Source of the DNA: Hanstruepera neustonica
GTDB lineage: Bacteria; Bacteroidota; Bacteroidia; Flavobacteriales; Flavobacteriaceae
Assembly: GCF_002895005.1 (NCBI RefSeq)
Contig: NZ_POWF01000002.1
Span: forward strand, 310,001 to 374,000
DNA: 64,000 nt
Direction: 5' to 3'
Within the stretch, counting starts at the first letter, position 1; every line of letters starts with the position of its first letter. The notes below the pieces were generated by a model. The model searched no databases and had not been told where the DNA came from. It was given only the letters and a program-made list of their open reading frames with translations. Position numbers and translations under genes: made by a program. This document shows positions 1-64,000 of this stretch, piece after piece.

Positions 1-2226
1 CAATTCAAGCCAGGTATTATCCTTGTGTAAAGACATAACAGGTTCATATTCATAATATCCTTTGGGGTTTGAAATATCTGATACTCTTTTTGAATCCGTT
101 AAAGGCTCAATTCCTCCAGCTTTCATCATTTGCATCATAAGCGATGTTCCAGAGCGTGGCAGTCCTGAAACAATTGTAATTTGATTTTTGATTGGCCTAT
201 TTTTTAACTTATCTTTTTGTTCCAATTTACCTTGAATGTTTTCAATCGCCAATTCAGCTCTATCATGCGCTTTAGGTTTAAGTTTTGACGCCATGTTATA
301 AGCAATTTTTGCATTTTCCAAATCACCTAATTTCTCCAGTGCCTCACCCAAAGTATAATGTGCTTCAGGATAATATTTGACTAATTCAATACTTGTTAAC
401 GCATGTTCAGCAGCCTCTTCATATTCTCCCAATCTAATAAGAGTTTCAGCCAGTGCTTGATGTAATTTGGCTTTATCTACTTCAATTTCCAATGCTTTTA
501 CAAAGGAGTCTCTGGCCTCTTCAAAACGACTTAACCCTCTGTAAATCTTACCTATTTGATACCAAATTTCGGAACTTGGTTTATTCTTCTTTTTATTCAG
601 CAAAATATTCAAAGCCTCAAAAGGCTTGTTCTCACCATATAAAATTTTAGATTCCGCAAGATCCAAACCTATTTCATTTTTCTTATCCCGTCGCTTTAAT
701 TCATTAAAATACAGTCTTGCTTTGTCAAATTCCTTTTCGGCTAAACTTATATTGAGAAGGTCCATATAATATGGTATTATATTTACAACCGAATCACCAA
801 CTTTATAACCTTGCTTTTTAAGTGATTCCTTATTTTTTCCTTGAAAAGCATCTTCATCATAAACAGGATATTTGGCACTAATAAGTTCGAATAAAAGTTG
901 TTTTGCTTGATCATAATTCTTTTTACCAAGATGTACCCTTGCTAAATTATGCTTCAAATCACTTTTTGTTTTTAAAACTGCTATTTCAATATTCTCATCT
1001 GGTCTCTCAATATATCCCAAATCAACCAATTGCTCAATCGTTTCTTCTTCGTCAAAAATATCTTGATTGTTAGTTTTTGGATGTTCTCCAAAATCTCCAT
1101 CAACACTTTCCCAACTATCAATAAAGCTAGGTTCTTTTGGATTTTCAAAAATATCCAAAGCTGGTTTTCCATCCATATCTTTTCCAATGGGCAAATCAAA
1201 CATGTGAAGAATTGTTGGAGCAACATCAATCAATCCTAATCCAAATACTTTTTCGTTTTTCTTAATATTGGGACCCGCTGCTACAAAAATTCCAAATTGC
1301 CGATGTTCCAAAGCAGGTGCAGCCGGATATTTAGGCATTTTAAGAATACGTTTATGACCTGATTCATATCCGTGATCAGACATGACAATAATGGTTGTTT
1401 CCTCATCAACTAATTCCATCATACGTCCTAACATCATATCTTGAAAACGATAAGCGCCTTCAACAGCGCCTTTATATATTTCAAAAATCTTTTGAGGAAT
1501 TTCTGGCTGCTTTGGTGGGTGAAACTTCATAAAAGCATGACAAAAATGATCAATCAAATCAAAATAAACACCCATGAAGTTCCAATCAGAATTTCTAGCG
1601 ATGTAGGTAGCCGCTGCATGTATAGATGTATTTTCTGCCATTATTTTGGCAAAAGATTGTAATCCCTTGTCTACTTCTTGGTTTATTTCATTGGCTTTTG
1701 GAATAAAGGGTAAAATATGTGCTTCGGTTATTTCATAAGGAAACATGCGAAGGTCTCGAATCGTTTTTGTAAACTCTGATGGATGAATAGTACCTTCTAT
1801 GATTGGATTTCTTTCTTTAGGGTCAGATTTAACTTTTTGAAAACGGTCAGAAACAACTGTACCGTTAATTGGTTCTGCAGGAAAACTTGGCCACCATCCA
1901 ACCAAATTACTCTTATAACCTTGGTTATGCAAAATATTCCATAGTGCTCTACATTTTCTTGAATTTACGGTAACTGGACGAATACTTTTTTTGTTTGGAT
2001 GAACCTCAATAAAGCCAAGAATCCCGTGTTTGTCGGGAGTTTTTCCTGTGGCTACACTAGACCAAAGCATAGGAGAATATGGCGGGTTCATAGTACTCAT
2101 GTTACCATACACCCCTTTGTCTATTAATTCTTTTAGCGATGGCATTTGTCCTTTTGCCAATAAAGGGCCAATAATTTCCCAATCAGCCGCATCCCAACCA
2201 ATCAACAGAACTTTATTCTTCTTCAT
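1..2226 (-). CDS. AlkP-superfamily phosphodiesterase with TPR and sulfotransferase-like domains (3' end beyond window)
   Basis: The reading frame is open for 742 codons down to the window edge, so the C-terminus is missing. Residues about 1-430 form a type I phosphodiesterase/nucleotide pyrophosphatase (AlkP superfamily) domain. It has an N-terminal metal-binding GWDAADW, the segment YSPMLWSSVATGKTPDKHG where the nucleophile should lie, DLIDHFCH, and SDHGYESGH near residue 282. Residues about 470-670 are alpha-helical TPR-like repeats with the A-x-x-x-P-x-x pattern. From about residue 680 a P-loop-like VSGLPRSGTSLMM matches the PAPS-binding 5'-phosphosulfate loop of sulfotransferases. No signal peptide is visible, so it is probably cytoplasmic. 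The start ATG overlaps the end of a small upstream ORF by 14 bp. The domain calls are from family knowledge; the substrate is unknown. A hydrolase joined to a sulfotransferase-like module suggests sulfate- or phosphate-ester metabolism, but this is inference. Confidence 0.85.
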   Translation of the reverse strand, partial: MKKNKVLLIGWDAADWEIIGPLLAKGQMPSLKELIDKGVYGNMSTMNPPYSPMLWSSVATGKTPDKHGILGFIEVHPNKKSIRPVTVNSRKCRALWNILHNQGYKSNLVGWWPSFPAEPINGTVVSDRFQKVKSDPKERNPIIEGTIHPSEFTKTIRDLRMFPYEITEAHILPFIPKANEINQEVDKGLQSFAKIMAENTSIHAAATYIARNSDWNFMGVYFDLIDHFCHAFMKFHPPKQPEIPQKIFEIYKGAVEGAYRFQDMMLGRMMELVDEETTIIVMSDHGYESGHKRILKMPKYPAAPALEHRQFGIFVAAGPNIKKNEKVFGLGLIDVAPTILHMFDLPIGKDMDGKPALDIFENPKEPSFIDSWESVDGDFGEHPKTNNQDIFDEEETIEQLVDLGYIERPDENIEIAVLKTKSDLKHNLARVHLGKKNYDQAKQLLFELISAKYPVYDEDAFQGKNKESLKKQGYKVGDSVVNIIPYYMDLLNISLAEKEFDKARLYFNELKRRDKKNEIGLDLAESKILYGENKPFEALNILLNKKKNKPSSEIWYQIGKIYRGLSRFEEARDSFVKALEIEVDKAKLHQALAETLIRLGEYEEAAEHALTSIELVKYYPEAHYTLGEALEKLGDLENAKIAYNMASKLKPKAHDRAELAIENIQGKLEQKDKLKNRPIKNQITIVSGLPRSGTSLMMQMMKAGGIEPLTDSKRVSDISNPKGYYEYEPVMSLHKDNTWLEL

Positions 2227-2353
2227 CTATTTCATCTCTATTTTTATCGTTCTTTTTTACTTTGCGCCACTCACGCAGCCCAATATCACCATATGCCAAG
2301 ATTCCTAAAGAACCTTCAACACGAATATCAAATGGTTTTTTATTATTATTCAT
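2213..2353 (-). CDS. Small 46-aa protein overlapping the AlkP fusion gene
   Basis: An ATG-initiated 46-codon frame begins MNNNKKPFDIRVEGSLGILA, contains a YGDIGLREWR segment and ends in an acidic tail (EIDEEE). Its stop lies 14 bp inside the next gene, whose ATG is embedded in the last codons. This is the geometry of translational coupling. The central part is not low-complexity and reads like a real peptide rather than a chance frame. I do not recognise the family. It has no signal peptide and no membrane segment. A role as a partner or regulator of the downstream phosphodiesterase is inferred from position only. Confidence 0.6.
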   Translation of the reverse strand: MNNNKKPFDIRVEGSLGILAYGDIGLREWRKVKKNDKNRDEIDEEE

Positions 2354-2550
2354 TCATGAAAATTAAGGTATTGGTTAAATGAACAAAAGTTATGATTGAT
2401 ATGCAAATTTTCCATAAAAAGATACATAATTGAAACTAGATTAGAAACGTGTTAATTCATAGGCAAGTACATTAATTATAGGTGTTGATTAAATTTTTAC
2501 CAAAAAATTAGTATATTTAAAACATTGTGTAACATTGAAATACAAAAAAC

Positions 2551-3360
2551 ATGAAAAAAACTACTCCAAAATCTTTAACTAAAAGATTAGCCCAATATGG
2601 AGCATTGACAGCTGCCATTACAGGTGTTGCCGATGCTAACGGGCAAATAGTCTATACCGACATTGACCCAGATGACGGTGGTGTAGGTGTGCAATATCTT
2701 TTAGATATGGATAATGATGGTAATAGTGAGTTTGTGATTAATCAAACGGGTAACAACTTGTTTGCGGCACCTATCCCGAGTAGCGCAGCTATTTTAGGGA
2801 TTGACAGCACATACGATTACCCATTTGCTCTTGACAATGGTGATAATATTAGTGCCGGATTAACCGATTGGTTATCTGGAAATGGCTACTATAAAACCAT
2901 GAACTACAATAGCTGTAATTATTCTAGCAGCCAATGGTGTGCTGTTACTGATAAATATCTTGGACTACGATTTAATATTGGTGCAAACACACATTATGGT
3001 TGGGCAAGACTTGATGCAGGTCTATCTCCCGGTACGGATGGATACACCATCAAAGATTATGCTTATAACTCTGTAGCTGGAGAACCAATTAGCGCAGGGC
3101 AAACTTTGAGCGTAGATAAATTTTCCTCACAAGTGTTTTGTGACATCAGTTGTAAAGATAAAATTGTAACTATTTCTAAATTAACAGGCAATGCCAATTA
3201 TCGTATTTTATCTCTTACGGGAAAACAATTGATTAATGGAGAAACCCACGTGGAATCAAAGGAAATTAATGCCAGTAATTTAGCTTCTGGAATTTACATT
3301 GTAGAAGTAAGAAGTGCCGATTCTAATGCCGTTGAACGGAAAAAGATTGTCATTCAATAA
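2551..3360 (+). CDS. Secreted protein with T9SS type A sorting domain
   Basis: This is a 269-residue protein whose last ~75 residues (from about residue 195) are a type IX secretion C-terminal sorting domain. The domain contains YRILSLTGKQLINGE, then NASNLASGIYIVEV and a final basic KKIVIQ. The N-terminal leader is weakly hydrophobic (LTKRLAQYGALTAAITGVADANGQ), with likely cleavage after the Ala/Asn-Gly-Gln stretch. The mature part (about 33-190) has a Ca-binding-like DMDNDGNSEF and repeated aromatic, Gly- and Asp-rich segments, which suggests a beta-rich surface protein. It would cross the inner membrane by Sec and the outer membrane by T9SS. Its function is unknown. It stands alone, convergent with rlmN across a shared terminator. 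Confidence 0.85.
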   Translation: MKKTTPKSLTKRLAQYGALTAAITGVADANGQIVYTDIDPDDGGVGVQYLLDMDNDGNSEFVINQTGNNLFAAPIPSSAAILGIDSTYDYPFALDNGDNISAGLTDWLSGNGYYKTMNYNSCNYSSSQWCAVTDKYLGLRFNIGANTHYGWARLDAGLSPGTDGYTIKDYAYNSVAGEPISAGQTLSVDKFSSQVFCDISCKDKIVTISKLTGNANYRILSLTGKQLINGETHVESKEINASNLASGIYIVEVRSADSNAVERKKIVIQ

Positions 3361-3368
3361 TTTTACAC

Positions 3369-3399
3369 AAAAAAGCGACTAAATATAGTCGCTTTTTTT
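3369..3399. terminator. Bidirectional intrinsic terminator between the T9SS gene and rlmN
   Basis: A perfect GCGACT / AGTCGC stem is flanked by six A residues on the left and seven T residues on the right. It can therefore terminate transcription from both converging genes. Confidence 0.85.
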
Positions 3400-4438
3400 A
3401 ACTTTTATTAGCTAATTGGCCACAGGCAGCATCTATGTCCTTACCTCGTGATCGTCTGACGGTAACCGTAATGTTGTTTTGTTCTAAAACGGAAACGTAA
3501 CGGTCGATAGCTTCGGAATTGGCCTGTTGAAAAACGCCGTCATCAATAGGGTTGTACTCAATTAAATTTACCTTACTGGGTGCAAATTTGCAAAAATCCA
3601 CCAATGCTTTGATGTCTTTTTGTTGATCATTAATGCCTTTCCAAACCACATACTCATAAGTAATTCTATTTTTGGTTTTAGCATACCAGTACTCTAGAGC
3701 TTCCCTCAAGTCCTTCAGCGGAAATGTTTCGTTAAACGGCATGATTGATGTTCGGACCTCATCTATTGCAGAATGCAATGATACGGCTAATTTGAATTTA
3801 ACCTCATCATCGGCCATTTTTTTAATCATTTTTGGCACACCTGAAGTTGAAACCACAATACGTTTTGGTGACATCCCTAAACCTTCAGGTGATGTAATCT
3901 TATCAATGGCTTTCAAAACATTGTTGTAATTCATAAGTGGTTCACCCATCCCCATAAATACAATGTTACTCAATGGTCTGTTATAATATAATCGGCTTTC
4001 CTTGTCGATGGCTACAACCTGATCTACAATTTCGTCAGGGTTTAAGTTTCGCATACGCTTTAACCTAGCCGTGGCACAAAACTTACAATCCAAACTACAA
4101 CCCACTTGACTTGACACACAGGCTGTTGTTCTACTTTTTGTAGGAATCAAAACCGATTCAACAATCAACCCATCATGCAATTTAACCGCATTCTTAATGG
4201 TTCCATCACTACTTTTTTGCATAGAATCAACCTTAATGTGATTGATCACAAAATTCGCTTCCAACATAGCTCTGGTTTCTTTTGATATATTGGTCATATC
4301 ATCAAAAGAATGCGCAGACTTTTGCCAAAGCCATTCATAAACTTGATTGCCACGGAAGGCTTTATCACCTTCCGCTACAAAGAAATCTCTTAATTGCTCT
4401 TTAGTCAGTGCTCGTATGTCTCTTTTTTGAGTCTGCAT
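3398..4438 (-). CDS. rlmN: 23S rRNA (adenine2503-C2)-methyltransferase / tRNA A37 methyltransferase
   Basis: A 346-residue radical-SAM enzyme that methylates C2 of A2503 in 23S rRNA and of A37 in some tRNAs. The radical-SAM cluster motif is CSLDCKFC (CxxxCxxC) near residue 115. It is preceded by the typical QVGCSLDCKFCATARLKR context and followed by GMGEPLMNY and SVSLHSA. The second catalytic Cys lies in DAACGQL near the C-terminus. Length and start fit the family. It is transcribed on the same strand as queA, with a terminator hairpin in between, so the two are probably separate units. Confidence 0.97.
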   Translation of the reverse strand: MQTQKRDIRALTKEQLRDFFVAEGDKAFRGNQVYEWLWQKSAHSFDDMTNISKETRAMLEANFVINHIKVDSMQKSSDGTIKNAVKLHDGLIVESVLIPTKSRTTACVSSQVGCSLDCKFCATARLKRMRNLNPDEIVDQVVAIDKESRLYYNRPLSNIVFMGMGEPLMNYNNVLKAIDKITSPEGLGMSPKRIVVSTSGVPKMIKKMADDEVKFKLAVSLHSAIDEVRTSIMPFNETFPLKDLREALEYWYAKTKNRITYEYVVWKGINDQQKDIKALVDFCKFAPSKVNLIEYNPIDDGVFQQANSEAIDRYVSVLEQNNITVTVRRSRGKDIDAACGQLANKS

Positions 4439-4464
4439 GTAGTTGCAAAAATATTAGTATCATT

Positions 4465-4488
4465 AAAAAAGCCTTGTAAAAACAAGGC
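4465..4488 (-). terminator. Intrinsic terminator after queA
   Basis: A GCCTTGT / ACAAGGC stem with a 4-nt loop is followed on the minus strand by six T residues. It lies just after the queA stop codon, before rlmN. Confidence 0.75.
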
Positions 4489-4498
4489 CTTATATAAT

Positions 4499-5548
4499 TT
4501 ATAAAATTAACATGGCATCACCATAACTGTAAAATTTGTACTTTTCTTTTACGGCTTCATCATAAGCTCTTTTAATAAAATCATGTCCTGCAAAAGCAGA
4601 TGCCATCATTAATAGTGTTGATTTTGGTGTATGGAAATTGGTTATCATGCAATTGGCTATACTAAAATCGTAGGGTGGAAAAATAAACTTGTTGGACCAT
4701 CCTTCAAATTCATTCAAAGTACCACTAGATGACACCGAACTTTCAATAGCACGCATTACGGTAGTTCCTACAGCACATACACGTTTTTTATTTTTGATAC
4801 CCTTGTTTATAGTATCAACTGCTGGCTTATTAATAATAATCTCTTCACTATCCATTTTATGTTTGGATAAATCCTCAACTTCAACAGGGTTAAAAGTACC
4901 TAATCCCACATGAAGAGTTACTTCTGCAAAATTGACTCCTTTAATTTCCAAACGTTTTAATAAGTGCTTTGAAAAGTGTAAGCCAGCTGTGGGAGCAGCA
5001 ACCGCACCTTCATTTTTTGCGAAAATCGTTTGGTAACGTTCTTCATCTTCTGGCTCTACATCACGTTTTATATATTTTGGTAATGGTGTCTGACCCAACT
5101 CGTTTAATTTCATTCTAAAATCCCTGTACGATCCATCATATAAAAAACGTAGGGTACGTCCTCTGGAGGTTGTATTGTCAATAACTTCAGCTACTAACGT
5201 TTCATCATCACCAAAGTATAACTTATTACCAATTCTAATCTTTCTAGCTGGATCAACCAAAACATCCCATAGACGCTGTTCCTCATTTAACTCGCGTAAC
5301 AAAAACACTTCAATTCTAGCTCCAGTTTTTTCCTTATTACCATAAAGTCTAGCAGGAAATACCTTGGTGTTGTTTAAAATCATCACGTCATCCTCATCAA
5401 AATAATCAATTAAATCTTTGAAGTATTTGTGTTCGATAGATTCATCTTTTCTATTAAGAACCATTAATCGTGCTTCATCCCTGTTTTCAGAAGGGTATTC
5501 GGCCAACAATTCATCTGGCAGATTAAAATTAAAGTGTGATAATTTCAT
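4499..5548 (-). CDS. queA: S-adenosylmethionine:tRNA ribosyltransferase-isomerase
   Basis: A 349-residue enzyme of queuosine synthesis. It transfers and isomerises the ribosyl part of SAM onto preQ1 in tRNA to give epoxyqueuosine. Visible family motifs are [19 protein letters not shown] at the start, [10 protein letters not shown], the [10 protein letters not shown] core, TLHVGLGTF and the C-terminal GDAMLIL. Length is normal. It has its own well-formed promoter immediately upstream, so it need not depend on read-through from aroA. Confidence 0.97.
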
Positions 5549-5594
5549 TTGCTGTTATTTAATTAAAATTTGTGTTTGTTTTTTGTAAAAGGTG

Positions 5595-5626
5595 CAAATA
5601 TACAATCTGAAAGTAGGGGTTGTCAA
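5595..5626 (-). promoter_or_regulatory. Bacteroidota-type promoter of queA
   Basis: On the minus strand a TTG is followed after 21 nt by TATATTTG. This matches the Bacteroidota consensus (-33 TTG, -7 TAnnTTTG) without mismatch. It lies about 50 bp upstream of the queA start codon. Confidence 0.75.
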
Positions 5627-5641
5627 GTATTTAACCAATTA

Positions 5642-6868
5642 TTATTGAGATACTTTGATCCCAAGTGTTTTTAGATCATCCCAAAAACTAGGGTACGATT
5701 TGGAAACCACTTCAAAATCGTTAATTACGATATCTGTTTTAAGGCAAAGTGGCGCAAAGGCCATGGCCATTCTATGATCATTATAGGTGTCAATGGAAAC
5801 AGCTTTCGTTATGGTATTACATACTTCTAACTTTAGGCTATCATTAGAAATATGGACTGTTCCTCCTAACTTTTCTAGCTCGGTTTTGAGAGCCTGTAAT
5901 CTATCAGTCTCCTTTATTTTAAGAGTGTGTAATCCTGTTAGCTCACATGACAATCCGAGTCCAAAAGAAGTAACAGCAATGGTTTGCGCTATATCAGGTG
6001 CGTTTACCAAATGACACTCGAAATGAGTTTTTAAAGGCTCATTGATTTTTTGCAGCGTCAATCTGCCATCTTTAAAAATGGAATTTACCCCAAAATCCTT
6101 GTAGATTTCCTTTAAAACCGTATCACCTTGAATACTTTGTTCATTAAATGAGACTAACGTAATCGTTGTCCCTATGGGACTTAACGCCGCTAAACTATAA
6201 AAATACGAAGCCGAAGACCAATCGCTTTCCACCACAATGGTTTGATTATTGATTTCATCTTGATGTTGTACTTGGATAACCTGTCCTTCAAAACTGGTTT
6301 CAATTCCAATTTGATTCAATAAACTCAGTGTCATATTTATGTAAGGCTTGGAAGTGATGTTGCCTTCCAAAATCAATTTTAAACCATTTTGAAGTTTCGG
6401 AGCGATAAGTAGCAATGCCGATATATATTGGCTGCTAACATCGGCTTTTAAAACCACTTCAGATTTTGAAAGTATTTTTCCTTTGATTCTCAATGGTGGA
6501 TATCCTTTCTTCCCTAAATAACCCATATCGGCTCCTAGATCCTTTAAAGCATCAACTAAAATTTCTATAGGACGTTCCTGCATTCTTGAAGATCCCGTTA
6601 AGGTAATTTCCTTTCCTATTTGAACAGCGTAATACGCAGTAAGAAAGCGCATAGCGGTGCCAGCATGATGAACATCAATTGTCTTTAAATCGCTTTGGAG
6701 CGCTCTTTGCATGACTTCAGAATCATCTGAATGCGATAAGTTGGTTATGTTTAAATTAGGGAAAAGCGCTTGTAACAACAGTAATCTATTGGATTCACTT
6801 TTTGAGCCTGTAATGACAATTGGAGATGATTGATTTGATAATGCCGATTGATGGAGTGTAATATCCAT
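5642..6868 (-). CDS. aroA: 3-phosphoshikimate 1-carboxyvinyltransferase (EPSP synthase)
   Basis: A 408-residue enzyme that joins shikimate-3-phosphate and PEP to EPSP in the shikimate pathway. Visible motifs are ITGSKSESNRLL (phosphate-binding SKSxxxR), HHAGTAMRFLTAYYA, the DVSSQYISALLL segment, LKIKETDRL and DTYNDHRMAMAFAPL (the DHRMAMA signature). It is the last gene of the long aromatic operon and shares one base with the mazG-like gene before it. It is somewhat shorter than the ~427 residues of E. coli AroA, as is usual in Bacteroidota. Confidence 0.96.
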   Translation of the reverse strand: MDITLHQSALSNQSSPIVITGSKSESNRLLLLQALFPNLNITNLSHSDDSEVMQRALQSDLKTIDVHHAGTAMRFLTAYYAVQIGKEITLTGSSRMQERPIEILVDALKDLGADMGYLGKKGYPPLRIKGKILSKSEVVLKADVSSQYISALLLIAPKLQNGLKLILEGNITSKPYINMTLSLLNQIGIETSFEGQVIQVQHQDEINNQTIVVESDWSSASYFYSLAALSPIGTTITLVSFNEQSIQGDTVLKEIYKDFGVNSIFKDGRLTLQKINEPLKTHFECHLVNAPDIAQTIAVTSFGLGLSCELTGLHTLKIKETDRLQALKTELEKLGGTVHISNDSLKLEVCNTITKAVSIDTYNDHRMAMAFAPLCLKTDIVINDFEVVSKSYPSFWDDLKTLGIKVSQ

Positions 6869-7197
6869 TATTTTTTTAGCTTATCATTATTGTGGTGCCT
6901 ATCGTGATCTCTTTTGGTTTTTTTTGCCATCTTTTTGTCAAAAGCCGCTTGCAAATCAATACCTGTCTGATTGGCCAAACACAATACTACAAAAACAACA
7001 TCAGCCAATTCTTCGCCAAGATCCTTATCCTTGTCACTTTCTTTTTCACTTTGTTCTCCATAACGTCTCGCTATAATGCGTGCAACTTCACCAACCTCTT
7101 CCGTAAGTTGCGCCATATTAGTGAGTTCATTGAAATAACGAACACCATGTTCTTGTATCCAATTGTCAACTATTTTCTGTGCGTTTTGTAAATTCAT
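6868..7197 (-). CDS. MazG-like nucleotide pyrophosphohydrolase
   Basis: A 109-residue all-alpha NTP-PPase. The metal-binding pattern is visible as LTEEVGEVARII (ExxE) followed by EELADVVFVVLCLAN (ExxD). It hydrolyses nucleoside triphosphates to monophosphate and pyrophosphate and probably cleans up aberrant nucleotides. It is the size of single-domain MazG homologs and lies between a DUF3857 gene (1-bp gap) and aroA (1-bp overlap). This location in an aromatic amino acid operon has no obvious metabolic reason. Confidence 0.88.
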   Translation of the reverse strand: MNLQNAQKIVDNWIQEHGVRYFNELTNMAQLTEEVGEVARIIARRYGEQSEKESDKDKDLGEELADVVFVVLCLANQTGIDLQAAFDKKMAKKTKRDHDRHHNNDKLKK

Positions 7198-7198
7198 G

Positions 7199-9205
7199 TT
7201 ACCCTTTTTTCAACACAACTTTTTCTGTTTCTTTTTCTATTACAAATTCAAAAAACTTCTTGAATTGCTTGTATTCATTCGTTAAAATTAGTGATTTGTT
7301 AAGGTCTAAATTTATAGAAAATTGCAACATACTACCATTTTCGCGTGCTAAATATGAGAATTCGCCTTCTCTACCATTAAATTCAATTTTTGAACTTTCA
7401 GGTAAACTTTCAACAACATAACCTTCTGGCAACATAACGTTGACCGTATATTTTTCTGAAATTGGAAAAATGAAATCAATCGGATAAGATCTATTTTCTT
7501 GTTTAAATATATTCTCCTTTGGCGTAAAAAATAACATTGGTGAGAAATACAATTTATCTCCAATTTCTTCCACTTCATTTTCCACGTGGTAATCATATGA
7601 ATAGGTTATTGGTTTTTCAACCTCATACTGATTTGTAAATTCCAGATTTGAAATTTCAATGTTACCCTTATTTTTTTCCAAACGTGCTATGTGAGACTCC
7701 TCATCTAACCCTTTATAATCATCTCTAAAGTTATAGGCTAAATAATTTGAAAATAATGTTCTTACTTTTCCATCCACAGATAAATCAGTATTCAATTTTG
7801 CATTAATAGAAGTAATTTCCTTTGAACTCATACTAGGTAATAAATTAACCCAAGCCGAACTACCATGTTCCCTAACAATTCTTCCTTGCCAATTTAATGT
7901 ATGCGTTGGCAAGATATTGGCTGTTGCATTAGCATCGGTTGCATCCAACATTATCAATCCATCTGGCACCTCAATTGCGGCAATAACATAATTAAATCCC
8001 TTTCTAGTGGCAACAATAGGGATACCATTACTGCGTGTACTCAACAATACAGGATTCGCATTAAGCCCTGCATATCGTAGCATAGCAACCAACATCAAAT
8101 TAATATCCGCCACATTGCCTTCACCAGTTTTGTAAGCTTGTTTCACACCTTGATCTGAAGAATAACCAACAAAGTCATTTTGTTTAACCTTACTCTTTAC
8201 AAAGCTGTATATTTTAAAAGCCTTTTCCATGGGGTCACTAACTCCTTGTAAAATAGCATTCAAATCATCTTCAAAATAATTGGTTTTTTGAAGTTGACCT
8301 CCAAAACTCTCACTATCATATATTCTTTTAACTACTTGATCCCAATCCGTCGCATAGATTTCTGACTGTCCATTCGGCCCCTTGAAATAGGCATACTCCA
8401 TTATTAATTTTGCTCTGTAATTATTAATGTTGTCAGTATAGGGTTCTAATTTTAACGCTGGCACATTGTTGGCGTTAATCATAACTATATTTTCTTGAAA
8501 TTGCCAATCGGCAGAAGATCTATTTACACCTGCTTGCTCAAAATCGGATCGACTTCCCTTTCTAATTTCTGTTCTTGAAACTGAATTTTCTTCCAAATTT
8601 GGATAAAAAGTTGATTTGGGATTCAGCAATTTATTGAATACAAAGTATTCAGGTGTTCTAACATCAACCTCCAATACATTAATTGGTACGTTATATTGAA
8701 GAATAATATCCTCTATGCCATAAAATGGGGACTCAATACGATATTCATACTCAATTACAACACCGTCATTAATACTAGGCATAGTAAATTTGGTAGTAGC
8801 CCAATAATCATTGACCTTTTCCTCAAAAATACTTTCGTTTTTCAATTTATCTTTTTCAACCTTCCCACCATCCAAGTAATAAGTATAAGCTTTCAAGCCT
8901 TTTAATTCTTGCTTTTTTGTAGCTGATTCATCATATAACCTAACTTGATGGGTTGCATAATCATAACCGTCCTTATCATAAATTTTAATTCTTTCGGTAA
9001 TTTCATTGACTTGAACAAAACCTTCATTTTCACGATAATCAAAATAAACCTTATAACTTTTATAAAGAACTGCTGCATGTGCGGAAGAATCTAACGGATG
9101 TACTTTTTCTGAAAGTTCTTCTTTACTAACTTTTCCAAATTTGAAATTTTGGGCAAAACTAATGTGAATGGTGATAAATAGAAGAATGGTTAGTGTGTAT
9201 TTCAT
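7199..9205 (-). CDS. DUF3857/transglutaminase-like secreted protein (copy 1)
   Basis: A 668-residue protein with an N-terminal signal peptide (MKYTLTILLFITIHISFAQ). Residues about 50-260 fit DUF3857, a beta-rich domain, and residues about 290-420 fit a transglutaminase-like fold. At the expected catalytic position the sequence reads KTGEGNVADINLMLVAMLRYAGL. The usual Cys of the GxCxD motif is replaced here by Val (GNVADI), so this copy may be catalytically dead. The C-terminal third is beta-rich DUF3858-like sequence. It is probably periplasmic or surface-linked. It follows its paralog by 10 bp inside the aromatic operon. Function unknown. Confidence 0.85.
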   Translation of the reverse strand: MKYTLTILLFITIHISFAQNFKFGKVSKEELSEKVHPLDSSAHAAVLYKSYKVYFDYRENEGFVQVNEITERIKIYDKDGYDYATHQVRLYDESATKKQELKGLKAYTYYLDGGKVEKDKLKNESIFEEKVNDYWATTKFTMPSINDGVVIEYEYRIESPFYGIEDIILQYNVPINVLEVDVRTPEYFVFNKLLNPKSTFYPNLEENSVSRTEIRKGSRSDFEQAGVNRSSADWQFQENIVMINANNVPALKLEPYTDNINNYRAKLIMEYAYFKGPNGQSEIYATDWDQVVKRIYDSESFGGQLQKTNYFEDDLNAILQGVSDPMEKAFKIYSFVKSKVKQNDFVGYSSDQGVKQAYKTGEGNVADINLMLVAMLRYAGLNANPVLLSTRSNGIPIVATRKGFNYVIAAIEVPDGLIMLDATDANATANILPTHTLNWQGRIVREHGSSAWVNLLPSMSSKEITSINAKLNTDLSVDGKVRTLFSNYLAYNFRDDYKGLDEESHIARLEKNKGNIEISNLEFTNQYEVEKPITYSYDYHVENEVEEIGDKLYFSPMLFFTPKENIFKQENRSYPIDFIFPISEKYTVNVMLPEGYVVESLPESSKIEFNGREGEFSYLARENGSMLQFSINLDLNKSLILTNEYKQFKKFFEFVIEKETEKVVLKKG

Positions 9206-9215
9206 TTTTAAATTT

Positions 9216-11120
9216 TTACTGTTTTCGTTTTAATGCTATTTTAGATTTATCGTGCCTTATAATATCAAGCCAAAATTTTCTAAAATCCTGATAGTGTTCT
9301 TGATTATAAGTCCCTTTTTTGAGAAGAAATTTTCTTTTAAACATCAATTTATTGGGTTCAACTTCTTTTATTGAATAGGTATATTCTCCAAATTGATTAT
9401 TTATATTGACATCTTCTTGTAAAGATTCCACCTCAAAATTATTTGGAATAGCTATTTCAAATTCATCAATATCTAAAAAACCTCTATCAACTTCGACTGG
9501 ATGCTTTCTGTCATTATATCGAGGTGGAGCATTCATAACTCTATTAAAAGCATTTGGCTGAAATAGCAATCTATTGCCAGATTTTGAAGCATAATTAGAA
9601 GCTTCAACATGAATGTTTTCTGATAACTGAACCTTTGTTTTATCATTAATTATTTCACAATCACCTATGGTCAATCCATTAATATAATCCCAATACTCCT
9701 TAAAATGTAAATCCTTATCCTTATCCGTTTTTCCTAAGACCTTTTCATGTGTGCTGTATTGCGTGCCAGTTGATGTCATTTGAACTGATGCCTTGATATT
9801 TCCAGCCTCATCTAATGTAATTTGCGCATTAGTTTTTAGTAAATTATCATTTGCATTATATACCCTAGTATGCATAACTTGGCCTCCATCAGGTGTTATT
9901 ACAAGAGCATCTCTGTCATCAGTAAAACTAGCGATATGTCCAAATGGGTTTGTTTGACTAGTGCATTCTAACCAAATATCCTCGCCATCTACAGGTAAGT
10001 ATAAAATGGCGTGATTACCTTCGGTAGCCGAAAAATCTTTATCTACATTCACAATATTTCTATCACCATAGATAATAGTATAGTATGATTCTAAACCGAC
10101 CTCCTGCATTAAGGCTTTTGTATAATTTGTGAGTGCTTTACAATCACCATATCCCAATCTGTCAACATCTGAAGCATACATAGGTTTCCATCCTCCTATT
10201 CCAACCTGAACACTAATATAGCGTGTTTTGTTTTGCATATATTCATAGACTATTCTTGCTTTTTCAAGGTCTGTTGTTGAATTAGCTGTGAGGATTTTAA
10301 TTTCATCCTTAATACTTTGTGGTAATTCGGAAGTATTTGAAAGCAATTGATTATTTACCCACATTCCAAATCCTTTCCAGCCATTATTACTTCCTCTCAC
10401 GCCTTCCATTTCAAACTCCGCTAATGCTAATCGTAAATGAGGTGCAAAAGCCCTAAATGACGGCGCATAGGCTTCTGGCTTTAGTGAACTTAAATGAGTG
10501 GCTTTGTAATATGTGTCACCTATTTTTTCAATTTCATAATCTTCAAAATTTAAGGTTTTAATTTTTAAATCTACTCCTGAAGTGTTGACAACTTCATAAT
10601 GCGATTCTTGGGTACTCACAAAATACCCTTCTATAGGCATCCAATCAGGCAAAAATGCCGTTGATTTGAATTGCACCTCTAATTCAAAGTCCACAGTATA
10701 TGGATAACTGATAGGTGTGTAATTTAAATATTTTTGTCTGTTTTCTGAATATAGTGTTCCTCCTGAAACGGCACTAACATCATTAAAATCTTTTTCTTTA
10801 ATTTTTTTTATTTGGTTTCCATTTGCATCATAAATTCTACATTCCATTTTTTTAATGATACGGTTACTATTGTAACCTGCTAAAGCTCTCACGTTAGAAT
10901 CACCATATTCATTTAATACAGTAATAATTCTACGATTCGTATAATAGACATCATTATAATCGGATACTTCCAGTTTTTCACTATTGAAACGAATTACGGC
11001 ATTAGCTTTATTTTTTAAATCCAATGGAATATTGTAAGCATTGAATACGTCCTCATCTTGAGAAAACAAGATAAAAGGGAAACTACATAAAATGAATAGA
11101 ATGAAAAATCTAGAACTCAT
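9216..11120 (-). CDS. DUF3857/transglutaminase-like secreted protein (copy 2)
   Basis: A 634-residue paralog of the next gene with a signal peptide (FFILFILCSFPFILFSQDED). It has the same order: DUF3857 at about 50-250, transglutaminase core at about 280-400 and a beta-rich tail. Here the transglutaminase motif is intact (GYGDCKALTNYTKALMQE, with the nucleophilic Cys and following Asp), and a downstream EGNHAILYLP supplies the expected His. This copy therefore looks catalytically competent where copy 1 does not. A 68-bp gap separates it from dtd, the widest gap in the operon, so an internal promoter is possible. The substrate is unknown. Confidence 0.87.
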   Translation of the reverse strand: MSSRFFILFILCSFPFILFSQDEDVFNAYNIPLDLKNKANAVIRFNSEKLEVSDYNDVYYTNRRIITVLNEYGDSNVRALAGYNSNRIIKKMECRIYDANGNQIKKIKEKDFNDVSAVSGGTLYSENRQKYLNYTPISYPYTVDFELEVQFKSTAFLPDWMPIEGYFVSTQESHYEVVNTSGVDLKIKTLNFEDYEIEKIGDTYYKATHLSSLKPEAYAPSFRAFAPHLRLALAEFEMEGVRGSNNGWKGFGMWVNNQLLSNTSELPQSIKDEIKILTANSTTDLEKARIVYEYMQNKTRYISVQVGIGGWKPMYASDVDRLGYGDCKALTNYTKALMQEVGLESYYTIIYGDRNIVNVDKDFSATEGNHAILYLPVDGEDIWLECTSQTNPFGHIASFTDDRDALVITPDGGQVMHTRVYNANDNLLKTNAQITLDEAGNIKASVQMTSTGTQYSTHEKVLGKTDKDKDLHFKEYWDYINGLTIGDCEIINDKTKVQLSENIHVEASNYASKSGNRLLFQPNAFNRVMNAPPRYNDRKHPVEVDRGFLDIDEFEIAIPNNFEVESLQEDVNINNQFGEYTYSIKEVEPNKLMFKRKFLLKKGTYNQEHYQDFRKFWLDIIRHDKSKIALKRKQ

Positions 11121-11188
11121 TACTGGAAATTATTCCATAAAAATATAATTAATTACAAAAGATTAAGCCAGAAAGTAAAAAAAATAAC

Positions 11189-11641
11189 TTAAATTTTATC
11201 TTTAGAATCAACAATTATGGTCACTGGTCCATCATTCAACAATCCCACTTTCATATCGGCACCAAATTCACCAGATTGCACCTTTTTGCCAAAATCAGTT
11301 TCTAGTTGTTTAATAAAAGTCTCATACAATGGAATAGCCAATTCAGGTTTTGCGGCTTTGATGTAACTGGGTCTGTTTCCCTTTTTTGTACTAGCATGCA
11401 ATGTAAACTGACTAACCACAATAATTTCACCATTCACGTCTAGAATTGATCTATTCATAACACCATTCGCATCAGGAAAAATGCGCATATTAACAATCTT
11501 ATTGGATAACCACTGAATGTCTTCCAATGTATCGTCATCAACAATACCAAGCAATATCAACAGTCCGTTTTGAATATCAGCTATTTTCACATTTTCAACC
11601 GTAACACTGGCTTTTGACACTCTTTGTATAACTACCTTCAT
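11189..11641 (-). CDS. dtd: D-aminoacyl-tRNA deacylase
   Basis: A 150-residue proofreading enzyme that hydrolyses D-aminoacyl-tRNAs (and Gly-tRNA-Ala). The two active-site signatures are present: VSQFTLHAS (SQFTL) and LNDGPVTIIV (GPVT). Length is normal for the family. It overlaps the end of rsgA by 4 bp, indicating co-translation. Its place in an operon that makes Tyr and Phe is suggestive, since D-Tyr-tRNA is the classic substrate, but this is inference. Confidence 0.96.
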   Translation of the reverse strand: MKVVIQRVSKASVTVENVKIADIQNGLLILLGIVDDDTLEDIQWLSNKIVNMRIFPDANGVMNRSILDVNGEIIVVSQFTLHASTKKGNRPSYIKAAKPELAIPLYETFIKQLETDFGKKVQSGEFGADMKVGLLNDGPVTIIVDSKDKI

Positions 11642-12594
11642 AATGATTCATTATCCCAATTATCTGTTCGATAGTTTTCATCTTCACCCTCGAGTATTTG
11701 AATATAACTACGATAACGTGAATACGCAATATCACCATTTTCAAGGGCATCTTTTACAGCACATTTTGGTTCATCAATGTGAATACAATTGTTAAACTTA
11801 CAGTCCTGTTTTAGCGCAAAAAATTCAGGAAAATAATCTCCAACTTCTTCTCGATCCATATCCACCACTCCAAAGCCTTTGATACCAGGAGTATCAATTA
11901 TCTTGGCTCCGAAACTTAAATCAAACATTTCAGCAAACGTTGTGGTATGTTGACCTTGCATATGTTGATTGGATATTTCTTTGGTTTTCAAATCCAGCGT
12001 TGGTTCAATAACATTAACTAAAGTCGATTTTCCAACACCAGAGTGTCCAGCAAACATACTCACCTTATCCTTCATCAAGGCTTTAACTTTATCAATATTT
12101 TTTCCTGTTTTGGCAGAAATACCAATACACTCATAACCAATCTTTCTATAAACATGAGCCAAATATTTTACCTCATCCAATGTGTCACCGTAATAGGAAT
12201 CAACTTTATTAAACAGTAAAACCGTTTTGACGTCATAAGCTTGAGCTGTGACCAAAAAGCGATCGATAAAGCTGGTAAATGTTGGTGGATTGTCAATGGT
12301 AATCAACAAAAATACTTGATCAATATTGGCAGCAATGATGTGGGTTTGTTTCGATAGGTTTACCGATTTTCTTACGATGTAGTTTTCACGGTCGTGAATG
12401 GATTCAATCACACCAGTAACTTCATCATTTTTGGTTTCCAGTTCAAAATCTACAACATCACCAACTGCAATAGGATTGGTACTTTTTATGCCTTTAAGCC
12501 TAAACTTACCTTTAATTCGGCATTGATAACTTGCACCCAATGTTGTTTTTACGGTGTACCAACTTCCAGTAGATTTATAAACAGTTCCTGTCAT
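11638..12594 (-). CDS. rsgA: Ribosome small-subunit-dependent GTPase A
   Basis: A 318-residue circularly permuted GTPase that acts in 30S subunit maturation. The order is an OB-fold at about 1-70, then the G4 motif FNKVD, G1 GHSGVGKSTLVN, G3 DTPGIKGFG, and a C-terminal zinc module with CKFNNCIHIDEPKC. This permuted order (G4 before G1) is diagnostic of the family. It is embedded between the DAHP synthase gene and dtd. Confidence 0.97.
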   Translation of the reverse strand: MTGTVYKSTGSWYTVKTTLGASYQCRIKGKFRLKGIKSTNPIAVGDVVDFELETKNDEVTGVIESIHDRENYIVRKSVNLSKQTHIIAANIDQVFLLITIDNPPTFTSFIDRFLVTAQAYDVKTVLLFNKVDSYYGDTLDEVKYLAHVYRKIGYECIGISAKTGKNIDKVKALMKDKVSMFAGHSGVGKSTLVNVIEPTLDLKTKEISNQHMQGQHTTTFAEMFDLSFGAKIIDTPGIKGFGVVDMDREEVGDYFPEFFALKQDCKFNNCIHIDEPKCAVKDALENGDIAYSRYRSYIQILEGEDENYRTDNWDNESL

Positions 12595-12615
12595 TACTAC
12601 AAAGATGCTAAAATT

Positions 12616-13701
12616 CTAATTAGCATTGATAATCTTCTCCTGATGATTGATAGATTCTTGGTGAACGGCTTTAAAAACTCTTAATATAAATTCTTCACTT
12701 AAATTCTTTTCTTCACCCTGCAATATCATTTTACCCAAAATTTCATTCCAACGTTTGGTTTGTAAAACAGCCACATTGTGAACTTTTTTAAGGGATCCAA
12801 TGTCATCGGCTACCTTCATACGCTTACCAAGTATTTCAATTAGTTGATGATCTATAACATCTATCTGTGTTCGAAGTGTGTTTATCTTATTTTTGAATTC
12901 AGCCGCCTCACCAGTTTCCTTTCTGATTTTTAAGTCGTCCATAAACTGAATAAGTGTGCTCGGTGTAATTTGCTGTGCTGCATCACTCCAAGCATTATCA
13001 GGATCAAAATGCGTTTCTACCATTAAACCATCATAATTTAAATCTAGAGCCGTTTGACATAAATCGAAAATGATATCGCGTCGTCCAGCTATATGAGAAG
13101 GGTCCAAAATAAGGGGTAAATCTGGGAAACGATTTTGTAAATCAATAGGTAATTGCCATTCTGGGTTATTTCTATATCGGGTTTTTTCGTAGGTTGAAAA
13201 CCCTCTATGGATAACTCCTAATTTTTTGACATTGGCTGTATAAAATCTTTCGACAGCTCCCAACCATAAAGCCAAATCTGGATTAACCGGATTCTTGACC
13301 AATACCGTTTTATCCGTCCCCTTTAAGGCTTCAGCAATTTCCTGAACTATAAATGGGCTCACAGTCGTTCTGGCACCTATCCATAGAATATCCACATCAT
13401 GCTGTAATGCCAAATCCACATGATTCGCATTGGCCACTTCCGTGGTAATGAGCATACCCGTTTCTTCTTTTGCTTTTTGCAACCATTTAAGTCCCAATGC
13501 ACCTACACCCTCAAAATTTCCTGGACGTGTTCTGGGTTTCCAGATACCGGCTCGTAAAACCGTAGCATCACTATCTTTTAATTGATGCGCTATTTTTAAG
13601 ACCTGCTCTTCGGTCTCTGCGCTACAGGGACCTGCTATGACCAATGGATGATTCAACCCAAATGCATCTAACCAAGACCTTAATTCCTTTTTGTTTTCCA
13701 T
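12616..13701 (-). CDS. Bifunctional DAHP synthase / chorismate mutase
   Basis: A 361-residue fusion. Residues about 1-265 are a type I-beta (KdsA-like) 3-deoxy-7-phosphoheptulonate synthase, with GPCSAETEEQVL, LRAGIWKPRTRPG, LVKNPVNPD and LILDPSHIAGRRD. Residues about 270-361 are an AroQ-class chorismate mutase (RTQIDVIDHQLIEILGKRM, then KRWNEIL). It therefore catalyses both the first committed shikimate step and the branch toward prephenate. In enzymes of this type the mutase domain commonly mediates feedback inhibition by prephenate. It lies 12 bp after tyrA in the aromatic operon. The symbol is left empty because naming differs between genomes. Confidence 0.95.
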   Translation of the reverse strand: MENKKELRSWLDAFGLNHPLVIAGPCSAETEEQVLKIAHQLKDSDATVLRAGIWKPRTRPGNFEGVGALGLKWLQKAKEETGMLITTEVANANHVDLALQHDVDILWIGARTTVSPFIVQEIAEALKGTDKTVLVKNPVNPDLALWLGAVERFYTANVKKLGVIHRGFSTYEKTRYRNNPEWQLPIDLQNRFPDLPLILDPSHIAGRRDIIFDLCQTALDLNYDGLMVETHFDPDNAWSDAAQQITPSTLIQFMDDLKIRKETGEAAEFKNKINTLRTQIDVIDHQLIEILGKRMKVADDIGSLKKVHNVAVLQTKRWNEILGKMILQGEEKNLSEEFILRVFKAVHQESINHQEKIINAN

Positions 13702-13713
13702 AGTCTTTTTCCT

Positions 13714-14565
13714 TTATTTTATTCCGTTTAATATATCCTTAATATGATTGGTATTTCTCATTTCATTGTAGATTTCATCAAAATCATCATGCTTCATAAA
13801 ATCTTTAAAAGCAGTCAAATTTTGAATATACTCTTCCAAGGTTTCAATAACATTCGTTTTATTTTGTCTAAAAATAGGTGTCCACATGTCAGGTGAACTT
13901 TTTGCCAATCGAACTGTTGAAGCGAAACCACTGCCCGCCAAATCAAAAATATCCCGTTCGTTTTTTTCCTTTTCTATGACTGTTTTTCCAAGCATAAATG
14001 AACTGATGTGTGATAAATGCGACACATACGCAATATGTTTGTCATGGGCTTCAGGGTTCATATAACGAATACGCATACCCATAATTTTAAATATCGCCAA
14101 TGCACGTTCCTGTAACTTGAATGCCGTTTTTTCAACTTCGCAGATAATGTTGGTTTTTCCCTGAAATAGACCTTCCATAGCAGCTTTTGGCCCAGAAAAC
14201 TCCGTTCCAGCAATGGGATGGGTTGCTAAAAAATTTCGGCGTTTGGGGTGGTTAGCAACACTGTTACAAATGGCTGACTTTGTGGAACCGGACTCCATTA
14301 CCAAGGCATCATCTGAAACAGCATCTAAAATTTTCGGAAGCATTTCAACCGTAGCATCTACTGGAATAGACACAATCACAATATCGGCCTGTTTTAAATC
14401 GTTAAACGCCGCTTTCTTGTCAATGATTCCAAGTTCCAAAGCTTCTTCCAGATGACTGTTATTACTATCAATTCCATGAATGGTAATTTCTGGATTGAGC
14501 TTTTTAACATCTTTGGCAATACTGCCACCAATTAAACCAACTCCTATGATATAAATATTCTTCAT
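13714..14565 (-). CDS. tyrA: Prephenate dehydrogenase
   Basis: A 283-residue NAD(P)-dependent enzyme converting prephenate to 4-hydroxyphenylpyruvate for tyrosine. The N-terminal Rossmann motif is IGVGLIGGSIAKD. The substrate-binding His lies in FLATHPIAGTEFSGPKAA, and a further catalytic region is HLSHISSFML. It is monofunctional, with no mutase or ACT domain. It sits 6 bp after the aminotransferase and 12 bp before the DAHP synthase/mutase, giving a complete Tyr branch in one transcript. Confidence 0.95.
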   Translation of the reverse strand: MKNIYIIGVGLIGGSIAKDVKKLNPEITIHGIDSNNSHLEEALELGIIDKKAAFNDLKQADIVIVSIPVDATVEMLPKILDAVSDDALVMESGSTKSAICNSVANHPKRRNFLATHPIAGTEFSGPKAAMEGLFQGKTNIICEVEKTAFKLQERALAIFKIMGMRIRYMNPEAHDKHIAYVSHLSHISSFMLGKTVIEKEKNERDIFDLAGSGFASTVRLAKSSPDMWTPIFRQNKTNVIETLEEYIQNLTAFKDFMKHDDFDEIYNEMRNTNHIKDILNGIK

Positions 14566-14571
14566 ACTTTT

Positions 14572-15714
14572 TTATATTCTGGCTAATGCTTCTTCTAAAT
14601 CATCCGTAGTAGCACACAGTGAAAAACGAATATACCCTTCGCCTTTTGAACCGAAGATGGTACCTGGAGCGACAAAAATGTTTTTGTCCTTAAGTAACAC
14701 ATCAATAAATTCTTCCGATTTTACATAAGCCGGTAATTTTGCCCAAACAAACATCCCTGAGCTATATTTGTCATAAGTACAGTTGAGTGCTTCGGCTATT
14801 TTCCAAACAATTTCACGTCGCTGTTCATAGACATTATTGAGACTGACATACCATAGTTTGGTACACTTTAAAGCTTCTATAGCACCTTTTTGAATACCAT
14901 AAAACATCCCGGAATCCATATTGCTCTTAACTTTTAAAATGGCATTAATGAACTCGGATTTTCCCAAGACCATTCCTACGCGCCATCCAGCCATATTAAA
15001 GGTTTTGCTTAATGAGTTTAACTCCAAACAAACCTCTTTGGCTCCCGAAATGCTAAACAAACTTTTTGGTGAATCATTCAAGATAAAACTATACGGATTA
15101 TCATTGACAAGTAAAATTTGATGCCTTTTTGCAAAAGCCACCAATCGTGTAAAAAAAGCTTCACTAGCCTTTGCTCCTGTTGGCATATGGGGATAGCTTA
15201 TCCACATGAGTTTGACGTTTGACAAATCTTGTTCTTCCAGAGCATCTAAGTCGGGCAACCAATTATTGGAAGCATCCAATTCATAAAAAATGGGTTTGGC
15301 ACCAACCAATTTAGTCACCGATGTATAAGTCGGATAACCCGGATTTGGAATAAGCACACCATCACCTTCATTTAAAAAAGCCATCGAGATGTGCATAATC
15401 CCTTCTTTGCTTCCCATAAGCGGCAATACTTCAGTTGAAGGACTCATATACACATCAAACATATCACGATAAAATGCCACAATAGCCTCGCGCAGTTCCG
15501 GTAAGCCTTGATAACTTTGATATTTATGCGCCTGTTCATCATTCAAACCTTCAACCAAAGCCGAAATGACTTTTTGAGGTGGCTGCAAATCCGGACTACC
15601 AATACCCAAGTTAATAATTGGTTTACCGTTAGCCTTTAAAAAATTGACCTCGCGCAACTTCCTTGAGAAATAGTATTCCTCTACTGATTCCAGTCTATTT
15701 GCAAATTCAATCAT
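14572..15714 (-). CDS. PLP-dependent class I/II aminotransferase, probably the aromatic transaminase
   Basis: A 380-residue fold-type I aminotransferase. The PLP-binding Lys is in LNSLSKTFNMAGWRVGM. NPGYPTYTSV and the C-terminal GEGYIRFSLCA supply the conserved Asn/Tyr and carboxylate-binding Arg. It overlaps the end of pheA by 4 bp and is followed by tyrA, so it most likely transaminates phenylpyruvate and 4-hydroxyphenylpyruvate to Phe and Tyr. Family membership alone would also allow LL-diaminopimelate or aspartate aminotransferase activity. The assignment rests on operon position. Confidence 0.9.
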   Translation of the reverse strand: MIEFANRLESVEEYYFSRKLREVNFLKANGKPIINLGIGSPDLQPPQKVISALVEGLNDEQAHKYQSYQGLPELREAIVAFYRDMFDVYMSPSTEVLPLMGSKEGIMHISMAFLNEGDGVLIPNPGYPTYTSVTKLVGAKPIFYELDASNNWLPDLDALEEQDLSNVKLMWISYPHMPTGAKASEAFFTRLVAFAKRHQILLVNDNPYSFILNDSPKSLFSISGAKEVCLELNSLSKTFNMAGWRVGMVLGKSEFINAILKVKSNMDSGMFYGIQKGAIEALKCTKLWYVSLNNVYEQRREIVWKIAEALNCTYDKYSSGMFVWAKLPAYVKSEEFIDVLLKDKNIFVAPGTIFGSKGEGYIRFSLCATTDDLEEALARI

Positions 15715-16538
15715 GGTTTCGCATTTATATATTCTCCCAATACCTTAAAATGTTCTGTCATTATGGTCATTATGGACTTGGCTTTTTTAAAATGTTTATA
15801 ATCATCAAAAGTAACATCAATAAAAAAAGCATATTTCCAAGGTGTTTCAATTTTAGGCAGGGATTGTATTTTGGTTAAATTCAAATGACAATCACTCATC
15901 ACATTCAACATAGCTGCCAAACTCCCCCTTTTGTGTTCCAACTCAAATTTCAGTGATGCTTTATTTATACGATTTTCAGCAACTTCATGATTTTCTCGTT
16001 TCACTATAACAAATCGCGTTTCGTTATGTTTAATAGTCTGAATACTTTTGGCTACTATCTCTAAACCATATAGTTCGGAAGCTAATTGGCTTCCAATAGC
16101 TGCTATTTTTTTGACTTCAGTATCTGCAATCCGTTTAGCTACTTCGGCTGTATCAATATCTTCTACAAGTTTCATATGCGGGTAGGTCTTAAAAAAATCC
16201 TTACACTGTAGCAGTGCCATTGGGTGTGAACGAACTTCCTCAATTTCTTGTAAAGATTGATTTGGCAATGCCATTAAACAGTGCTGAATATCCAAATAAT
16301 GCTCACCGACAATATGCAAATTATGTGTATCAATCAAAGCATAGTTAGGAATTATGGAGCCTGCAATTGAATTTTCTAATGCCATAACCACAGCATCTGT
16401 TTCATCAGTCAACAAACTTTGAACCGCACTATCAAAAGTCAAACATTCTTGAATGGTAACTTCCTTTCCAAAATATTGATTGGAAACGATATGATGGAAT
16501 GATCCTTTTATACCTTGTATGGCAACCGATTTTATCAT
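15711..16538 (-). CDS. pheA: Prephenate dehydratase
   Basis: A 275-residue enzyme converting prephenate to phenylpyruvate. The catalytic domain covers about 1-180 (IQGIKGSFHH, NSIAGSIIPNY, and NETRFVIVKR with the catalytic TRF). An ACT domain follows at about 190-270 (KFELEHKRGSLAAMLNVMS), the usual Phe feedback site. No chorismate mutase domain is present; that activity is supplied by the downstream fusion. It is the first enzyme gene of the operon. Its ATG lies only 2 nt after the poly-U tract of the attenuator, with no room for a Shine-Dalgarno sequence. Confidence 0.96.
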   Translation of the reverse strand: MIKSVAIQGIKGSFHHIVSNQYFGKEVTIQECLTFDSAVQSLLTDETDAVVMALENSIAGSIIPNYALIDTHNLHIVGEHYLDIQHCLMALPNQSLQEIEEVRSHPMALLQCKDFFKTYPHMKLVEDIDTAEVAKRIADTEVKKIAAIGSQLASELYGLEIVAKSIQTIKHNETRFVIVKRENHEVAENRINKASLKFELEHKRGSLAAMLNVMSDCHLNLTKIQSLPKIETPWKYAFFIDVTFDDYKHFKKAKSIMTIMTEHFKVLGEYINAKP

Positions 16539-16540
16539 GT

Positions 16541-16570
16541 AAAAAAAAAGTCCCGATTTCCATCGAGACT
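16541..16570 (-). terminator. Attenuator terminator of the aromatic operon
   Basis: On the minus strand AGTCTCGAT and ATCGGGACT form a 9-bp stem (one U-G pair) with a GGAA tetraloop, followed by an unbroken run of about nine U. It ends 2 nt before the pheA ATG. A competing antiterminator pairs CGAGAC (16610-16605) with GTCTCG (16569-16564), which is the 5' arm of this stem. The antiterminator is reinforced by TTATAG (16603-16598) pairing with CTATAA (16581-16576). Confidence 0.85.
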
Positions 16571-16597
16571 TATATTTATAGTTTATTCAAAATACAC

Positions 16598-16672
16598 CTA
16601 TAACGTCTCGTTTCTTCTGTAAAAAAAGAAATAATAACCGCTATAGTATGTAAAATTTGAGCTTGTTTTCAT
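16598..16672 (-). CDS. Phe/Tyr-rich leader peptide of the aromatic operon
   Basis: A 24-residue ORF starts ATG AAA ACA and ends with TAG. It contains FTYYSGYYFFFY followed by RRNETL: 4 Phe and 5 Tyr among 24 residues, with six consecutive aromatic codons (YYFFFY). The stop codon lies inside the 5' arm of the antiterminator. A ribosome that finishes the peptide would therefore mask that arm and let the terminator form, whereas stalling at Phe/Tyr codons would leave it free. This is the logic of pheL-type attenuation. It is too short for ordinary gene callers. Confidence 0.85.
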   Translation of the reverse strand: MKTSSNFTYYSGYYFFFYRRNETL

Positions 16673-16683
16673 AATCTGAATAG

Positions 16684-16714
16684 CTAAAGTAACCAATAAA
16701 ATGAAAAAACAAAA
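16684..16714 (-). promoter_or_regulatory. Predicted promoter of the aromatic operon leader
   Basis: On the minus strand TTTTG is followed after 18 nt by TACTTTAG, one mismatch from TAnnTTTG. Transcription from here would start only about 8-10 nt before the leader-peptide ATG, an unusually short 5' end. Confidence 0.55.
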
Positions 16715-16761
16715 TCATTTTTAAAATCTTTCAAAATTATATCGTTTTCGTAGTACAAGGC

Positions 16762-16834
16762 AATAATAGAATTTCTAAATTGAGTGCTCTAAAAAAGAAA
16801 TTCTATTATTTTGGATTCCCGCCTTCACGGGAAT
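16762..16834. repeat. 14-bp inverted repeat plus REP-like palindrome
   Basis: AATAATAGAATTTC (16762-16775) and its exact complement GAAATTCTATTATT (16797-16810) flank a 21-nt loop. Directly after them lies ATTCCCGCCTTCACGGGAAT (16815-16834), a REP-like palindrome followed by GACAA. Related palindromes occur at the metF/metH junction. The whole block lies in the divergent spacer between the aromatic operon and gldA. Confidence 0.7.
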
Positions 16835-16874
16835 GACAATTTCAACGGAATTCTTTTTTTATCGAATTAAATCC

Positions 16875-16882
16875 TATTTTTG
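16875..16882 (+). promoter_or_regulatory. Predicted -7 element for gldA
   Basis: TATTTTTG matches TAnnTTTG exactly and lies 17 bp before the gldA ATG. No clear TTG is seen at the -33 position, so the call is moderate. Confidence 0.45.
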
Positions 16883-16899
16883 AGAAACAATTCACACCT

Positions 16900-17796
16900 A
16901 TGTCAATATCCGTTGAAAACATAAGCAAACTTTATGGCGAACAAAAAGCTTTGAACCATGTTACGTTTAAGGTTAAAAAACCTGAAATTGTTGGGTTTTT
17001 AGGTCCTAACGGTGCTGGTAAGTCAACGATGATGAAAATCTTGACAACCTACATTGAACCATCGGAGGGTCAAGCCAAAGTCAATGATTTTGATATTACG
17101 GCTCAAAAAAAACAAGTACAACAAAGCGTTGGTTATTTGCCTGAACACAATCCATTATATCTGGAACAATATGTCAAAGAGTATTTAGCGTTCAATGCCC
17201 AAGTTTATGGGGTAAACAAAACACGCATAGATGAAGTCATTGAATTGACCGGATTAACGCCGGAAGCTCATAAAAAAATAGGGCAACTATCCAAAGGTTA
17301 CAGACAACGTGTTGGACTCGCCAATGCCATGTTACACAATCCTGATGTGCTCATTCTTGATGAACCTACAACGGGTCTGGACCCGAATCAATTGGTGGAT
17401 ATACGCAACTTAATCAAATCCATTGGTAAAGAAAAAACGGTATTCTTATCAACTCATATCATGCAAGAGGTGGAAGCTATGTGCGACCGTGTTATTATCA
17501 TCAATAAGGGTGAAATTGTAGCCAACAAAACCCTCAAGGAATTACGAGATGATAAGGAGCAAGTGGTTATTGTGGAATTTGACTATCGTGTGGAAGATGC
17601 CTTTTTATTAAAACTTCCAAAAGTGAAACAGGTTGAAAACACCCATGACTTTGTTTATGAAATCACCTTTTCAACAACTGATGATATGCGCTCGCATGTG
17701 TTTGATTTTGCCCATGATAATCAGTTAAAAATTCTTCAATTGAATCAAAAAAATGCCAGCTTGGAGAGTTTGTTTAGGGAGTTAACAGCTAATTAA
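16900..17796 (+). CDS. gldA: Gliding-motility ABC transporter ATP-binding protein GldA
   Basis: A 298-residue ABC ATPase. It shows Walker A GPNGAGKST near residue 36, the signature LSKGYRQRVG, Walker B VLILDEPTTGLDP, and the switch His in STHIMQEVE. The start MSISVENISKLYGEQKALN and the overall length match GldA, which works with GldF and GldG in Flavobacteria gliding. gldF and gldG are not adjacent. The 3' end overlaps the convergent DUF2807 gene by 8 bp. Confidence 0.9.
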   Translation: MSISVENISKLYGEQKALNHVTFKVKKPEIVGFLGPNGAGKSTMMKILTTYIEPSEGQAKVNDFDITAQKKQVQQSVGYLPEHNPLYLEQYVKEYLAFNAQVYGVNKTRIDEVIELTGLTPEAHKKIGQLSKGYRQRVGLANAMLHNPDVLILDEPTTGLDPNQLVDIRNLIKSIGKEKTVFLSTHIMQEVEAMCDRVIIINKGEIVANKTLKELRDDKEQVVIVEFDYRVEDAFLLKLPKVKQVENTHDFVYEITFSTTDDMRSHVFDFAHDNQLKILQLNQKNASLESLFRELTAN

Positions 17797-18535
17797 AAAT
17801 AAGCCTTCCAGTATATAATTGCTCCACCTCAACTGTTGGTGGTCTATTGACCGAAATCAAATCGCCTGTTCCAACTAATTCGCCACTCAAGGATTGTTGC
17901 GGGTTCACAATCATATCATTACTGCCGCGATGGTATACTTCCACATTTTGAGCTATTAAATGAGCACCTTCAAATCGTCCAGCGCCCGAATAGAATTCAA
18001 CTGTGAGATTATTGGTTTCACCAGAGATATAAAAAGAAGAAATATTATTCGATACGATTCGCAAATTGTTGGTATTTACCTGTAAATTATAATCCCCAAC
18101 CGTAAAGGTACGAGTAGCATTAAAATCTTCCGAAAGCAGGTTCAATGTTTGGTAATTTAAAACACCATCAGATTTTACGGTATATTGTGAAGACGTTCTA
18201 ATGGTTCTAATATTGGGTGCAGACACATAGACTTTGGTGATACCATATTCACGCACATAATTACACGTGTTATGGTCTATTAATTGTAATTCATTATCTA
18301 CAACGCGAGCTTCCACATCATTCAACAAGTATTCACCAGTTTCAATAATAACTTGATAGTCGAAAGCTTCCTTCACAATTAATTCCACATCGCGATTAAC
18401 CAAAATCTTGTCAAATTCTGAAACCGGAACCTCCTGCTGAATGATATTCCCGGCATTTTGAATACAGTCATTGGCATTCTCCTTGCTACAAGACACTATC
18501 ATCGAAACGAATAATATGTAAATTAGTTTCTTCAT
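17789..18535 (-). CDS. Putative auto-transporter adhesin head GIN domain (DUF2807) lipoprotein
   Basis: A 248-residue protein with a lipoprotein signal (MKKLIYILFVSMIVSCSKEN, lipobox Cys near residue 16). The remainder is a right-handed beta-helix-like DUF2807 domain, visible as alternating short strands such as VKEAFDYQVIIETG, LTVEFYSGAGRFEG and VEVYHRGSNDMIV. It is probably anchored in the outer membrane or periplasm. Its start abuts the stop of the PagL-like gene, so the two are likely co-transcribed. Function unknown. Confidence 0.85.
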   Translation of the reverse strand: MKKLIYILFVSMIVSCSKENANDCIQNAGNIIQQEVPVSEFDKILVNRDVELIVKEAFDYQVIIETGEYLLNDVEARVVDNELQLIDHNTCNYVREYGITKVYVSAPNIRTIRTSSQYTVKSDGVLNYQTLNLLSEDFNATRTFTVGDYNLQVNTNNLRIVSNNISSFYISGETNNLTVEFYSGAGRFEGAHLIAQNVEVYHRGSNDMIVNPQQSLSGELVGTGDLISVNRPPTVEVEQLYTGRLIFN

Positions 18536-19633
18536 TTATAATCGAATTCCAACACCAAATTCAACGGCTTCGGCTTTAGCGCCATGAGATTTTAAAGTCA
18601 AAGCACCAAACCATTTATCACCAAAATAACGTTTCAAACCAACCCGAATATAAGTTCTGCCTTCAAAATCGAACGGGTAATACACATAGTAGCCCAATTG
18701 AGTAACCACCGACATTTTATTGATAAATAATTCATGCCCTGCAAACAAACCTACACGCTTATAATCTTCATCACCAGACACATTCTCTTCTGGAAAGGCA
18801 ACCGATTGGTAATATATTAATTCATCCAAAAACTTCGAGAAAAAAGCATCGACACCTAATTGAACAGCACTTTTGTAACCCAATCGCTTATCAGCATAGG
18901 CCGACACAATATAAAATGGAAACTGACCACTACCTACCACATCACTTTCATTCACACCACTTCTAAATACCAAATTATACTTTATACGCTCAGTAAATTT
19001 TTCTTTAGTGATGGTTTTAATGTATTCAGCATCTTCCTCATCCAAATTATAGGTTACACCAACATTGAACGTTATGGAATTAACACTGGTATTTGGCGCC
19101 TTAACATTGGCATTGCTATAGTGAATTAAACTCACACCTGCCTGCAATCCAAACCTATCTAAAATGCGCTCCTTTTTATAATTAAGCATCAAATACGTAC
19201 TACTTAATAATCGCGATCCAAACGCTATATTTTTGTGATTATCAACCTTATCATAAGGATTGGTAGTATATGCTAGACCTTGACCAATTCGTAACATCAG
19301 GTTACGCTTCAAGAAATAAAAATTGTAATGGGCATACAATGAGTAGTTATTTCCTAACACGTCATTTTTTAAATTTTGATAGGCAAATGATACGCCATAA
19401 TCGGGATACCAATAGCGTTGTTCCCAATCTTGATTACCAAAGGTCTTTTTATTCCAACTTAAAATAAAACCTTCAGGATGTCCTTTGATTAAATGCAGTA
19501 TATCGTTGTTATGAAGCGCGATATTACCCTTAAAGTAGTTAATATCAAAGTAAGAATTGGCCTGTTTTTCTTGAGAAAAACTCAATAAACAAAAACTAAA
19601 AAGAAAAAACGCTAAATAAAGCCTCATGAACAA
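18536..19633 (-). CDS. PagL-like acyloxyacyl hydrolase / lipid A deacylase, outer-membrane barrel
   Basis: A 365-residue protein with a signal peptide (LYLAFFLFSFCLLSFSQ). The body has alternating aromatic beta-strands and a C-terminus typical of outer-membrane barrels (VEFGVGIRL). The segment LIHYSNANVKAPN corresponds to the catalytic His-x-Ser region of PagL, which removes the 3-O acyl chain of lipid A. It is longer than PagL of Proteobacteria, as is usual for Bacteroidota homologs. A second ATG two codons downstream is an equally possible start. Assignment is from motif and architecture. Confidence 0.75.
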   Translation of the reverse strand: MFMRLYLAFFLFSFCLLSFSQEKQANSYFDINYFKGNIALHNNDILHLIKGHPEGFILSWNKKTFGNQDWEQRYWYPDYGVSFAYQNLKNDVLGNNYSLYAHYNFYFLKRNLMLRIGQGLAYTTNPYDKVDNHKNIAFGSRLLSSTYLMLNYKKERILDRFGLQAGVSLIHYSNANVKAPNTSVNSITFNVGVTYNLDEEDAEYIKTITKEKFTERIKYNLVFRSGVNESDVVGSGQFPFYIVSAYADKRLGYKSAVQLGVDAFFSKFLDELIYYQSVAFPEENVSGDEDYKRVGLFAGHELFINKMSVVTQLGYYVYYPFDFEGRTYIRVGLKRYFGDKWFGALTLKSHGAKAEAVEFGVGIRL

Positions 19634-19671
19634 AGTTGTGGCGTAAATGTATGTAAATTCTTAAACAGTCA

Positions 19672-20931
19672 TTAGCTTAATTTTAACAAAGCAGCTTCCA
19701 ACAACTCAAAAATGGTTTCAATATCTTCCGTTCTTGCTGTTCCAACTGATAATCTGAACCAATTAGAATCTGTCGATGCCCCAAATGCATAAAAGGGAAC
19801 GATTGCTAACTTGGCTTCATTTAATAAATAACTGGTTACTTCTTGAATGGTATGCAATTGGCTACCATCTTGATTTGTTTTACCAATCAAATCAAACTGA
19901 ACAGTCAAATACAAAGCGGCTTCGGGTTCTATGGCTTTTACTGGAAATCCTTTGTCCTGCAACGCACTAAACCCCTTATAAAATGACACCAAACGATCAT
20001 TTAATTCCGATTTAATGTTTGAAAGATAATCAGCGACTTCAGCATCTTGTTTCAGGTAGGTTGCTGTTGCCAATTGTTCCGCTTTAGGTGACCATGCACC
20101 TATATGACTGAGCATGGCTTTCATTTTATTGATAACGTGACTTGGTCCAAATGCCCAGCCTACACGAACACCTGTAGCAGCAAAAGCTTTAGAGATTCCA
20201 TCGACAAAAATGGTATAGGCTCTCATTTCAGGAACCAACTCTACTGGATTATAGTGAACGGTTTCTCCATAGGTTAATTGCCAATAAATTTGATCGTATA
20301 ACACATATAATGGTTTTTCATCATTTACCGTTCTGCGTTTGTTTTCCTTGACAACCAGTTCAGATATTTCAAACAGTGTTTCCTTATTAAACGTGGTACC
20401 AGTTGGGTTTAACGGTGAACACAGTGCTATTAAATTCACTGACTCAATATGAGGTTCAATATCAGCAACTGTTGGCATGAATTTATTTTCCGCTTTTGTT
20501 TCAACAACCACCGCATTGTTTCTTGACAAATATGTGTAGGCATCATTATTCCAAGAGGGAACGGGATACAAAACGGTATCGTTAATATCTAGTATCGTCT
20601 GGTAAATGGCATAAATTAAAGGCCTTGCGCCACCAGATATTAAAATTTCGTCTTTTGAATAATCTAATTGGAGATTTTCAGATAAATAATTAGCAACACT
20701 CACACGCAGCGATTCCATACCATTGGCAGCAGGATAATTTGTGTGATTGTTACCATAAGCTTTTATAATCTCTTCCTTAAGGGCATTTGGAATAGGAAAA
20801 ATATTAGGATCAAAATCACCAATAGTTTGGTTATACACCACTACCCCTTGTTCTTTTAGAGCATTAACTTCTCCCGCAATTTTAATAATTTCTGAACCTT
20901 TTAACCCTTCGGCTAATTTAGACGTTTTCAT
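19672..20931 (-). CDS. PLP-dependent aminotransferase class I/II
   Basis: About 419 residues from the ATG that gives MKTSKLAEGLKGSEIIKIA. A TTG seven codons earlier is in frame but less likely. The PLP Lys is in DGISKAFAATGVRVGWAFGP, with SGGARPLIYAIYQ for phosphate binding, the NPTGTTFN motif and a C-terminal NWFRLSVGTA. It is distinct from the aminotransferase of the aromatic operon and resembles aspartate/aromatic aminotransferases in general. Substrate cannot be decided. It lies 65 bp after metF on the same strand. Confidence 0.88.
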   Translation of the reverse strand: MKTSKLAEGLKGSEIIKIAGEVNALKEQGVVVYNQTIGDFDPNIFPIPNALKEEIIKAYGNNHTNYPAANGMESLRVSVANYLSENLQLDYSKDEILISGGARPLIYAIYQTILDINDTVLYPVPSWNNDAYTYLSRNNAVVVETKAENKFMPTVADIEPHIESVNLIALCSPLNPTGTTFNKETLFEISELVVKENKRRTVNDEKPLYVLYDQIYWQLTYGETVHYNPVELVPEMRAYTIFVDGISKAFAATGVRVGWAFGPSHVINKMKAMLSHIGAWSPKAEQLATATYLKQDAEVADYLSNIKSELNDRLVSFYKGFSALQDKGFPVKAIEPEAALYLTVQFDLIGKTNQDGSQLHTIQEVTSYLLNEAKLAIVPFYAFGASTDSNWFRLSVGTARTEDIETIFELLEAALLKLS

Positions 20932-20996
20932 TACCTGACATATTTTCCGCAAAAGTACACTTTATAAACCTATTTTTATAAAGCATCACGCTTTTA

Positions 20997-21953
20997 TTAA
21001 AACACGGCTTGGGCAATTGATCTAATATTATCACTCTTACCCATTGAGTAATAATGCAATACCGGGATACCTGCTTTTTGAAGTTCTTTAGATTGTTGAA
21101 TACACCATTCCATGCCCACTTGAGCGACTTGGGTATTGTCTTGACACTTTATAATCTCCAAAATTAAAGCTTCAGGCAAGTCTACATGAAACCGATGCGG
21201 AATTAAGTTCAATTGTTTTTTGGTTGCTATGGGTTTTAAACCTGGTATAATGGGCACGCCTATACCCTCATTACGGCATTTTTCAACAAACTTGAAATAT
21301 TTTTCATTATCAAAAAACATTTGGGTTACAATATATTCAGCCCCTTTTTTTATTTTCTTTTTTAAAAAATGAATATCACTTTCCAAACTAGGTGCTTCAG
21401 CATGCTTTTCTGGGTATGCAGCCACACCAATGCAAAAGTTTGTTTTGGACGAATTCTGTAAATCATCATCCAAATAATTCCCCTGATTCAATTCTTGAAT
21501 TTGATTCACCAATTCACTGGCATAAGCATGACCCTCTTTTTCAGGTCTAAAATAGGTTTCTGTTTTTACGGCATCACCTCGTAAGGCCATGACATTATAA
21601 ATGCCCAAAAAATCTAAATCAATTAAAAAATTCTCCGTATCCTCCTTGGTAAATCCACCGCATAAAATATGTGGGATAGCATCAACACCATATTTGTTTT
21701 GAATGGCCGCACAAATCCCAACAGTCCCTGGACGTTTTTTTACGACCTGCTTTTTTAATAAGCCATTCTCCAATTCTTTATAGACATACTCTTCTCGATG
21801 ATAAGTCACATCAATAAATGGTGGTTTAAACTCCATCAACGGGTCAATATTATCAAAAATGGACTGTATGTGCTGCCCTTTTAATGGTGGTAAAATTTCA
21901 AAGGAAAACTGCGTTTTCCCGTTGGCATTTTTTATGTGTTCTGTTACTTTCAT
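20997..21953 (-). CDS. metF: 5,10-methylenetetrahydrofolate reductase
   Basis: About 318 residues from the ATG giving MKVTEHIKNANGKTQFS; an in-frame ATG two codons earlier lies within repeat-derived sequence. It reduces methylene-THF to methyl-THF, the methyl donor for MetH. Motifs are FSFEILPPLKG, DVTYHREEY, ALRGD, GVAAYPEKH and TQMFFDNEKYFKF. It lies 80 bp after metH on the same strand and is probably part of the SAM-riboswitch operon. The gap carries two REP-like palindromes. Confidence 0.96.
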   Translation of the reverse strand: MKVTEHIKNANGKTQFSFEILPPLKGQHIQSIFDNIDPLMEFKPPFIDVTYHREEYVYKELENGLLKKQVVKKRPGTVGICAAIQNKYGVDAIPHILCGGFTKEDTENFLIDLDFLGIYNVMALRGDAVKTETYFRPEKEGHAYASELVNQIQELNQGNYLDDDLQNSSKTNFCIGVAAYPEKHAEAPSLESDIHFLKKKIKKGAEYIVTQMFFDNEKYFKFVEKCRNEGIGVPIIPGLKPIATKKQLNLIPHRFHVDLPEALILEIIKCQDNTQVAQVGMEWCIQQSKELQKAGIPVLHYYSMGKSDNIRSIAQAVF

Positions 21954-21960
21954 ACGCATG

Positions 21961-22027
21961 CCTGCAAAAGCAGGTATCTTTTTATTTAATGTTTATGCTT
22001 TCAATAGATTCCTGCCTACGCAGGAAT
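21961..22027. repeat. Pair of REP-like palindromes between metH and metF
   Basis: CCTGCAAAAGCAGG (21961-21974) and ATTCCTGCCTACGCAGGAAT (22008-22027) are two short palindromes of the same type in opposite orientation. The second is followed by GACA, as at 16835. Each can form a hairpin in the metH-metF message. The right one ends 5 bp from the metH stop codon. Confidence 0.75.
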
Positions 22028-22032
22028 GACAG

Positions 22033-24738
22033 TTATTCTACCAAGTTTGGACTCAACCATTTTTCAGCGACTTCTTTACTTAGTTGTCTCCGTTTGGCAT
22101 AATCCTCCAATTGGTCGTTGGTAATCTTACCCAAACCAAAATACTTAGCTTCTTTATTGCCAAAATAATAACCACTAACACTGGCAGCTGGCCACATGGC
22201 TAAACTTTCTGTGAGTTTCACACCTATGGTTTCTTCAACGTTTAAAACATCCCAAATGGTTTTCTTCTCCAGATGGTCGGGACAAGCAGGATAACCAGGC
22301 GCTGGACGAATACCCTTGTAATGTTCCGAAATTAATTGGTCATTACTCAAATTTTCTTCAGCAGCATAACCCCAAAACTTCTTACGAACCTGTTCATGCA
22401 AGTATTCGGCAAAGGCTTCAGCCAATCGATCAGCCAAAGCTTTAATCATGATGGCGTTATAATCATCGTGATTTGCTTCAAATTCTTTAGCTATTTCATC
22501 GGTGCCGAAACCTGTAGTCGCGCAAAAGCAACCTATGTAATCTTGAATTCCTGTGTCTTTTGGCGCGATAAAATCGGCTAATGCAAAATTGGGAACGCCT
22601 TCACGTTTTTTTAGTTGCTGACGTAAGGTTAGGAATTTTGTGAGACCTCTCGACTCCGCTCGAGGTGACAGTTCGTTTGTCTGTTTGAGCGCAGTCGAGA
22701 ACTCAATATCATCAACATTTATGGTATTTGCTGGAAACAAACCAAAAACAGCTTTAGCTTTCAAGAGTTTTTCTTTGAATATTTTTTGAAGTAGTTTTTG
22801 TGCATCATTGAATAATTCTGAAGCTTGATTACCAACTACCTGATCAGTTAAAATATCAGGATATTTCCCATGTAAATCCCAACTTCTAAAAAACGGTGTC
22901 CAATCAATATAGTCCTCCAAAATTGATATATTGAAATCCTGTAAAACTTGAATACCCAGTTGATTTGGCTTAATAATGTCAGCCCTCTCCCAATTAATTT
23001 GGAATTTTCTCTTTCGGGCTTCCTCTAAAGTCACATATTCCTTTTGCTTACTTCGTCCCAGGAATTGTTCACGGAAATTTTCGTATTCTTCTCGAATTTG
23101 TTCCTTATAAACACGGTTATCCTTTTGTAGCAAATTTCCAACAACCGTTACTGCCCGAGAAGCATCATTGACATGCACCACCGTATTGGAATAATTTGGC
23201 GCAATTTTTACAGCCGAATGTGCCCTGGAAGTTGTAGCCCCTCCAATCATTAATGGAATATGAAAACCTTTTTCTTCCATGGCTTTCGAAACATAAACCA
23301 TTTCATCTAAAGATGGTGTGATTAATCCACTTAATCCAATGACGTCCACATTCTCTTCAATAGCTGTTTGAATAATTTTTTCGGGTGGCACCATGACGCC
23401 TAGGTCAATAATGTCATAGTTATTACATCCCAGAACCACACTGACAATATTTTTACCAATATCGTGTACATCGCCCTTAACCGTCGCAAGCAATATACGA
23501 CCGGCACTTTTTGCGGTGGAATCTTTGTCTTTTTCTATAAACGGTTGTAAATATGCTACAGCTTTTTTCATCACGCGTGCCGATTTTACAACTTGCGGTA
23601 AGAACATTTTTCCGCTTCCAAATAAATCGCCAACGACATTCATGCCTTTCATTAAATGGCCTTCTATCACTTCAATAGGCCGCGCTACAGATTGTCTGGC
23701 CTCTTCCACATCATCAACAATAAAGGCATCAATACCTTTTACCAAGGCATGGGTAATTCGTTCTTGAAGAGGCTCTTGACGCCATTCTTGAACTTTGGTA
23801 TTATCATCCTTTTTCTGTCCTTTGACTTTTTCGGCAAACTCCAACAAGCGTTCAGTGGCATCATCACGACGGTCAAGTAGAACATCTTCTACATGCTCAA
23901 GTAAATCTTTTGGTATTTCATCATAAACTTCCAACATAGCAGGATTCACAATTCCCATAGTCATGCCGTGTTTAATGGCATGGTAAAGAAATGCTGAATG
24001 CATGGCTTCTCTAACCGTATCGTTTCCACGGAATGAAAAGGACACATTACTAACACCTCCGGAAACATTCACGCATGGTAAATTTTCTCGAATCCATTGG
24101 GTTGCTTTGAAAAAATCTATAGCATTCTTTCTGTGTTCCTCCATCCCAGTCGCAACTGGAAAAATATTAGGATCAAAAATGATATCTTCAGGTGAAAAGC
24201 GAACAATATCCACTAATATGTTATACGAACGTTCACAAATTTCTATGCGTCGCTCATAGTTATCAGCCTGTCCTTGCTCGTCAAAAGCCATGACGATTAC
24301 AGCAGCTCCATAACGTTTTATCAATTTAGCCTGACGTATAAATTCAGCTTCACCTTCTTTCAAGCTTATCGAGTTTACGACACACTTCCCCTGCACCACT
24401 CTCAAACCCGCTTCAATAATTTCCCATTTGGAACTGTCAATCATAATGGGAATTCGCGCAATATCTGGCTCTGAAGCAATCAAATTAAGAAAGGTAGTCA
24501 TAGCTTGCACACCATCAAGCATGCCTTCATCCATATTCACATCCAAAATCTGCGCACCACCTTCCACTTGATGCCGAGCAATATCCAAAGCTTCAGAAAA
24601 ATTTTCTTCCTGAATCAATCGCAAAAATTTTCTAGAACCTGTAACATTGGTGCGTTCTCCAACATTAATAAAATTACTTTCAGGCGTAACAACCAATGGT
24701 TCTAAACCTGATAATGTTAAATAGTTACAATTAGACAT
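22033..24738 (-). CDS. metH: Methionine synthase, C-terminal part (pterin, B12 and activation domains)
   Basis: A 901-residue product carrying the methyl-THF-binding domain ([27 protein letters not shown]), the cap and cobalamin-binding domains ([16 protein letters not shown], with the B12 lower-ligand His, then [10 protein letters not shown]) and the C-terminal SAM-binding activation domain ([14 protein letters not shown]). Together with the upstream 335-residue gene it equals the length of a full MetH (about 1230), so the split is natural. The reading frames overlap by 8 bp. Residues about 679-698 ([20 protein letters not shown]) are encoded by an inserted palindromic repeat that lies just before the conserved [11 protein letters not shown]. 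Confidence 0.95.
22648..22700. repeat. Palindromic repeat pair inserted in frame inside metH
   Basis: TCTCGACT (22648-22655) pairs perfectly with AGTCGAGA (22693-22700), CGCTC (22657-22661) with GAGCG (22687-22691), and GACA (22667-22670) with TGTC (22678-22681). This makes a 53-nt imperfect hairpin of two inverted repeat units. It contains no stop in the metH frame and adds about 18-20 residues. Confidence 0.85.
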
Positions 24739-25738
24739 TGGCGGCAGTTTTTAAGGGTCTAGGTCTATATTCTTTAGCCACTTCAGCAATGGCTTTAATA
24801 TGTTCAGGTGTGGTACCACAGCAACCACCAATAATGTTGACTAGCTCATGATCCATATAATCTTTGATGAGTGCTTGCATTTCTTTTGGCGTTTGATCAT
24901 ATTCCCCAAAGGCATTGGGTAAGCCTGCATTAGGATGTGCCGAAGTAAAAAAATCTGTTTTTTGGGCTAATCGTTGTAAATAGGGCTTCAATTGTTCAGC
25001 TCCCAAAGCACAATTAAACCCAATACTTAATAACGGGATATGGGAAACAGAAGCCATGAATGCTTCTACCGTTTGTCCTGAAAGCGTTCTCCCTGAAGCA
25101 TCCGTAATGGTACCTGAAACCATAACTGGTATATCTATCTGACGCACTTCTTTAACCTCTTCAATGGCAAATAAAGCCGCCTTCGCATTGAGTGTATCAA
25201 ATATGGTTTCCACCAAAAGCATATCAACTCCACCATCAATCAAAGCTTCCACTTGCTCTTTATAGGCAATACGTAGTTCTTCAAATGTAATGGCTCTATA
25301 TTCCGGACGGTTAACATCGGGTGATAAACTCGCCGTACGATTGGTCGGCCCAATACTTCCAGCAACAAAACGCGGTTTAGTAGGATTAGTTTTTGTAAAT
25401 TCTTTAGCAACCAGTTTAGCTATTTTTGCTGACTCATAATTCAACTCATAAACCAAATCTTCCATATGGTAATCAGCCATTCCTATGGAAGTCCCAGAAA
25501 ACGTATTGGTTTCCACAATATCGGCTCCTGCCTCAAAGTACTTTCTATGTACTTCAGCAATAGCCTGTGGTTGGGTTAAGGACAGTAAATCGTTATTTCC
25601 TTTTAAGGGATGAGGAAAATCTTTAAATCGTTCGCCGCGATAATCTGCTTCATCAAATTTATAGCGTTGCAACATGGTACCCATGGCGCCATCAAGCACG
25701 AGAATACGATTTTGTAATATTTTGAAAATTTCTGACAT
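24731..25738 (-). CDS. metH: Methionine synthase, N-terminal homocysteine-binding part
   Basis: A 335-residue Zn-dependent homocysteine methyltransferase domain. Visible are [27 protein letters not shown], and the zinc ligands: a Cys in [12 protein letters not shown] and the pair in [14 protein letters not shown]. It transfers the methyl group from cobalamin, bound on the second polypeptide, to homocysteine. It is translationally coupled to that gene by an 8-bp overlap. The transcript begins with a SAM-I riboswitch. Confidence 0.95.
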
Positions 25739-25788
25739 TTTAGTGTATTTAAAATGTCATCAAGAAAAGAGAGAAGAATTATTCTCGG

Positions 25789-25890
25789 GTTATCTGTCCC
25801 ATTCTATATGGGTAGAATTTAGCACCTTCTTTAAAAATAAAGGGTTGCTAAGGCTTCAACGGGTCTATTCCCTCTGCCTTTCGTGATAAC
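25789..25890 (-). promoter_or_regulatory. SAM-I (S-box) riboswitch of the metH operon
   Basis: On the minus strand the P1 helix GTTATC / GATAAC encloses the S-box core. The order is ACGAAAGGCAGAGGGA, then GACCCGTTGAAGCC and TTAGCAACC, a variable CTTTA/TAAAG helix, and AAGGTGCTAAATTCTACC. These are the conserved SAM-I segments (AGAGGG, GAY..GAAGCC, GGCAACC-like, GGUGCUAAWUCC). The expression platform may be the GAGAA/TTCTC hairpin plus U-rich tract downstream (about 25763-25786). SAM binding is expected to turn off methionine synthesis. Confidence 0.9.
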
Positions 25891-25921
25891 AAATCAGTAA
25901 ATTATTGAACGTTGTCGTGTA

Positions 25922-25954
25922 CAAATATTGCAATTCAATAATTTAAAAACCAAA
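25922..25954 (-). promoter_or_regulatory. Predicted promoter of the metH riboswitch transcript
   Basis: TTTG is followed after 21 nt by AATATTTG, one mismatch from TAnnTTTG. It is placed about 30 bp upstream of the riboswitch P1 helix. Confidence 0.45.
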
Positions 25955-26002
25955 TTATTTTATAAAAAAAATGAAATCAGTTAGGGTTTTATTTTATTTT
26001 TT

Positions 26003-26010
26003 TACATTTG
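26003..26010 (+). promoter_or_regulatory. Predicted -7 element of the metK transcript
   Basis: TACATTTG matches TAnnTTTG exactly and lies about 15 bp before the SAM-II-like leader. No perfect -33 TTG is seen. Confidence 0.6.
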
Positions 26011-26025
26011 CCGAACAATTAATTA

Positions 26026-26117
26026 GAGGAAAAATTTGTCTGATTGCAACCTCATTAAAAAATGCTAAAGCAGTACCGATTTCACTTCTTTAGCTAGTAC
26101 GCAATCTCACTTTTTTT
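26026..26117 (+). promoter_or_regulatory. SAM-II-like riboswitch leader of metK with overlapping expression platform
   Basis: The core reads GAGG, AATTTGTCTG, ATTGCAAC, CTC, an A-rich linker and ATGCTAAAG. It follows the SAM-II pattern as I recall it: P1 stem, AUUU..., UUGCAA, closing stem, A-rich loop, GCUAAA. Downstream, CTTTAGC (26088-26094) is the exact complement of GCTAAAG (26064-26070), and GCAATC (26101-26106) the exact complement of GATTGC (26042-26047). A seven-T run follows at 26111. The alternative helices would sequester the ligand-binding segments. Class assignment is from memory of the motif, not from a covariance search. Confidence 0.7.
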
Positions 26118-26150
26118 CCGCAATTTCAAAACCATAAAAAATTAGGATTT

Positions 26151-27404
26151 ATGCCATATTTATTTACTTCAGAAAGTGTATCTGAAGGACACCCAGATAA
26201 AGTAGCCGATCAGATTAGTGATGCTTTAATCGATCACTTTTTAGCATTCGACAAAGAATCAAAAGTTGCTTGTGAAACTTTGGTAACCACAGGGCAAGTT
26301 GTTTTAGCCGGTGAAGTCAAATCCAACACCTATTTGGATGTTCAAAAAATTGCCAGAGATACTATTAACAAAATAGGATATACCAAAGGCGCTTATATGT
26401 TTGATGGAAATTCCTGCGGTGTATTTTCTGCTATTCACGAACAATCTGAAGATATCAATCGTGGTGTCGATAGAGCTAAAAAGGAAGAACAAGGAGCTGG
26501 TGATCAAGGGATGATGTTTGGTTATGCCACTCGCGAAACAGAAAATTACATGCCATTGGCATTAGACTTGGCACACCGCATATTAATTGAATTAGCTACC
26601 TTACGCCGTGAAAATAAAGAGATTACTTATCTACGTCCCGATTCAAAAAGCCAGGTAACTATTGAATATAGTGACGATAATATCCCACAACGCATTGATG
26701 CCATAGTTGTTTCTACACAACATGATGATTTTGGTTCCGACGACGACATGTTATCAAAAATCCGTAAAGATATTGTAGAGATTTTAATACCTCGTGTGGT
26801 TGCGAAATTACCAGAGCATTTACAGGCATTATTTAATAGCGACATAAAATATCATATCAATCCAACAGGCAAGTTTGTCATTGGTGGACCTCATGGGGAT
26901 ACTGGACTAACGGGTCGTAAAATTATTGTGGACACTTATGGCGGCAAAGGAGCTCATGGTGGTGGTGCGTTTTCAGGAAAAGACCCTAGTAAGGTTGATC
27001 GCAGTGCTGCCTATGCCACCAGACATATTGCTAAAAATTTAGTAGCTGCAGGCGTTTGTGATGAAGTATTGGTACAGGTTAGTTATGCTATTGGTGTTGT
27101 AGAGCCTATGGGTATTTTTATTGATACCTATGGTACTTGTCCATTTAATATGACCGATGGTGAAATTGCTCAAAAAGTTTCTGAAATATTTGACATGCGA
27201 CCATCTGCTATAGAAGAACGCTTAAAATTACGCCAACCTATGTATAGTGAAACTGCTGCTTATGGCCATATGGGACGTAAACCCGAAACCATCTCAAAAA
27301 CATTTTCACAACCTAATGGTGAGGATGTGACCTTGGATGTGGAGTTGTTCACTTGGGAAAAATTAGATTATGTCGATAAGGTCAAACAAGCCTTTGATTT
27401 ATAA
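26151..27404 (+). CDS. metK: S-adenosylmethionine synthetase
   Basis: A 417-residue enzyme making SAM from methionine and ATP. Motifs are [32 protein letters not shown] (the methionine/ATP hexapeptide region) and [20 protein letters not shown] (the nonapeptide GGGAFSGKD). It is divergent from the metH operon, with both leaders carrying SAM-responsive-looking RNA. A weak AGGA lies 3 nt before the ATG. Confidence 0.98.
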
Positions 27405-27422
27405 GTGTTTACCAACATAATT

Positions 27423-27457
27423 AAAAGCCTCGAAATGAATTTTCGGGGCTTTTTTTT
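27423..27457 (+). terminator. Intrinsic terminator of metK
   Basis: AGCCTCGAAA and TTTTCGGGGCT pair (with a G-U) around a short loop and are followed by a run of T residues, about 20 bp after the metK stop codon. Confidence 0.8.
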
Positions 27458-27534
27458 AAAACTATTGTCAGAATTCACGCAACCTTTTTGTAGTTTCTGC
27501 ATCTATAAAAAAAACGCTATAACCAATCACGCTT

Positions 27535-29325
27535 ATGAAATTTCTTAAAATTATATCTCTTTGTCTATTATTTGTTGTTATCTACTCCTGCAAAAATGAT
27601 GACGACAATAGTTTGTCTGACACCAATCCCAATCCAAATCCCGAAGTTTTTACCGAGAATTTTGGTAATGATATTAACAGGGACTTTTTGGGTGAGGTGG
27701 TAGACAAAAACAACAATCCTATCCACAATGCCACTGTTACCCTTGGTGACCAAACCACCTTGACAGATGCCAATGGTATATTTATTATCAGAGGCGCTAA
27801 TATTTATGAACGCTTTGGTTATGTAAAAGTTGAAAAAGCGGGTTATATTCATGGTTCACGTTCGGTAGTGCCAACTAACGGAACCAACAAGGTGAAAATT
27901 ATGTTGCTAGAAGAAACCATTGTGGGAACAACTGCTAGTGGTACTTCAGAAACCATTAACTTATCCAATGGTGCTTCGGTTGCTTTGGAAGGCGAGTATA
28001 TTAAAGAAGATGGTTCTGCCTATTCAGGCAGTGTCAATGTGATTATGCACCACCTAGACCCAACCGATGAAAACATGCGCGACCAAATGCCAGGCATGCT
28101 CTATGCTGCCAATGCCCAAAATGAGGAGCGTATGTTGCAAACCTTTGGCATGTTGGCCGTGGAATTACGCGGTAGTAATGGTGAAGACTTAAATTTGGCC
28201 ACAGGCAGTACTGCCGAAATTACGGTACCTCTTGATGCCACTTTATTAGATACAGCACCAGCAACGATACCCTTATGGTATTTTGATGAAGTCTCAGGTT
28301 ATTGGAAAGAAGAAGGTGAAGCGACTCTAGTTGGTAATAACTATGTAGGAACTGTTTCCCATTTCTCGTTTTGGAATTGTGATATTCCTGCGGAAGCTGT
28401 TATGCTATGTATAAATGTAATTGATGAAGAAGGCAATGCTTTATCCAATCTACGGGTTATCATTACGAGCGAAAATTATGGCTCACGATATGGTTATACG
28501 AATACAGACGGTCAAGTTTGTGGTTTAGTGCCAAGCAACGAAACACTAACCGTTACTGTTAGCCAATATAATGATTTATGTACAGGAAACCTTTACACCA
28601 ACACCACTGGACCATTTACATCAGATTCTGAAATAGATATTTTAGTTGAATCCAATTCTAACGGCAATGAATGGCTTACTGAAACAGTGACAGGTATTTT
28701 TACAGATTGTGATGGCAATGCAATAACAGATGGCTATGTCAAACTATTTAAAGAAAATGACTACCCGCTTGATTATGATTTTGTTGATAACGGCAACTTC
28801 GAATTAACAACAGTTAGATGCAGTAACTCTTCTAATATATTCAAATTAAAAGCTGAAGATTATGTAAACATCCAAGAAACAGACACATTAAGTTTTACAT
28901 ATACCCCTCCAATTACCGATGTTGGTTCTATAGCAGCTTGTAACGCAGTAGATGAATTTATAACCTATCAAGTTGACGATGGAGGCACTGTGACTTTATT
29001 TAATATTCAGGGAGGCTTGGATTTCGATTCCTTTTTAAGTATTTATTATAACGATAATAATTCATTTCTATCATTGAATATAAATAATTATGGCGAACCC
29101 ATTATTGTTAATACCTATTCAGACCCAAATGTATTCTTTAGTTTTAGAGATGAAAATTACGCTTCATATCCAGATGGAATAAACACAAACATTGAAGCGA
29201 ATATTTCATTGCTTGGCGAATTAGGAGAATATATTGATATCAATTTTAACGGCATATTTATTGATTTCAATACTAACATAGAACATTCCATTTCAGGAAC
29301 TATTCATGTCATCAGAGACTACTAA
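27535..29325 (+). CDS. Lipoprotein with carboxypeptidase-regulatory-like (beta-sandwich) domains
   Basis: A 596-residue protein with a lipoprotein signal (FLKIISLCLLFVVIYSCKND, Cys near residue 19) and an Asp/Asn/Pro-rich linker. Residues about 50-115 fit a CarboxypepD_reg-like domain (GEVVDKNNNPIHNATVTLGD, TDANGIFIIRGA). A second similar segment is near 290-340 (CINVIDEEGNALSNLRV, TNTDGQVCGLVPSNE). The middle holds a long conserved beta-rich region including LWYFDEVSGYWKEEGEA. It is probably surface-exposed. Function unknown; it stands alone between terminators. Confidence 0.8.
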   Translation: MKFLKIISLCLLFVVIYSCKNDDDNSLSDTNPNPNPEVFTENFGNDINRDFLGEVVDKNNNPIHNATVTLGDQTTLTDANGIFIIRGANIYERFGYVKVEKAGYIHGSRSVVPTNGTNKVKIMLLEETIVGTTASGTSETINLSNGASVALEGEYIKEDGSAYSGSVNVIMHHLDPTDENMRDQMPGMLYAANAQNEERMLQTFGMLAVELRGSNGEDLNLATGSTAEITVPLDATLLDTAPATIPLWYFDEVSGYWKEEGEATLVGNNYVGTVSHFSFWNCDIPAEAVMLCINVIDEEGNALSNLRVIITSENYGSRYGYTNTDGQVCGLVPSNETLTVTVSQYNDLCTGNLYTNTTGPFTSDSEIDILVESNSNGNEWLTETVTGIFTDCDGNAITDGYVKLFKENDYPLDYDFVDNGNFELTTVRCSNSSNIFKLKAEDYVNIQETDTLSFTYTPPITDVGSIAACNAVDEFITYQVDDGGTVTLFNIQGGLDFDSFLSIYYNDNNSFLSLNINNYGEPIIVNTYSDPNVFFSFRDENYASYPDGINTNIEANISLLGELGEYIDINFNGIFIDFNTNIEHSISGTIHVIRDY

Positions 29326-29360
29326 CAAAAAAGCCTCACACTTGTGAGGCTTTTTTGTTA
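29323..29360. terminator. Bidirectional terminator between convergent genes
   Basis: A perfect 17-bp palindrome arm (TAACAAAAAAGCCTCAC and its complement) surrounds an ACTT loop, with T runs on both sides. It supplies the stop codons of both flanking genes. Confidence 0.9.
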
Positions 29361-32141
29361 TAAATTATAGATTACCCTAAAGGTTAAAAACCGTGGTTGA
29401 ATAAAATATTCATTGGTACTCACACTTAAACCACCAGCATTTACCTGTGTTTGCGATTGGGTATTTAGTAAGTTTGTAGCTTTGAGTTCAAACTCCCATT
29501 TGGCATCGGCATCTTTACGGTAAGCCAACGAAGCATCCCAAAAATCAAAACTGTTAGAACCACCTGCTTCTCTACTAATATTGGTATATTGATATTCAGA
29601 ACGCAGCGTAAAAGATTTCCAAATAAGCGCATCAAACTCAATGGTTGGAGAACTTGTGTAGGCTTTGGTACGGCTAGAACCTTGGTCAATATCTTGAATT
29701 CCGTAACTATAACCGACTTCAAAATTTGGTGCTTCCTTAAAATTGGTACGTATTTCAGCACCGTAGGTTTGTCTATAGTTTTCATTCACCGAGCGTCTAA
29801 AATCATTTACATCTTGACCTGATGAAATAAACTGGTTGAACTTACTATAATTAAAATTGGCATTTACCGAAGTCCTAAACTTACCAAAATTACGTTGGAA
29901 TCGCCCGAATGCCGTAAGTGTCTCATCGGCAAAATTAGAATTAAACGGACTAGAAACCCTAATAACACTTCCTGGTTGAAAACTTGAAGCTGTTCGAATG
30001 TTATCAATGTTTTTGGAATAATTGACTCTAGCAAATACATTGGTATAGTTGAACATATTAAAGCTAAAATAATTCAAGCTAAGGTTATGTGTCAAGGAGC
30101 TTTCCAACTGCTGATTTCCCGCATAAAACGAGTCATAACTATTCAATACCAATCCTTCTGCCAATTGATTGACATCGGTAAATTGGGTTTGCATGCGGTA
30201 ATCAAAAGTTATTTGCTCACTTTTCTTTAATTGGATTCTGGCATTAAAATCTGGTAGAACTCTGAAGAAATTATCTGTATAAGTAAATCCAAACTGATTA
30301 TTTCTCATGGAATAAGCATGAGCTGACAATCCTGGTGTGAATGTAAAAATACCGGCTTTTAATCGATAATGCACTCCTAAATACACGTCATTAAATGTAT
30401 AATCGGTATCATTCATTGGACTGTATGGATCGTCTGGTGGAACAGGTATTACTGGTTGATTGTAAAAAATAGAGCCATTATCCAAAGTCTGGAAAATTTC
30501 AGAATTGAACTTTTGGTTACTGTAGATTGTCCCCAACGTAAAATTAATATTGCTCTTGCTGTTCAGTACATTCCAATAATCCAATTTGGCATCCAATTGA
30601 TTAGATTTCACCCGTTTTTCTTGTGAAATATCATAATTGAACTGACTGCGGTCCATTCCTAAATTTTCAGCAGTGTCATCATAAGGGTCGTTGGTATCTG
30701 GAGGAGTTGCGTCATTGTTAAATGGGTCGTTCGCTAATATCGCATTGTAAAAAGGATCTTCATCTTTGATGACGTGCGTGGCTTCAAAGGCAAAAATATT
30801 TGTTTCGTTTAGCGTGTAATAATAGTTCAAAATTTGATTGATACTAAACGGATTAGTTTCTTCGCCTTGTGCAACATCGCCAATTACAGAAGAAAATACA
30901 TTTTGCTCTTGCGTTTCTTGCGACATGCGCCCTAAAATCTCATAATCCAATTGATTATTGGCATTGGGTTTATAAGATGCATTTAATTTTAACATTCCCA
31001 AATCACTGCGCTGTACGGTATTGCTGGATGTAAATTCGTCAGGAATTCCCAATTCTGGGTCGGTATAGATTCGGTCATTACTTTCTTGAAGTAAAATTTT
31101 GTTTCCTGTGTAAATTCCAAAACCGCCTATATCTAATTTATCTGTTGGTGAATAACTAAAATTGGCTGCCGCGAAACGCGCGTTTATTTGTTTGGCATTA
31201 TTGTTTTGCAAGGTTAAAAACCCTAATCCATTATCGCCTAAACTAATATTAGTACCGCTACTTTGACTAGGTTGCCTGAAGCCTCCAGAAAAGTTAAAAT
31301 AATCCCGTCTTGTAAAGGCGAGTTCACCTATATTATTAATATCGCCAATAACGTTCACACTGTATTTGGGGCTATAATAAAAGAGCTTGGGTTGTGCCAA
31401 ATACAGACCATTGTCATCTGTTATACCTCCTCCAGCAGTCACAGTTCCAAACCAAAAGCTTTCCTTACCTTCTTTGAGTTTGATATTTAAAGCCACATTG
31501 TCCTGATTGTTTTGCACACCACTCAACTGCCCAACTTCAGCATAATTTTTAAGCACCTGAACCTTATCAACCGCATTGGCTGGTATATTTTTGGTGGCCA
31601 ATTTAGAATCGCCATCGAAAAAGTCTTTTCCTTCAACCATGACTTTTGAGACTACCTTACCTTCTACTTCAATTTGACCATCATCATTAATCTCTACGCC
31701 TGGAAGATTTTTAAGCACGTCTTCTAGTTTACGTTCAGTTCCGGTATTAAAAGAATCGGCATTATAAACCAACGTATCCCCTTTGATGGTCACTGGCATT
31801 TCATAAATAAGCTCAACCTCATCCAGACTATTGTCGTTAGCCAATGTAAAGTTTTTGGTAATATCCTGGTCGGTTGTAGAAATAGATTCATCGGCTGTTT
31901 TCATTCCGATGTAGCTCACCTGAAGTTTATAATTGGTATTTTTCTCTAATGATAACTTGTAGCGTCCTTGATCATTGGTGATACCATAGGAATCCAATTT
32001 ATTAGTTTCTTGATTAATGGCAATAACGTTGGCTAACTCTAATGGATTGCCAATACTATCTTTAACCACACCCTCAATTTTAACTTGGGCAAAAGCAGTG
32101 CTTGATGCTGCAATAAGCAGCATGAAAAAGAATTTCTTCAT
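29358..32141 (-). CDS. Outer-membrane beta-barrel protein, TonB-dependent-receptor-like
   Basis: A 927-residue protein with a signal peptide (FFFMLLIAASSTAFAQ). A CarboxypepD_reg-like domain lies at about 20-100 (IEGVVKDSIGNPLELANVIA). A plug-like region follows at about 120-220 (RKLEDVLKNLPGVEINDDGQ, EGKVVSKVMVEGKDFFDGD), then a long barrel ending in FRVIYNL. This is the architecture of the outer-membrane beta-barrel family 3 proteins of Bacteroidota. It is followed in the same direction, upstream, by two GLPGLI genes. That combination is recurrent in Flavobacteria and suggests a shared surface function. Confidence 0.85.
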   Translation of the reverse strand: MKKFFFMLLIAASSTAFAQVKIEGVVKDSIGNPLELANVIAINQETNKLDSYGITNDQGRYKLSLEKNTNYKLQVSYIGMKTADESISTTDQDITKNFTLANDNSLDEVELIYEMPVTIKGDTLVYNADSFNTGTERKLEDVLKNLPGVEINDDGQIEVEGKVVSKVMVEGKDFFDGDSKLATKNIPANAVDKVQVLKNYAEVGQLSGVQNNQDNVALNIKLKEGKESFWFGTVTAGGGITDDNGLYLAQPKLFYYSPKYSVNVIGDINNIGELAFTRRDYFNFSGGFRQPSQSSGTNISLGDNGLGFLTLQNNNAKQINARFAAANFSYSPTDKLDIGGFGIYTGNKILLQESNDRIYTDPELGIPDEFTSSNTVQRSDLGMLKLNASYKPNANNQLDYEILGRMSQETQEQNVFSSVIGDVAQGEETNPFSINQILNYYYTLNETNIFAFEATHVIKDEDPFYNAILANDPFNNDATPPDTNDPYDDTAENLGMDRSQFNYDISQEKRVKSNQLDAKLDYWNVLNSKSNINFTLGTIYSNQKFNSEIFQTLDNGSIFYNQPVIPVPPDDPYSPMNDTDYTFNDVYLGVHYRLKAGIFTFTPGLSAHAYSMRNNQFGFTYTDNFFRVLPDFNARIQLKKSEQITFDYRMQTQFTDVNQLAEGLVLNSYDSFYAGNQQLESSLTHNLSLNYFSFNMFNYTNVFARVNYSKNIDNIRTASSFQPGSVIRVSSPFNSNFADETLTAFGRFQRNFGKFRTSVNANFNYSKFNQFISSGQDVNDFRRSVNENYRQTYGAEIRTNFKEAPNFEVGYSYGIQDIDQGSSRTKAYTSSPTIEFDALIWKSFTLRSEYQYTNISREAGGSNSFDFWDASLAYRKDADAKWEFELKATNLLNTQSQTQVNAGGLSVSTNEYFIQPRFLTFRVIYNL

Positions 32142-32180
32142 GTTTTGGTTTTTGATTTTTTTGATTGTAGTATCACAAAA

Positions 32181-33071
32181 TTAATGGCCTCTTCCACCAC
32201 CTCTACGGCCTCCATACATTTCGCGCATTTCTTCCATTTTCTGTTTGAAGATGTCATTATATTCCTTTCGTGTCACTTCTTTACCTTTTGATGGTTTTTT
32301 GATATCGTCTTTTTCATCCGGATTCAATACTATTTTGGTACATAGCATCGTTGTTCTATCCGCATTTATTTCTAGAATTAAACCAGGTAATCCCCAATAT
32401 TCTCCAGGTCCATTATTGACTGGGATTTGTGGTGTGTACCAAGCTGTAACAACAATTTCTTTGGGCACTTCAATTTCATCCATTGGGTTATCACTTTTAG
32501 CATCTGCTGTTTCCGTAGAGTCTTTTTTCTTTTCGCCCTCTTCCTTATCACGATCACGACGTCTCATACTGCTCCAATCAAATTCATCTACTTTTTTAAC
32601 TGCCGTCGCCTTAAAGCAAGTATATTGACCAATTTGCTTGGTTTCGGTACCCATTTCCCACACTAAATCTGGTAGGGAATCTTTTATAAGAAACTGTTTA
32701 CCGAAAAACTCTTGCTCTTGTAACTGTTGCTTCTCCTTAACATTTTTATATTGTGCGCCACCTGTGAAACTGCTCATCATTCCAAATCCTCGCCCTCCAG
32801 CTCCAGGAGCTTCTAGTTTTTCATCTTCTTTATAAATGGATTCAGATTGTGTAAATGTCAAAATATATTGTTTTTCCAAAAAGCTCTTCATGCGTTCCAT
32901 TATCTGCTTTTTTTGTTGTTCACTCATTTGACCTCGTCCCCAATTATCCAAATCCATAGTAGTTTTGGTTTGATAATAGGCCTTTCCTTGAAAGTCTTGT
33001 TGGGCCATTGTGAACAATGGCATCATTAAAATTAAAGTAGCAATCAGTAATCTTGTTGGAAATAGTCTCAT
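32181..33071 (-). CDS. GLPGLI family protein (copy 1)
   Basis: A 296-residue secreted protein with a signal peptide (LLIATLILMMPLFTMAQQ). It carries the family signature in NNGPGEYWGLPGLILEINAD and the preceding VTAWYTPQIPVNNGPG. Residues about 150-200 form a charged, Lys/Asp/Glu-rich insertion. The C-terminus is Gly/Arg-rich (YGGRRGGGRGH). It lies 39 bp before the outer-membrane barrel gene. The biochemical role of the family is not known. Confidence 0.9.
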   Translation of the reverse strand: MRLFPTRLLIATLILMMPLFTMAQQDFQGKAYYQTKTTMDLDNWGRGQMSEQQKKQIMERMKSFLEKQYILTFTQSESIYKEDEKLEAPGAGGRGFGMMSSFTGGAQYKNVKEKQQLQEQEFFGKQFLIKDSLPDLVWEMGTETKQIGQYTCFKATAVKKVDEFDWSSMRRRDRDKEEGEKKKDSTETADAKSDNPMDEIEVPKEIVVTAWYTPQIPVNNGPGEYWGLPGLILEINADRTTMLCTKIVLNPDEKDDIKKPSKGKEVTRKEYNDIFKQKMEEMREMYGGRRGGGRGH

Positions 33072-33174
33072 TATAACTGTTTTTATTAATTTTAGTAAAA
33101 TTACCTATAATTACAATAAGACTTACAAACGCAATAAATGTTTAACTTGAATTTGTTAAAGTTATCATAAAAAT

Positions 33175-34023
33175 TTAGCCTCCAATCCGGATTTCAACGT
33201 TTTCGCCTCGGCCGTTTTCATTCCAATTGGATTTCATGCGTTCTTGCATTTCATTGAGTTTCTTCTCGATGATGGCATCGTACTCTTCCTGATTTACTTT
33301 TTTGCCTTTGGTTGGTTCTTCTATATTCAAATCTTTTTCTGGGTTCAAAACCAGTTTACTGCAAACCATAGTTGTTGTACCATCGTTCACTTCCAAAATC
33401 AACCCAGGAAGTCCTTGGTAGTTCCCAGGTCCATTGTTAACAGGAATCTGCGGTGTATACCAAGCGGTTACTGTAACCTCTTTCATTTCGGGCTCGGCTT
33501 CGGTTTCAGCATCTAAATCTTTATCGCCATTGATACTAATACCGCCACGAACAACTTCCATCTCACGAATTTTGGTAGCCTTAAAACATTCATAATCTCC
33601 AATATACTTTTTCTCATTGGTCAATTCCCAATCATGTTCCTCCAAGGCATCTTGGATTAAAAACAATTTACTAAAGGATTCACTTTGATTAGTATAGCGG
33701 TTCTCCTTTATATTCTTGTAGAGGATATCTGCTCCACCAGTATTGATAACCATAACCTGAACACCTGCTGGTTGAGGAGCTTCTAATTCTTTATCTTCTT
33801 TGTAAATGGAAGCTTCTTTGTTAAAACTCAATATGTACGTTTTTTGAAATTGCTTCTTTAACATGTCCATCATCATTTGATGTTGTTCGGAATTGACTTG
33901 TGTGCTATCCAATTGAATATCTACTTTTCTGGACGTTTTGTAAATAGCCTTCCCTTGGAAATCTTGTGCCATAACCAAACTAGTCGTTAAGAATAAGGCA
34001 AATAGCATAACTGTTCGTTTCAT
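33175..34023 (-). CDS. GLPGLI family protein (copy 2)
   Basis: A 282-residue paralog of the next gene with signal peptide MKRTVMLFALFLTTSLVMAQ and the signature NNGPGNYQGLPGLILEVNDG. The pair shares the DFQGKAIYKT start of the mature protein and a C-terminal Met/Glu-rich helix. A 103-bp gap separates the copies. It is transcribed away from the sensor-kinase gene from a spacer that carries three GTTAAC repeats. Confidence 0.9.
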   Translation of the reverse strand: MKRTVMLFALFLTTSLVMAQDFQGKAIYKTSRKVDIQLDSTQVNSEQHQMMMDMLKKQFQKTYILSFNKEASIYKEDKELEAPQPAGVQVMVINTGGADILYKNIKENRYTNQSESFSKLFLIQDALEEHDWELTNEKKYIGDYECFKATKIREMEVVRGGISINGDKDLDAETEAEPEMKEVTVTAWYTPQIPVNNGPGNYQGLPGLILEVNDGTTTMVCSKLVLNPEKDLNIEEPTKGKKVNQEEYDAIIEKKLNEMQERMKSNWNENGRGENVEIRIGG

Positions 34024-34081
34024 AATTTGATGTTTTTGTTTTTATACCCTACAAATATGCAACGATTGATTTCGTTTTTAA

Positions 34082-34107
34082 GTTAACCAGTGTTAACGTG
34101 TGTTAAC
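34082..34107. repeat. Three GTTAAC repeats with 10-bp period
   Basis: GTTAAC occurs at 34082, 34092 and 34102, exactly one helical turn apart, within the divergent spacer 40-65 bp before the sensor-kinase ATG. Direct repeats at this spacing are typical of OmpR-type response-regulator sites, so this is a candidate operator for the adjacent regulator. Confidence 0.6.
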
Positions 34108-34146
34108 CGATTAGTTTTACTAATTTTTAACCTCTACATTTGAAAT

Positions 34147-35628
34147 ATGAATAATGTGCGTTACGGTTGGATTTTAAATACTATTGTGATTGTTGCTATG
34201 TGCACAATCGCTATTCAAGTGTATTGGAATTACAAAAATTATTTGATCAATAAACAACAACTTATTAATGATGTTCAAATAAGTTTGGACAATGCAGTTG
34301 ACAGCTATTACGCCAAAATTGCTAAACAAAATACTTTAGCATTTGCTTTTAGTGTGGATGATTCCACAGAAATGCACAATCATCACAAACAAATTAATGA
34401 TATCATTAAACACATTGATATTGATTCTGACAGGGACTCATTAAAAATAGAAATCTTTGACGATGTCTCTTATTTCGGTAATTCCGATACCGTCCAAAAA
34501 AAGGTGGTCAAAAAATGGCAACCTATAAAACTTGAAATGGGTACAGACAGGGATTTTTCAATCGATTCACTCACCCAAGATTCTTTCAAAATGCTAACAT
34601 CAAAAGTCATTTATTCTATGACCAATGACACGTTAAAATTGGAACAATTAGACTCCCTAGTAAAAACCGAGTTAACCCGTAAAAATTTAAATATTGATTA
34701 CGGCTTATTGTTTAAATCGCCTATCGACAGTTTCACCAGTAAGCAATTAGACAACATAAAACTATCTGCCTTAAAGACCACTTCCAAATCTACGTATTTG
34801 CCAAAAGGCAGTGAATTAGAAATATACTTTAGCAATGCCACAGCACTCATTTTAAAACGCATTATGTTAGGCATATTCGTGTCATTGCTATTGGTCTTAT
34901 CAGTTATTGGATGTTTAATGTATCTTCTCAAAATCATCAAGCATCAAAAACAATTAGCTGAAGTTAAGAATGATTTGATTAGCAACATCACACACGAGTT
35001 CAAAACTCCTATAGCGACTATTAGTGTAGCTCTGGAAAGCATTAAAAACTTCAATACCAAAAATGACCCAGAAAAGACGAAGTCATATTTAGAGATGTCT
35101 TCCAACCAATTGGAAAAATTAAATACCATGGTTGAAAAACTTTTGGAAACTGCCACGCTAGATAGTGAGGAAATAGACCTCAACAAAGAATCTTGCGATA
35201 TGATTCCATTATTGGAAAGTCTCATGGCTAAATATCAAATTCAGGCACCTCATAAAACTCTAACCTTTATCAAACCCCAGCAGGAAATTACGGTCATGGT
35301 TGACGTCTTTCATTTTGAAAATGCCATTAGTAATGTTATCGATAATGCTGTAAAATATGGTGGTGAGACCATTACAGTTAGTATTCAGAAAACCGCCATA
35401 TCATTGTCCATTTCAATTTCTGATAATGGTGCTTCTTTGAATAACGAATCAAAAAATCACATTTTTGAAAAATTCTATCGGGTTCCAAAAGGCAATACTC
35501 ATGATGTCAAAGGATTTGGTATCGGACTTTACTACACTAAAAAAATTATTGAAAAACACGGTGGGTTAATCACTCTACATCTGGAGCCAAAACTAACAAC
35601 GTTTAAAATCACGCTGCCTAATGTCTAA
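34147..35628 (+). CDS. Two-component sensor histidine kinase
   Basis: A 493-residue membrane kinase. TM1 is at about 8-27 and TM2 at about 236-260, enclosing a periplasmic sensor region of about 200 residues. The H-box is ISNITHEFKTPIATI with the phospho-acceptor H283. The ATPase domain has the N-box ENAISNVIDNAVKYG and G-box KGFGIGLYYTKKI. It overlaps the response-regulator gene by 8 bp. Context with GLPGLI and outer-membrane genes resembles RprX/RprY-type systems of Bacteroidota, a comparison made from memory. Confidence 0.95.
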   Translation: MNNVRYGWILNTIVIVAMCTIAIQVYWNYKNYLINKQQLINDVQISLDNAVDSYYAKIAKQNTLAFAFSVDDSTEMHNHHKQINDIIKHIDIDSDRDSLKIEIFDDVSYFGNSDTVQKKVVKKWQPIKLEMGTDRDFSIDSLTQDSFKMLTSKVIYSMTNDTLKLEQLDSLVKTELTRKNLNIDYGLLFKSPIDSFTSKQLDNIKLSALKTTSKSTYLPKGSELEIYFSNATALILKRIMLGIFVSLLLVLSVIGCLMYLLKIIKHQKQLAEVKNDLISNITHEFKTPIATISVALESIKNFNTKNDPEKTKSYLEMSSNQLEKLNTMVEKLLETATLDSEEIDLNKESCDMIPLLESLMAKYQIQAPHKTLTFIKPQQEITVMVDVFHFENAISNVIDNAVKYGGETITVSIQKTAISLSISISDNGASLNNESKNHIFEKFYRVPKGNTHDVKGFGIGLYYTKKIIEKHGGLITLHLEPKLTTFKITLPNV

Positions 35629-36304
35629 AAAAACAAGCATATTATTGGCTGAAGATGAACCTGCCTTGGGCCAGATTATAAAGGAAAGTCTAGAAACTCG
35701 AGACTTTGAGGTTTATTTGTTTGAAAATGGCGAAAAGGCACTACAAGGATACCATGAAAATCAACCTGAACTTTTAGTTTTGGACGTGATGATGCCAAAA
35801 AAAGATGGTTTCACATTAGCTAAAGAAATCAGAGCCATTGATGATCATATTCCCATTATTTTTTTGACAGCCAAGTCACAAACCCAAGATGTGGTTGAAG
35901 GGTTTAGCATTGGTGGTAATGATTATTTAAAGAAACCTTTTAGCATGGAGGAATTGATTGTACGCATTCAAAATCTCCTCAACAGAAAACACGTTCAAAG
36001 CAACTCCAAAATTTTATCTGTTGGCCAATATACATTTGATTTTCCCAAACAATTATTACAGTTTGGTGACAACGAACCCATGCAATTAACACATAGAGAA
36101 GCGCATTTGCTCTTTCATTTAATAAACAACAAAAATCAGGTCTTGGACCGTTCGCTTATTTTAAATAAACTTTGGGGCAATGACGATTTTTTTAGCGGAC
36201 GCAGTATGGATGTTTTTATTACCAAACTCCGAAAAAAATTAAATCGTGACGAGCATATTCAAATTTTAAATGTTCGTGGATTTGGCTATAAATTAATCTG
36301 TTGA
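35621..36304 (+). CDS. OmpR-family response regulator
   Basis: A 227-residue regulator. The receiver domain (1-120) has acidic residues EDE at 11-13, phospho-acceptor D55 in LVLDVMMPKKDG, Thr in FLTAKSQ and Lys in LKKPFS. The C-terminal winged helix covers 130-227 (LTHREAHLLFHLINN, SMDVFITKLRKKL, VRGFGYKL). It is translationally coupled to the kinase and probably binds the GTTAAC array upstream of the kinase gene. Confidence 0.96.
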   Translation: MSKKTSILLAEDEPALGQIIKESLETRDFEVYLFENGEKALQGYHENQPELLVLDVMMPKKDGFTLAKEIRAIDDHIPIIFLTAKSQTQDVVEGFSIGGNDYLKKPFSMEELIVRIQNLLNRKHVQSNSKILSVGQYTFDFPKQLLQFGDNEPMQLTHREAHLLFHLINNKNQVLDRSLILNKLWGNDDFFSGRSMDVFITKLRKKLNRDEHIQILNVRGFGYKLIC

Positions 36305-36337
36305 TTTTTGGATTGATTTTTGTACTTTTCAAGTTCA

Positions 36338-37114
36338 ATGAAATGGCTTAACTATTTATTATTTTTTTGCGTCATTACGGTCAACTCCCAAGACAGTATT
36401 TCCGTTATCAAACAAAGACAAAGTCCTTTGGATGTCTCACAAATTATTGGTATTGATAATTTTGGGACTGAATATTTTCTGAAAAACAATATTTTTTATA
36501 AAAAAACTACGGACAACACCATCAATTACAGTAATGTGCAACTTGGAAACTTGACAACTGTAAACACATTCAACCCGTTGAAATTAGTATTATTTTATAA
36601 GGACTTCAACACCGTCATTATTTTGGATAATAGACTGGCTGAAGTTTATAAAATTGATTTTAATAGCACGCAGCCCTACAAAAACATTACCCATGTTTCC
36701 ATTGGCAATGACAATACTATTTGGACCTTTAATCAAGATTTACAGCAATTGCAACTTTATGATTATAAAGCCAAGTTGGTTCGAGCGACTACACTTCCTG
36801 TAGTTTCTAATGTGTTGGACCTTACCAGCAACTACAATTACTGCTGGCTTTTGACAGAAAACTACCTGTATAAGTATAGTTATTTTGGTAGCTTGCTATT
36901 TAAGATTGAAAACAAGGGTTTTTCAAAACTCTCTGAAAGCAATGACAATATCATTTTAAACCAGGGCAATGCGCTCTTTTATTTAGATGATAAGACCCAA
37001 AAAATAACGCCCGTAAAAACACCTGAATTGTTAATAAATCAGTTTTTAGTAACCGCCGAAACCTTGTATATTTACGATTCTAAAATTCTACATGAATTCC
37101 AACTAAAAAACTAA
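36338..37114 (+). CDS. Secreted protein with beta-propeller-like repeats
   Basis: About 258 residues from the ATG giving MKWLNYLLFFCVITVNSQ, a clear signal peptide; a TTG six codons earlier is in frame but unlikely. The mature part has repeated short strands with aromatic and Asn residues (IIGIDNFGTEYFLKNN, HVSIGNDNTIWTFNQ, DLTSNYNYCWLLTENYLYKY) resembling propeller blades. It lies 33 bp after the response regulator and 7 bp before the deoxynucleoside kinase. Function unknown. Confidence 0.75.
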   Translation: MKWLNYLLFFCVITVNSQDSISVIKQRQSPLDVSQIIGIDNFGTEYFLKNNIFYKKTTDNTINYSNVQLGNLTTVNTFNPLKLVLFYKDFNTVIILDNRLAEVYKIDFNSTQPYKNITHVSIGNDNTIWTFNQDLQQLQLYDYKAKLVRATTLPVVSNVLDLTSNYNYCWLLTENYLYKYSYFGSLLFKIENKGFSKLSESNDNIILNQGNALFYLDDKTQKITPVKTPELLINQFLVTAETLYIYDSKILHEFQLKN

Positions 37115-37121
37115 AGAATAT

Positions 37122-37736
37122 ATGCATGTTGCAGTAGCGGGAAATATTGGCGCAGGAAAAACGACACTTACCAAATTATTAGCCAAACATTACAGATGGG
37201 AACCTCAATTAGAAGATGTAGTTGACAATCCTTATTTGGATGATTTTTACAACCAAATGGAACGTTGGAGTTTTAATTTGCAAGTATATTTTTTGAATAG
37301 TCGTTTCCGCCAAGTCGCTCAAATTAGACAAAGCGGCAAAGACATTATTCAGGATAGGACCATTTACGAAGACGCCCATATTTTTGCTCCCAATTTACAT
37401 GCCATGGGACTCATGACCAATCGTGATTATGAGAATTATCGGTCACTCTTTGATTTAATGGAATCGTTTGTGCAAGGACCTGATTTATTGATCTATTTAA
37501 GAAGTTCCATTCCAAATTTGGTCAATCAGATTCACAAACGTGGTCGGGATTATGAAAACTCTATCAGCATTGATTATTTAAGTCGTTTGAATGAACGATA
37601 CGAGGCATGGATTCACGGTTATGACAAAGGCAAATTATTGGTTATTGATGTAGATAATATGGATTTTGTTTCAAACCCTGAAGATTTAGGAACCATTGTC
37701 AATAAAATAGAAGCCGAAATACATGGTCTCTTTTAA
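37122..37736 (+). CDS. Deoxynucleoside kinase
   Basis: A 204-residue P-loop kinase that phosphorylates salvaged deoxynucleosides. Motifs are AGNIGAGKTTLTKLL (Walker A), the DRS-like QDRTIYEDAHIFA, LIYLRSSIPNLVNQIHKRGRDYE (the LID arginines) and the C-terminal IDVDNMDFV. Deoxyadenosine/deoxyguanosine or broad specificity is typical of this bacterial group, but specificity cannot be read here. Confidence 0.92.
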   Translation: MHVAVAGNIGAGKTTLTKLLAKHYRWEPQLEDVVDNPYLDDFYNQMERWSFNLQVYFLNSRFRQVAQIRQSGKDIIQDRTIYEDAHIFAPNLHAMGLMTNRDYENYRSLFDLMESFVQGPDLLIYLRSSIPNLVNQIHKRGRDYENSISIDYLSRLNERYEAWIHGYDKGKLLVIDVDNMDFVSNPEDLGTIVNKIEAEIHGLF

Positions 37737-37755
37737 AAACCTTAAATAATATATT

Positions 37756-37783
37756 AAAAAAGCCACGCAATGCGTGGCTTTTT
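37756..37783. terminator. Bidirectional terminator between the deoxynucleoside kinase gene and hppA
   Basis: AAAAAAGCCACGCA and TGCGTGGCTTTTTA form an 8-bp GC-rich stem with A and T runs on each side, between two convergent genes. Confidence 0.85.
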
Positions 37784-37803
37784 ATTTATTGTATATTGAA
37801 TAG

Positions 37804-40242
37804 TTATTCTTTTATAACTTCTTCTTCAATTGTTAAGTCATTGACGTTCTCTTTCACTTGAGAAGCGCCAGTTTTAATTTCTTCAACACGTGCTTTAACT
37901 TCAGCTTTTGTTCCTGAAATAACTTTTTCTTCAACAACTGCTTCGCCGTTTACCACTGATGTCGTAGTAACTACTGCTTTCGCAATGTCATCACTCACTA
38001 CTTCCATATCTATCAAGACTTTTTTATAAACATCGTCAGGAGATTTTGCGGTTGTAGTTGTTTCCATAGCCATGCCTTCCTCAATATCATGACCACCTAA
38101 AATAGGCGCAATGACCAATCCAACTAAACATGTTAATTTAATCAAGATATTCATTGAAGGTCCTGAAGTATCTTTAAATGGATCACCTACAGTATCACCA
38201 GTTACAGCCGCTTTATGAGCATCTGAACCTTTGTAAGTCATCTCTCCATTGATTTCAACACCAGCTTCAAATGATTTCTTAGCATTATCCCATGCGCCAC
38301 CAGCATTGTTTTGGAAGATAGCCCACATAACACCAGAAACACAAACACCGGCCATATAACCTCCCAGTGGTTCAGCACCAAATACCAATCCTATTATGAT
38401 TGGCGTAATGATTGTAATTAAACCTGGTAAAATCATTTCTTTTAAAGCTGCTTTAGTCGAAATATCCACACACTTCGCATATTCAGGTGTTCCAGTCCCT
38501 TCCATAATACCTGGAATTTCTCTAAACTGACGACGTACTTCCTGAACCATTTCCATAGCCGCTTTACCAACTGATTGCATAGCCAAAGCCGAAAATATGA
38601 CTGGAATCATACCTCCAACAAATAGCATAGCCAATACATCAGCTCTAAAAATATTGATACCATCAATACCTGTAAAGGTTACATAAGCTGCAAATAAAGC
38701 TAAAGCTGTTAAAGCCGCTGAAGCGATGGCAAATCCTTTACCAACAGCAGCAGTTGTATTACCAACTGAATCTAATATATCCGTACGCTCACGAACGTGA
38801 GGTTCCAATTCACTCATTTCAGCAACACCTCCAGCATTATCAGCAATTGGTCCAAAAGCATCAATAGCCAATTGCATAGCTGTTGTAGCCATCATAGCAG
38901 AAGCCGCTAAAGCAACACCATAAAAACCTGCTAACTCATAAGAACCATAAATAGCAGCAGCAAATAATACCACTGACAAAAATGTTGATTTCATACCTAC
39001 TGCCAAACCTGCAATAATGTTGGTTGCAGCACCAGTAGAACTGTTTTTTACGATATCCAACACGGGCTTTTTACCAAGACTTGTATAGAAAGCTGTTACC
39101 ATAGAGATTAACGCACCAACAGCCAAACCAATACAGGCTGACCAAAATACATTGATAGATGGAATCGCTTTATAGCCCTCACCAAAGAACTTCATATTCA
39201 TAGTTTCTGGTAACATCATATCAATTAAGAACCAACTAGCAATTAATGTAATCACGATAGCTACCCAGTTACCCATATCCAATGCTTTTTGAACTTGTGG
39301 TTCTTTAGCATCATTATTCGAAATCTTAACCAAAAATGTTCCTAATATAGAAGCAAGGATACCAACACCAGCAATAACGATTGGTAATAAAATAGGCCCC
39401 ATATTGTTAAACGAATCCGTAAAAGGTGCATTTGTAAATAAAGATATGTCTTTAATCAAATAATTTCCTAATACCATAGCGGCTAGAACTGTTGCCACAT
39501 AAGAACCAAATAAGTCAGCTCCCATACCCGCAACATCACCTACATTATCACCCACGTTATCTGCAATAGTAGCTGGGTTACGAGGATCATCTTCAGGGAT
39601 ACCCGCTTCAACTTTACCTACTAAATCAGCTCCAACATCGGCAGCTTTTGTATAAATACCACCACCAACACGTGCAAACAAAGCAATCGATTCAGCACCC
39701 AATGAGAATCCAGCCAAGGCTTCAAGAGCCATGGTCATATCATTATAGAATGACGAACCGCCATCCACAAACATTTTTACAAACACGAAAAAGAACAAAC
39801 TCAAACCTAATACAGCCAAACTCGCTACACCAAGTCCCATAACAGTTCCTCCACCAAACGATACTTTTAAAGCTTGAGGCAAGCTTGTTTTAGCAGCTTC
39901 AGCAGTACGAGCGTTCGCTTCTGTTGCTATTCGCATACCAATGTTTCCTGCTAATGCCGAAGCAAATGCTCCAACAATAAATGCCACTATAATAATCCAA
40001 TGGGTTGTGTCAACCATCATAGAAATAATACCCAGTGCTACTGCTGCAATAACCACAAAGATCAATAGCAACCTATATTCAGCACCTAAAAAAGCTAAAG
40101 CTCCTTCTTTAATGGCTTTAGATATGCCTTGCATTTTGTCGTTTCCAGGCGCTTGCTTTTTTACCCAAGCCATTTTTATCATCATAAAAATGAGCCCTAT
40201 CACCGCCATAGCAATTGGCACAAAAATCATGTTTGATTCCAT
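37804..40242 (-). CDS. hppA: Membrane-bound ion-translocating pyrophosphatase
   Basis: An 812-residue polytopic protein that couples PPi hydrolysis to Na+ and/or H+ export. The catalytic loop [29 protein letters not shown] begins near residue 215. [10 protein letters not shown] carries Ala at the site where K+-independent enzymes have Lys, so the K+-dependent class is predicted, which is often Na+-pumping. After the last membrane helix the protein has an unusual ~90-residue acidic and Val/Lys-rich tail ([15 protein letters not shown]... to the terminal EEEVIKE). It follows the soluble pyrophosphatase gene. Confidence 0.95.
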
Positions 40243-40299
40243 ATTTTTTAGTTTATTTTAATAATTAGCTGCGCAAAAGTAGTGAAATGGATTCTAAAA

Positions 40300-40336
40300 G
40301 AAAAACCCTCTTAACTAATAGATTAAAAGGGTTTTT
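40300..40336 (-). terminator. Intrinsic terminator of ppa
   Basis: AAAAACCC and GGGTTTTT close a stem with additional pairs (TTAA/TTAA) around a short loop. T-runs face the minus strand, between the ppa stop and the hppA start. Confidence 0.7.
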
Positions 40337-40358
40337 ATTTTTGATTTTTTCAGATGAA

Positions 40359-40886
40359 TTAAATCTTGAAATTTCCTTGGGCTTTATGCTCACTATTTTC
40401 ATAGCGTTCTACACATTTATTAAAAATATCATAAGCTTCTTCAGCATTTCCCCAACCTCCAACATCAACTTTCTTTTTTTCCAGATCCTTGTAAACTTGA
40501 AAGAAATGGGTAATCTCTTTGATTCTATGCGGATTCAAATCCTGAATATCATTATAACTATTCCAGATAGGATCACTCACAGGTACACAAACCAACTTCT
40601 CGTCAGGTCCTTTTTCATCAGCCATGTGAAACACACCAATAGGTTTTACTTCCATCACACACATAGGAAAGGTAGGTTCTGTTCCCATAACCAAAACATC
40701 CAAAGGGTCACCATCCAATGCCAAGGTTTCTGGAATAAAGCCATAATCACCAGGATACATCATAGAAGAAAACAGCATACGGTCAAAACGTATTTTGTTT
40801 AATTCAAAATCGTATTCGTATTTGTTACGGCTACCTTTTGGTATTTCAATCAGTACATCAAAGGTGGTTTTACCTGTATTTGTCAT
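40359..40886 (-). CDS. ppa: Soluble inorganic pyrophosphatase, family I
   Basis: A 175-residue enzyme hydrolysing PPi to phosphate. The signature is in DGDPLDVLVMG (DxDPxD), with MMYPGDYGFIPETLA, ADEKGPDEKLVCVPVSDP and HFFQVYKDLEKKK. Length is normal. It stands next to hppA, with a terminator between, so a cell-wide PPi pool is served by two enzymes encoded side by side. Confidence 0.97.
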   Translation of the reverse strand: MTNTGKTTFDVLIEIPKGSRNKYEYDFELNKIRFDRMLFSSMMYPGDYGFIPETLALDGDPLDVLVMGTEPTFPMCVMEVKPIGVFHMADEKGPDEKLVCVPVSDPIWNSYNDIQDLNPHRIKEITHFFQVYKDLEKKKVDVGGWGNAEEAYDIFNKCVERYENSEHKAQGNFKI

Positions 40887-41039
40887 TGTGAATTTTTTAG
40901 GACTGCAAAGTTAGTGAAGTTTATACTTTTAATAGCATTGAATCTTCTTAACTTTATTGATATGTTAAAATAAAAATTCTCATTTCATTTTTTTTATATC
41001 TTGCTGTTTCAATCAAAAAAATTAATCAGACCACACATT

Positions 41040-43265
41040 ATGAGGCATTTTCTTTTCCTATTCGTTTTTAGTATCAGCGTTTCTACCATTCAATCGCAAA
41101 CGCAACCTTGGCAAGGCAAGTTTGAACCCATTGATAATATGATAGCACCACCCAATACCTACCGAAACGCTAGTGGAGCTCCAGGAAAAGCTTATTGGCA
41201 ACAACGTGCTGATTACAAAATAAAGGCTACCCTTGATGAAAAAAACAACGTGCTTTCAGGCGAAGAAACCATAACTTATCATAATAACTCACCAGACGAT
41301 TTGAGCTATCTGTGGATTCAGTTAGAACAAAACGTCAATAAAAAAGGAAATCCTGATTTTGGCGATGCCTTTGGTGGTGTTCGTAACAACATGACCACTA
41401 AACAAATGCAAAGCTTAACGCGTGCCATTGACTTTCCTGCTGGTTACAGCATCAAATACATTAAAGATAATTCAGGCAATAATATGAAAGCCTTTGTTAA
41501 TAATACCATGATGAAGGTCATGCTAAACCAGCCACTAAAATCTGGTGAATCCATGAGTTTTTCATTGGCGTGGTCCTACCCTATTACCGATAGAAGCATG
41601 TTTTTACTTTCACGTGAAGGGTATGAATACTTCCCTGAAGACGATAATACGGTATATCTTATAGCGCATTGGTTCCCCAGAATGGCTGTTTATAACGATA
41701 CTGAAGGCTGGCAAAATCAACAATTTCAACGATTGGGAGAATTTGCTTTGGAATTTGGAGACTATGATGTGGAGATTACCGTACCTGAAGATCATATTGT
41801 AGCGTCCACGGGACGACTTCAAAATAGTGAATCGGTTTTAACCAAAACTCAAAGACAGCGTCTGGAACAGGCCGAAAACACCTTTGACAAACCGCTTATG
41901 ATTGTGACAGTTGACGAAGCAAAAGCCAATGAAAAGTCCAAATCAACCAAATCAAAAACATGGCGATATACCGCTAAAAATGTGCGTGATTTTGCTTTTG
42001 CATCCTCTAGAAAATTTATCTGGGATGCACAAGCGGTTCAATTGGAAACGAATAAAGTTATGGCGATGTCTTTTTATCCCAAAGAAGGCTTGCCTGTTTG
42101 GAGTGAAGAATCTACCAAAGCTGTAAAGGCGGCTTTAGAAGTATATTCCGAAGCGACCTTTGAATATCCTTACCCTGTGGCTATCTCGGTTAATACATCC
42201 AACATTGGCATGGAATTTCCCATGATTAGTTTCAATGGAGGTAGACCTCGTAATGGTAAAATTAGCGATAATGCCAAGTCTGGTATGATTGGAACCATCA
42301 TTCATGAAGTAGGCCATAATTGGTTCCCGATGATTGTCAGTTCTGATGAGCGCAAATGGATGTGGATGGATGAAGGGCTCAATACCTTTTTACACCAGAG
42401 AACGGTTGCAGAACGTTACCCAGAATTTCATAGTACGGAGCCCAAAGACATTGTTCCGTTTATGCAAGGCGATAAAAATATATTACGCCCTATTATGACA
42501 ACTTCAGATAGTGAATTACTCACGCAGTTTGGAAACAATTTCTATCAAAAGCCAACGGTAGGATTACAAATGTTACGTAATTCCATCATAGGCCCTGAAT
42601 TATTTGATCAAGCGTTTAAGGAATATGCTAACCGTTGGAAATACAAACACCCGAATCCAGGAGATTTGTTCCGAACACTGGAAGATGCCACAGCTACGGA
42701 TTTAGACTGGTTTTTTAGAGGATGGTTTTTTACCACCGATCATGTGGATATGGAATTAACCGATGTGAAATGGTTTAAGGTTTATGAAGAAGATTTAAAT
42801 ATTGAAGACCAGCAGAAAAAAGTTACAATAGCAGCAACAGGTGAAGGTACAGAACAAAAGGCCAAAGATTTTTCAAGTGGACCAGATATGATTAAATTGT
42901 CTGAAACACCTGACCAAGCTTATGGTGGATTCTTATCTCGTATAGATGAAGACGAATTACGTAAACAGGTTTCCGGAAAGAACATCTACGAAGTAACCAT
43001 CAAAAATATGGGTGGTTTAGTCATGCCTGTTAAAATAGAGTGGGTTTTTAAAGATGGTAGCAAAGAAACGGATATGCTTCCTGCTGATATTTGGAGACGC
43101 AATGAATATCAGGTAACCAAAACATTTCTTAAAGATAAAGAAGTTGAAAAGGTAAATCTGGATCCTAATTTTGAATTTGCTGATACAGATATGACGAATA
43201 ATAACTTTCCAAAGGTTGAAGAAGCTTCACAATTTGATGAGTTTAAAAATAAGAAGTCTGATTAA
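41040..43265 (+). CDS. M1-family zinc metallopeptidase, secreted
   Basis: A 741-residue protein from the ATG giving MRHFLFLFVFSISVSTIQSQ, a signal peptide; a TTG 13 codons upstream is in frame but unlikely. The zinc site is HEVGHNW near residue 420, with the third ligand in WMDEGLNTF. The usual GAMEN exopeptidase motif is seen as GMEFPM, a variant found in several Bacteroidota members. It is probably periplasmic or exported and works on peptides. It converges with the DUF5686 gene, overlapping by 4 bp. Confidence 0.9.
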   Translation: MRHFLFLFVFSISVSTIQSQTQPWQGKFEPIDNMIAPPNTYRNASGAPGKAYWQQRADYKIKATLDEKNNVLSGEETITYHNNSPDDLSYLWIQLEQNVNKKGNPDFGDAFGGVRNNMTTKQMQSLTRAIDFPAGYSIKYIKDNSGNNMKAFVNNTMMKVMLNQPLKSGESMSFSLAWSYPITDRSMFLLSREGYEYFPEDDNTVYLIAHWFPRMAVYNDTEGWQNQQFQRLGEFALEFGDYDVEITVPEDHIVASTGRLQNSESVLTKTQRQRLEQAENTFDKPLMIVTVDEAKANEKSKSTKSKTWRYTAKNVRDFAFASSRKFIWDAQAVQLETNKVMAMSFYPKEGLPVWSEESTKAVKAALEVYSEATFEYPYPVAISVNTSNIGMEFPMISFNGGRPRNGKISDNAKSGMIGTIIHEVGHNWFPMIVSSDERKWMWMDEGLNTFLHQRTVAERYPEFHSTEPKDIVPFMQGDKNILRPIMTTSDSELLTQFGNNFYQKPTVGLQMLRNSIIGPELFDQAFKEYANRWKYKHPNPGDLFRTLEDATATDLDWFFRGWFFTTDHVDMELTDVKWFKVYEEDLNIEDQQKKVTIAATGEGTEQKAKDFSSGPDMIKLSETPDQAYGGFLSRIDEDELRKQVSGKNIYEVTIKNMGGLVMPVKIEWVFKDGSKETDMLPADIWRRNEYQVTKTFLKDKEVEKVNLDPNFEFADTDMTNNNFPKVEEASQFDEFKNKKSD

Positions 43266-45763
43266 AACATAAAACCAAAGCTTCCCGTAATTCCAAAATC
43301 ACGTGAATCTGGATTATCTAGGTAATTGCCTCTAAAGTTGAAGTCAATCCTAAAGACCTTGAAAATATTACCAATACCAAAGCTGTATTCGTAATATATT
43401 TCATCGGTTGGAGCGACTAACGGGATATTGGAAGGTGCACTTAAAGCGACATTCTCTTGAGAAATTTCTCCCCATACACCGCGTATTCCAATTATTTCAC
43501 GCCAATTGAGTTTTCGTAGTAATGGAATCCTTGAAAAAAGCCTACCGTTAAAATTATGTTCCAGATGTAATGAGGCATAAGTATCTGTGACAAATTCGTA
43601 GAAATTCAATTGGGAAAACGATTTATAAATAGAAAAATAGGATTGGTTACCAGGCACAACACTCAACAAACCCAGAGGCACTTCTCCAAATGTTTTACCC
43701 ACTTCCACAGTAGAATACAATCTTCCAAAACCACCTAATATCCAGGGTTGTATATAAGAAAATTGTAATTTAGTGTAGGTAAAATCACTATGAAACAGAT
43801 CTTTTCGACCAACACTCATTTGAGCAAAAATAGACGCATAGGTATCATTAGCATTACGCCTTTCAACTCCGAAACCTGACATCTTTCGTCCTGGGAAATA
43901 GGAAACTGCAAAGGTGCTTTCAAACTGATGTACTTCAGATGATATTCCGGTAGGTGATTCCAAATCCACATAATCCAAGCTGAATGTTGGTGAAGCGGAG
44001 GACAGTGTCCGATAATCGCCACCAACCCGAAATAATACATTCTTTATAGGCTCAATCTCAATAGCTAATGCCGTTAAATTAATATTGGAAAGTTTATCAT
44101 TAGGAGCTGTAGTAAAAACCGCATTTGAAGCCAAACTTCGACCAAGAACATCAGTTGACGTGGTCAAACTAGCTCCTATTTGTTCAATGTCTCGCCTATG
44201 ACCTGCCGATATAATCAATCGGTTGCGTTTATTCAACAACCATTTTGCTGAAAAGCCATATTTGAACTTATCGTCATTAAAACCATATGCCAGAAAACCT
44301 TGCAAACGCCAAAGGTCATTTGGGCCAAAATAGGTTCTTCCTCCCGCTCGTAATCTAATGCCTTCAACATCATTATAGCCCACTGTGGAAAATATGGGTC
44401 CATAATCTAGGTTCAAGTCATCAAATTCAATGTACCCAGAGGCTAAAACACTTCCAACATTATAAAGTCGCTTGAACTTTTTAACTGTTTTTAAGGTGTC
44501 CAGCATTTTATAAACAGCTTTCTCATCCTTGCTCAATTCCTCCATGCGATTGGCTTCCCAAAAGGCATCATCGCGATTATAGGCATCCTTATCATAATCA
44601 AAGACCTCTTCCTTGTAGAACTTTTCGTCTTTGACTTCATCAAAGACATAGTTATCATATAAGGTTGTTCGTTTACCATAAATACCTCGAGATTTCTCCT
44701 TTTTGTTGAAGGTGAAGTCAGACATGAAGTAATCACGTTTAATTAAAAATACAGAATCGTTGACAACATCAAATTCTTGCTCAATATATATTTCTTTAAC
44801 CCAGTTAATATTGGCACTTTTTGAAGCTTGAAGATTAATTTCCTTAATGGCAAAGGTTGAATCGTTAACCCAGAAATCGCCTTTGAAGGTTAATTCGTTC
44901 TTTCTACGCGGGTAATAAATAATATTATAGCACCATTTATCACCAATATAGGCACTATCGGCTAAAACATAGTTATAGGTATTGACACCTGTTTTTGATA
45001 ATGGGCTAACAAAACTTTTATCAAAGAACTTGAGATAATTGTCATATACGTCATACTGCGAATACAAATCCTTTATAAAATCTATAATGGTTTGATTGTT
45101 GCTAAATCCAGAATTTTTATTCCCTTTAAGCTCAACCTTTTCCTTATCTAACAAGTTATCACCATAAACTTTTGCCGCCTCCTCATTGACAAAAATTGGT
45201 AAATATGTTTTACCAGTTACTTTAGAGGTATCAACTTGTTCAAAAACAAACTCCATGCCCTTGAATAAGTTACTTTTGATGAGTGAACTATCAATGGTAT
45301 TCAAGTCAAATTCTACCTTTTCATATCTGTCATAAGCATACTGCTTAAATTGGCGAAGACCATTTTGGCGTTTACGTTCCCATATTTTATGTAATATGGC
45401 AATAGCCGGATTTTCTTCCGCTTTTTTGGATTGTTTACCAGAAACCAGAACCACTTCATTTAAAGCGGCAGCTTCTTCCTCAATAACAAAATTTAAATCG
45501 TAATTGACTTTTTTAATCAATGGGTATTCAATCGTTTTATAGCCAACAAATGAAACTATGAGCGTGTCCCACGTTGAATCAGACTCCAGATAAAAACGGC
45601 CATTTTCATTGGTTATAGTACCTTCAGAAGAATTCTTAAATATGATATTGGCATAAGGAACTGGCTCATTTCCTGCCTCTGTAACATGACCACTTACTTT
45701 GGTCTGGGAGAAACCAGATATAAATCCAAAAAATAATAATGCAAGTAGTAGATTAAACCTCAT
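43262..45763 (-). CDS. DUF5686 family outer-membrane protein with carboxypeptidase-regulatory domain
   Basis: An 833-residue protein with a signal peptide (LLLALLFFGFISGFSQ). An N-terminal beta-sandwich covers about 20-95 (VSGHVTEAGNEPVPYANIIF, TNENGRFYL). The long C-terminal part has alternating hydrophobic strands and ends in ITGSFGFMF, a barrel-like terminal strand. This matches the DUF5686/carboxypeptidase-like family, probably a surface-protein assembly or transport barrel. It lies 22 bp after pdhB on the same strand only by position; co-transcription is uncertain. Confidence 0.88.
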   Translation of the reverse strand: MRFNLLLALLFFGFISGFSQTKVSGHVTEAGNEPVPYANIIFKNSSEGTITNENGRFYLESDSTWDTLIVSFVGYKTIEYPLIKKVNYDLNFVIEEEAAALNEVVLVSGKQSKKAEENPAIAILHKIWERKRQNGLRQFKQYAYDRYEKVEFDLNTIDSSLIKSNLFKGMEFVFEQVDTSKVTGKTYLPIFVNEEAAKVYGDNLLDKEKVELKGNKNSGFSNNQTIIDFIKDLYSQYDVYDNYLKFFDKSFVSPLSKTGVNTYNYVLADSAYIGDKWCYNIIYYPRRKNELTFKGDFWVNDSTFAIKEINLQASKSANINWVKEIYIEQEFDVVNDSVFLIKRDYFMSDFTFNKKEKSRGIYGKRTTLYDNYVFDEVKDEKFYKEEVFDYDKDAYNRDDAFWEANRMEELSKDEKAVYKMLDTLKTVKKFKRLYNVGSVLASGYIEFDDLNLDYGPIFSTVGYNDVEGIRLRAGGRTYFGPNDLWRLQGFLAYGFNDDKFKYGFSAKWLLNKRNRLIISAGHRRDIEQIGASLTTSTDVLGRSLASNAVFTTAPNDKLSNINLTALAIEIEPIKNVLFRVGGDYRTLSSASPTFSLDYVDLESPTGISSEVHQFESTFAVSYFPGRKMSGFGVERRNANDTYASIFAQMSVGRKDLFHSDFTYTKLQFSYIQPWILGGFGRLYSTVEVGKTFGEVPLGLLSVVPGNQSYFSIYKSFSQLNFYEFVTDTYASLHLEHNFNGRLFSRIPLLRKLNWREIIGIRGVWGEISQENVALSAPSNIPLVAPTDEIYYEYSFGIGNIFKVFRIDFNFRGNYLDNPDSRDFGITGSFGFMF

Positions 45764-45827
45764 AATTACAAAAAAACTTCATCAACAATGTTGCCAATGA
45801 AGTTAATTCAACGTAAAAAACGTCATT

Positions 45828-46805
45828 TTATTTATACATAACCTTTTTAACTGCCTTAATAACATCGTTACTATTTGGCAACCATTCTTCCAATAAAACA
45901 GGAGAATAAGGTGCAGGTGTATCTGCAGTGTTTATTTTTACAATGGGTGCATCCAAATAATCAAACGCTTTAGATTGCACTTGATAAGTAATTTCAGTTG
46001 CGACATTACCAAAAGGCCAAGCCTCTTCCAAAATAACCAATCTGTTGGTTTTCTTAACCGAATTTAAAATGGCATCATGATCCATTGGTCTCACGGTTCT
46101 TAAATCTATAATTTCGCAAGAAATACCTTCCTTTTCTAATTCTTCAGCTGCTTTGTGCGCTTCTTTAATAATTTTTCCGAATGACACGATGGTCACGTCA
46201 GTACCTTGACGTTTGATATCAGCCACACCAATAGGGATCACATATTCACCTTCAGGCACTTCACCCTTATCACCATACATCTGCTCACTTTCCATAAAAA
46301 TCACAGGATCATCATCACGAATAGCTGATTTTAACAAACCTTTAGCATCATAGGGATTGGACGGTACAATGACTTTTAAACCAGGTGTATTGGCATACCA
46401 GCTCTCAAATGCCTGGGAATGTGTAGCTGCCAATTGCCCAGCAGAAGCCGTAGGCCCTCTAAAAACAATAGGACATTTAAACTGTCCGCCAGACATTTGT
46501 CTGATCTTTGCAGCGTTATTAATAATTTGATCTATACCAACTAAAGAGAAATTAAAGGTCATAAACTCAATTATTGGACGACAACCCGTCATGGTAGAGC
46601 CGACTCCAATTCCTGCAAAACCCAATTCGGCAATTGGTGTGTCAATCACACGCTTTGGGCCAAATTCATCCAACATACCTTTACTAGCCTTGTATGCACC
46701 ATTGTATTCGGCTACTTCCTCTCCCATCAAGTAAATGCTCTCATCACGGCGCATTTCTTCACTCATGGCCTCACATACGGCTTCCCTAAATTGTATTGTC
46801 TTCAT
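45828..46805 (-). CDS. pdhB: Pyruvate dehydrogenase E1 component, beta subunit
   Basis: About 325 residues from the ATG giving MKTIQFREAVCEAMSEEM; an upstream TTG-initiated extension is unlikely. It forms the alpha2beta2 thiamine-diphosphate E1 of the pyruvate dehydrogenase complex. Motifs are EEVAEYNGAYKASKG, DTPIAELGFAGIGVG, GQLAATHSQAFESWYAN and IDLRTVRPMD. The alpha subunit is not adjacent. Related branched-chain E1 beta subunits are similar, but the sequence is closest in feel to the pyruvate enzyme of Flavobacteria. Confidence 0.9.
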   Translation of the reverse strand: MKTIQFREAVCEAMSEEMRRDESIYLMGEEVAEYNGAYKASKGMLDEFGPKRVIDTPIAELGFAGIGVGSTMTGCRPIIEFMTFNFSLVGIDQIINNAAKIRQMSGGQFKCPIVFRGPTASAGQLAATHSQAFESWYANTPGLKVIVPSNPYDAKGLLKSAIRDDDPVIFMESEQMYGDKGEVPEGEYVIPIGVADIKRQGTDVTIVSFGKIIKEAHKAAEELEKEGISCEIIDLRTVRPMDHDAILNSVKKTNRLVILEEAWPFGNVATEITYQVQSKAFDYLDAPIVKINTADTPAPYSPVLLEEWLPNSNDVIKAVKKVMYK

Positions 46806-46875
46806 AGTATCAATTATTATAATGAGCAAAAATAGAAATAAATGAAAAACTTTACTTCATAGAATTAATTAAAAA

Positions 46876-46897
46876 TTTACTATGCGTGCATAGTAAA
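46876..46897. promoter_or_regulatory. 22-bp palindrome, candidate operator between pdhB and etfB
   Basis: TTTACTATGC and GCATAGTAAA are perfect 10-bp inverted arms around GT. The site covers the position expected for the -33 region if TAACTTCG (46916-46923) is the etfB -7 element. Size and symmetry fit a TetR- or MarR-type repressor. Confidence 0.6.
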
Positions 46898-46963
46898 AAA
46901 TCAGAATAAAATAAGTAACTTCGTAACCTCAAAAAATTAAACATTTTATTTAAAAATTTCGAT

Positions 46964-47710
46964 ATGAAAATATTAGTATGTATTAGTCATGTTCCTGATA
47001 CGACTTCCAAAATCAATTTCACTGAAAATGACACAAAGTTTGATACTAATGGTGTTCAATTTGTGATTAATCCAAACGATGAATTTGGTTTGACGAGAGC
47101 AATGTGGTTTAAAGAAAAACAAGGTGCCAACGTTACTGTTGTTAATGTTGGAGGTGCTGAAACTGAACCAACACTTCGTAAGGCTTTGGCTATTGGAGCG
47201 GATAGTGCCATACGTGTTAATACGACTGCAAAAGACGGATTTCAAGTTGCCAAAGAATTAGCAAAAGTTGTTCAGGATGGTGGTTATGATTTAGTAATTG
47301 CTGGTAGAGAATCCATTGATTACAATGGCGGTATGGTTCCTGGGATGTTAGCGGGTTTAACCAATGCCAATTTTGTGAATAACTGCATCAGTCTTGAAGT
47401 AGACGGCAATAATGCCAAAGCTGTGAGAGAAATTGATGGCGGTAAGGAAACCGTTTCCACTAATCTGCCTTTGGTGATTGGCGGACAGAAGGGATTGGTT
47501 GAAGAAAGTGATTTACGTATTCCAAACATGAGAGGTATTATGATGGCTCGTCAAAAACCCCTTCAAGTTGTTGATCCAACGGATGCTCAAGCCGAAACAG
47601 ACTCTGTCAAGTTTGAAAAACCAGCACCAAAAGGTGCAGTCAAGTTAGTTGACGCAGACAATGTCCAAGAGCTTGTAAATTTATTGCATAACGAAGCCAA
47701 AGTCATATAA
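46964..47710 (+). CDS. etfB: Electron transfer flavoprotein beta subunit
   Basis: A 248-residue ETF subunit that takes electrons from acyl-CoA dehydrogenases. Motifs are MKILVCISHVPDTTSKI, FVINPNDEFGLTRA, the AGRESIDYNGGMVPGMLAGL signature and PLVIGGQKGLVEESDLRIPNMRGIM with the typical recognition region. It is followed by etfA after 23 bp. A palindromic candidate operator lies about 70 bp upstream. Confidence 0.96.
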   Translation: MKILVCISHVPDTTSKINFTENDTKFDTNGVQFVINPNDEFGLTRAMWFKEKQGANVTVVNVGGAETEPTLRKALAIGADSAIRVNTTAKDGFQVAKELAKVVQDGGYDLVIAGRESIDYNGGMVPGMLAGLTNANFVNNCISLEVDGNNAKAVREIDGGKETVSTNLPLVIGGQKGLVEESDLRIPNMRGIMMARQKPLQVVDPTDAQAETDSVKFEKPAPKGAVKLVDADNVQELVNLLHNEAKVI

Positions 47711-47733
47711 TTAACGTACAAAAAGAAAAGAAA

Positions 47734-48693
47734 ATGTCAGTTTTAGTATATACAGAATCAGAAAACGGAAAATTTAAGAAAACCGCTTTGGAAGTGGCTT
47801 CCTATGCCAAGGCTGTTGCCGAACAAATGGGAACATCGGTTACGGCTATTACATTTAATGCCAATGATGTTAGTGTTTTAGGAAATCATGGTGTTGACAA
47901 AGTTCTAAAGGTAACCAATTCGCAATTAGAATCCTTCAACGCCAAAGCGTATGCAAGTGCCATATCACAAGCCGCAAAAAACGAAAATGCAAAAGTGGTT
48001 GTCGTTAGCTCAAGTGCAGACAGTAAGTATCTAGCACCTCTTTTAGCTATTGATTTGGAAGCTGGCTATGCCTCAAATGTGGTTGAAGCTCCAAGTAGTG
48101 TTTCCCCATTTACCGTTAAGAGAACCGCTTTTACCAATAAGGCATTCAATTCAACCTCAATCAACACTGATGTGAAGTTAGTAGGTGTTTCCAAAAACGC
48201 CTTTGGGGTGGTCGAAACATCAGCATCGGCAAGTGCAGAAGATTTTTCACCAAACATTCCTGAATTAGGTGTTTCGGTGGAATCGGTTGATAAAGTCACT
48301 GGAAAAGTCACAATAGCTGATGCTGAAATAGTTGTATCAGGTGGTCGTGGTTTAAAAGGCCCAGAAAATTGGGGTATGATTGAAGAATTGGCTGATGTAT
48401 TGGGTGCTGCTACAGCATGCTCGAAACCCGTAAGTGATTTAGGATGGAGACCACATAGTGAACACGTGGGGCAAACAGGTAAGCCAGTAGCTTCAAACTT
48501 ATATATAGCCGTAGGCATTTCAGGAGCAATTCAACATTTGGCTGGAATCAATGCTTCTAAAGTAAAAGTGGTCATCAATACCGATCCTGAAGCACCTTTC
48601 TTTAAGGCTGCAGATTATGGAATCGTTGGTGATGCCTTCGAAGTAGTTCCAAAACTCATTGAGAATTTAAAAGCGTTTAAGGCACAACAATAA
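47734..48693 (+). CDS. etfA: Electron transfer flavoprotein alpha subunit
   Basis: A 319-residue FAD-binding partner of EtfB. The N-terminal domain covers about 1-190. The C-terminal FAD domain has VVSGGRGLKGPENWGMI, ASKPVSD-like CSKPVSDLGWRPHSEHVGQTGKPVASNLYIAVGISGAIQHLAGI and INTDPEAPFFKAADYGIVGD, all characteristic of EtfA. It passes electrons toward the quinone pool. Confidence 0.97.
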   Translation: MSVLVYTESENGKFKKTALEVASYAKAVAEQMGTSVTAITFNANDVSVLGNHGVDKVLKVTNSQLESFNAKAYASAISQAAKNENAKVVVVSSSADSKYLAPLLAIDLEAGYASNVVEAPSSVSPFTVKRTAFTNKAFNSTSINTDVKLVGVSKNAFGVVETSASASAEDFSPNIPELGVSVESVDKVTGKVTIADAEIVVSGGRGLKGPENWGMIEELADVLGAATACSKPVSDLGWRPHSEHVGQTGKPVASNLYIAVGISGAIQHLAGINASKVKVVINTDPEAPFFKAADYGIVGDAFEVVPKLIENLKAFKAQQ

Positions 48694-48719
48694 ATATATT
48701 TTTTTTAAATTGTATTTAT

Positions 48720-48798
48720 AAAGGGCTGTTTAAATTAGTTTAAAGTACCAAAAACTGTTCATAACCGTTTGGTAAAGTCCTAATTTAAACAGTTCTTT
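48720..48798. repeat. Long inverted repeat downstream of etfA
   Basis: AAAGGGCTGTTTAAATTAG and CTAATTTAAACAGTTCTTT pair over 19 bp (two G-U pairs), enclosing a second stem TACCAAA / TTTGGTA. A GCTTTTTT tract follows, so it may act as the etfA terminator, although the stem is unusually long and the loop of about 41 nt is structured. It ends 15 bp before the next ATG. Confidence 0.6.
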
Positions 48799-48813
48799 GC
48801 TTTTTTATATTCT

Positions 48814-49428
48814 ATGAGTTTAGTTCGACTGAAAATAAAAGGTATTTCCTACAGCCAAACGCAAAATGGAGCTTATGCCTTAATATTAAATGAAGTAGAT
48901 AGCGATCGAAAATTACCAATTGTTATTGGTGCTTTTGAAGCTCAATCCATTGCCATTGCTCTAGAAAAGGAAATTAGACCACCCAGACCCTTAACCCATG
49001 ATCTCTTTAAGAATTTTGCTGATCGATTTGATATTGTTGTTAAGCAGGTTATTATCCACAAATTAGTTGATGGTGTGTTTTACTCCAGTATTATTTGTGA
49101 ACGCGATAAAATTGAAGAGATTATTGATGCCCGAACCAGTGATGCCATAGCTTTGGCATTGCGATTTCAAGCACCTATTTTCACCTACAAGAACATCTTG
49201 GATAAAGCTGGTATTTACCTAAAAATAAATCCAGAAAAAGAAGACGAGTCCGAAGAGGATAGTGTCTTGGTTGATGATTTAATTGCTGAAGAACTCGAAA
49301 CGGGAAGTGTTCAAGAAAGTTACAAGAGTAAAACTTTGGAAGAACTTCACAACCTACTCGATGAAGCTGTTGCCAATGAAGACTACGAAAAGGCTGCAAA
49401 AATTCGAGACGAAATTTCTAAACGATAA
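48814..49428 (+). CDS. Bifunctional nuclease family (DUF151) protein with UvrB/UvrC motif
   Basis: A 204-residue protein. Residues about 1-150 are the DUF151 domain (GISYSQTQNGAYALILNEVD, LPIVIGAFEAQSIAIALE, RPLTHDLFKNF, DARTSDAIALALRF). A UvrB/UvrC-like helical hairpin is at the C-terminus (LEELHNLLDEAVANEDYEKA, AKIRDEISKR). Nuclease activity is known from plant and thermophile homologs of this family; the cellular substrate is not known. It is 6 bp before the nucleoside transporter gene, so probably one operon. Confidence 0.92.
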   Translation: MSLVRLKIKGISYSQTQNGAYALILNEVDSDRKLPIVIGAFEAQSIAIALEKEIRPPRPLTHDLFKNFADRFDIVVKQVIIHKLVDGVFYSSIICERDKIEEIIDARTSDAIALALRFQAPIFTYKNILDKAGIYLKINPEKEDESEEDSVLVDDLIAEELETGSVQESYKSKTLEELHNLLDEAVANEDYEKAAKIRDEISKR

Positions 49429-49434
49429 CAAACT

Positions 49435-51153
49435 ATGAAACAGTTTTTATTAGCTATTACAGCTATTTTTTTTGGTCTAAACGCAATTTGTGCTCAAAGT
49501 ATTGAAAAAAAATGGCAGTTTCAAGCAATAGAAAATGATACTGTTTCCAATCTATTTCAATTATCTGAATCTGATGTTTTTGTTTTAGATAAAGGCGATT
49601 TTAAATATAATATTGCATCTCGAAATCTTGAAGCATCAGGAGATTATATCCATCAAAATAACTTATTGGTTTTTTATTACAACCAACCTAATGATACGAT
49701 AAGAAGATATAAAATATCTGAACTTACTGATTCAACATTGGTTTTTGTTGAAAACAATACAACATATCGTTTTAAATCATTTCCGGAACTTCAGGAAGCA
49801 ACAGGCAATAGCATTTCAGAAAACAATAAAGACACCATAATTCCTAGTCAAGGATTTTCAATAAATAGCCTTTGGAGAGGTATATTAGGAATGATTTCCT
49901 TAATTTTCATAGCCTTTTTATTCAGCAGCAACAGACGCGCTATTAACTGGAAAACGGTTGGTATTGGCCTGGCTTTTCAATTGGTTATTGCTGTTGGTGT
50001 TTTAAAAGTGCCGATAATTCAAAAAATATTCGAAACCATAGGGAAATTATTTATCAAGGTATTAGATTTTACCAGGGCAGGTAGTCAATTTTTATTTGAA
50101 GGTCTTGTTGTTGATATGGATACTTTTGGTTTCATTTTCGCCTTTCAAGTATTACCTACCATTTTGTTCTTTTCAGCATTAACTTCAGTACTGTTCTATT
50201 TGGGTATTATTCAGAGAGTTGTTAAAGCATTTGGCTGGCTTCTTTCTAAATTATTAAAGATTTCTGGTGCTGAAAGTTTAAGTGTTGCAGGAAATATATT
50301 TTTAGGCCAAACGGAGGCGCCATTGCTTATCAAGGCTTACTTGGAAAAAATGAATAAATCTGAAATGTTGTTGGTGATGATTGGTGGTATGGCTACGGTT
50401 GCGGGTGCTGTTTTAGCGGCCTATATTGGTTTTTTAGGTGGTGATGACCCGGCGTTGCGATTGGTTTATGCCAAGCATCTTCTCGCGGCATCGGTCATGG
50501 CGGCTCCAGGTGCCATTGTAATTTCAAAAATATTATCCCCTCAAACCGAACAAATCAACACAGATGTCACCGTTGAGTCCGAAAAAATTGGTTCTAATTT
50601 TTTAGATGCCATTGCCAATGGCACAACGGAAGGCTTGAGATTAGCTGTTAACGTCGGTGCTATGCTTTTGGTGTTTGTAGCTTTTATTGCTATGATTAAC
50701 TACATTTTTTTACAAATTGGTAGTTTCTCTGGATTAAACTCATGGATAGCTGAAAACACCCCTTATCAAAATTTATCATTAGAGTTGATTTTGGGCTATA
50801 TTTTTGCACCCCTTATGTGGCTTATTGGCGTTGCCAAAGAAGATATGATGATGATGGGGCAATTGTTAGGTATTAAACTGGCAGCAAGTGAATTTGTTGG
50901 ATACATCCAATTGGCCGACTTGAAAAATGTTGCTAGCGCCACACACTTGAACTACAATAAGTCAATTATTATGGCTACCTATATGCTTTGTGGTTTTGCC
51001 AATTTTGCTTCCATAGGCATTCAAATTGGCGGAATTGGATCTTTGGCTCCGGGTCAACGCAAAACCTTGTCCGAATTTGGTATGAAAGCGTTAATTGGCG
51101 GAACAATAGCCTCTTTAATTTCAGCGACCATTGCAGGAATGATTATTGGCTAA
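49435..51153 (+). CDS. Nucleoside transporter (CNT family) with N-terminal secreted lipocalin-like domain
   Basis: A 572-residue protein. The first ~20 residues are a signal peptide (FLLAITAIFFGLNAICAQ). Residues about 20-125 resemble a small beta-barrel lipocalin-like domain (KKWQFQAIENDTVSNLFQLSES, RRYKISELTDSTLVFVENN). The concentrative nucleoside transporter follows from about 140, with several TM helices, GQTEAPLLIKAYL (the G-Q-T-E-A-P nucleoside-binding motif), and ANFASIGIQIGGIG. It imports nucleosides with Na+ or H+. Its neighbours thyA and DHFR fit pyrimidine deoxynucleotide supply. Confidence 0.9.
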   Translation: MKQFLLAITAIFFGLNAICAQSIEKKWQFQAIENDTVSNLFQLSESDVFVLDKGDFKYNIASRNLEASGDYIHQNNLLVFYYNQPNDTIRRYKISELTDSTLVFVENNTTYRFKSFPELQEATGNSISENNKDTIIPSQGFSINSLWRGILGMISLIFIAFLFSSNRRAINWKTVGIGLAFQLVIAVGVLKVPIIQKIFETIGKLFIKVLDFTRAGSQFLFEGLVVDMDTFGFIFAFQVLPTILFFSALTSVLFYLGIIQRVVKAFGWLLSKLLKISGAESLSVAGNIFLGQTEAPLLIKAYLEKMNKSEMLLVMIGGMATVAGAVLAAYIGFLGGDDPALRLVYAKHLLAASVMAAPGAIVISKILSPQTEQINTDVTVESEKIGSNFLDAIANGTTEGLRLAVNVGAMLLVFVAFIAMINYIFLQIGSFSGLNSWIAENTPYQNLSLELILGYIFAPLMWLIGVAKEDMMMMGQLLGIKLAASEFVGYIQLADLKNVASATHLNYNKSIIMATYMLCGFANFASIGIQIGGIGSLAPGQRKTLSEFGMKALIGGTIASLISATIAGMIIG

Positions 51154-51250
51154 TTACTCCCTGATTTTAGTTAATAACTTTTTATAGAATTTATTGGTTG
51201 GTTTATTCTGATTTGACCCTTTTTTCTATTTTTATTTCCAGTAAAATAAA

Positions 51251-52081
51251 TTGACGATGAAGCAATATCACGACCTTGTAAAGCATGTTTTAGAAAATGG
51301 CAATGAGAAATCTGACCGCACGGGAACGGGAACCAAAAGTGTTTTTGGTTATCAAATGCGTTTTGATTTAAGTGAAGGGTTTCCAATGATCACCACCAAG
51401 AAGCTTCATTTAAAATCTATCGTATATGAATTATTATGGTTTTTAAAAGGTGATACCAACATAAACTATCTTACAGAAAATGGCGTCCGAATTTGGAACG
51501 AGTGGGCTGATGACAACGGCGATTTAGGGCCTGTTTATGGTCACCAGTGGCGTAATTGGAATAGTGATGAAATCGATCAAATAAAAGATGTCATCAATAC
51601 ACTCAAAAACAATCCTGATAGCCGTCGCATGTTGGTTTCAGCTTGGAATCCATCGGTTTTGCCAGACACCTCCAAATCATTTGCAGAAAATGTAGCTAAC
51701 GGGAAAGCGGCCTTACCACCTTGCCATGCTTTTTTTCAATTTTATGTAGCTGATGGCAAATTGTCTTGCCAATTATACCAACGCAGCGCTGATATTTTCC
51801 TAGGTGTACCTTTCAATATTGCCTCTTATGCATTATTGACTTTAATGATGGCTCAAGTTTGTGGCTACCAACCAGGCGATTTTATCCACACCTTTGGTGA
51901 CGCCCATATTTACAGCAATCACTATGATCAATTGGAACTACAATTGTCTCGCGATATTAGACCATTACCAAAAATGATTCTAAATCCTGAAGTAACAGAT
52001 ATTTTCGATTTTACATTTGAGGATTTTACCTTGGTAGATTATAATCCGCATCCGCATATTAAAGGTATTGTGGCAGTTTAA
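51251..52081 (+). CDS. thyA: Thymidylate synthase
   Basis: A 276-residue enzyme converting dUMP and methylene-THF to dTMP and DHF. The active-site Cys is in [32 protein letters not shown]. Further motifs are [31 protein letters not shown] and the terminal [11 protein letters not shown]. It is about 470 bp upstream of the DHFR domain gene that regenerates THF, giving a functional pair. Confidence 0.98.
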
Positions 52082-52085
52082 AATC

Positions 52086-52499
52086 ATGGTTCTGAGAATA
52101 CTGCTACTAACGGCTTTTTTATTTTGTAATTCATTATTTTCTCAAGAAAACAATGCTAACAGGCAATTCCCTGTGTATAGAGGTTGTGACCCAGCATTAA
52201 GTTATAATACCCAAAAGGAGTGCACTACTCAAAAAATCATGGATTATATTAAAGTTAGTATCAACTATGAGTTGGCTGACAAATTATTTCCTTTAGATAA
52301 AACCACACAATTTTTGGTAAGCTTTTCTATTAACAAAAAGGGCAAATTAGAAAATATTACTGCCAAAGCTCACAAACGTGAAATGGCTGCTGAAGCAATC
52401 AATGTCCTAAAACGTATGCCAAAATTAAAAAGTCCTGGGTACAAGAATGGTAAACCTGTAAATACAGAAATGGAAATATTGATGACCATATATTTTTAA
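52086..52499 (+). CDS. TonB-C-terminal-like (energy transducer) secreted protein
   Basis: About 137 residues from ATG, with a signal peptide (VLRILLLTAFLFCNSLFSQ). The mature protein has FPVYRGCDPALSYNTQKECT, two Cys in a pattern recurrent in Flavobacteria TonB-like proteins, and a C-terminal beta-alpha-beta segment (LVSFSINKKGKLENITAKAH, then KMRPKL-like KRMPKLKSPGYKNGKPVNTEM). It lacks a membrane anchor and a proline-rich linker, so it is TonB-domain-like rather than a complete TonB. Confidence 0.75.
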   Translation: MVLRILLLTAFLFCNSLFSQENNANRQFPVYRGCDPALSYNTQKECTTQKIMDYIKVSINYELADKLFPLDKTTQFLVSFSINKKGKLENITAKAHKREMAAEAINVLKRMPKLKSPGYKNGKPVNTEMEILMTIYF

Positions 52500-52554
52500 C
52501 TTCTTCTTATTAATGCTAGAAAAAAGTTAAATTTACATCAGATAATAACAAGCC

Positions 52555-53463
52555 ATGTTCGGAAAAAAGAAATCCCAAACTCTAGAAATAGATAAAGAGC
52601 AGTTAGAACTTATTAAGCATGCTCAAAAACGGATTAAACAAAAAAAACGTTTATACGCACATTTTGTGGTGTTTTTGATAGGTGCTGTATTTTTAATAAT
52701 TGCCAATTTGGTTTTAAACATAGGAAAAGACGTCACTTTTTTTGGTATAGACTGGTTTGTATATGCTATTTTATTTTGGTTTTTTCTGTTTGTTTATCAT
52801 CTTTTCAACGTTTTTGTCACATCCAAATTATTGAGCAAAAAATGGGAGGAAAAACAACTTAATGATTTAGTCGCTAAACAAAAAGAACGCATTGCTGAAC
52901 TTCAAGAACGGGTTGATAAAGACTATCCGTTACCTACTGAAAAAAAAACTCCAGTAAAGAACTCTAAAAACTCTGAAATAACACTTATTGTAGCTGCTGG
53001 TGAGGACAATGCTATTGGAAAGGACAATGATCTTATATGGCATTTGAGTGATGACCTCAAACGGTTTAAAAATCTTACGAATGGGCACCACATCATAATG
53101 GGTCGTAAAACTTTTGAGAGTTTTCCAAAACCACTTCCAAACAGGACTCATATTGTCATTACACGTCAAAACAACTACCAAGTTCCCAATGGCATTATTG
53201 TGGTCAATAATTTAGAAGATGCTTTTGACGCTGCCAAAAATGACAAGCAGCCTTTTGTAATAGGTGGTGGTGAAATTTATAAACAGGCTATGCCTTTTGC
53301 AGATAAAATTGAACTGACTCGCGTTCATGGTAGCTTTGAAAATGCTGATACTTTCTTCCCAGAAATTAATAGCTCTGCTTGGAAAGAAGTGACTAAAACG
53401 TTTCATGATAAGGATGAAAAACACAACTATGCATTTTCATTTATTACTTACAAAAGAGCTTAA
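52555..53463 (+). CDS. 2TM-domain / dihydrofolate reductase fusion
   Basis: A 302-residue fusion. Residues 1-95 are a 2TM domain with a charged start (KHAQKRIKQKKRLYAHF) and helices at about 38-60 and 67-92. A Lys/Glu-rich coiled segment follows at about 95-125. Residues about 138-302 are a complete DHFR (LIVAAGEDNAIGKDNDLIWHLSDDLKRFK, IIMGRKTFESFPKPLPNRTHIVI, FVIGGGEIYKQAMP). The acidic catalytic residue is present in SDDLKRF. DHFR is normally a soluble ~160-residue protein, so this one appears membrane-anchored. No frameshift separates the parts. Confidence 0.9.
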   Translation: MFGKKKSQTLEIDKEQLELIKHAQKRIKQKKRLYAHFVVFLIGAVFLIIANLVLNIGKDVTFFGIDWFVYAILFWFFLFVYHLFNVFVTSKLLSKKWEEKQLNDLVAKQKERIAELQERVDKDYPLPTEKKTPVKNSKNSEITLIVAAGEDNAIGKDNDLIWHLSDDLKRFKNLTNGHHIIMGRKTFESFPKPLPNRTHIVITRQNNYQVPNGIIVVNNLEDAFDAAKNDKQPFVIGGGEIYKQAMPFADKIELTRVHGSFENADTFFPEINSSAWKEVTKTFHDKDEKHNYAFSFITYKRA

Positions 53464-53476
53464 CAAGCTCCTAAAC

Positions 53477-54373
53477 ATGAGGACTCTTATTATATGGTTT
53501 TTGCTAATTACTGCGTATTCTACTCAAGCGCAAACCATGCTTAATATCCCAATTCAAAATGGTAATATACATGTAACCACTTATGGTGGTGGAGAGCCAA
53601 TACTGATTATTAATGGTGGTCCAGGCATGAATAGCAATGGTTTTGTTTCTTTGGCTCAAGAATTAGGTAAAACCCATCTAGCCATTTTATACGACCAACG
53701 CGGAACAGGAAAATCTACTATATCTGAAATTAATTCTGAAACCATGACCATGGACTTGATGGTTTCCGATATTGAAATTATTAGACAGTATTTTGGTTTT
53801 GAAAATTGGATAGTTTTGGGTCATTCTTTTGGAGGTATGTTAGCCTCCTATTATCTCAAAAAACAACCTGAGCGTATTCGCGGATTAATTCTATCCGGAT
53901 CTGGTGGATTTGATTTAAACATCACACGAAATTTAAATTTACTAGCTAGGTTATCTGAAACTGAACGTGATTCACTTAATTATTGGAATCAACGAATCAA
54001 CCAAGGTGACACCACGTATTTGGCAAGCTATAATCGTGGGAAGTATTTAGCACCTGCTTATGTGTATGATCGAAAACATGTACCTGTCATTGCAGAACGT
54101 TTAACACAAGGTAATTCAGTAGTAAATAGTTTAATTTGGCAAAATATGCGTGCCATTGAATTTAATTGCCGTGATGGCTATAGAAATTTCACAAATCCTG
54201 TTTTAATCATTCAGGGCAAGCAAGATGTCATGGGAAATACTATTGCCAGAGAAGCTCATAAATTACTCGAAAATTCTGAATTGGTATTTTTGAATGAATG
54301 TGTGCATTATGGCTGGCTAGAACAGCCTGAAGGTTATTTTGAAGCTATCCATCGGTTTTTATCAAACTTTTGA
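53477..54373 (+). CDS. Alpha/beta-hydrolase, proline-iminopeptidase-like, secreted
   Basis: About 298 residues from the ATG giving MRTLIIWFLLITAYSTQAQ, a signal peptide; the longer in-frame extension overlaps the previous gene. The nucleophile elbow is GHSFGGMLA (Ser), the oxyanion loop is NGGPGMNSNG, and DQRGTGKST is typical of S33 peptidases. The catalytic Asp is probably in IQGKQDVM and the His in NECVHYGWLE. It is likely exported to the periplasm. Substrate unknown. Confidence 0.88.
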   Translation: MRTLIIWFLLITAYSTQAQTMLNIPIQNGNIHVTTYGGGEPILIINGGPGMNSNGFVSLAQELGKTHLAILYDQRGTGKSTISEINSETMTMDLMVSDIEIIRQYFGFENWIVLGHSFGGMLASYYLKKQPERIRGLILSGSGGFDLNITRNLNLLARLSETERDSLNYWNQRINQGDTTYLASYNRGKYLAPAYVYDRKHVPVIAERLTQGNSVVNSLIWQNMRAIEFNCRDGYRNFTNPVLIIQGKQDVMGNTIAREAHKLLENSELVFLNECVHYGWLEQPEGYFEAIHRFLSNF

Positions 54374-54423
54374 TAGTTTGATCTTCACCAATAATTACAG
54401 AATTCTTTTAAAGATATAATTCC

Positions 54424-54431
54424 TATTTTTG
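54424..54431 (+). promoter_or_regulatory. Predicted -7 element of fabD-lspA
   Basis: TATTTTTG matches TAnnTTTG and lies 22 bp before the fabD ATG. A clear -33 TTG is not seen. Confidence 0.45.
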
Positions 54432-54453
54432 CACCAAACAAAATTTGAATCAC

Positions 54454-55347
54454 ATGAATGCATTTATATTTCCTGGTCAAGGAGCCCAGTTTACAGGTAT
54501 GGGGTTAGATCTTTATGAAAACTCATCATTAGCTCAAGAATTGTTTGAACGAGCCAATGAAATATTGGGATTTTCTATTACCGACACCATGTTTGAAGGG
54601 TCGGCAGACGATTTAAAACAGACCAAGGTCACCCAACCTGCTATATTTTTACACTCTGTTATTTTGGCTAAAACATTGGGAGATAGTTTTAAACCTGATA
54701 TGGTTGCTGGTCATTCATTAGGCGAATTTTCGGCGCTAGTTGCTAATGGTTCCTTAAATTTTGAAGATGGATTGAGATTGGTTTCTCAACGTGCTATGGC
54801 CATGCAAAAAGCCTGTGAATTAAAACCTAGTACCATGGCTGCTGTATTAGGCCTGGATGATGATATCGTTGAAAAAGTATGCGCCATGACTGATGGGATT
54901 GTTGTGGCTGCCAATTATAATTGCCCAGGACAATTGGTGATTTCCGGTGAAGTTGATGCTATTAACAAAGCTTGTGAAACACTAAAAGAAGAAGGTGCGC
55001 GTCGGGCATTAGTATTACCAGTGGGCGGTGCATTTCATTCACCACTTATGGAACCAGCTCGTGAAGAACTGGCCTCCGCCATTGAAAATACAGCATTTAA
55101 CAAGCCTATTTGTCCGATTTACCAAAATGTATCTACGACTGCTGTCATGGATGAAAACACCATTAAAGCAAACTTAATTTCTCAATTAACGGCTCCTGTA
55201 AAATGGACCCAATCTGTGCAACAAATGATTGCTGATGGTGCAACACTATTCACTGAAGTAGGTCCGGGAAATGTTTTGCAAGGATTAGTAAAGAAAATAA
55301 ATAGAGACGCCCAAACAGCATCTGCCACATTTGAAACCAACGCTTAA
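54454..55347 (+). CDS. fabD: Malonyl-CoA:ACP transacylase
   Basis: About 297 residues from the ATG giving MNAFIFPGQGAQFTGMG; the TTG three codons before it is less likely. It loads malonyl groups onto ACP for fatty acid synthesis. Motifs are GQGAQ, the nucleophile GHSLGEFSALVA, the CoA/oxyanion region around QRAMAMQ, and AFHSPLMEPA with the catalytic His. It shares its stop codon base with the lspA start (TAATG), indicating translational coupling. Confidence 0.96.
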   Translation: MNAFIFPGQGAQFTGMGLDLYENSSLAQELFERANEILGFSITDTMFEGSADDLKQTKVTQPAIFLHSVILAKTLGDSFKPDMVAGHSLGEFSALVANGSLNFEDGLRLVSQRAMAMQKACELKPSTMAAVLGLDDDIVEKVCAMTDGIVVAANYNCPGQLVISGEVDAINKACETLKEEGARRALVLPVGGAFHSPLMEPAREELASAIENTAFNKPICPIYQNVSTTAVMDENTIKANLISQLTAPVKWTQSVQQMIADGATLFTEVGPGNVLQGLVKKINRDAQTASATFETNA

Positions 55348-55847
55348 TGAAATTATCTAGAACGGCATTTATTGTTCTGTTGATTGTTTTCAATATTGCC
55401 ATTGATCAAATCTCTAAAATCATTGTCAGGGCCAAAATCACACCTTTTAGTGAAACACCGATAATTGGCGATTATTTTACTTTACATAATGTAGAGAATA
55501 CAGGAGCCTTTTTGGGAATGGGTAGTGATTTAAACCCAACCTTACGGTTAATCTTGTTATTATTACTTCCAATTGTTGTGCTGGGCTATGTACTATATTA
55601 TATCATTAAAAATAAAACATTGGATCGCTTTTCTTTAGTGGGATTTTGCTGTATAATAGGCGGTGGTGTTGCCAACGTTTATGATAGAATTGTTCATAAA
55701 TCCGTGACCGATTTTTTCCATATAGATTTGGGTGGTGTTTTTAAAACCGGTATTTTTAACATAGCCGACATGTCCGTTATGCTAGGTATGGGATTACTAC
55801 TCTACAGTAGTTTCGCAAATACAAAAAAAGAAAAAACCTCAAACTAA
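55347..55847 (+). CDS. lspA: Prolipoprotein signal peptidase II
   Basis: A 166-residue aspartic protease with four predicted membrane helices. The catalytic Asp residues lie in GGGVANVYDRIVHKSVTDF and GIFNIADMSVMLG. It cleaves the signal peptide of lipoproteins, several of which are encoded in this window. Start overlaps fabD by one base, so synthesis of the two proteins is coupled. Confidence 0.96.
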   Translation: MKLSRTAFIVLLIVFNIAIDQISKIIVRAKITPFSETPIIGDYFTLHNVENTGAFLGMGSDLNPTLRLILLLLLPIVVLGYVLYYIIKNKTLDRFSLVGFCCIIGGGVANVYDRIVHKSVTDFFHIDLGGVFKTGIFNIADMSVMLGMGLLLYSSFANTKKEKTSN

Positions 55848-55861
55848 ATTGAGGCTTTTTT
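55832..55861. terminator. Bidirectional terminator at the lspA 3' end
   Basis: CCTCAA and TTGAGG form the stem, with runs of A before and T after. The stem overlaps the lspA stop codon and ends just before the stop of the converging small gene. Confidence 0.8.
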
Positions 55862-55866
55862 ATGTC

Positions 55867-56058
55867 TTATCTTGCCAATTCGCAAGCTTCACAATCTTTA
55901 ACTTCACCATAATAAGTCTCTCGGTACTTATGAATTGTCTTAAAAGGAATACTTAAAAATTGTTTTTTGATATAAGTTACTTTGGTCAATAATTCACCCA
56001 TTTTTGGTGTGAATCGCTTTTCGATTAGGGTTTCGCGTTTTACTGTAATCAATTTCAT
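55867..56058 (-). CDS. Small conserved-looking protein of about 63 residues
   Basis: From an internal ATG the product starts MKLITVKRETLIEKRFTPKM, continues with a basic helical stretch and a KTIHKYRETYYGE segment, and ends in VKDCEACELAR with two Cys. An in-frame start 27 codons earlier would add a non-conserved-looking N-terminus. No signal or membrane segment is seen. It is followed by a terminator shared with lspA. Function not known to me; the Cys pair might bind metal (inference). Confidence 0.65.
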   Translation of the reverse strand: MKLITVKRETLIEKRFTPKMGELLTKVTYIKKQFLSIPFKTIHKYRETYYGEVKDCEACELAR

Positions 56059-56224
56059 AATATCATTTATCATTTGGTACAAAGTAACAAAGGATCTGCC
56101 GCTAATCCAAAAAATCAATATTAAACCTTTGTTAATCAATTGATTAATATGAATACCATAATGATATCAAGGTATAATTAAGAAATTTCTAATAATTCCC
56201 TGAAATTATTAACAGTCTTAAAAA

Positions 56225-57502
56225 CTATTTTTTATAGATTTTACCCGATTTCATTACAAAAATGACGTTTTCAGTTGTTTTAATATTTTCAACAGGGTTG
56301 TCATTGGTGGCAATGATGTCCGCAATAAAACCAGGTTGTAATTGCCCAATTTCCGTTTCCATATTCAATATTTTGGCATTGGTAATGGTTGCGCTTTGTA
56401 AAGCTTTCATTTCAGGCATACCAGCTTCTACCATATAACCAAATTCTTTGGCATTTTCACCATGTAAAAATACGCCAGCATCTGTTCCAAAAGCAATACC
56501 AACCCCTTTTTTATAAGCTTTCCCAAATGTGTCCTGAATTTTAGGACCAATATCCAACGCCTTTCCTACAACCACATCTGGGTAATAATCTGGAATTTTA
56601 GCTTTTTCAGTAACTGATTTTCCAGCCGTAATAGTTGGTACCAAATACGCATCATGCTCTATCATCAATTGCATAGTTTCAGCACTCATTAAGGTGCCGT
56701 GCTCAATGGTTTTAACACCACCTAATACAGCACGCTGCATACCTTCATCGCCATGTGCATGTGCAGCAACGTGGAATCCATAATCTTTAGCTGTTTCACA
56801 AATAGCCTTTATTTCTTCAAGCGTAAATTGTGGGTTTTGTCCACTTTTAGCAACACTCAAAACACCTCCTGTAGCTGTTATTTTTATTAAATCGGCTCCA
56901 TTTTTATAGCGTTGTCTAACTGCTTTTTTGGCATCGTCTATACTATTTACCACACCATCTTTTGGACCTGGGTCACCTTGCAATTCATCTTTTACACCAT
57001 TAGTTGGGTCAGCATGACCACCTGTTGTTGCTAAAGCTTTTTCAGCAGTGAAAATTCTAGGCCCTTCAACTTTTCCTGAATTTATGGCATCACGTAAGGA
57101 CACATTGATTCCACTACCTCCTAAATCCCTAACAGTTGTAAAACCAGCCATCAATGTTCGTTGGGCAAAATCAATTGTATTATAGGCAACATCGGCGTCA
57201 TTGAGCGTAAATCCTTCTAAATATTCTTGCGGATTTGTTTCCATTTCCAAATGTACATGCATATCGATAAAACCTGGCATCACTGTTTTATCTTTGAGAT
57301 CTATGACGCCATCATCTGGTGAACTAGGTTGTATATAACCATCTTCAACTGCCATGATTTTATCTGCACTGATGACAATGGTTTTAGTTTCTAAAACTTT
57401 GCCATTTTTGGTATCCAAAATTTTACCACAGTGCAAATAGGTGTTCTGGCCTATTACTGAATTTGCCAATAATAGTGCGAAAAAATAAATGAGATTTTTC
57501 AT
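56225..57502 (-). CDS. Secreted amidohydrolase-family protein
   Basis: A 425-residue protein with a signal peptide (LIYFFALLLANSVIGQ). Metal-site motifs of the amidohydrolase superfamily are present: MPGFIDMHVHLEME (HxH), ATGGVLSVA, FHVAAHAHGDEGM with further His residues, GVKTIEHGT and GTDAGVFLHG (Asp). It belongs to the imidazolonepropionase/Xaa-Pro-dipeptidase-related group. Substrate unknown. It is followed 10 bp upstream by galE on the same strand. Confidence 0.9.
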   Translation of the reverse strand: MKNLIYFFALLLANSVIGQNTYLHCGKILDTKNGKVLETKTIVISADKIMAVEDGYIQPSSPDDGVIDLKDKTVMPGFIDMHVHLEMETNPQEYLEGFTLNDADVAYNTIDFAQRTLMAGFTTVRDLGGSGINVSLRDAINSGKVEGPRIFTAEKALATTGGHADPTNGVKDELQGDPGPKDGVVNSIDDAKKAVRQRYKNGADLIKITATGGVLSVAKSGQNPQFTLEEIKAICETAKDYGFHVAAHAHGDEGMQRAVLGGVKTIEHGTLMSAETMQLMIEHDAYLVPTITAGKSVTEKAKIPDYYPDVVVGKALDIGPKIQDTFGKAYKKGVGIAFGTDAGVFLHGENAKEFGYMVEAGMPEMKALQSATITNAKILNMETEIGQLQPGFIADIIATNDNPVENIKTTENVIFVMKSGKIYKK

Positions 57503-57512
57503 TATGGTGGTT

Positions 57513-58538
57513 TTATAAGTTTCGAATGTGCTTTTCCCACAACCAGGCAGATTTCATGGCATCATCTAAAGTAGATTTGGCTCGCCATCCCAATTCGAGA
57601 TTGGCTTTAGTGGTATCGGCATAAGCTTGTGTTACATCTCCTTCACGTCTTGGAGCTATTTTGTAATTCAAGGATAATCCTGTAACACGTTCAAAAGATT
57701 GAATAACTTCTAAAACTGAACTCCCTACTCCCGTCCCGACGTTAAAGGTTTCATAATTGCTTTTATTCTGACCTTTTAGTAATCGTTGCAGTGCTACTAC
57801 ATGGGCTTTTGCTAAATCGACTACATGAATATAATCCCTAATACAAGTACCATCTGCCGTGGGATAATCATCTCCAAAAACAGAAAGACAATCACGCAAT
57901 CCAGCCGCAGTTTGGGTAATAAACGGCACTAAGTTTTGGGGAACACCAATGGGCAACTCCCCTATTTTAGCACTTGGATGCGCACCGATTGGATTGAAAT
58001 ACCTTAAGGAAATAGCTTTTAAAGATTGTACAACATTACAGGTATCCCGAATAATCTCCTCACCTATCTGTTTGGTATTTCCATAAGGCGATTCCGCAGG
58101 TTTTATCGGAGCATCTTCGGTTATTGGCATCACATCAGCTTGACCGTAAACCGTACAAGATGAACTAAAAATAACATTTGCTTCTAATAAATTGCATACC
58201 TCATGAAGGACATAAACCAAGGTGTTAATGTTATTTTCATAATACATTAATGGTTTCTGTACACTTTCGCCTACTGCTTTACTTGCAGCAAAATGAATAA
58301 CGCCTTTAATGTCTTGATGCGCCTTGAAAAATTTCTTAACTTTTGATTTATCCTTTAAATCCAATTTTTCAAAAATTGGCGTTTTACCTGTAATAGAAGT
58401 TATGCCATGCAACACATCAATGGACGAATTGGATAAATCGTCAATAACAACGACTTCAAAACCTTCATTTTGTAATTCGACAACGGTATGTGAACCAATA
58501 AAACCTAACCCTCCAGTAACTAGTATTTTATCCATCAA
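57513..58538 (-). CDS. galE: UDP-glucose 4-epimerase
   Basis: A 341-residue short-chain dehydrogenase that interconverts UDP-glucose and UDP-galactose. Motifs are VTGGLGFIGSHTVVEL (NAD), IHFAASKAVGESV, SSSCTVYGQAD, and the catalytic pair in YGNTKQIGEE, plus CIRDYIHVVDLA. It overlaps the DegT gene by 11 bp, or 8 bp if the second Met is used. It probably supplies sugars for surface polysaccharide together with that gene. Confidence 0.95.
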   Translation of the reverse strand: MMDKILVTGGLGFIGSHTVVELQNEGFEVVVIDDLSNSSIDVLHGITSITGKTPIFEKLDLKDKSKVKKFFKAHQDIKGVIHFAASKAVGESVQKPLMYYENNINTLVYVLHEVCNLLEANVIFSSSCTVYGQADVMPITEDAPIKPAESPYGNTKQIGEEIIRDTCNVVQSLKAISLRYFNPIGAHPSAKIGELPIGVPQNLVPFITQTAAGLRDCLSVFGDDYPTADGTCIRDYIHVVDLAKAHVVALQRLLKGQNKSNYETFNVGTGVGSSVLEVIQSFERVTGLSLNYKIAPRREGDVTQAYADTTKANLELGWRAKSTLDDAMKSAWLWEKHIRNL

Positions 58539-59685
58539 TAAATTCTAAAACTTTTGATGTAATAAAATCAATTTGTTCATCATCCAGTTCGGTATGCATA
58601 GGTAAAGAAACAACCTCCTTAACAAGCTGATTGGTTACTGTAAAATCAGCTTCATTGTAACGCTCATCAAGATAGGCTTTCTGTTTGTGCAGCGGTATGG
58701 GATAATAAACACCACAAGGAATATCGTTGGCATTTAAAAACTTAACCAAACCATCGCGATCAACACCACTTAACTTAAGGGTATATTGATGAAATACATG
58801 GCAATCACAAGTATCACAATTTCCTGAACAGCCATTGCTTTTTCTAAATGGGGTTTCAATCTTAGGGTGATTTTGAAAAGCTTTATCATATTTTGACGCC
58901 GCCTTTTGACGTGCTTTATTATAGGTGTCCAAATGCGGTAATTTTGCATCTAGAACAACTGCTTGAATAGAATCTAAACGCGAGTTCACTCCTACAACAT
59001 CATGATGATAACGCTCATACATTCCGTGGTTTACAATTCCCCTGATTATATGGGCTAAATCATCGTCGTTGGTAAAAATAGCGCCACCATCACCATAACA
59101 ACCCAAATTTTTTGATGGAAAAAACGACGTTGATGCAACATGACCAATAGTCCCCGTTTTGGCTTTATTACCATTGCTGAATGTGTAATTTGCTCCAATA
59201 CCTTGCGCATTATCTTCAATTACATATAAATTATGCTCGTTAGCTATCTCCATGATAGATTCCATATCAGCGGCTTGACCAAATAAATGAACGGGAACAA
59301 TGGCTTTTGTTTTAGGTGTAATGGCTTTTTTGATTGCTTCAACACTAATGTTAAAGTCGTCCGGATTAACATCAACCAAAACAGGTGTTAACTGCAGCAA
59401 AGCAATTACCTCAACAGTCGCTGCAAACGTAAAATCTGCCGTAATGACTTCATCACCAGGCTTCAATCCTAGTCCCATCATGGCAATCTGTAATGCATCT
59501 GTACCATTGGCACAAGGAATGACGTGTTTTACGCCTAAATAATTTTCAAGATTCTTTTGAAACTCATGAACCTTTGGTCCATTTATAAATGCAGTTGTCT
59601 CAATAACTTCCTGAATTGCAGGGTCGACAACGTCTTTTATTGCGGCATATTGACCCTTAAGGTCAACCATTTGAATTTTTTTCAT
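58528..59685 (-). CDS. DegT/DnrJ/EryC1/StrS-family aminotransferase with Cys cluster
   Basis: A 385-residue PLP enzyme of the sugar-nucleotide aminotransferase family. The PLP Lys is in TSFFPSKNLGCYGDGGAIF, and VPVHLFGQAADMESI and CNGTDAL-like CANGTDALQIAMMGL are typical. It probably aminates a keto-sugar nucleotide for lipopolysaccharide or surface glycans. An insertion GCSGNCDTCDCHVFHQYTL carries four Cys within about ten residues before the conserved HQYTL; this looks like a metal or redox site and is not part of the catalytic core. Confidence 0.92.
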   Translation of the reverse strand: MKKIQMVDLKGQYAAIKDVVDPAIQEVIETTAFINGPKVHEFQKNLENYLGVKHVIPCANGTDALQIAMMGLGLKPGDEVITADFTFAATVEVIALLQLTPVLVDVNPDDFNISVEAIKKAITPKTKAIVPVHLFGQAADMESIMEIANEHNLYVIEDNAQGIGANYTFSNGNKAKTGTIGHVASTSFFPSKNLGCYGDGGAIFTNDDDLAHIIRGIVNHGMYERYHHDVVGVNSRLDSIQAVVLDAKLPHLDTYNKARQKAASKYDKAFQNHPKIETPFRKSNGCSGNCDTCDCHVFHQYTLKLSGVDRDGLVKFLNANDIPCGVYYPIPLHKQKAYLDERYNEADFTVTNQLVKEVVSLPMHTELDDEQIDFITSKVLEFIDG

Positions 59686-59773
59686 ACGTTACGAAATTAC
59701 AAAATTCACCTTTGCAAACCAATGAATGATTCACTAATAATATTAATTTTAATCGGGATGTTATTTTAAAGAA

Positions 59774-61033
59774 ATGTATTTTAGCAACAAAGTACAAACA
59801 TTGGGTATTTTATACAATATTGGAATTCTTTTAGCGCAACTTGGCCTCCAGGTGATTGCCTTATTCAACCATAAGATAAAATTAGGCGTTAATGGCCGAT
59901 CAGAAACATTCCGGATTTTAAAAAAAAGCATCCAAGAAACAGACAAATGTTTGTGGTTCCATTGTGCTTCCTTGGGAGAATTCGAGCAAGGACTACCTGT
60001 ATTTCAGGAAGTCAGAAAACAGTATCCAGATCACAAGATCGTACTCACTTTTTTCTCTCCATCGGGTTATGAAGTTAGAAAAAACACAACTGTGGCTGAC
60101 GTTGTATGCTATCTCCCGATAGATACGTCATTTAATGCCAATCGTTTTTTGAAGTTAGTCAATCCGGATTTAACCATTTTTGTGAAATATGACATTTGGC
60201 CAAACTATTTAAAGGAACTAAAAAAGCGAGGCCTTAAAGCCGTATTGATTTCAGCCTTATTTCGTGAAAATCAATCCTATTTCAAGTTTTATGGTGGCTT
60301 TATGCGAAACAAACTTTTTACGTTTGAACATATTTTCACTCAAGATCTCAATTCGAAGGAGTTGTTGGAGCAAATTGGTTACCACAATACGACTGTATCT
60401 GGTGATACGCGTTTTGACCGTGTTCACAGTCAATTAAGCCAAGACAATGAATTAGATTTCATTAAAACTTTCAAAAATGATTCTTTATGTCTTGTTGCAG
60501 GAAGTACATGGCCTGAAGACGAAAATGTCTTAATTGACTATATCAATAATGCTCCTGAAAATCTAAAATTTATAATTGCACCTCATAATATCAAAAGTGG
60601 TCAAATACAAAAACTAAAACAACATCTCTCTAAAAAAACCGTACTATACTCGGAAAAAAAAGGGCAAAACCTTTCTGAATATTCTGTTTTAATAATTGAC
60701 ACTATTGGATTACTCTCCAAAATTTACAGCTATGCTGATATTGCCTATGTAGGTGGTGCTATAGGCTCAACTGGTTTACACAATACTCTTGAACCAGCGG
60801 TATTTGGCATTCCAATTATTATTGGAACCCACTACAATAAGTTTCCTGAAGCTAAAAACATGATTGAAATTGGTGGTATGTTCCCAGTTAAGGATGCCGA
60901 TTCCTTTAAATTGATAATGAATAAGTTAGCCAACAATGAAGCCTTCAGAGAAAATTCCGGAAGAAAAAACTTTAATTTTATTGAAAAAAATACTGGTGCC
61001 GTAATCCAAATTATGAACCACATACGTATATAG
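59774..61033 (+). CDS. waaA: 3-deoxy-D-manno-octulosonic acid (Kdo) transferase
   Basis: A 419-residue GT-B glycosyltransferase that adds Kdo to lipid IVA. The N-terminus has a membrane-proximal hydrophobic helix. The catalytic Glu is in WFHCASLGEFEQGLPV. Later motifs are LVAGSTWPEDE, IAPHNI, and the sugar-nucleotide site YVGGAIGSTGLHNTLEPAVFGIPII. It is divergent from the DegT/galE unit, placing two envelope-glycan loci side by side. Confidence 0.95.
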   Translation: MYFSNKVQTLGILYNIGILLAQLGLQVIALFNHKIKLGVNGRSETFRILKKSIQETDKCLWFHCASLGEFEQGLPVFQEVRKQYPDHKIVLTFFSPSGYEVRKNTTVADVVCYLPIDTSFNANRFLKLVNPDLTIFVKYDIWPNYLKELKKRGLKAVLISALFRENQSYFKFYGGFMRNKLFTFEHIFTQDLNSKELLEQIGYHNTTVSGDTRFDRVHSQLSQDNELDFIKTFKNDSLCLVAGSTWPEDENVLIDYINNAPENLKFIIAPHNIKSGQIQKLKQHLSKKTVLYSEKKGQNLSEYSVLIIDTIGLLSKIYSYADIAYVGGAIGSTGLHNTLEPAVFGIPIIIGTHYNKFPEAKNMIEIGGMFPVKDADSFKLIMNKLANNEAFRENSGRKNFNFIEKNTGAVIQIMNHIRI

Positions 61034-61081
61034 TCCTAAAGTGACGTTAATAACAATGTTAAAAAATGTTAAGAAAATTAA

Positions 61082-61110
61082 TTGACATTTCAAATTTGTT
61101 ATTAAATTCG
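61082..61110 (+). promoter_or_regulatory. Predicted promoter of the acidic lipoprotein gene
   Basis: TTG is followed after 18 nt by TAAATTCG, one mismatch from TAnnTTTG. It lies 31 bp before the ATG. Two TGTTAA repeats precede it. Confidence 0.5.
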
Positions 61111-61141
61111 CATTATTAATTAACACTAAAACTTTAAACTA

Positions 61142-61486
61142 ATGAAAAAATTATTATTAAGTGTTGCTTTCTTATTAGCCTTAAGTATTTCTTTCACATC
61201 TTGTAGAGATGAGAAAAAAGGTGATTCTGCAGAGGAAGCTGTAGAAAATGCTGTTGATGCTACTGAAGAAACAATGGAAGATGCTGGTGATGCAGTTGAA
61301 GAAGCTGTAGAAGACGCTGGTGAAGCTGTTGACGATGCTGTTGACGCTACTGGTGAAGCCATCGATAACGCTGCTGATGCTGCAGGTGAAATGGTTGACG
61401 ATGCTGCTGACGCTGTTGATGATGCTGCCAACAAAGCTGCTGACAAAGTAGACGAAAAAGCTAAAGAATTAACAGGAGGTCACTAA
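61142..61486 (+). CDS. Small acidic Ala-rich repeat lipoprotein
   Basis: A 114-residue protein with a lipoprotein signal (MKKLLLSVAFLLALSISFTS then Cys). The rest is an almost pure repeat of Ala, Asp, Glu and Val in an 11-residue-like pattern (EEAVENAVDATEETMEDAGD, DDAVDATGEAIDNAADAAGE), predicted as a long amphipathic, strongly acidic helix. The tail becomes Lys-rich (KAADKVDEKAKELTGGH). It could act as a surface or periplasmic spacer or a stress protein, but no function can be assigned. Strong codon periodicity creates spurious antisense frames. Confidence 0.85.
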   Translation: MKKLLLSVAFLLALSISFTSCRDEKKGDSAEEAVENAVDATEETMEDAGDAVEEAVEDAGEAVDDAVDATGEAIDNAADAAGEMVDDAADAVDDAANKAADKVDEKAKELTGGH

Positions 61487-61505
61487 TCAGTGAATCTTTT
61501 GAAAT

Positions 61506-61537
61506 AAAAAATGCCCTCAAAATTGAGGGCATTTTTT
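61506..61537 (+). terminator. Intrinsic terminator of the acidic lipoprotein gene
   Basis: ATGCCCTCAA and TTGAGGGCAT form a 10-bp perfect stem with a 2-nt loop, flanked by A and T runs. It may work in both directions. Confidence 0.85.
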
Positions 61538-61562
61538 AGTTGTATACTTTTTACAATAAAAC

Positions 61563-61595
61563 AAAAAAGCCGAAACATTAGTTTCGGCTTTTTTT
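61563..61595 (-). terminator. Intrinsic terminator of the tRNA pair
   Basis: AAAAAAGCCGAAAC and GTTTCGGCTTTTTTT pair around ATTA. On the minus strand it lies 2 nt after the tRNA-Leu discriminator base. Confidence 0.85.
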
Positions 61596-61597
61596 AG

Positions 61598-61682
61598 TAC
61601 TGAAGGCGGGACTTGAACCCGCACGGCCATAATGGCCATTGGATTTTAAGTCCAACGTGTCTACCAATTCCACCACTTCAGC
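61598..61682 (-). tRNA. tRNA-Leu (anticodon UAA)
   Basis: An 85-nt class II tRNA. The acceptor arms GCTGAAG / CTTCAGT pair with a G-U at position 1. The anticodon loop reads GACTTAAAATCC with UAA, the variable arm forms a stem (ATGGCC/GGCCAT-like), and the T arm contains GGTTCAAGTCC. CCA is not encoded. Confidence 0.95.
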
Positions 61683-61713
61683 ATCTCGATTTATTTTTCA
61701 AGAAAGTTTTCAG

Positions 61714-61785
61714 AGCGAAAGACGGGATTTGAACCCGCGACCCTCACCTTGGCAAGGTGATGCTCTACCCCTGAGCTACTTTCGC
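61714..61785 (-). tRNA. tRNA-Gly (anticodon GCC)
   Basis: A 72-nt class I tRNA. Acceptor GCGAAAG / CTTTCGC, D arm GCTCAGGGGTAGAGC, anticodon arm CACCTTGCCAAGGTG with GCC, and T arm GCGGGTTCAAATCCCGT. It is 31 nt upstream of tRNA-Leu on the same transcript. Confidence 0.96.
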
Positions 61786-61821
61786 AATTTAAATGAACTT
61801 ACAATCTTGCGATTGCGGATG

Positions 61822-61851
61822 CAAATTTAAAATATTTCTAGGAAATGCAAA
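61822..61851 (-). promoter_or_regulatory. Promoter of the tRNA-Gly/tRNA-Leu unit
   Basis: TTTG is followed after 18 nt by TAAATTTG, an exact TAnnTTTG, about 37 bp upstream of tRNA-Gly on the minus strand. Confidence 0.7.
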
Positions 61852-61880
61852 GCCTTTTTAAAAAAATAATAGATTTTATT

Positions 61881-64000
61881 TTAGGCATGTTTTTTCTTGA
61901 CCAACATGCGTTTTATCTCATTGAGTTTCATGAGTGCTTCCACAGGAGTCAGGGTATTGATATCAATATGAAGGATCTCTTCTTTGATGTTTTCCAATAG
62001 TGGGTCATCCAAATTAAAGAAACTCAATTGCATCTCATCATCTTTTAACGATTTCACCTTATCAGTCAACTCTTCACTGGAATGCGATTTTTCTAATTTC
62101 TTTAATATCTTATTTGCGCGATGAATAACCTGTTGCGGCATTCCTGCCATTTTAGCTACGTGAATACCAAAACTGTGTTCACTACCACCTTCCACAAGCT
62201 TACGTAAAAAAAGCACATTATCTTTCAATTCTTTAACCGAAACATTGTAATTTTTGATACGCTCAAATGTTTCCGTCATTTCATTAAGTTCATGATAATG
62301 TGTTGCAAACAAGGTTTTAGCTTTCGCTGGATGCTCATGTAAATACTCACTTATGGCCCAAGCAATAGAAATCCCATCATATGTACTAGTACCACGACCA
62401 ATTTCATCAAGCAAAACCAAGCTACGTTCAGAAATATTGTTTAGAATAGATGCCGTTTCATTCATCTCCACCATAAAAGTCGATTCGCCCATAGAAATAT
62501 TGTCACTGGCACCTACACGGGTAAATATTTTATCAACAAGACCAATTCTCGCCGATTTAGCAGGCACAAAACTCCCCGTTTGTGCCAACAGTACAATAAG
62601 GGCTGTTTGACGTAATATAGCCGATTTACCAGACATATTGGGACCTGTAATCATAATCATTTGCTGTTTTTCACGGTCTAAATAGACATCATTGGCAATA
62701 TAGGCCTCACTGGGTGGCAACTGCTTTTCGATTACAGGATGACGACCATCTTTGATATCTAAATCAAAGGAATCATCAATTGTTGGATAGGTATAATTAT
62801 TATCATTGGCCAATTGCGCAAATCCACACAAACAGTCAAGTTGACCAATTACATGCGCATTTTGTTGGACGGGTTTGATGTATTGGGTCATCCATTGAAT
62901 CAATTCCGAAAACAATTGTTGTTCAATAGCCAAAATACGTTCTTCTGCACCTAATATTTTTGCTTCGTATTCTTTAAGTTCTTCGGTAATATATCGTTCC
63001 GCACTAACTAAAGTTTGCTTACGTATCCATTCTTGAGGGACTTTATCCTTGTGAGTATTACGTACTTCGATGTAGTAACCAAACACGTTATTAGATGCTA
63101 TTTTTAAAGAAGTTATTCCGGTGCGTTCACTCTCGCGCTCCAGCATTTTATCTAAATAATCCTTTCCTGAAGTAGACAAAGCACGCAGTTCATCCAGTTC
63201 CATGGAAAAACCTTCGGCAATAGTATGCCCTTTTAATACATTTACAGGTGCATCTTCATTTAAAGTTTCTTTTATTTTTTCACGCAGTAGATCGCAACTT
63301 TGTAAGGTATCACCTATAATATTGAGCGCTTCATTATCGGTATTTGTCGCCAAAGCCTTGATCGGAACAATGGCTTCCAAAGAATTTTTTAGTTGAATAA
63401 CTTCTCTGGGGTTCACTTTCGCAGTTGCAATCTTGGAAATCAAACGCTCCAGATCACCAATGTGCTTGATGTGGTTTTGGATTTTTTGAAGAATGGACTT
63501 GTTCTTGCTTAAAAAGTCAACAACCTCATGACGCTGTTTTATTTTTTTGACATCCTTAAGCGGTAAAGCCAGCCAACGTTTGAGCATGCGCCCACCCATG
63601 GGTGAAATAGTTTTATCAATAACATTCAGCAAGGTTACCGCATTGTTATTAGTAGAATGATAAAGCTCTAAATTCCGAATGGTAAACTTATCCATCCACA
63701 CATAATCATCTTCAGCTATGCGACTAATGGATATGATATGTTGCAACTTGTGATGTTGCGTTTCGCTTAAATAATGTAAGATAGCGCCTGAAGCAATGAT
63801 ACCTTCATATAAATCTTCAATACCATACCCTTTGAGCGTTTTGGTATTGAAATGCTTGATTAGAGTTTCATGGGCATAATCGGTTTGATAGACCCAATCT
63901 TCTAAATAAAAGGTATGAAAATCCTGACCGAAGGTTTCATTGAAATGCATTCTTTTTTGCTTGGAAACCAATATTTCACTTGGGCTAAAATTCTGAAGTA
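61881..64000 (-). CDS. mutS: DNA mismatch repair protein MutS (5' part beyond window)
   Basis: The frame stays open to the right edge (upstream of the last in-window ATG it reads LQNFSPSEI), so the N-terminal mismatch-recognition domain is missing from view. Visible are the connector and lever domains, then the ATPase with Walker [37 protein letters not shown], Walker [17 protein letters not shown] and the His loop ATHYHEL. The C-terminal tail ends with [15 protein letters not shown]. It binds mispaired DNA and recruits MutL. Confidence 0.97.

Follow-up and report, generated by a model that had tools for sequence, protein, structure and literature searches.

In the enterobacterial pheA attenuator (Rfam family RF01859, Phe_leader), a leader peptide containing a run of phenylalanines is followed by a terminator, and the leader RNA can adopt alternative 1:2, 2:3 and 3:4 pairings. 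Attenuators such as those of ilvG and thrL carry codons for several end products within one leader. For the phylum Bacteroidota, the Bacteroid-trp family (RF01692) is listed in a section of PMC2864571, and a section of a 2021 Flavobacterium transcriptome study (PMC9723704) places a structured 5' RNA before pheA and gives clues to leader peptides in F. psychrophilum. A passage of an earlier article (PMC2965389, 2010) states that the only leader-peptide systems demonstrated, as far as its authors knew, were those of Proteobacteria and Actinobacteria, and adds the Firmicutes. The preliminary description of the locus analysed here took ribosome-stalling attenuation to be mainly proteobacterial. 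There are, however, Bacteroidota precedents in the RF01692 family, to which the trpE leader of this very genome belongs by its match (L191, positions 737-863; 70 bits, gathering score 49), and in the section of PMC9723704 mentioned above.

The locus lies on the minus strand of the window, that is, the whole stretch of 64,000 nucleotides of Hanstruepera neustonica DNA that was analysed (Table 1). The arrangement of promoter, leader ORF, terminator and antiterminator before pheA is confirmed, and the promoter, the aromatic-rich ORF of 24 codons and the nine-U terminator ending 2 nt before the gene are all present as had been claimed. The leader contains what is expected of an attenuator: an ORF rich in codons of the pathway, an intrinsic terminator, a covarying antiterminator that shares an arm with it, a protector, and aromatic codons at footprint distance. 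On comparative and modelling grounds, we read this leader as a transcription attenuator of the classical, ribosome-mediated kind that would control the aromatic operon, and give this reading a probability of about 0.92; the pheL-like attenuation proposed earlier is supported by the same comparison.

Table 1. Parts of the pheA leader and the genes that follow it, in window positions
Feature	Positions	Strand	Remarks
-33-like element TTTTG	16710..16714 (16714-16710)	-	basis: sequence
-7 box TACTTTAG	16684..16691 (16691-16684)	-	11 nt before leader ATG
Leader ORF MKTSSNFTYYSGYYFFFYRRNETL, then stop	16598..16672	-	24 codons, 4 Phe, 5 Tyr, no Trp
Strand 1: Tyr/Phe codon stretch, protector arm	16624..16652	-	fold and covariation
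Strand 2: ORF 3' end and stop codon, pairs with strand 1	16593..16618	-	fold and covariation
Antiterminator 5' arm CGAGAC	16605..16610	-	8 nt past last aromatic codon
Strand 3 GTCTCG: antiterminator 3' arm, also terminator 5' arm	16564..16569	-	
Terminator stem-loop AAGTCTCGAT-GGAA-ATCGGGACTT	16548..16571	-	-13.0 kcal/mol, z -4.8
T9 tract of terminator	16541..16549	-	two bases before pheA ATG (16538)
pheA, prephenate dehydratase	15711..16538	-	Pfam PF00800
Aminotransferase class I/II	14572..15714	-	PF00155
tyrA, prephenate dehydrogenase	13714..14565	-	PF02153 and PF20463
DAHP synthase-chorismate mutase fusion	12616..13701	-	PF00793 and PF01817
Seven more consecutive ORFs	4499..12594	-	rsgA, dtd, 9216-11120, 7199-9205, mazG-like, aroA, queA

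The promoter is of the Bacteroidota type, with a spacer of 18 nt (counted from TTTG) between two boxes that were assigned according to what we take to be the -33/-7 consensus of this phylum. A similar -7 box was found within 70 nt upstream in 92 of 98 family leaders, at a median of 17 nt before the leader ATG, by a permissive pattern without shuffled control. Scanning the leader for promoters of the E. coli type gave nothing above chance, as expected for Bacteroidota. From the position of the boxes, transcription would start so close to the ORF that the 5' UTR should be very short. Further upstream, at positions 16762-16810 of the window, there is a perfect 15-bp inverted repeat (AATAATAGAATTTCT/AGAAATTCTATTATT) followed by a CCCGCC-TTCA-CGGG-like hairpin, perhaps the remnant of a mobile repeat.

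The terminator stem comprises 10 pairs, including G-U and two pairs that extend into the T run; it had been given as 9 bp, a difference that comes from the way of counting. The proposed antiterminator stands in its core, CGAGAC with GTCTCG, but not in its extension, TTATAG with CTATAA, since the minimum-energy fold of the element (-12.8 kcal/mol, z -3.0) uses UUAUA against UAUAA adjoining GUCUCG. Hence, the inner helix may have two possible registers. The gene closest to the leader on its upstream side (16900-17796, ABC-transporter-like by eye) is divergent, so the terminator probably does not serve some other transcript.

Conservation was analysed in 120 Flavobacteriaceae genomes, 102 of which yielded a pheA gene whose upstream region was taken. 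A leader was scored when an ORF starting with ATG had six or more F, Y or W within 12 residues and was followed by a terminator. Of the 101 family upstream regions of sufficient length, 98 have such a leader; of 303 dinucleotide shuffles, none does. Two more were recognized by eye, one in a sequence whose contig starts partway through the leader (L009) and the other lying farther upstream, behind repeats (L010), so that 100 of the 102 family pheA genes carry the leader. Inspection of L010 revealed repeated units of about 100 bp at 990-1400, between the attenuator terminator and pheA. The remaining two are a pheA without leader (L070, genome G023) and a locus with no leader in the 382 nt before the contig end (L083, genome G035). 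Of 80 named genomes, which overlap the family set of 102 and include Formosa, Psychroserpens, Gelidibacter, Lacinutrix, Olleya and Winogradskyella, 78 pass automatically; the last two break off at a contig end and show part of the leader. When the same pattern was sought upstream of other genes, it was found at hisG in 1/30, at trpE in 0/30 and at ilvD in 0/30, although the ilvD regions cut by contig ends (L262, L270, L272 and L274) may have been misread at a wrong offset. Phe and Tyr codons are favoured by AT-rich DNA, and a chance ORF might for this reason accompany an unregulated terminator or a small-RNA gene; however, the pattern appeared in 0 of 303 shuffles and in one of 90 control regions, and the upstream gene is divergent, which together make such an origin extremely unlikely.

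Outside the family, the leader is found in 13 of 26 loci from other families of the class, distributed over nine families, with four more loci showing the ORF only, and in one of four loci from other families of the order, with two more showing the ORF only. None of 12 loci passes in one further family of the same order (f5), none of 12 in a family with 0.6-Mb genomes (f16; two with ORF only) and none of 29 loci from farther away in the phylum; these misses include two loci, cut by contig ends, for which the offset was probably wrong (L106, in f5, and L186). The counts leave aside 26 pheA places at order level for which there was no locus, one class-level place and the phylum-level places beyond 30 loci. 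A covariance model built from 40 leaders matched 145 of 199 family genomes, 131 of them only once, and its ten best matches with a known pheA position all adjoin pheA, nine of these ten having served to build the model.

The antiterminator pairing 2:3 covaries across the 98 loci. Its score, the best pairing of the terminator 5' arm with the ORF end, has a mean of 17.4 against 14.2 when strand 3 is taken from other species, and none of 20000 permutations was as high (highest 15.2); the z of 12.6, as the other z values of these comparisons, overstates the independent evidence because the sequences are related, and both the scores and the region limits are our own and were set after the first sequences had been seen. 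The core helix hardly varies inside the close clade, and the covariation comes from the wider set. In the 45 loci with a core other than GTCTCG z is 8.4; in the 53 GTCTCG loci the mean of 17.05 (z 3.8) lies inside the permutation range (highest 17.1). Strand 3 was found as GTCTCG, GTCCCG, GTCCTG, ATCCCG, ACCCGG or GCCTCG, with strands 2 and 4 matching each form; since the terminator is kept across all six, strand 4 changes too. Pair by pair, double changes within the close clade were seen in only 0/11 and 1/20 pairs, as its members are too alike, for which reason the wider set was examined by swap tests. It is in this wider set that the homologous leaders displayed the conserved aromatic codons and compensatory changes that the preliminary description had put forward as its test.

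A further helix, which the preliminary description did not contain, is formed by the aromatic codons with the ORF end and stop codon. This protector, 1:2, also covaries (17.7 versus 14.8, z 12.2, with 0/10000 permutations as high) in 155 distinct leaders out of the 98 plus 78, and does so both in the close clade (98 leaders, z 6.1) and in the rest (57, z 8.2). Examples are the duplexes of ATTATACATAT with GTATGTATAAT and of CTGGAACGGTTTT with GGGACTGTTCTAG; in the window CTATAGCG pairs with CGTTATAG. Taken individually the signals are modest: the 95th percentile of shuffles is exceeded by 78% of single leaders in the case of 2:3 and by 43% in that of 1:2. The ORF region of the window folds by itself as the protector (-17.3 kcal/mol, z -3.5, 2/200 shuffles as good), and so does that of L285, its nearest relative (-16.5, z -3.6). 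The fold of L040:149-235 was dropped, as it covered the 3' part of the leader instead of strands 1 and 2.

For consensus folding, 97 close leaders were thinned by similarity to 64, from which sets of 63 (A1, L073 left out) and 40 (A2) were used. In the fold of 40 leaders the Phe codons UUUCUUUUUU pair with a stretch that runs into GAGA, the antiterminator arm, and the fold of 63, without strand 4, has a shorter U-tract hairpin next to the antiterminator instead. The three Phe codons are TTC, TTT and TTT in 99, 99 and 100 of 101 close leaders, in which only the synonymous sites are informative because these leaders were picked for the FFF run; pairing to GAGA would explain why they are nearly fixed. 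The synonymous sites also bear on whether the peptide itself, and not a shortage of tRNA, might stall the ribosome, in the manner of the TnaC-like sensing of a free amino acid. The peptide is conserved past its aromatic residues (YTYYNWFYFFFSKRNETLYV), which speaks for such an arrest. However, that conservation is explained by base pairing, given that the residues KRNETLYV are those encoded by strand 2, and this strand covaries with both strand 1 and strand 3, and distant members exchange this part of the peptide (KRGTGLL, TERSGIVM). As the near-fixed synonymous sites likewise point to the RNA, arrest by the nascent peptide appears very unlikely.

Between the last aromatic codon and the antiterminator arm there are 7-15 nt in 96/98 leaders, most commonly 11, close to what the footprint of a ribosome requires. 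The conserved part of the leader, an aromatic-coding run at near-constant distance from the antiterminator, speaks against an ORF that is incidental to an RNA binding a tRNA or a metabolite, as a T-box or riboswitch does. The terminator/antiterminator logic is common to T-boxes, but no Rfam family reaches its gathering score on the leader, and T-box models gave no match listed up to E 10; the probability of such a device is close to nil.

The comparison of sequences thus gives the parts, their conservation, the covariation of 1:2 and 2:3 and a terminator kept throughout, and from these we infer that the ORF is translated, that ribosomes stall on it in a manner that depends on amino acids, and what follows for transcription. 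In the attenuator proposed, the very short 5' UTR would allow a ribosome to load on the leader ORF. When charged tRNAs are plentiful, the ribosome would pass the aromatic codons and cover strand 2, leaving strand 3 free to pair with strand 4 and to cause termination in the U tract before pheA. When aromatic tRNA is short, the ribosome would stall on an aromatic codon, holding strand 1 open and strand 2 bare, and the latter would capture strand 3 before strand 4 is made, so that transcription enters pheA. In the absence of a ribosome strand 1 would pair with strand 2, and termination should be favoured.

The switch was modelled by folding a transcript that ends before strand 4 with a ribosome masking from 15 nt before to 9 nt after the A-site codon, the values for E. 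coli. At 37 C, the mean predicted capture of strand 3 was 0.73-0.74 as long as the ribosome stood one to six codons short of the last aromatic codon and 0.70 on that codon, and fell to 0.51 one codon and 0.26 two codons past it. At 20 C, a control with shuffled strand 2 remained flat at 0.41-0.50, without a step, against 0.75 to 0.32 in the real leaders. In the window, predicted capture is 0.78 up to Phe17 and 0.10 on Tyr18, its final aromatic codon, a step one codon earlier than in the set and a point against the model. With the ribosome one codon short of the last aromatic, capture is higher than in the stop-codon state in 88/98 leaders, with no excess in 10/98, and higher than without ribosome in 89/98. 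This ribosome-free capture has a mean of 0.54-0.58 over the whole set (0.54 at 37 C), which is intermediate and not clearly terminating. Equilibrium folding with the complete terminator was set aside as uninformative for a kinetic switch, the terminator having a mean of 0.77-0.94 at any ribosome position. Since equilibrium favours termination at every position, the switch would have to act during RNA synthesis, as in known attenuators.

The specificity proposed earlier, for Phe and Tyr, fits the window copy, which lacks Trp, but probably not the family as a whole. Phe and Tyr codons are present in 98/98 family leaders, and Trp occurs as well in 68/98 of these and in 69/78 named leaders; in the close clade a Trp lies five codons before the last Phe in 74/101. 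The window leader has SG where its nearest relative reads NW, and therefore has probably lost its Trp. Across the family, the leader is rather likely to sense all three aromatic amino acids, a reading that suits an operon carrying the common entry enzyme, and which is kept at this strength because the Trp codon could be structural. If it were so, a codon placed in strand 1 would not be read, and the device would sense just Phe and Tyr. The TGG does lie within the protector helix in some species, and 30/98 leaders, that of the window included, have no Trp. Against this, the position of Trp varies by lineage (YNW, YFWNG, NFW), which is what retention of the codon itself would predict, and the DAHP synthase of the operon also serves Trp; a purely structural Trp is thus possible but rather doubtful. 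With some confidence, the three-aromatic reading can be extended to a single attenuator, old enough to be present in several Bacteroidia families, that would integrate the charging of Phe, Tyr and Trp tRNAs for the common entry and two terminal branches, and whose sensor codons would form the protector, hence their near-fixed synonymous sites. A three-tRNA attenuator would need close coupling of transcription and translation in a phylum that makes little use of Shine-Dalgarno sequences.

DAHP synthase, encoded fourth in the gene run, opens the pathway to all three aromatic amino acids. The operon had been described as comprising ten genes. What stands is a run of consecutive minus-strand ORFs, eleven in number from pheA to queA, and the seven from rsgA to queA would be members of the same operon. 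In this run, counting both strands, there are four terminator-like sites against a mean of 6.8 in shuffles, so that one long pheA-to-queA transcript is possible. Pfam assignments cover the run apart from ORFs 9216-11120 and 7199-9205, which were left out of the scan. Also in the same run as the aromatic genes are dtd (11189-11641), for D-Tyr-tRNA deacylase, and queA (4499-5548), for queuosine, a modification of tRNA-Tyr among others.

Leaders of the same type precede other amino-acid genes of the family. Trp-rich leaders were found before trpE in 29/30 loci, including this genome (MKTILNNTWWWKFRNLIS, with terminator), and His-rich leaders (such as MTFIQLHHHHFHICLQAK) before hisG in 29/30 loci examined (L195-L224), a terminator, often AAACCCGTTTGA-like, being found in 28/30. 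For the two hisG loci scanned, L195 and L209, Rfam gave nothing at the leader with E up to 1. As both kinds of leader match their pathways, they support reading the pheA leader as an attenuator. Upstream of ilvD (L255-L284), many loci contain short Ile/Val-rich ORFs (such as MNRQIINIISIIIVVIISHR) and terminators, which are possible ilv attenuators; a crude Ile/Leu/Val count without control gave 22/30 and is not relied on. Sub-threshold matches to the Rfam Thr_leader were noted in two ilvD loci (L256 and L264). In the whole genome from which the window comes, hisG and ilvD gave no family match, so this organism may need external His and branched-chain amino acids. The window also contains a SAM-I and a SAM-II riboswitch back to back, some 130 nt apart (25787-25892, minus strand, and 26020-26078, plus strand), preceding methionine-synthase-like genes in one direction and a metK-like gene in the other, the genes being named by eye. 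Control by leader peptides is probably a standard mode for amino-acid operons in Flavobacteriaceae.

Through this analysis, a conserved and hitherto unassigned RNA element of Flavobacteriaceae gains a probable function and mechanism. Because attenuators need a ribosome close behind the RNA polymerase, the pheA leader could be a ready reporter of transcription-translation coupling in Bacteroidota; this bearing on coupling, the triple-aromatic specificity and a protector made from sensor codons are worth experiment. To our knowledge, the combination of Phe, Tyr and Trp occurs in no described attenuator. No leader reading the three together was described in the literature searched, although an earlier prediction may exist in a comparative attenuation paper that is cited in a part of PMC4833913. 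The section of PMC9723704 on the pheA element names neither aromatic codons nor pheA pairings.

A sensitive scan with Phe_leader (RF01859) gave 19.7 bits for the window and 29.7 bits for L097, under the gathering score of 55, and Bacteroid-trp (RF01692) gave no match listed up to E 10 at the pheA leader of the window. By analogy, therefore, the leader is one that would work like the enterobacterial pheA attenuator while lying outside its Rfam family. It resembles that attenuator in its target gene, its Phe run, its terminator and its alternative pairings, and differs in adding Tyr and usually Trp codons. Bacteroid-trp belongs to the same phylum and is of the same kind, but is Trp-rich and has another target. 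In ilvG and thrL, as would be the case here, several end products are represented in one leader, the products here being aromatic amino acids. Hence, while the classical kind of device and its precedents in the phylum are known, the probable triple-aromatic specificity is what would be new.
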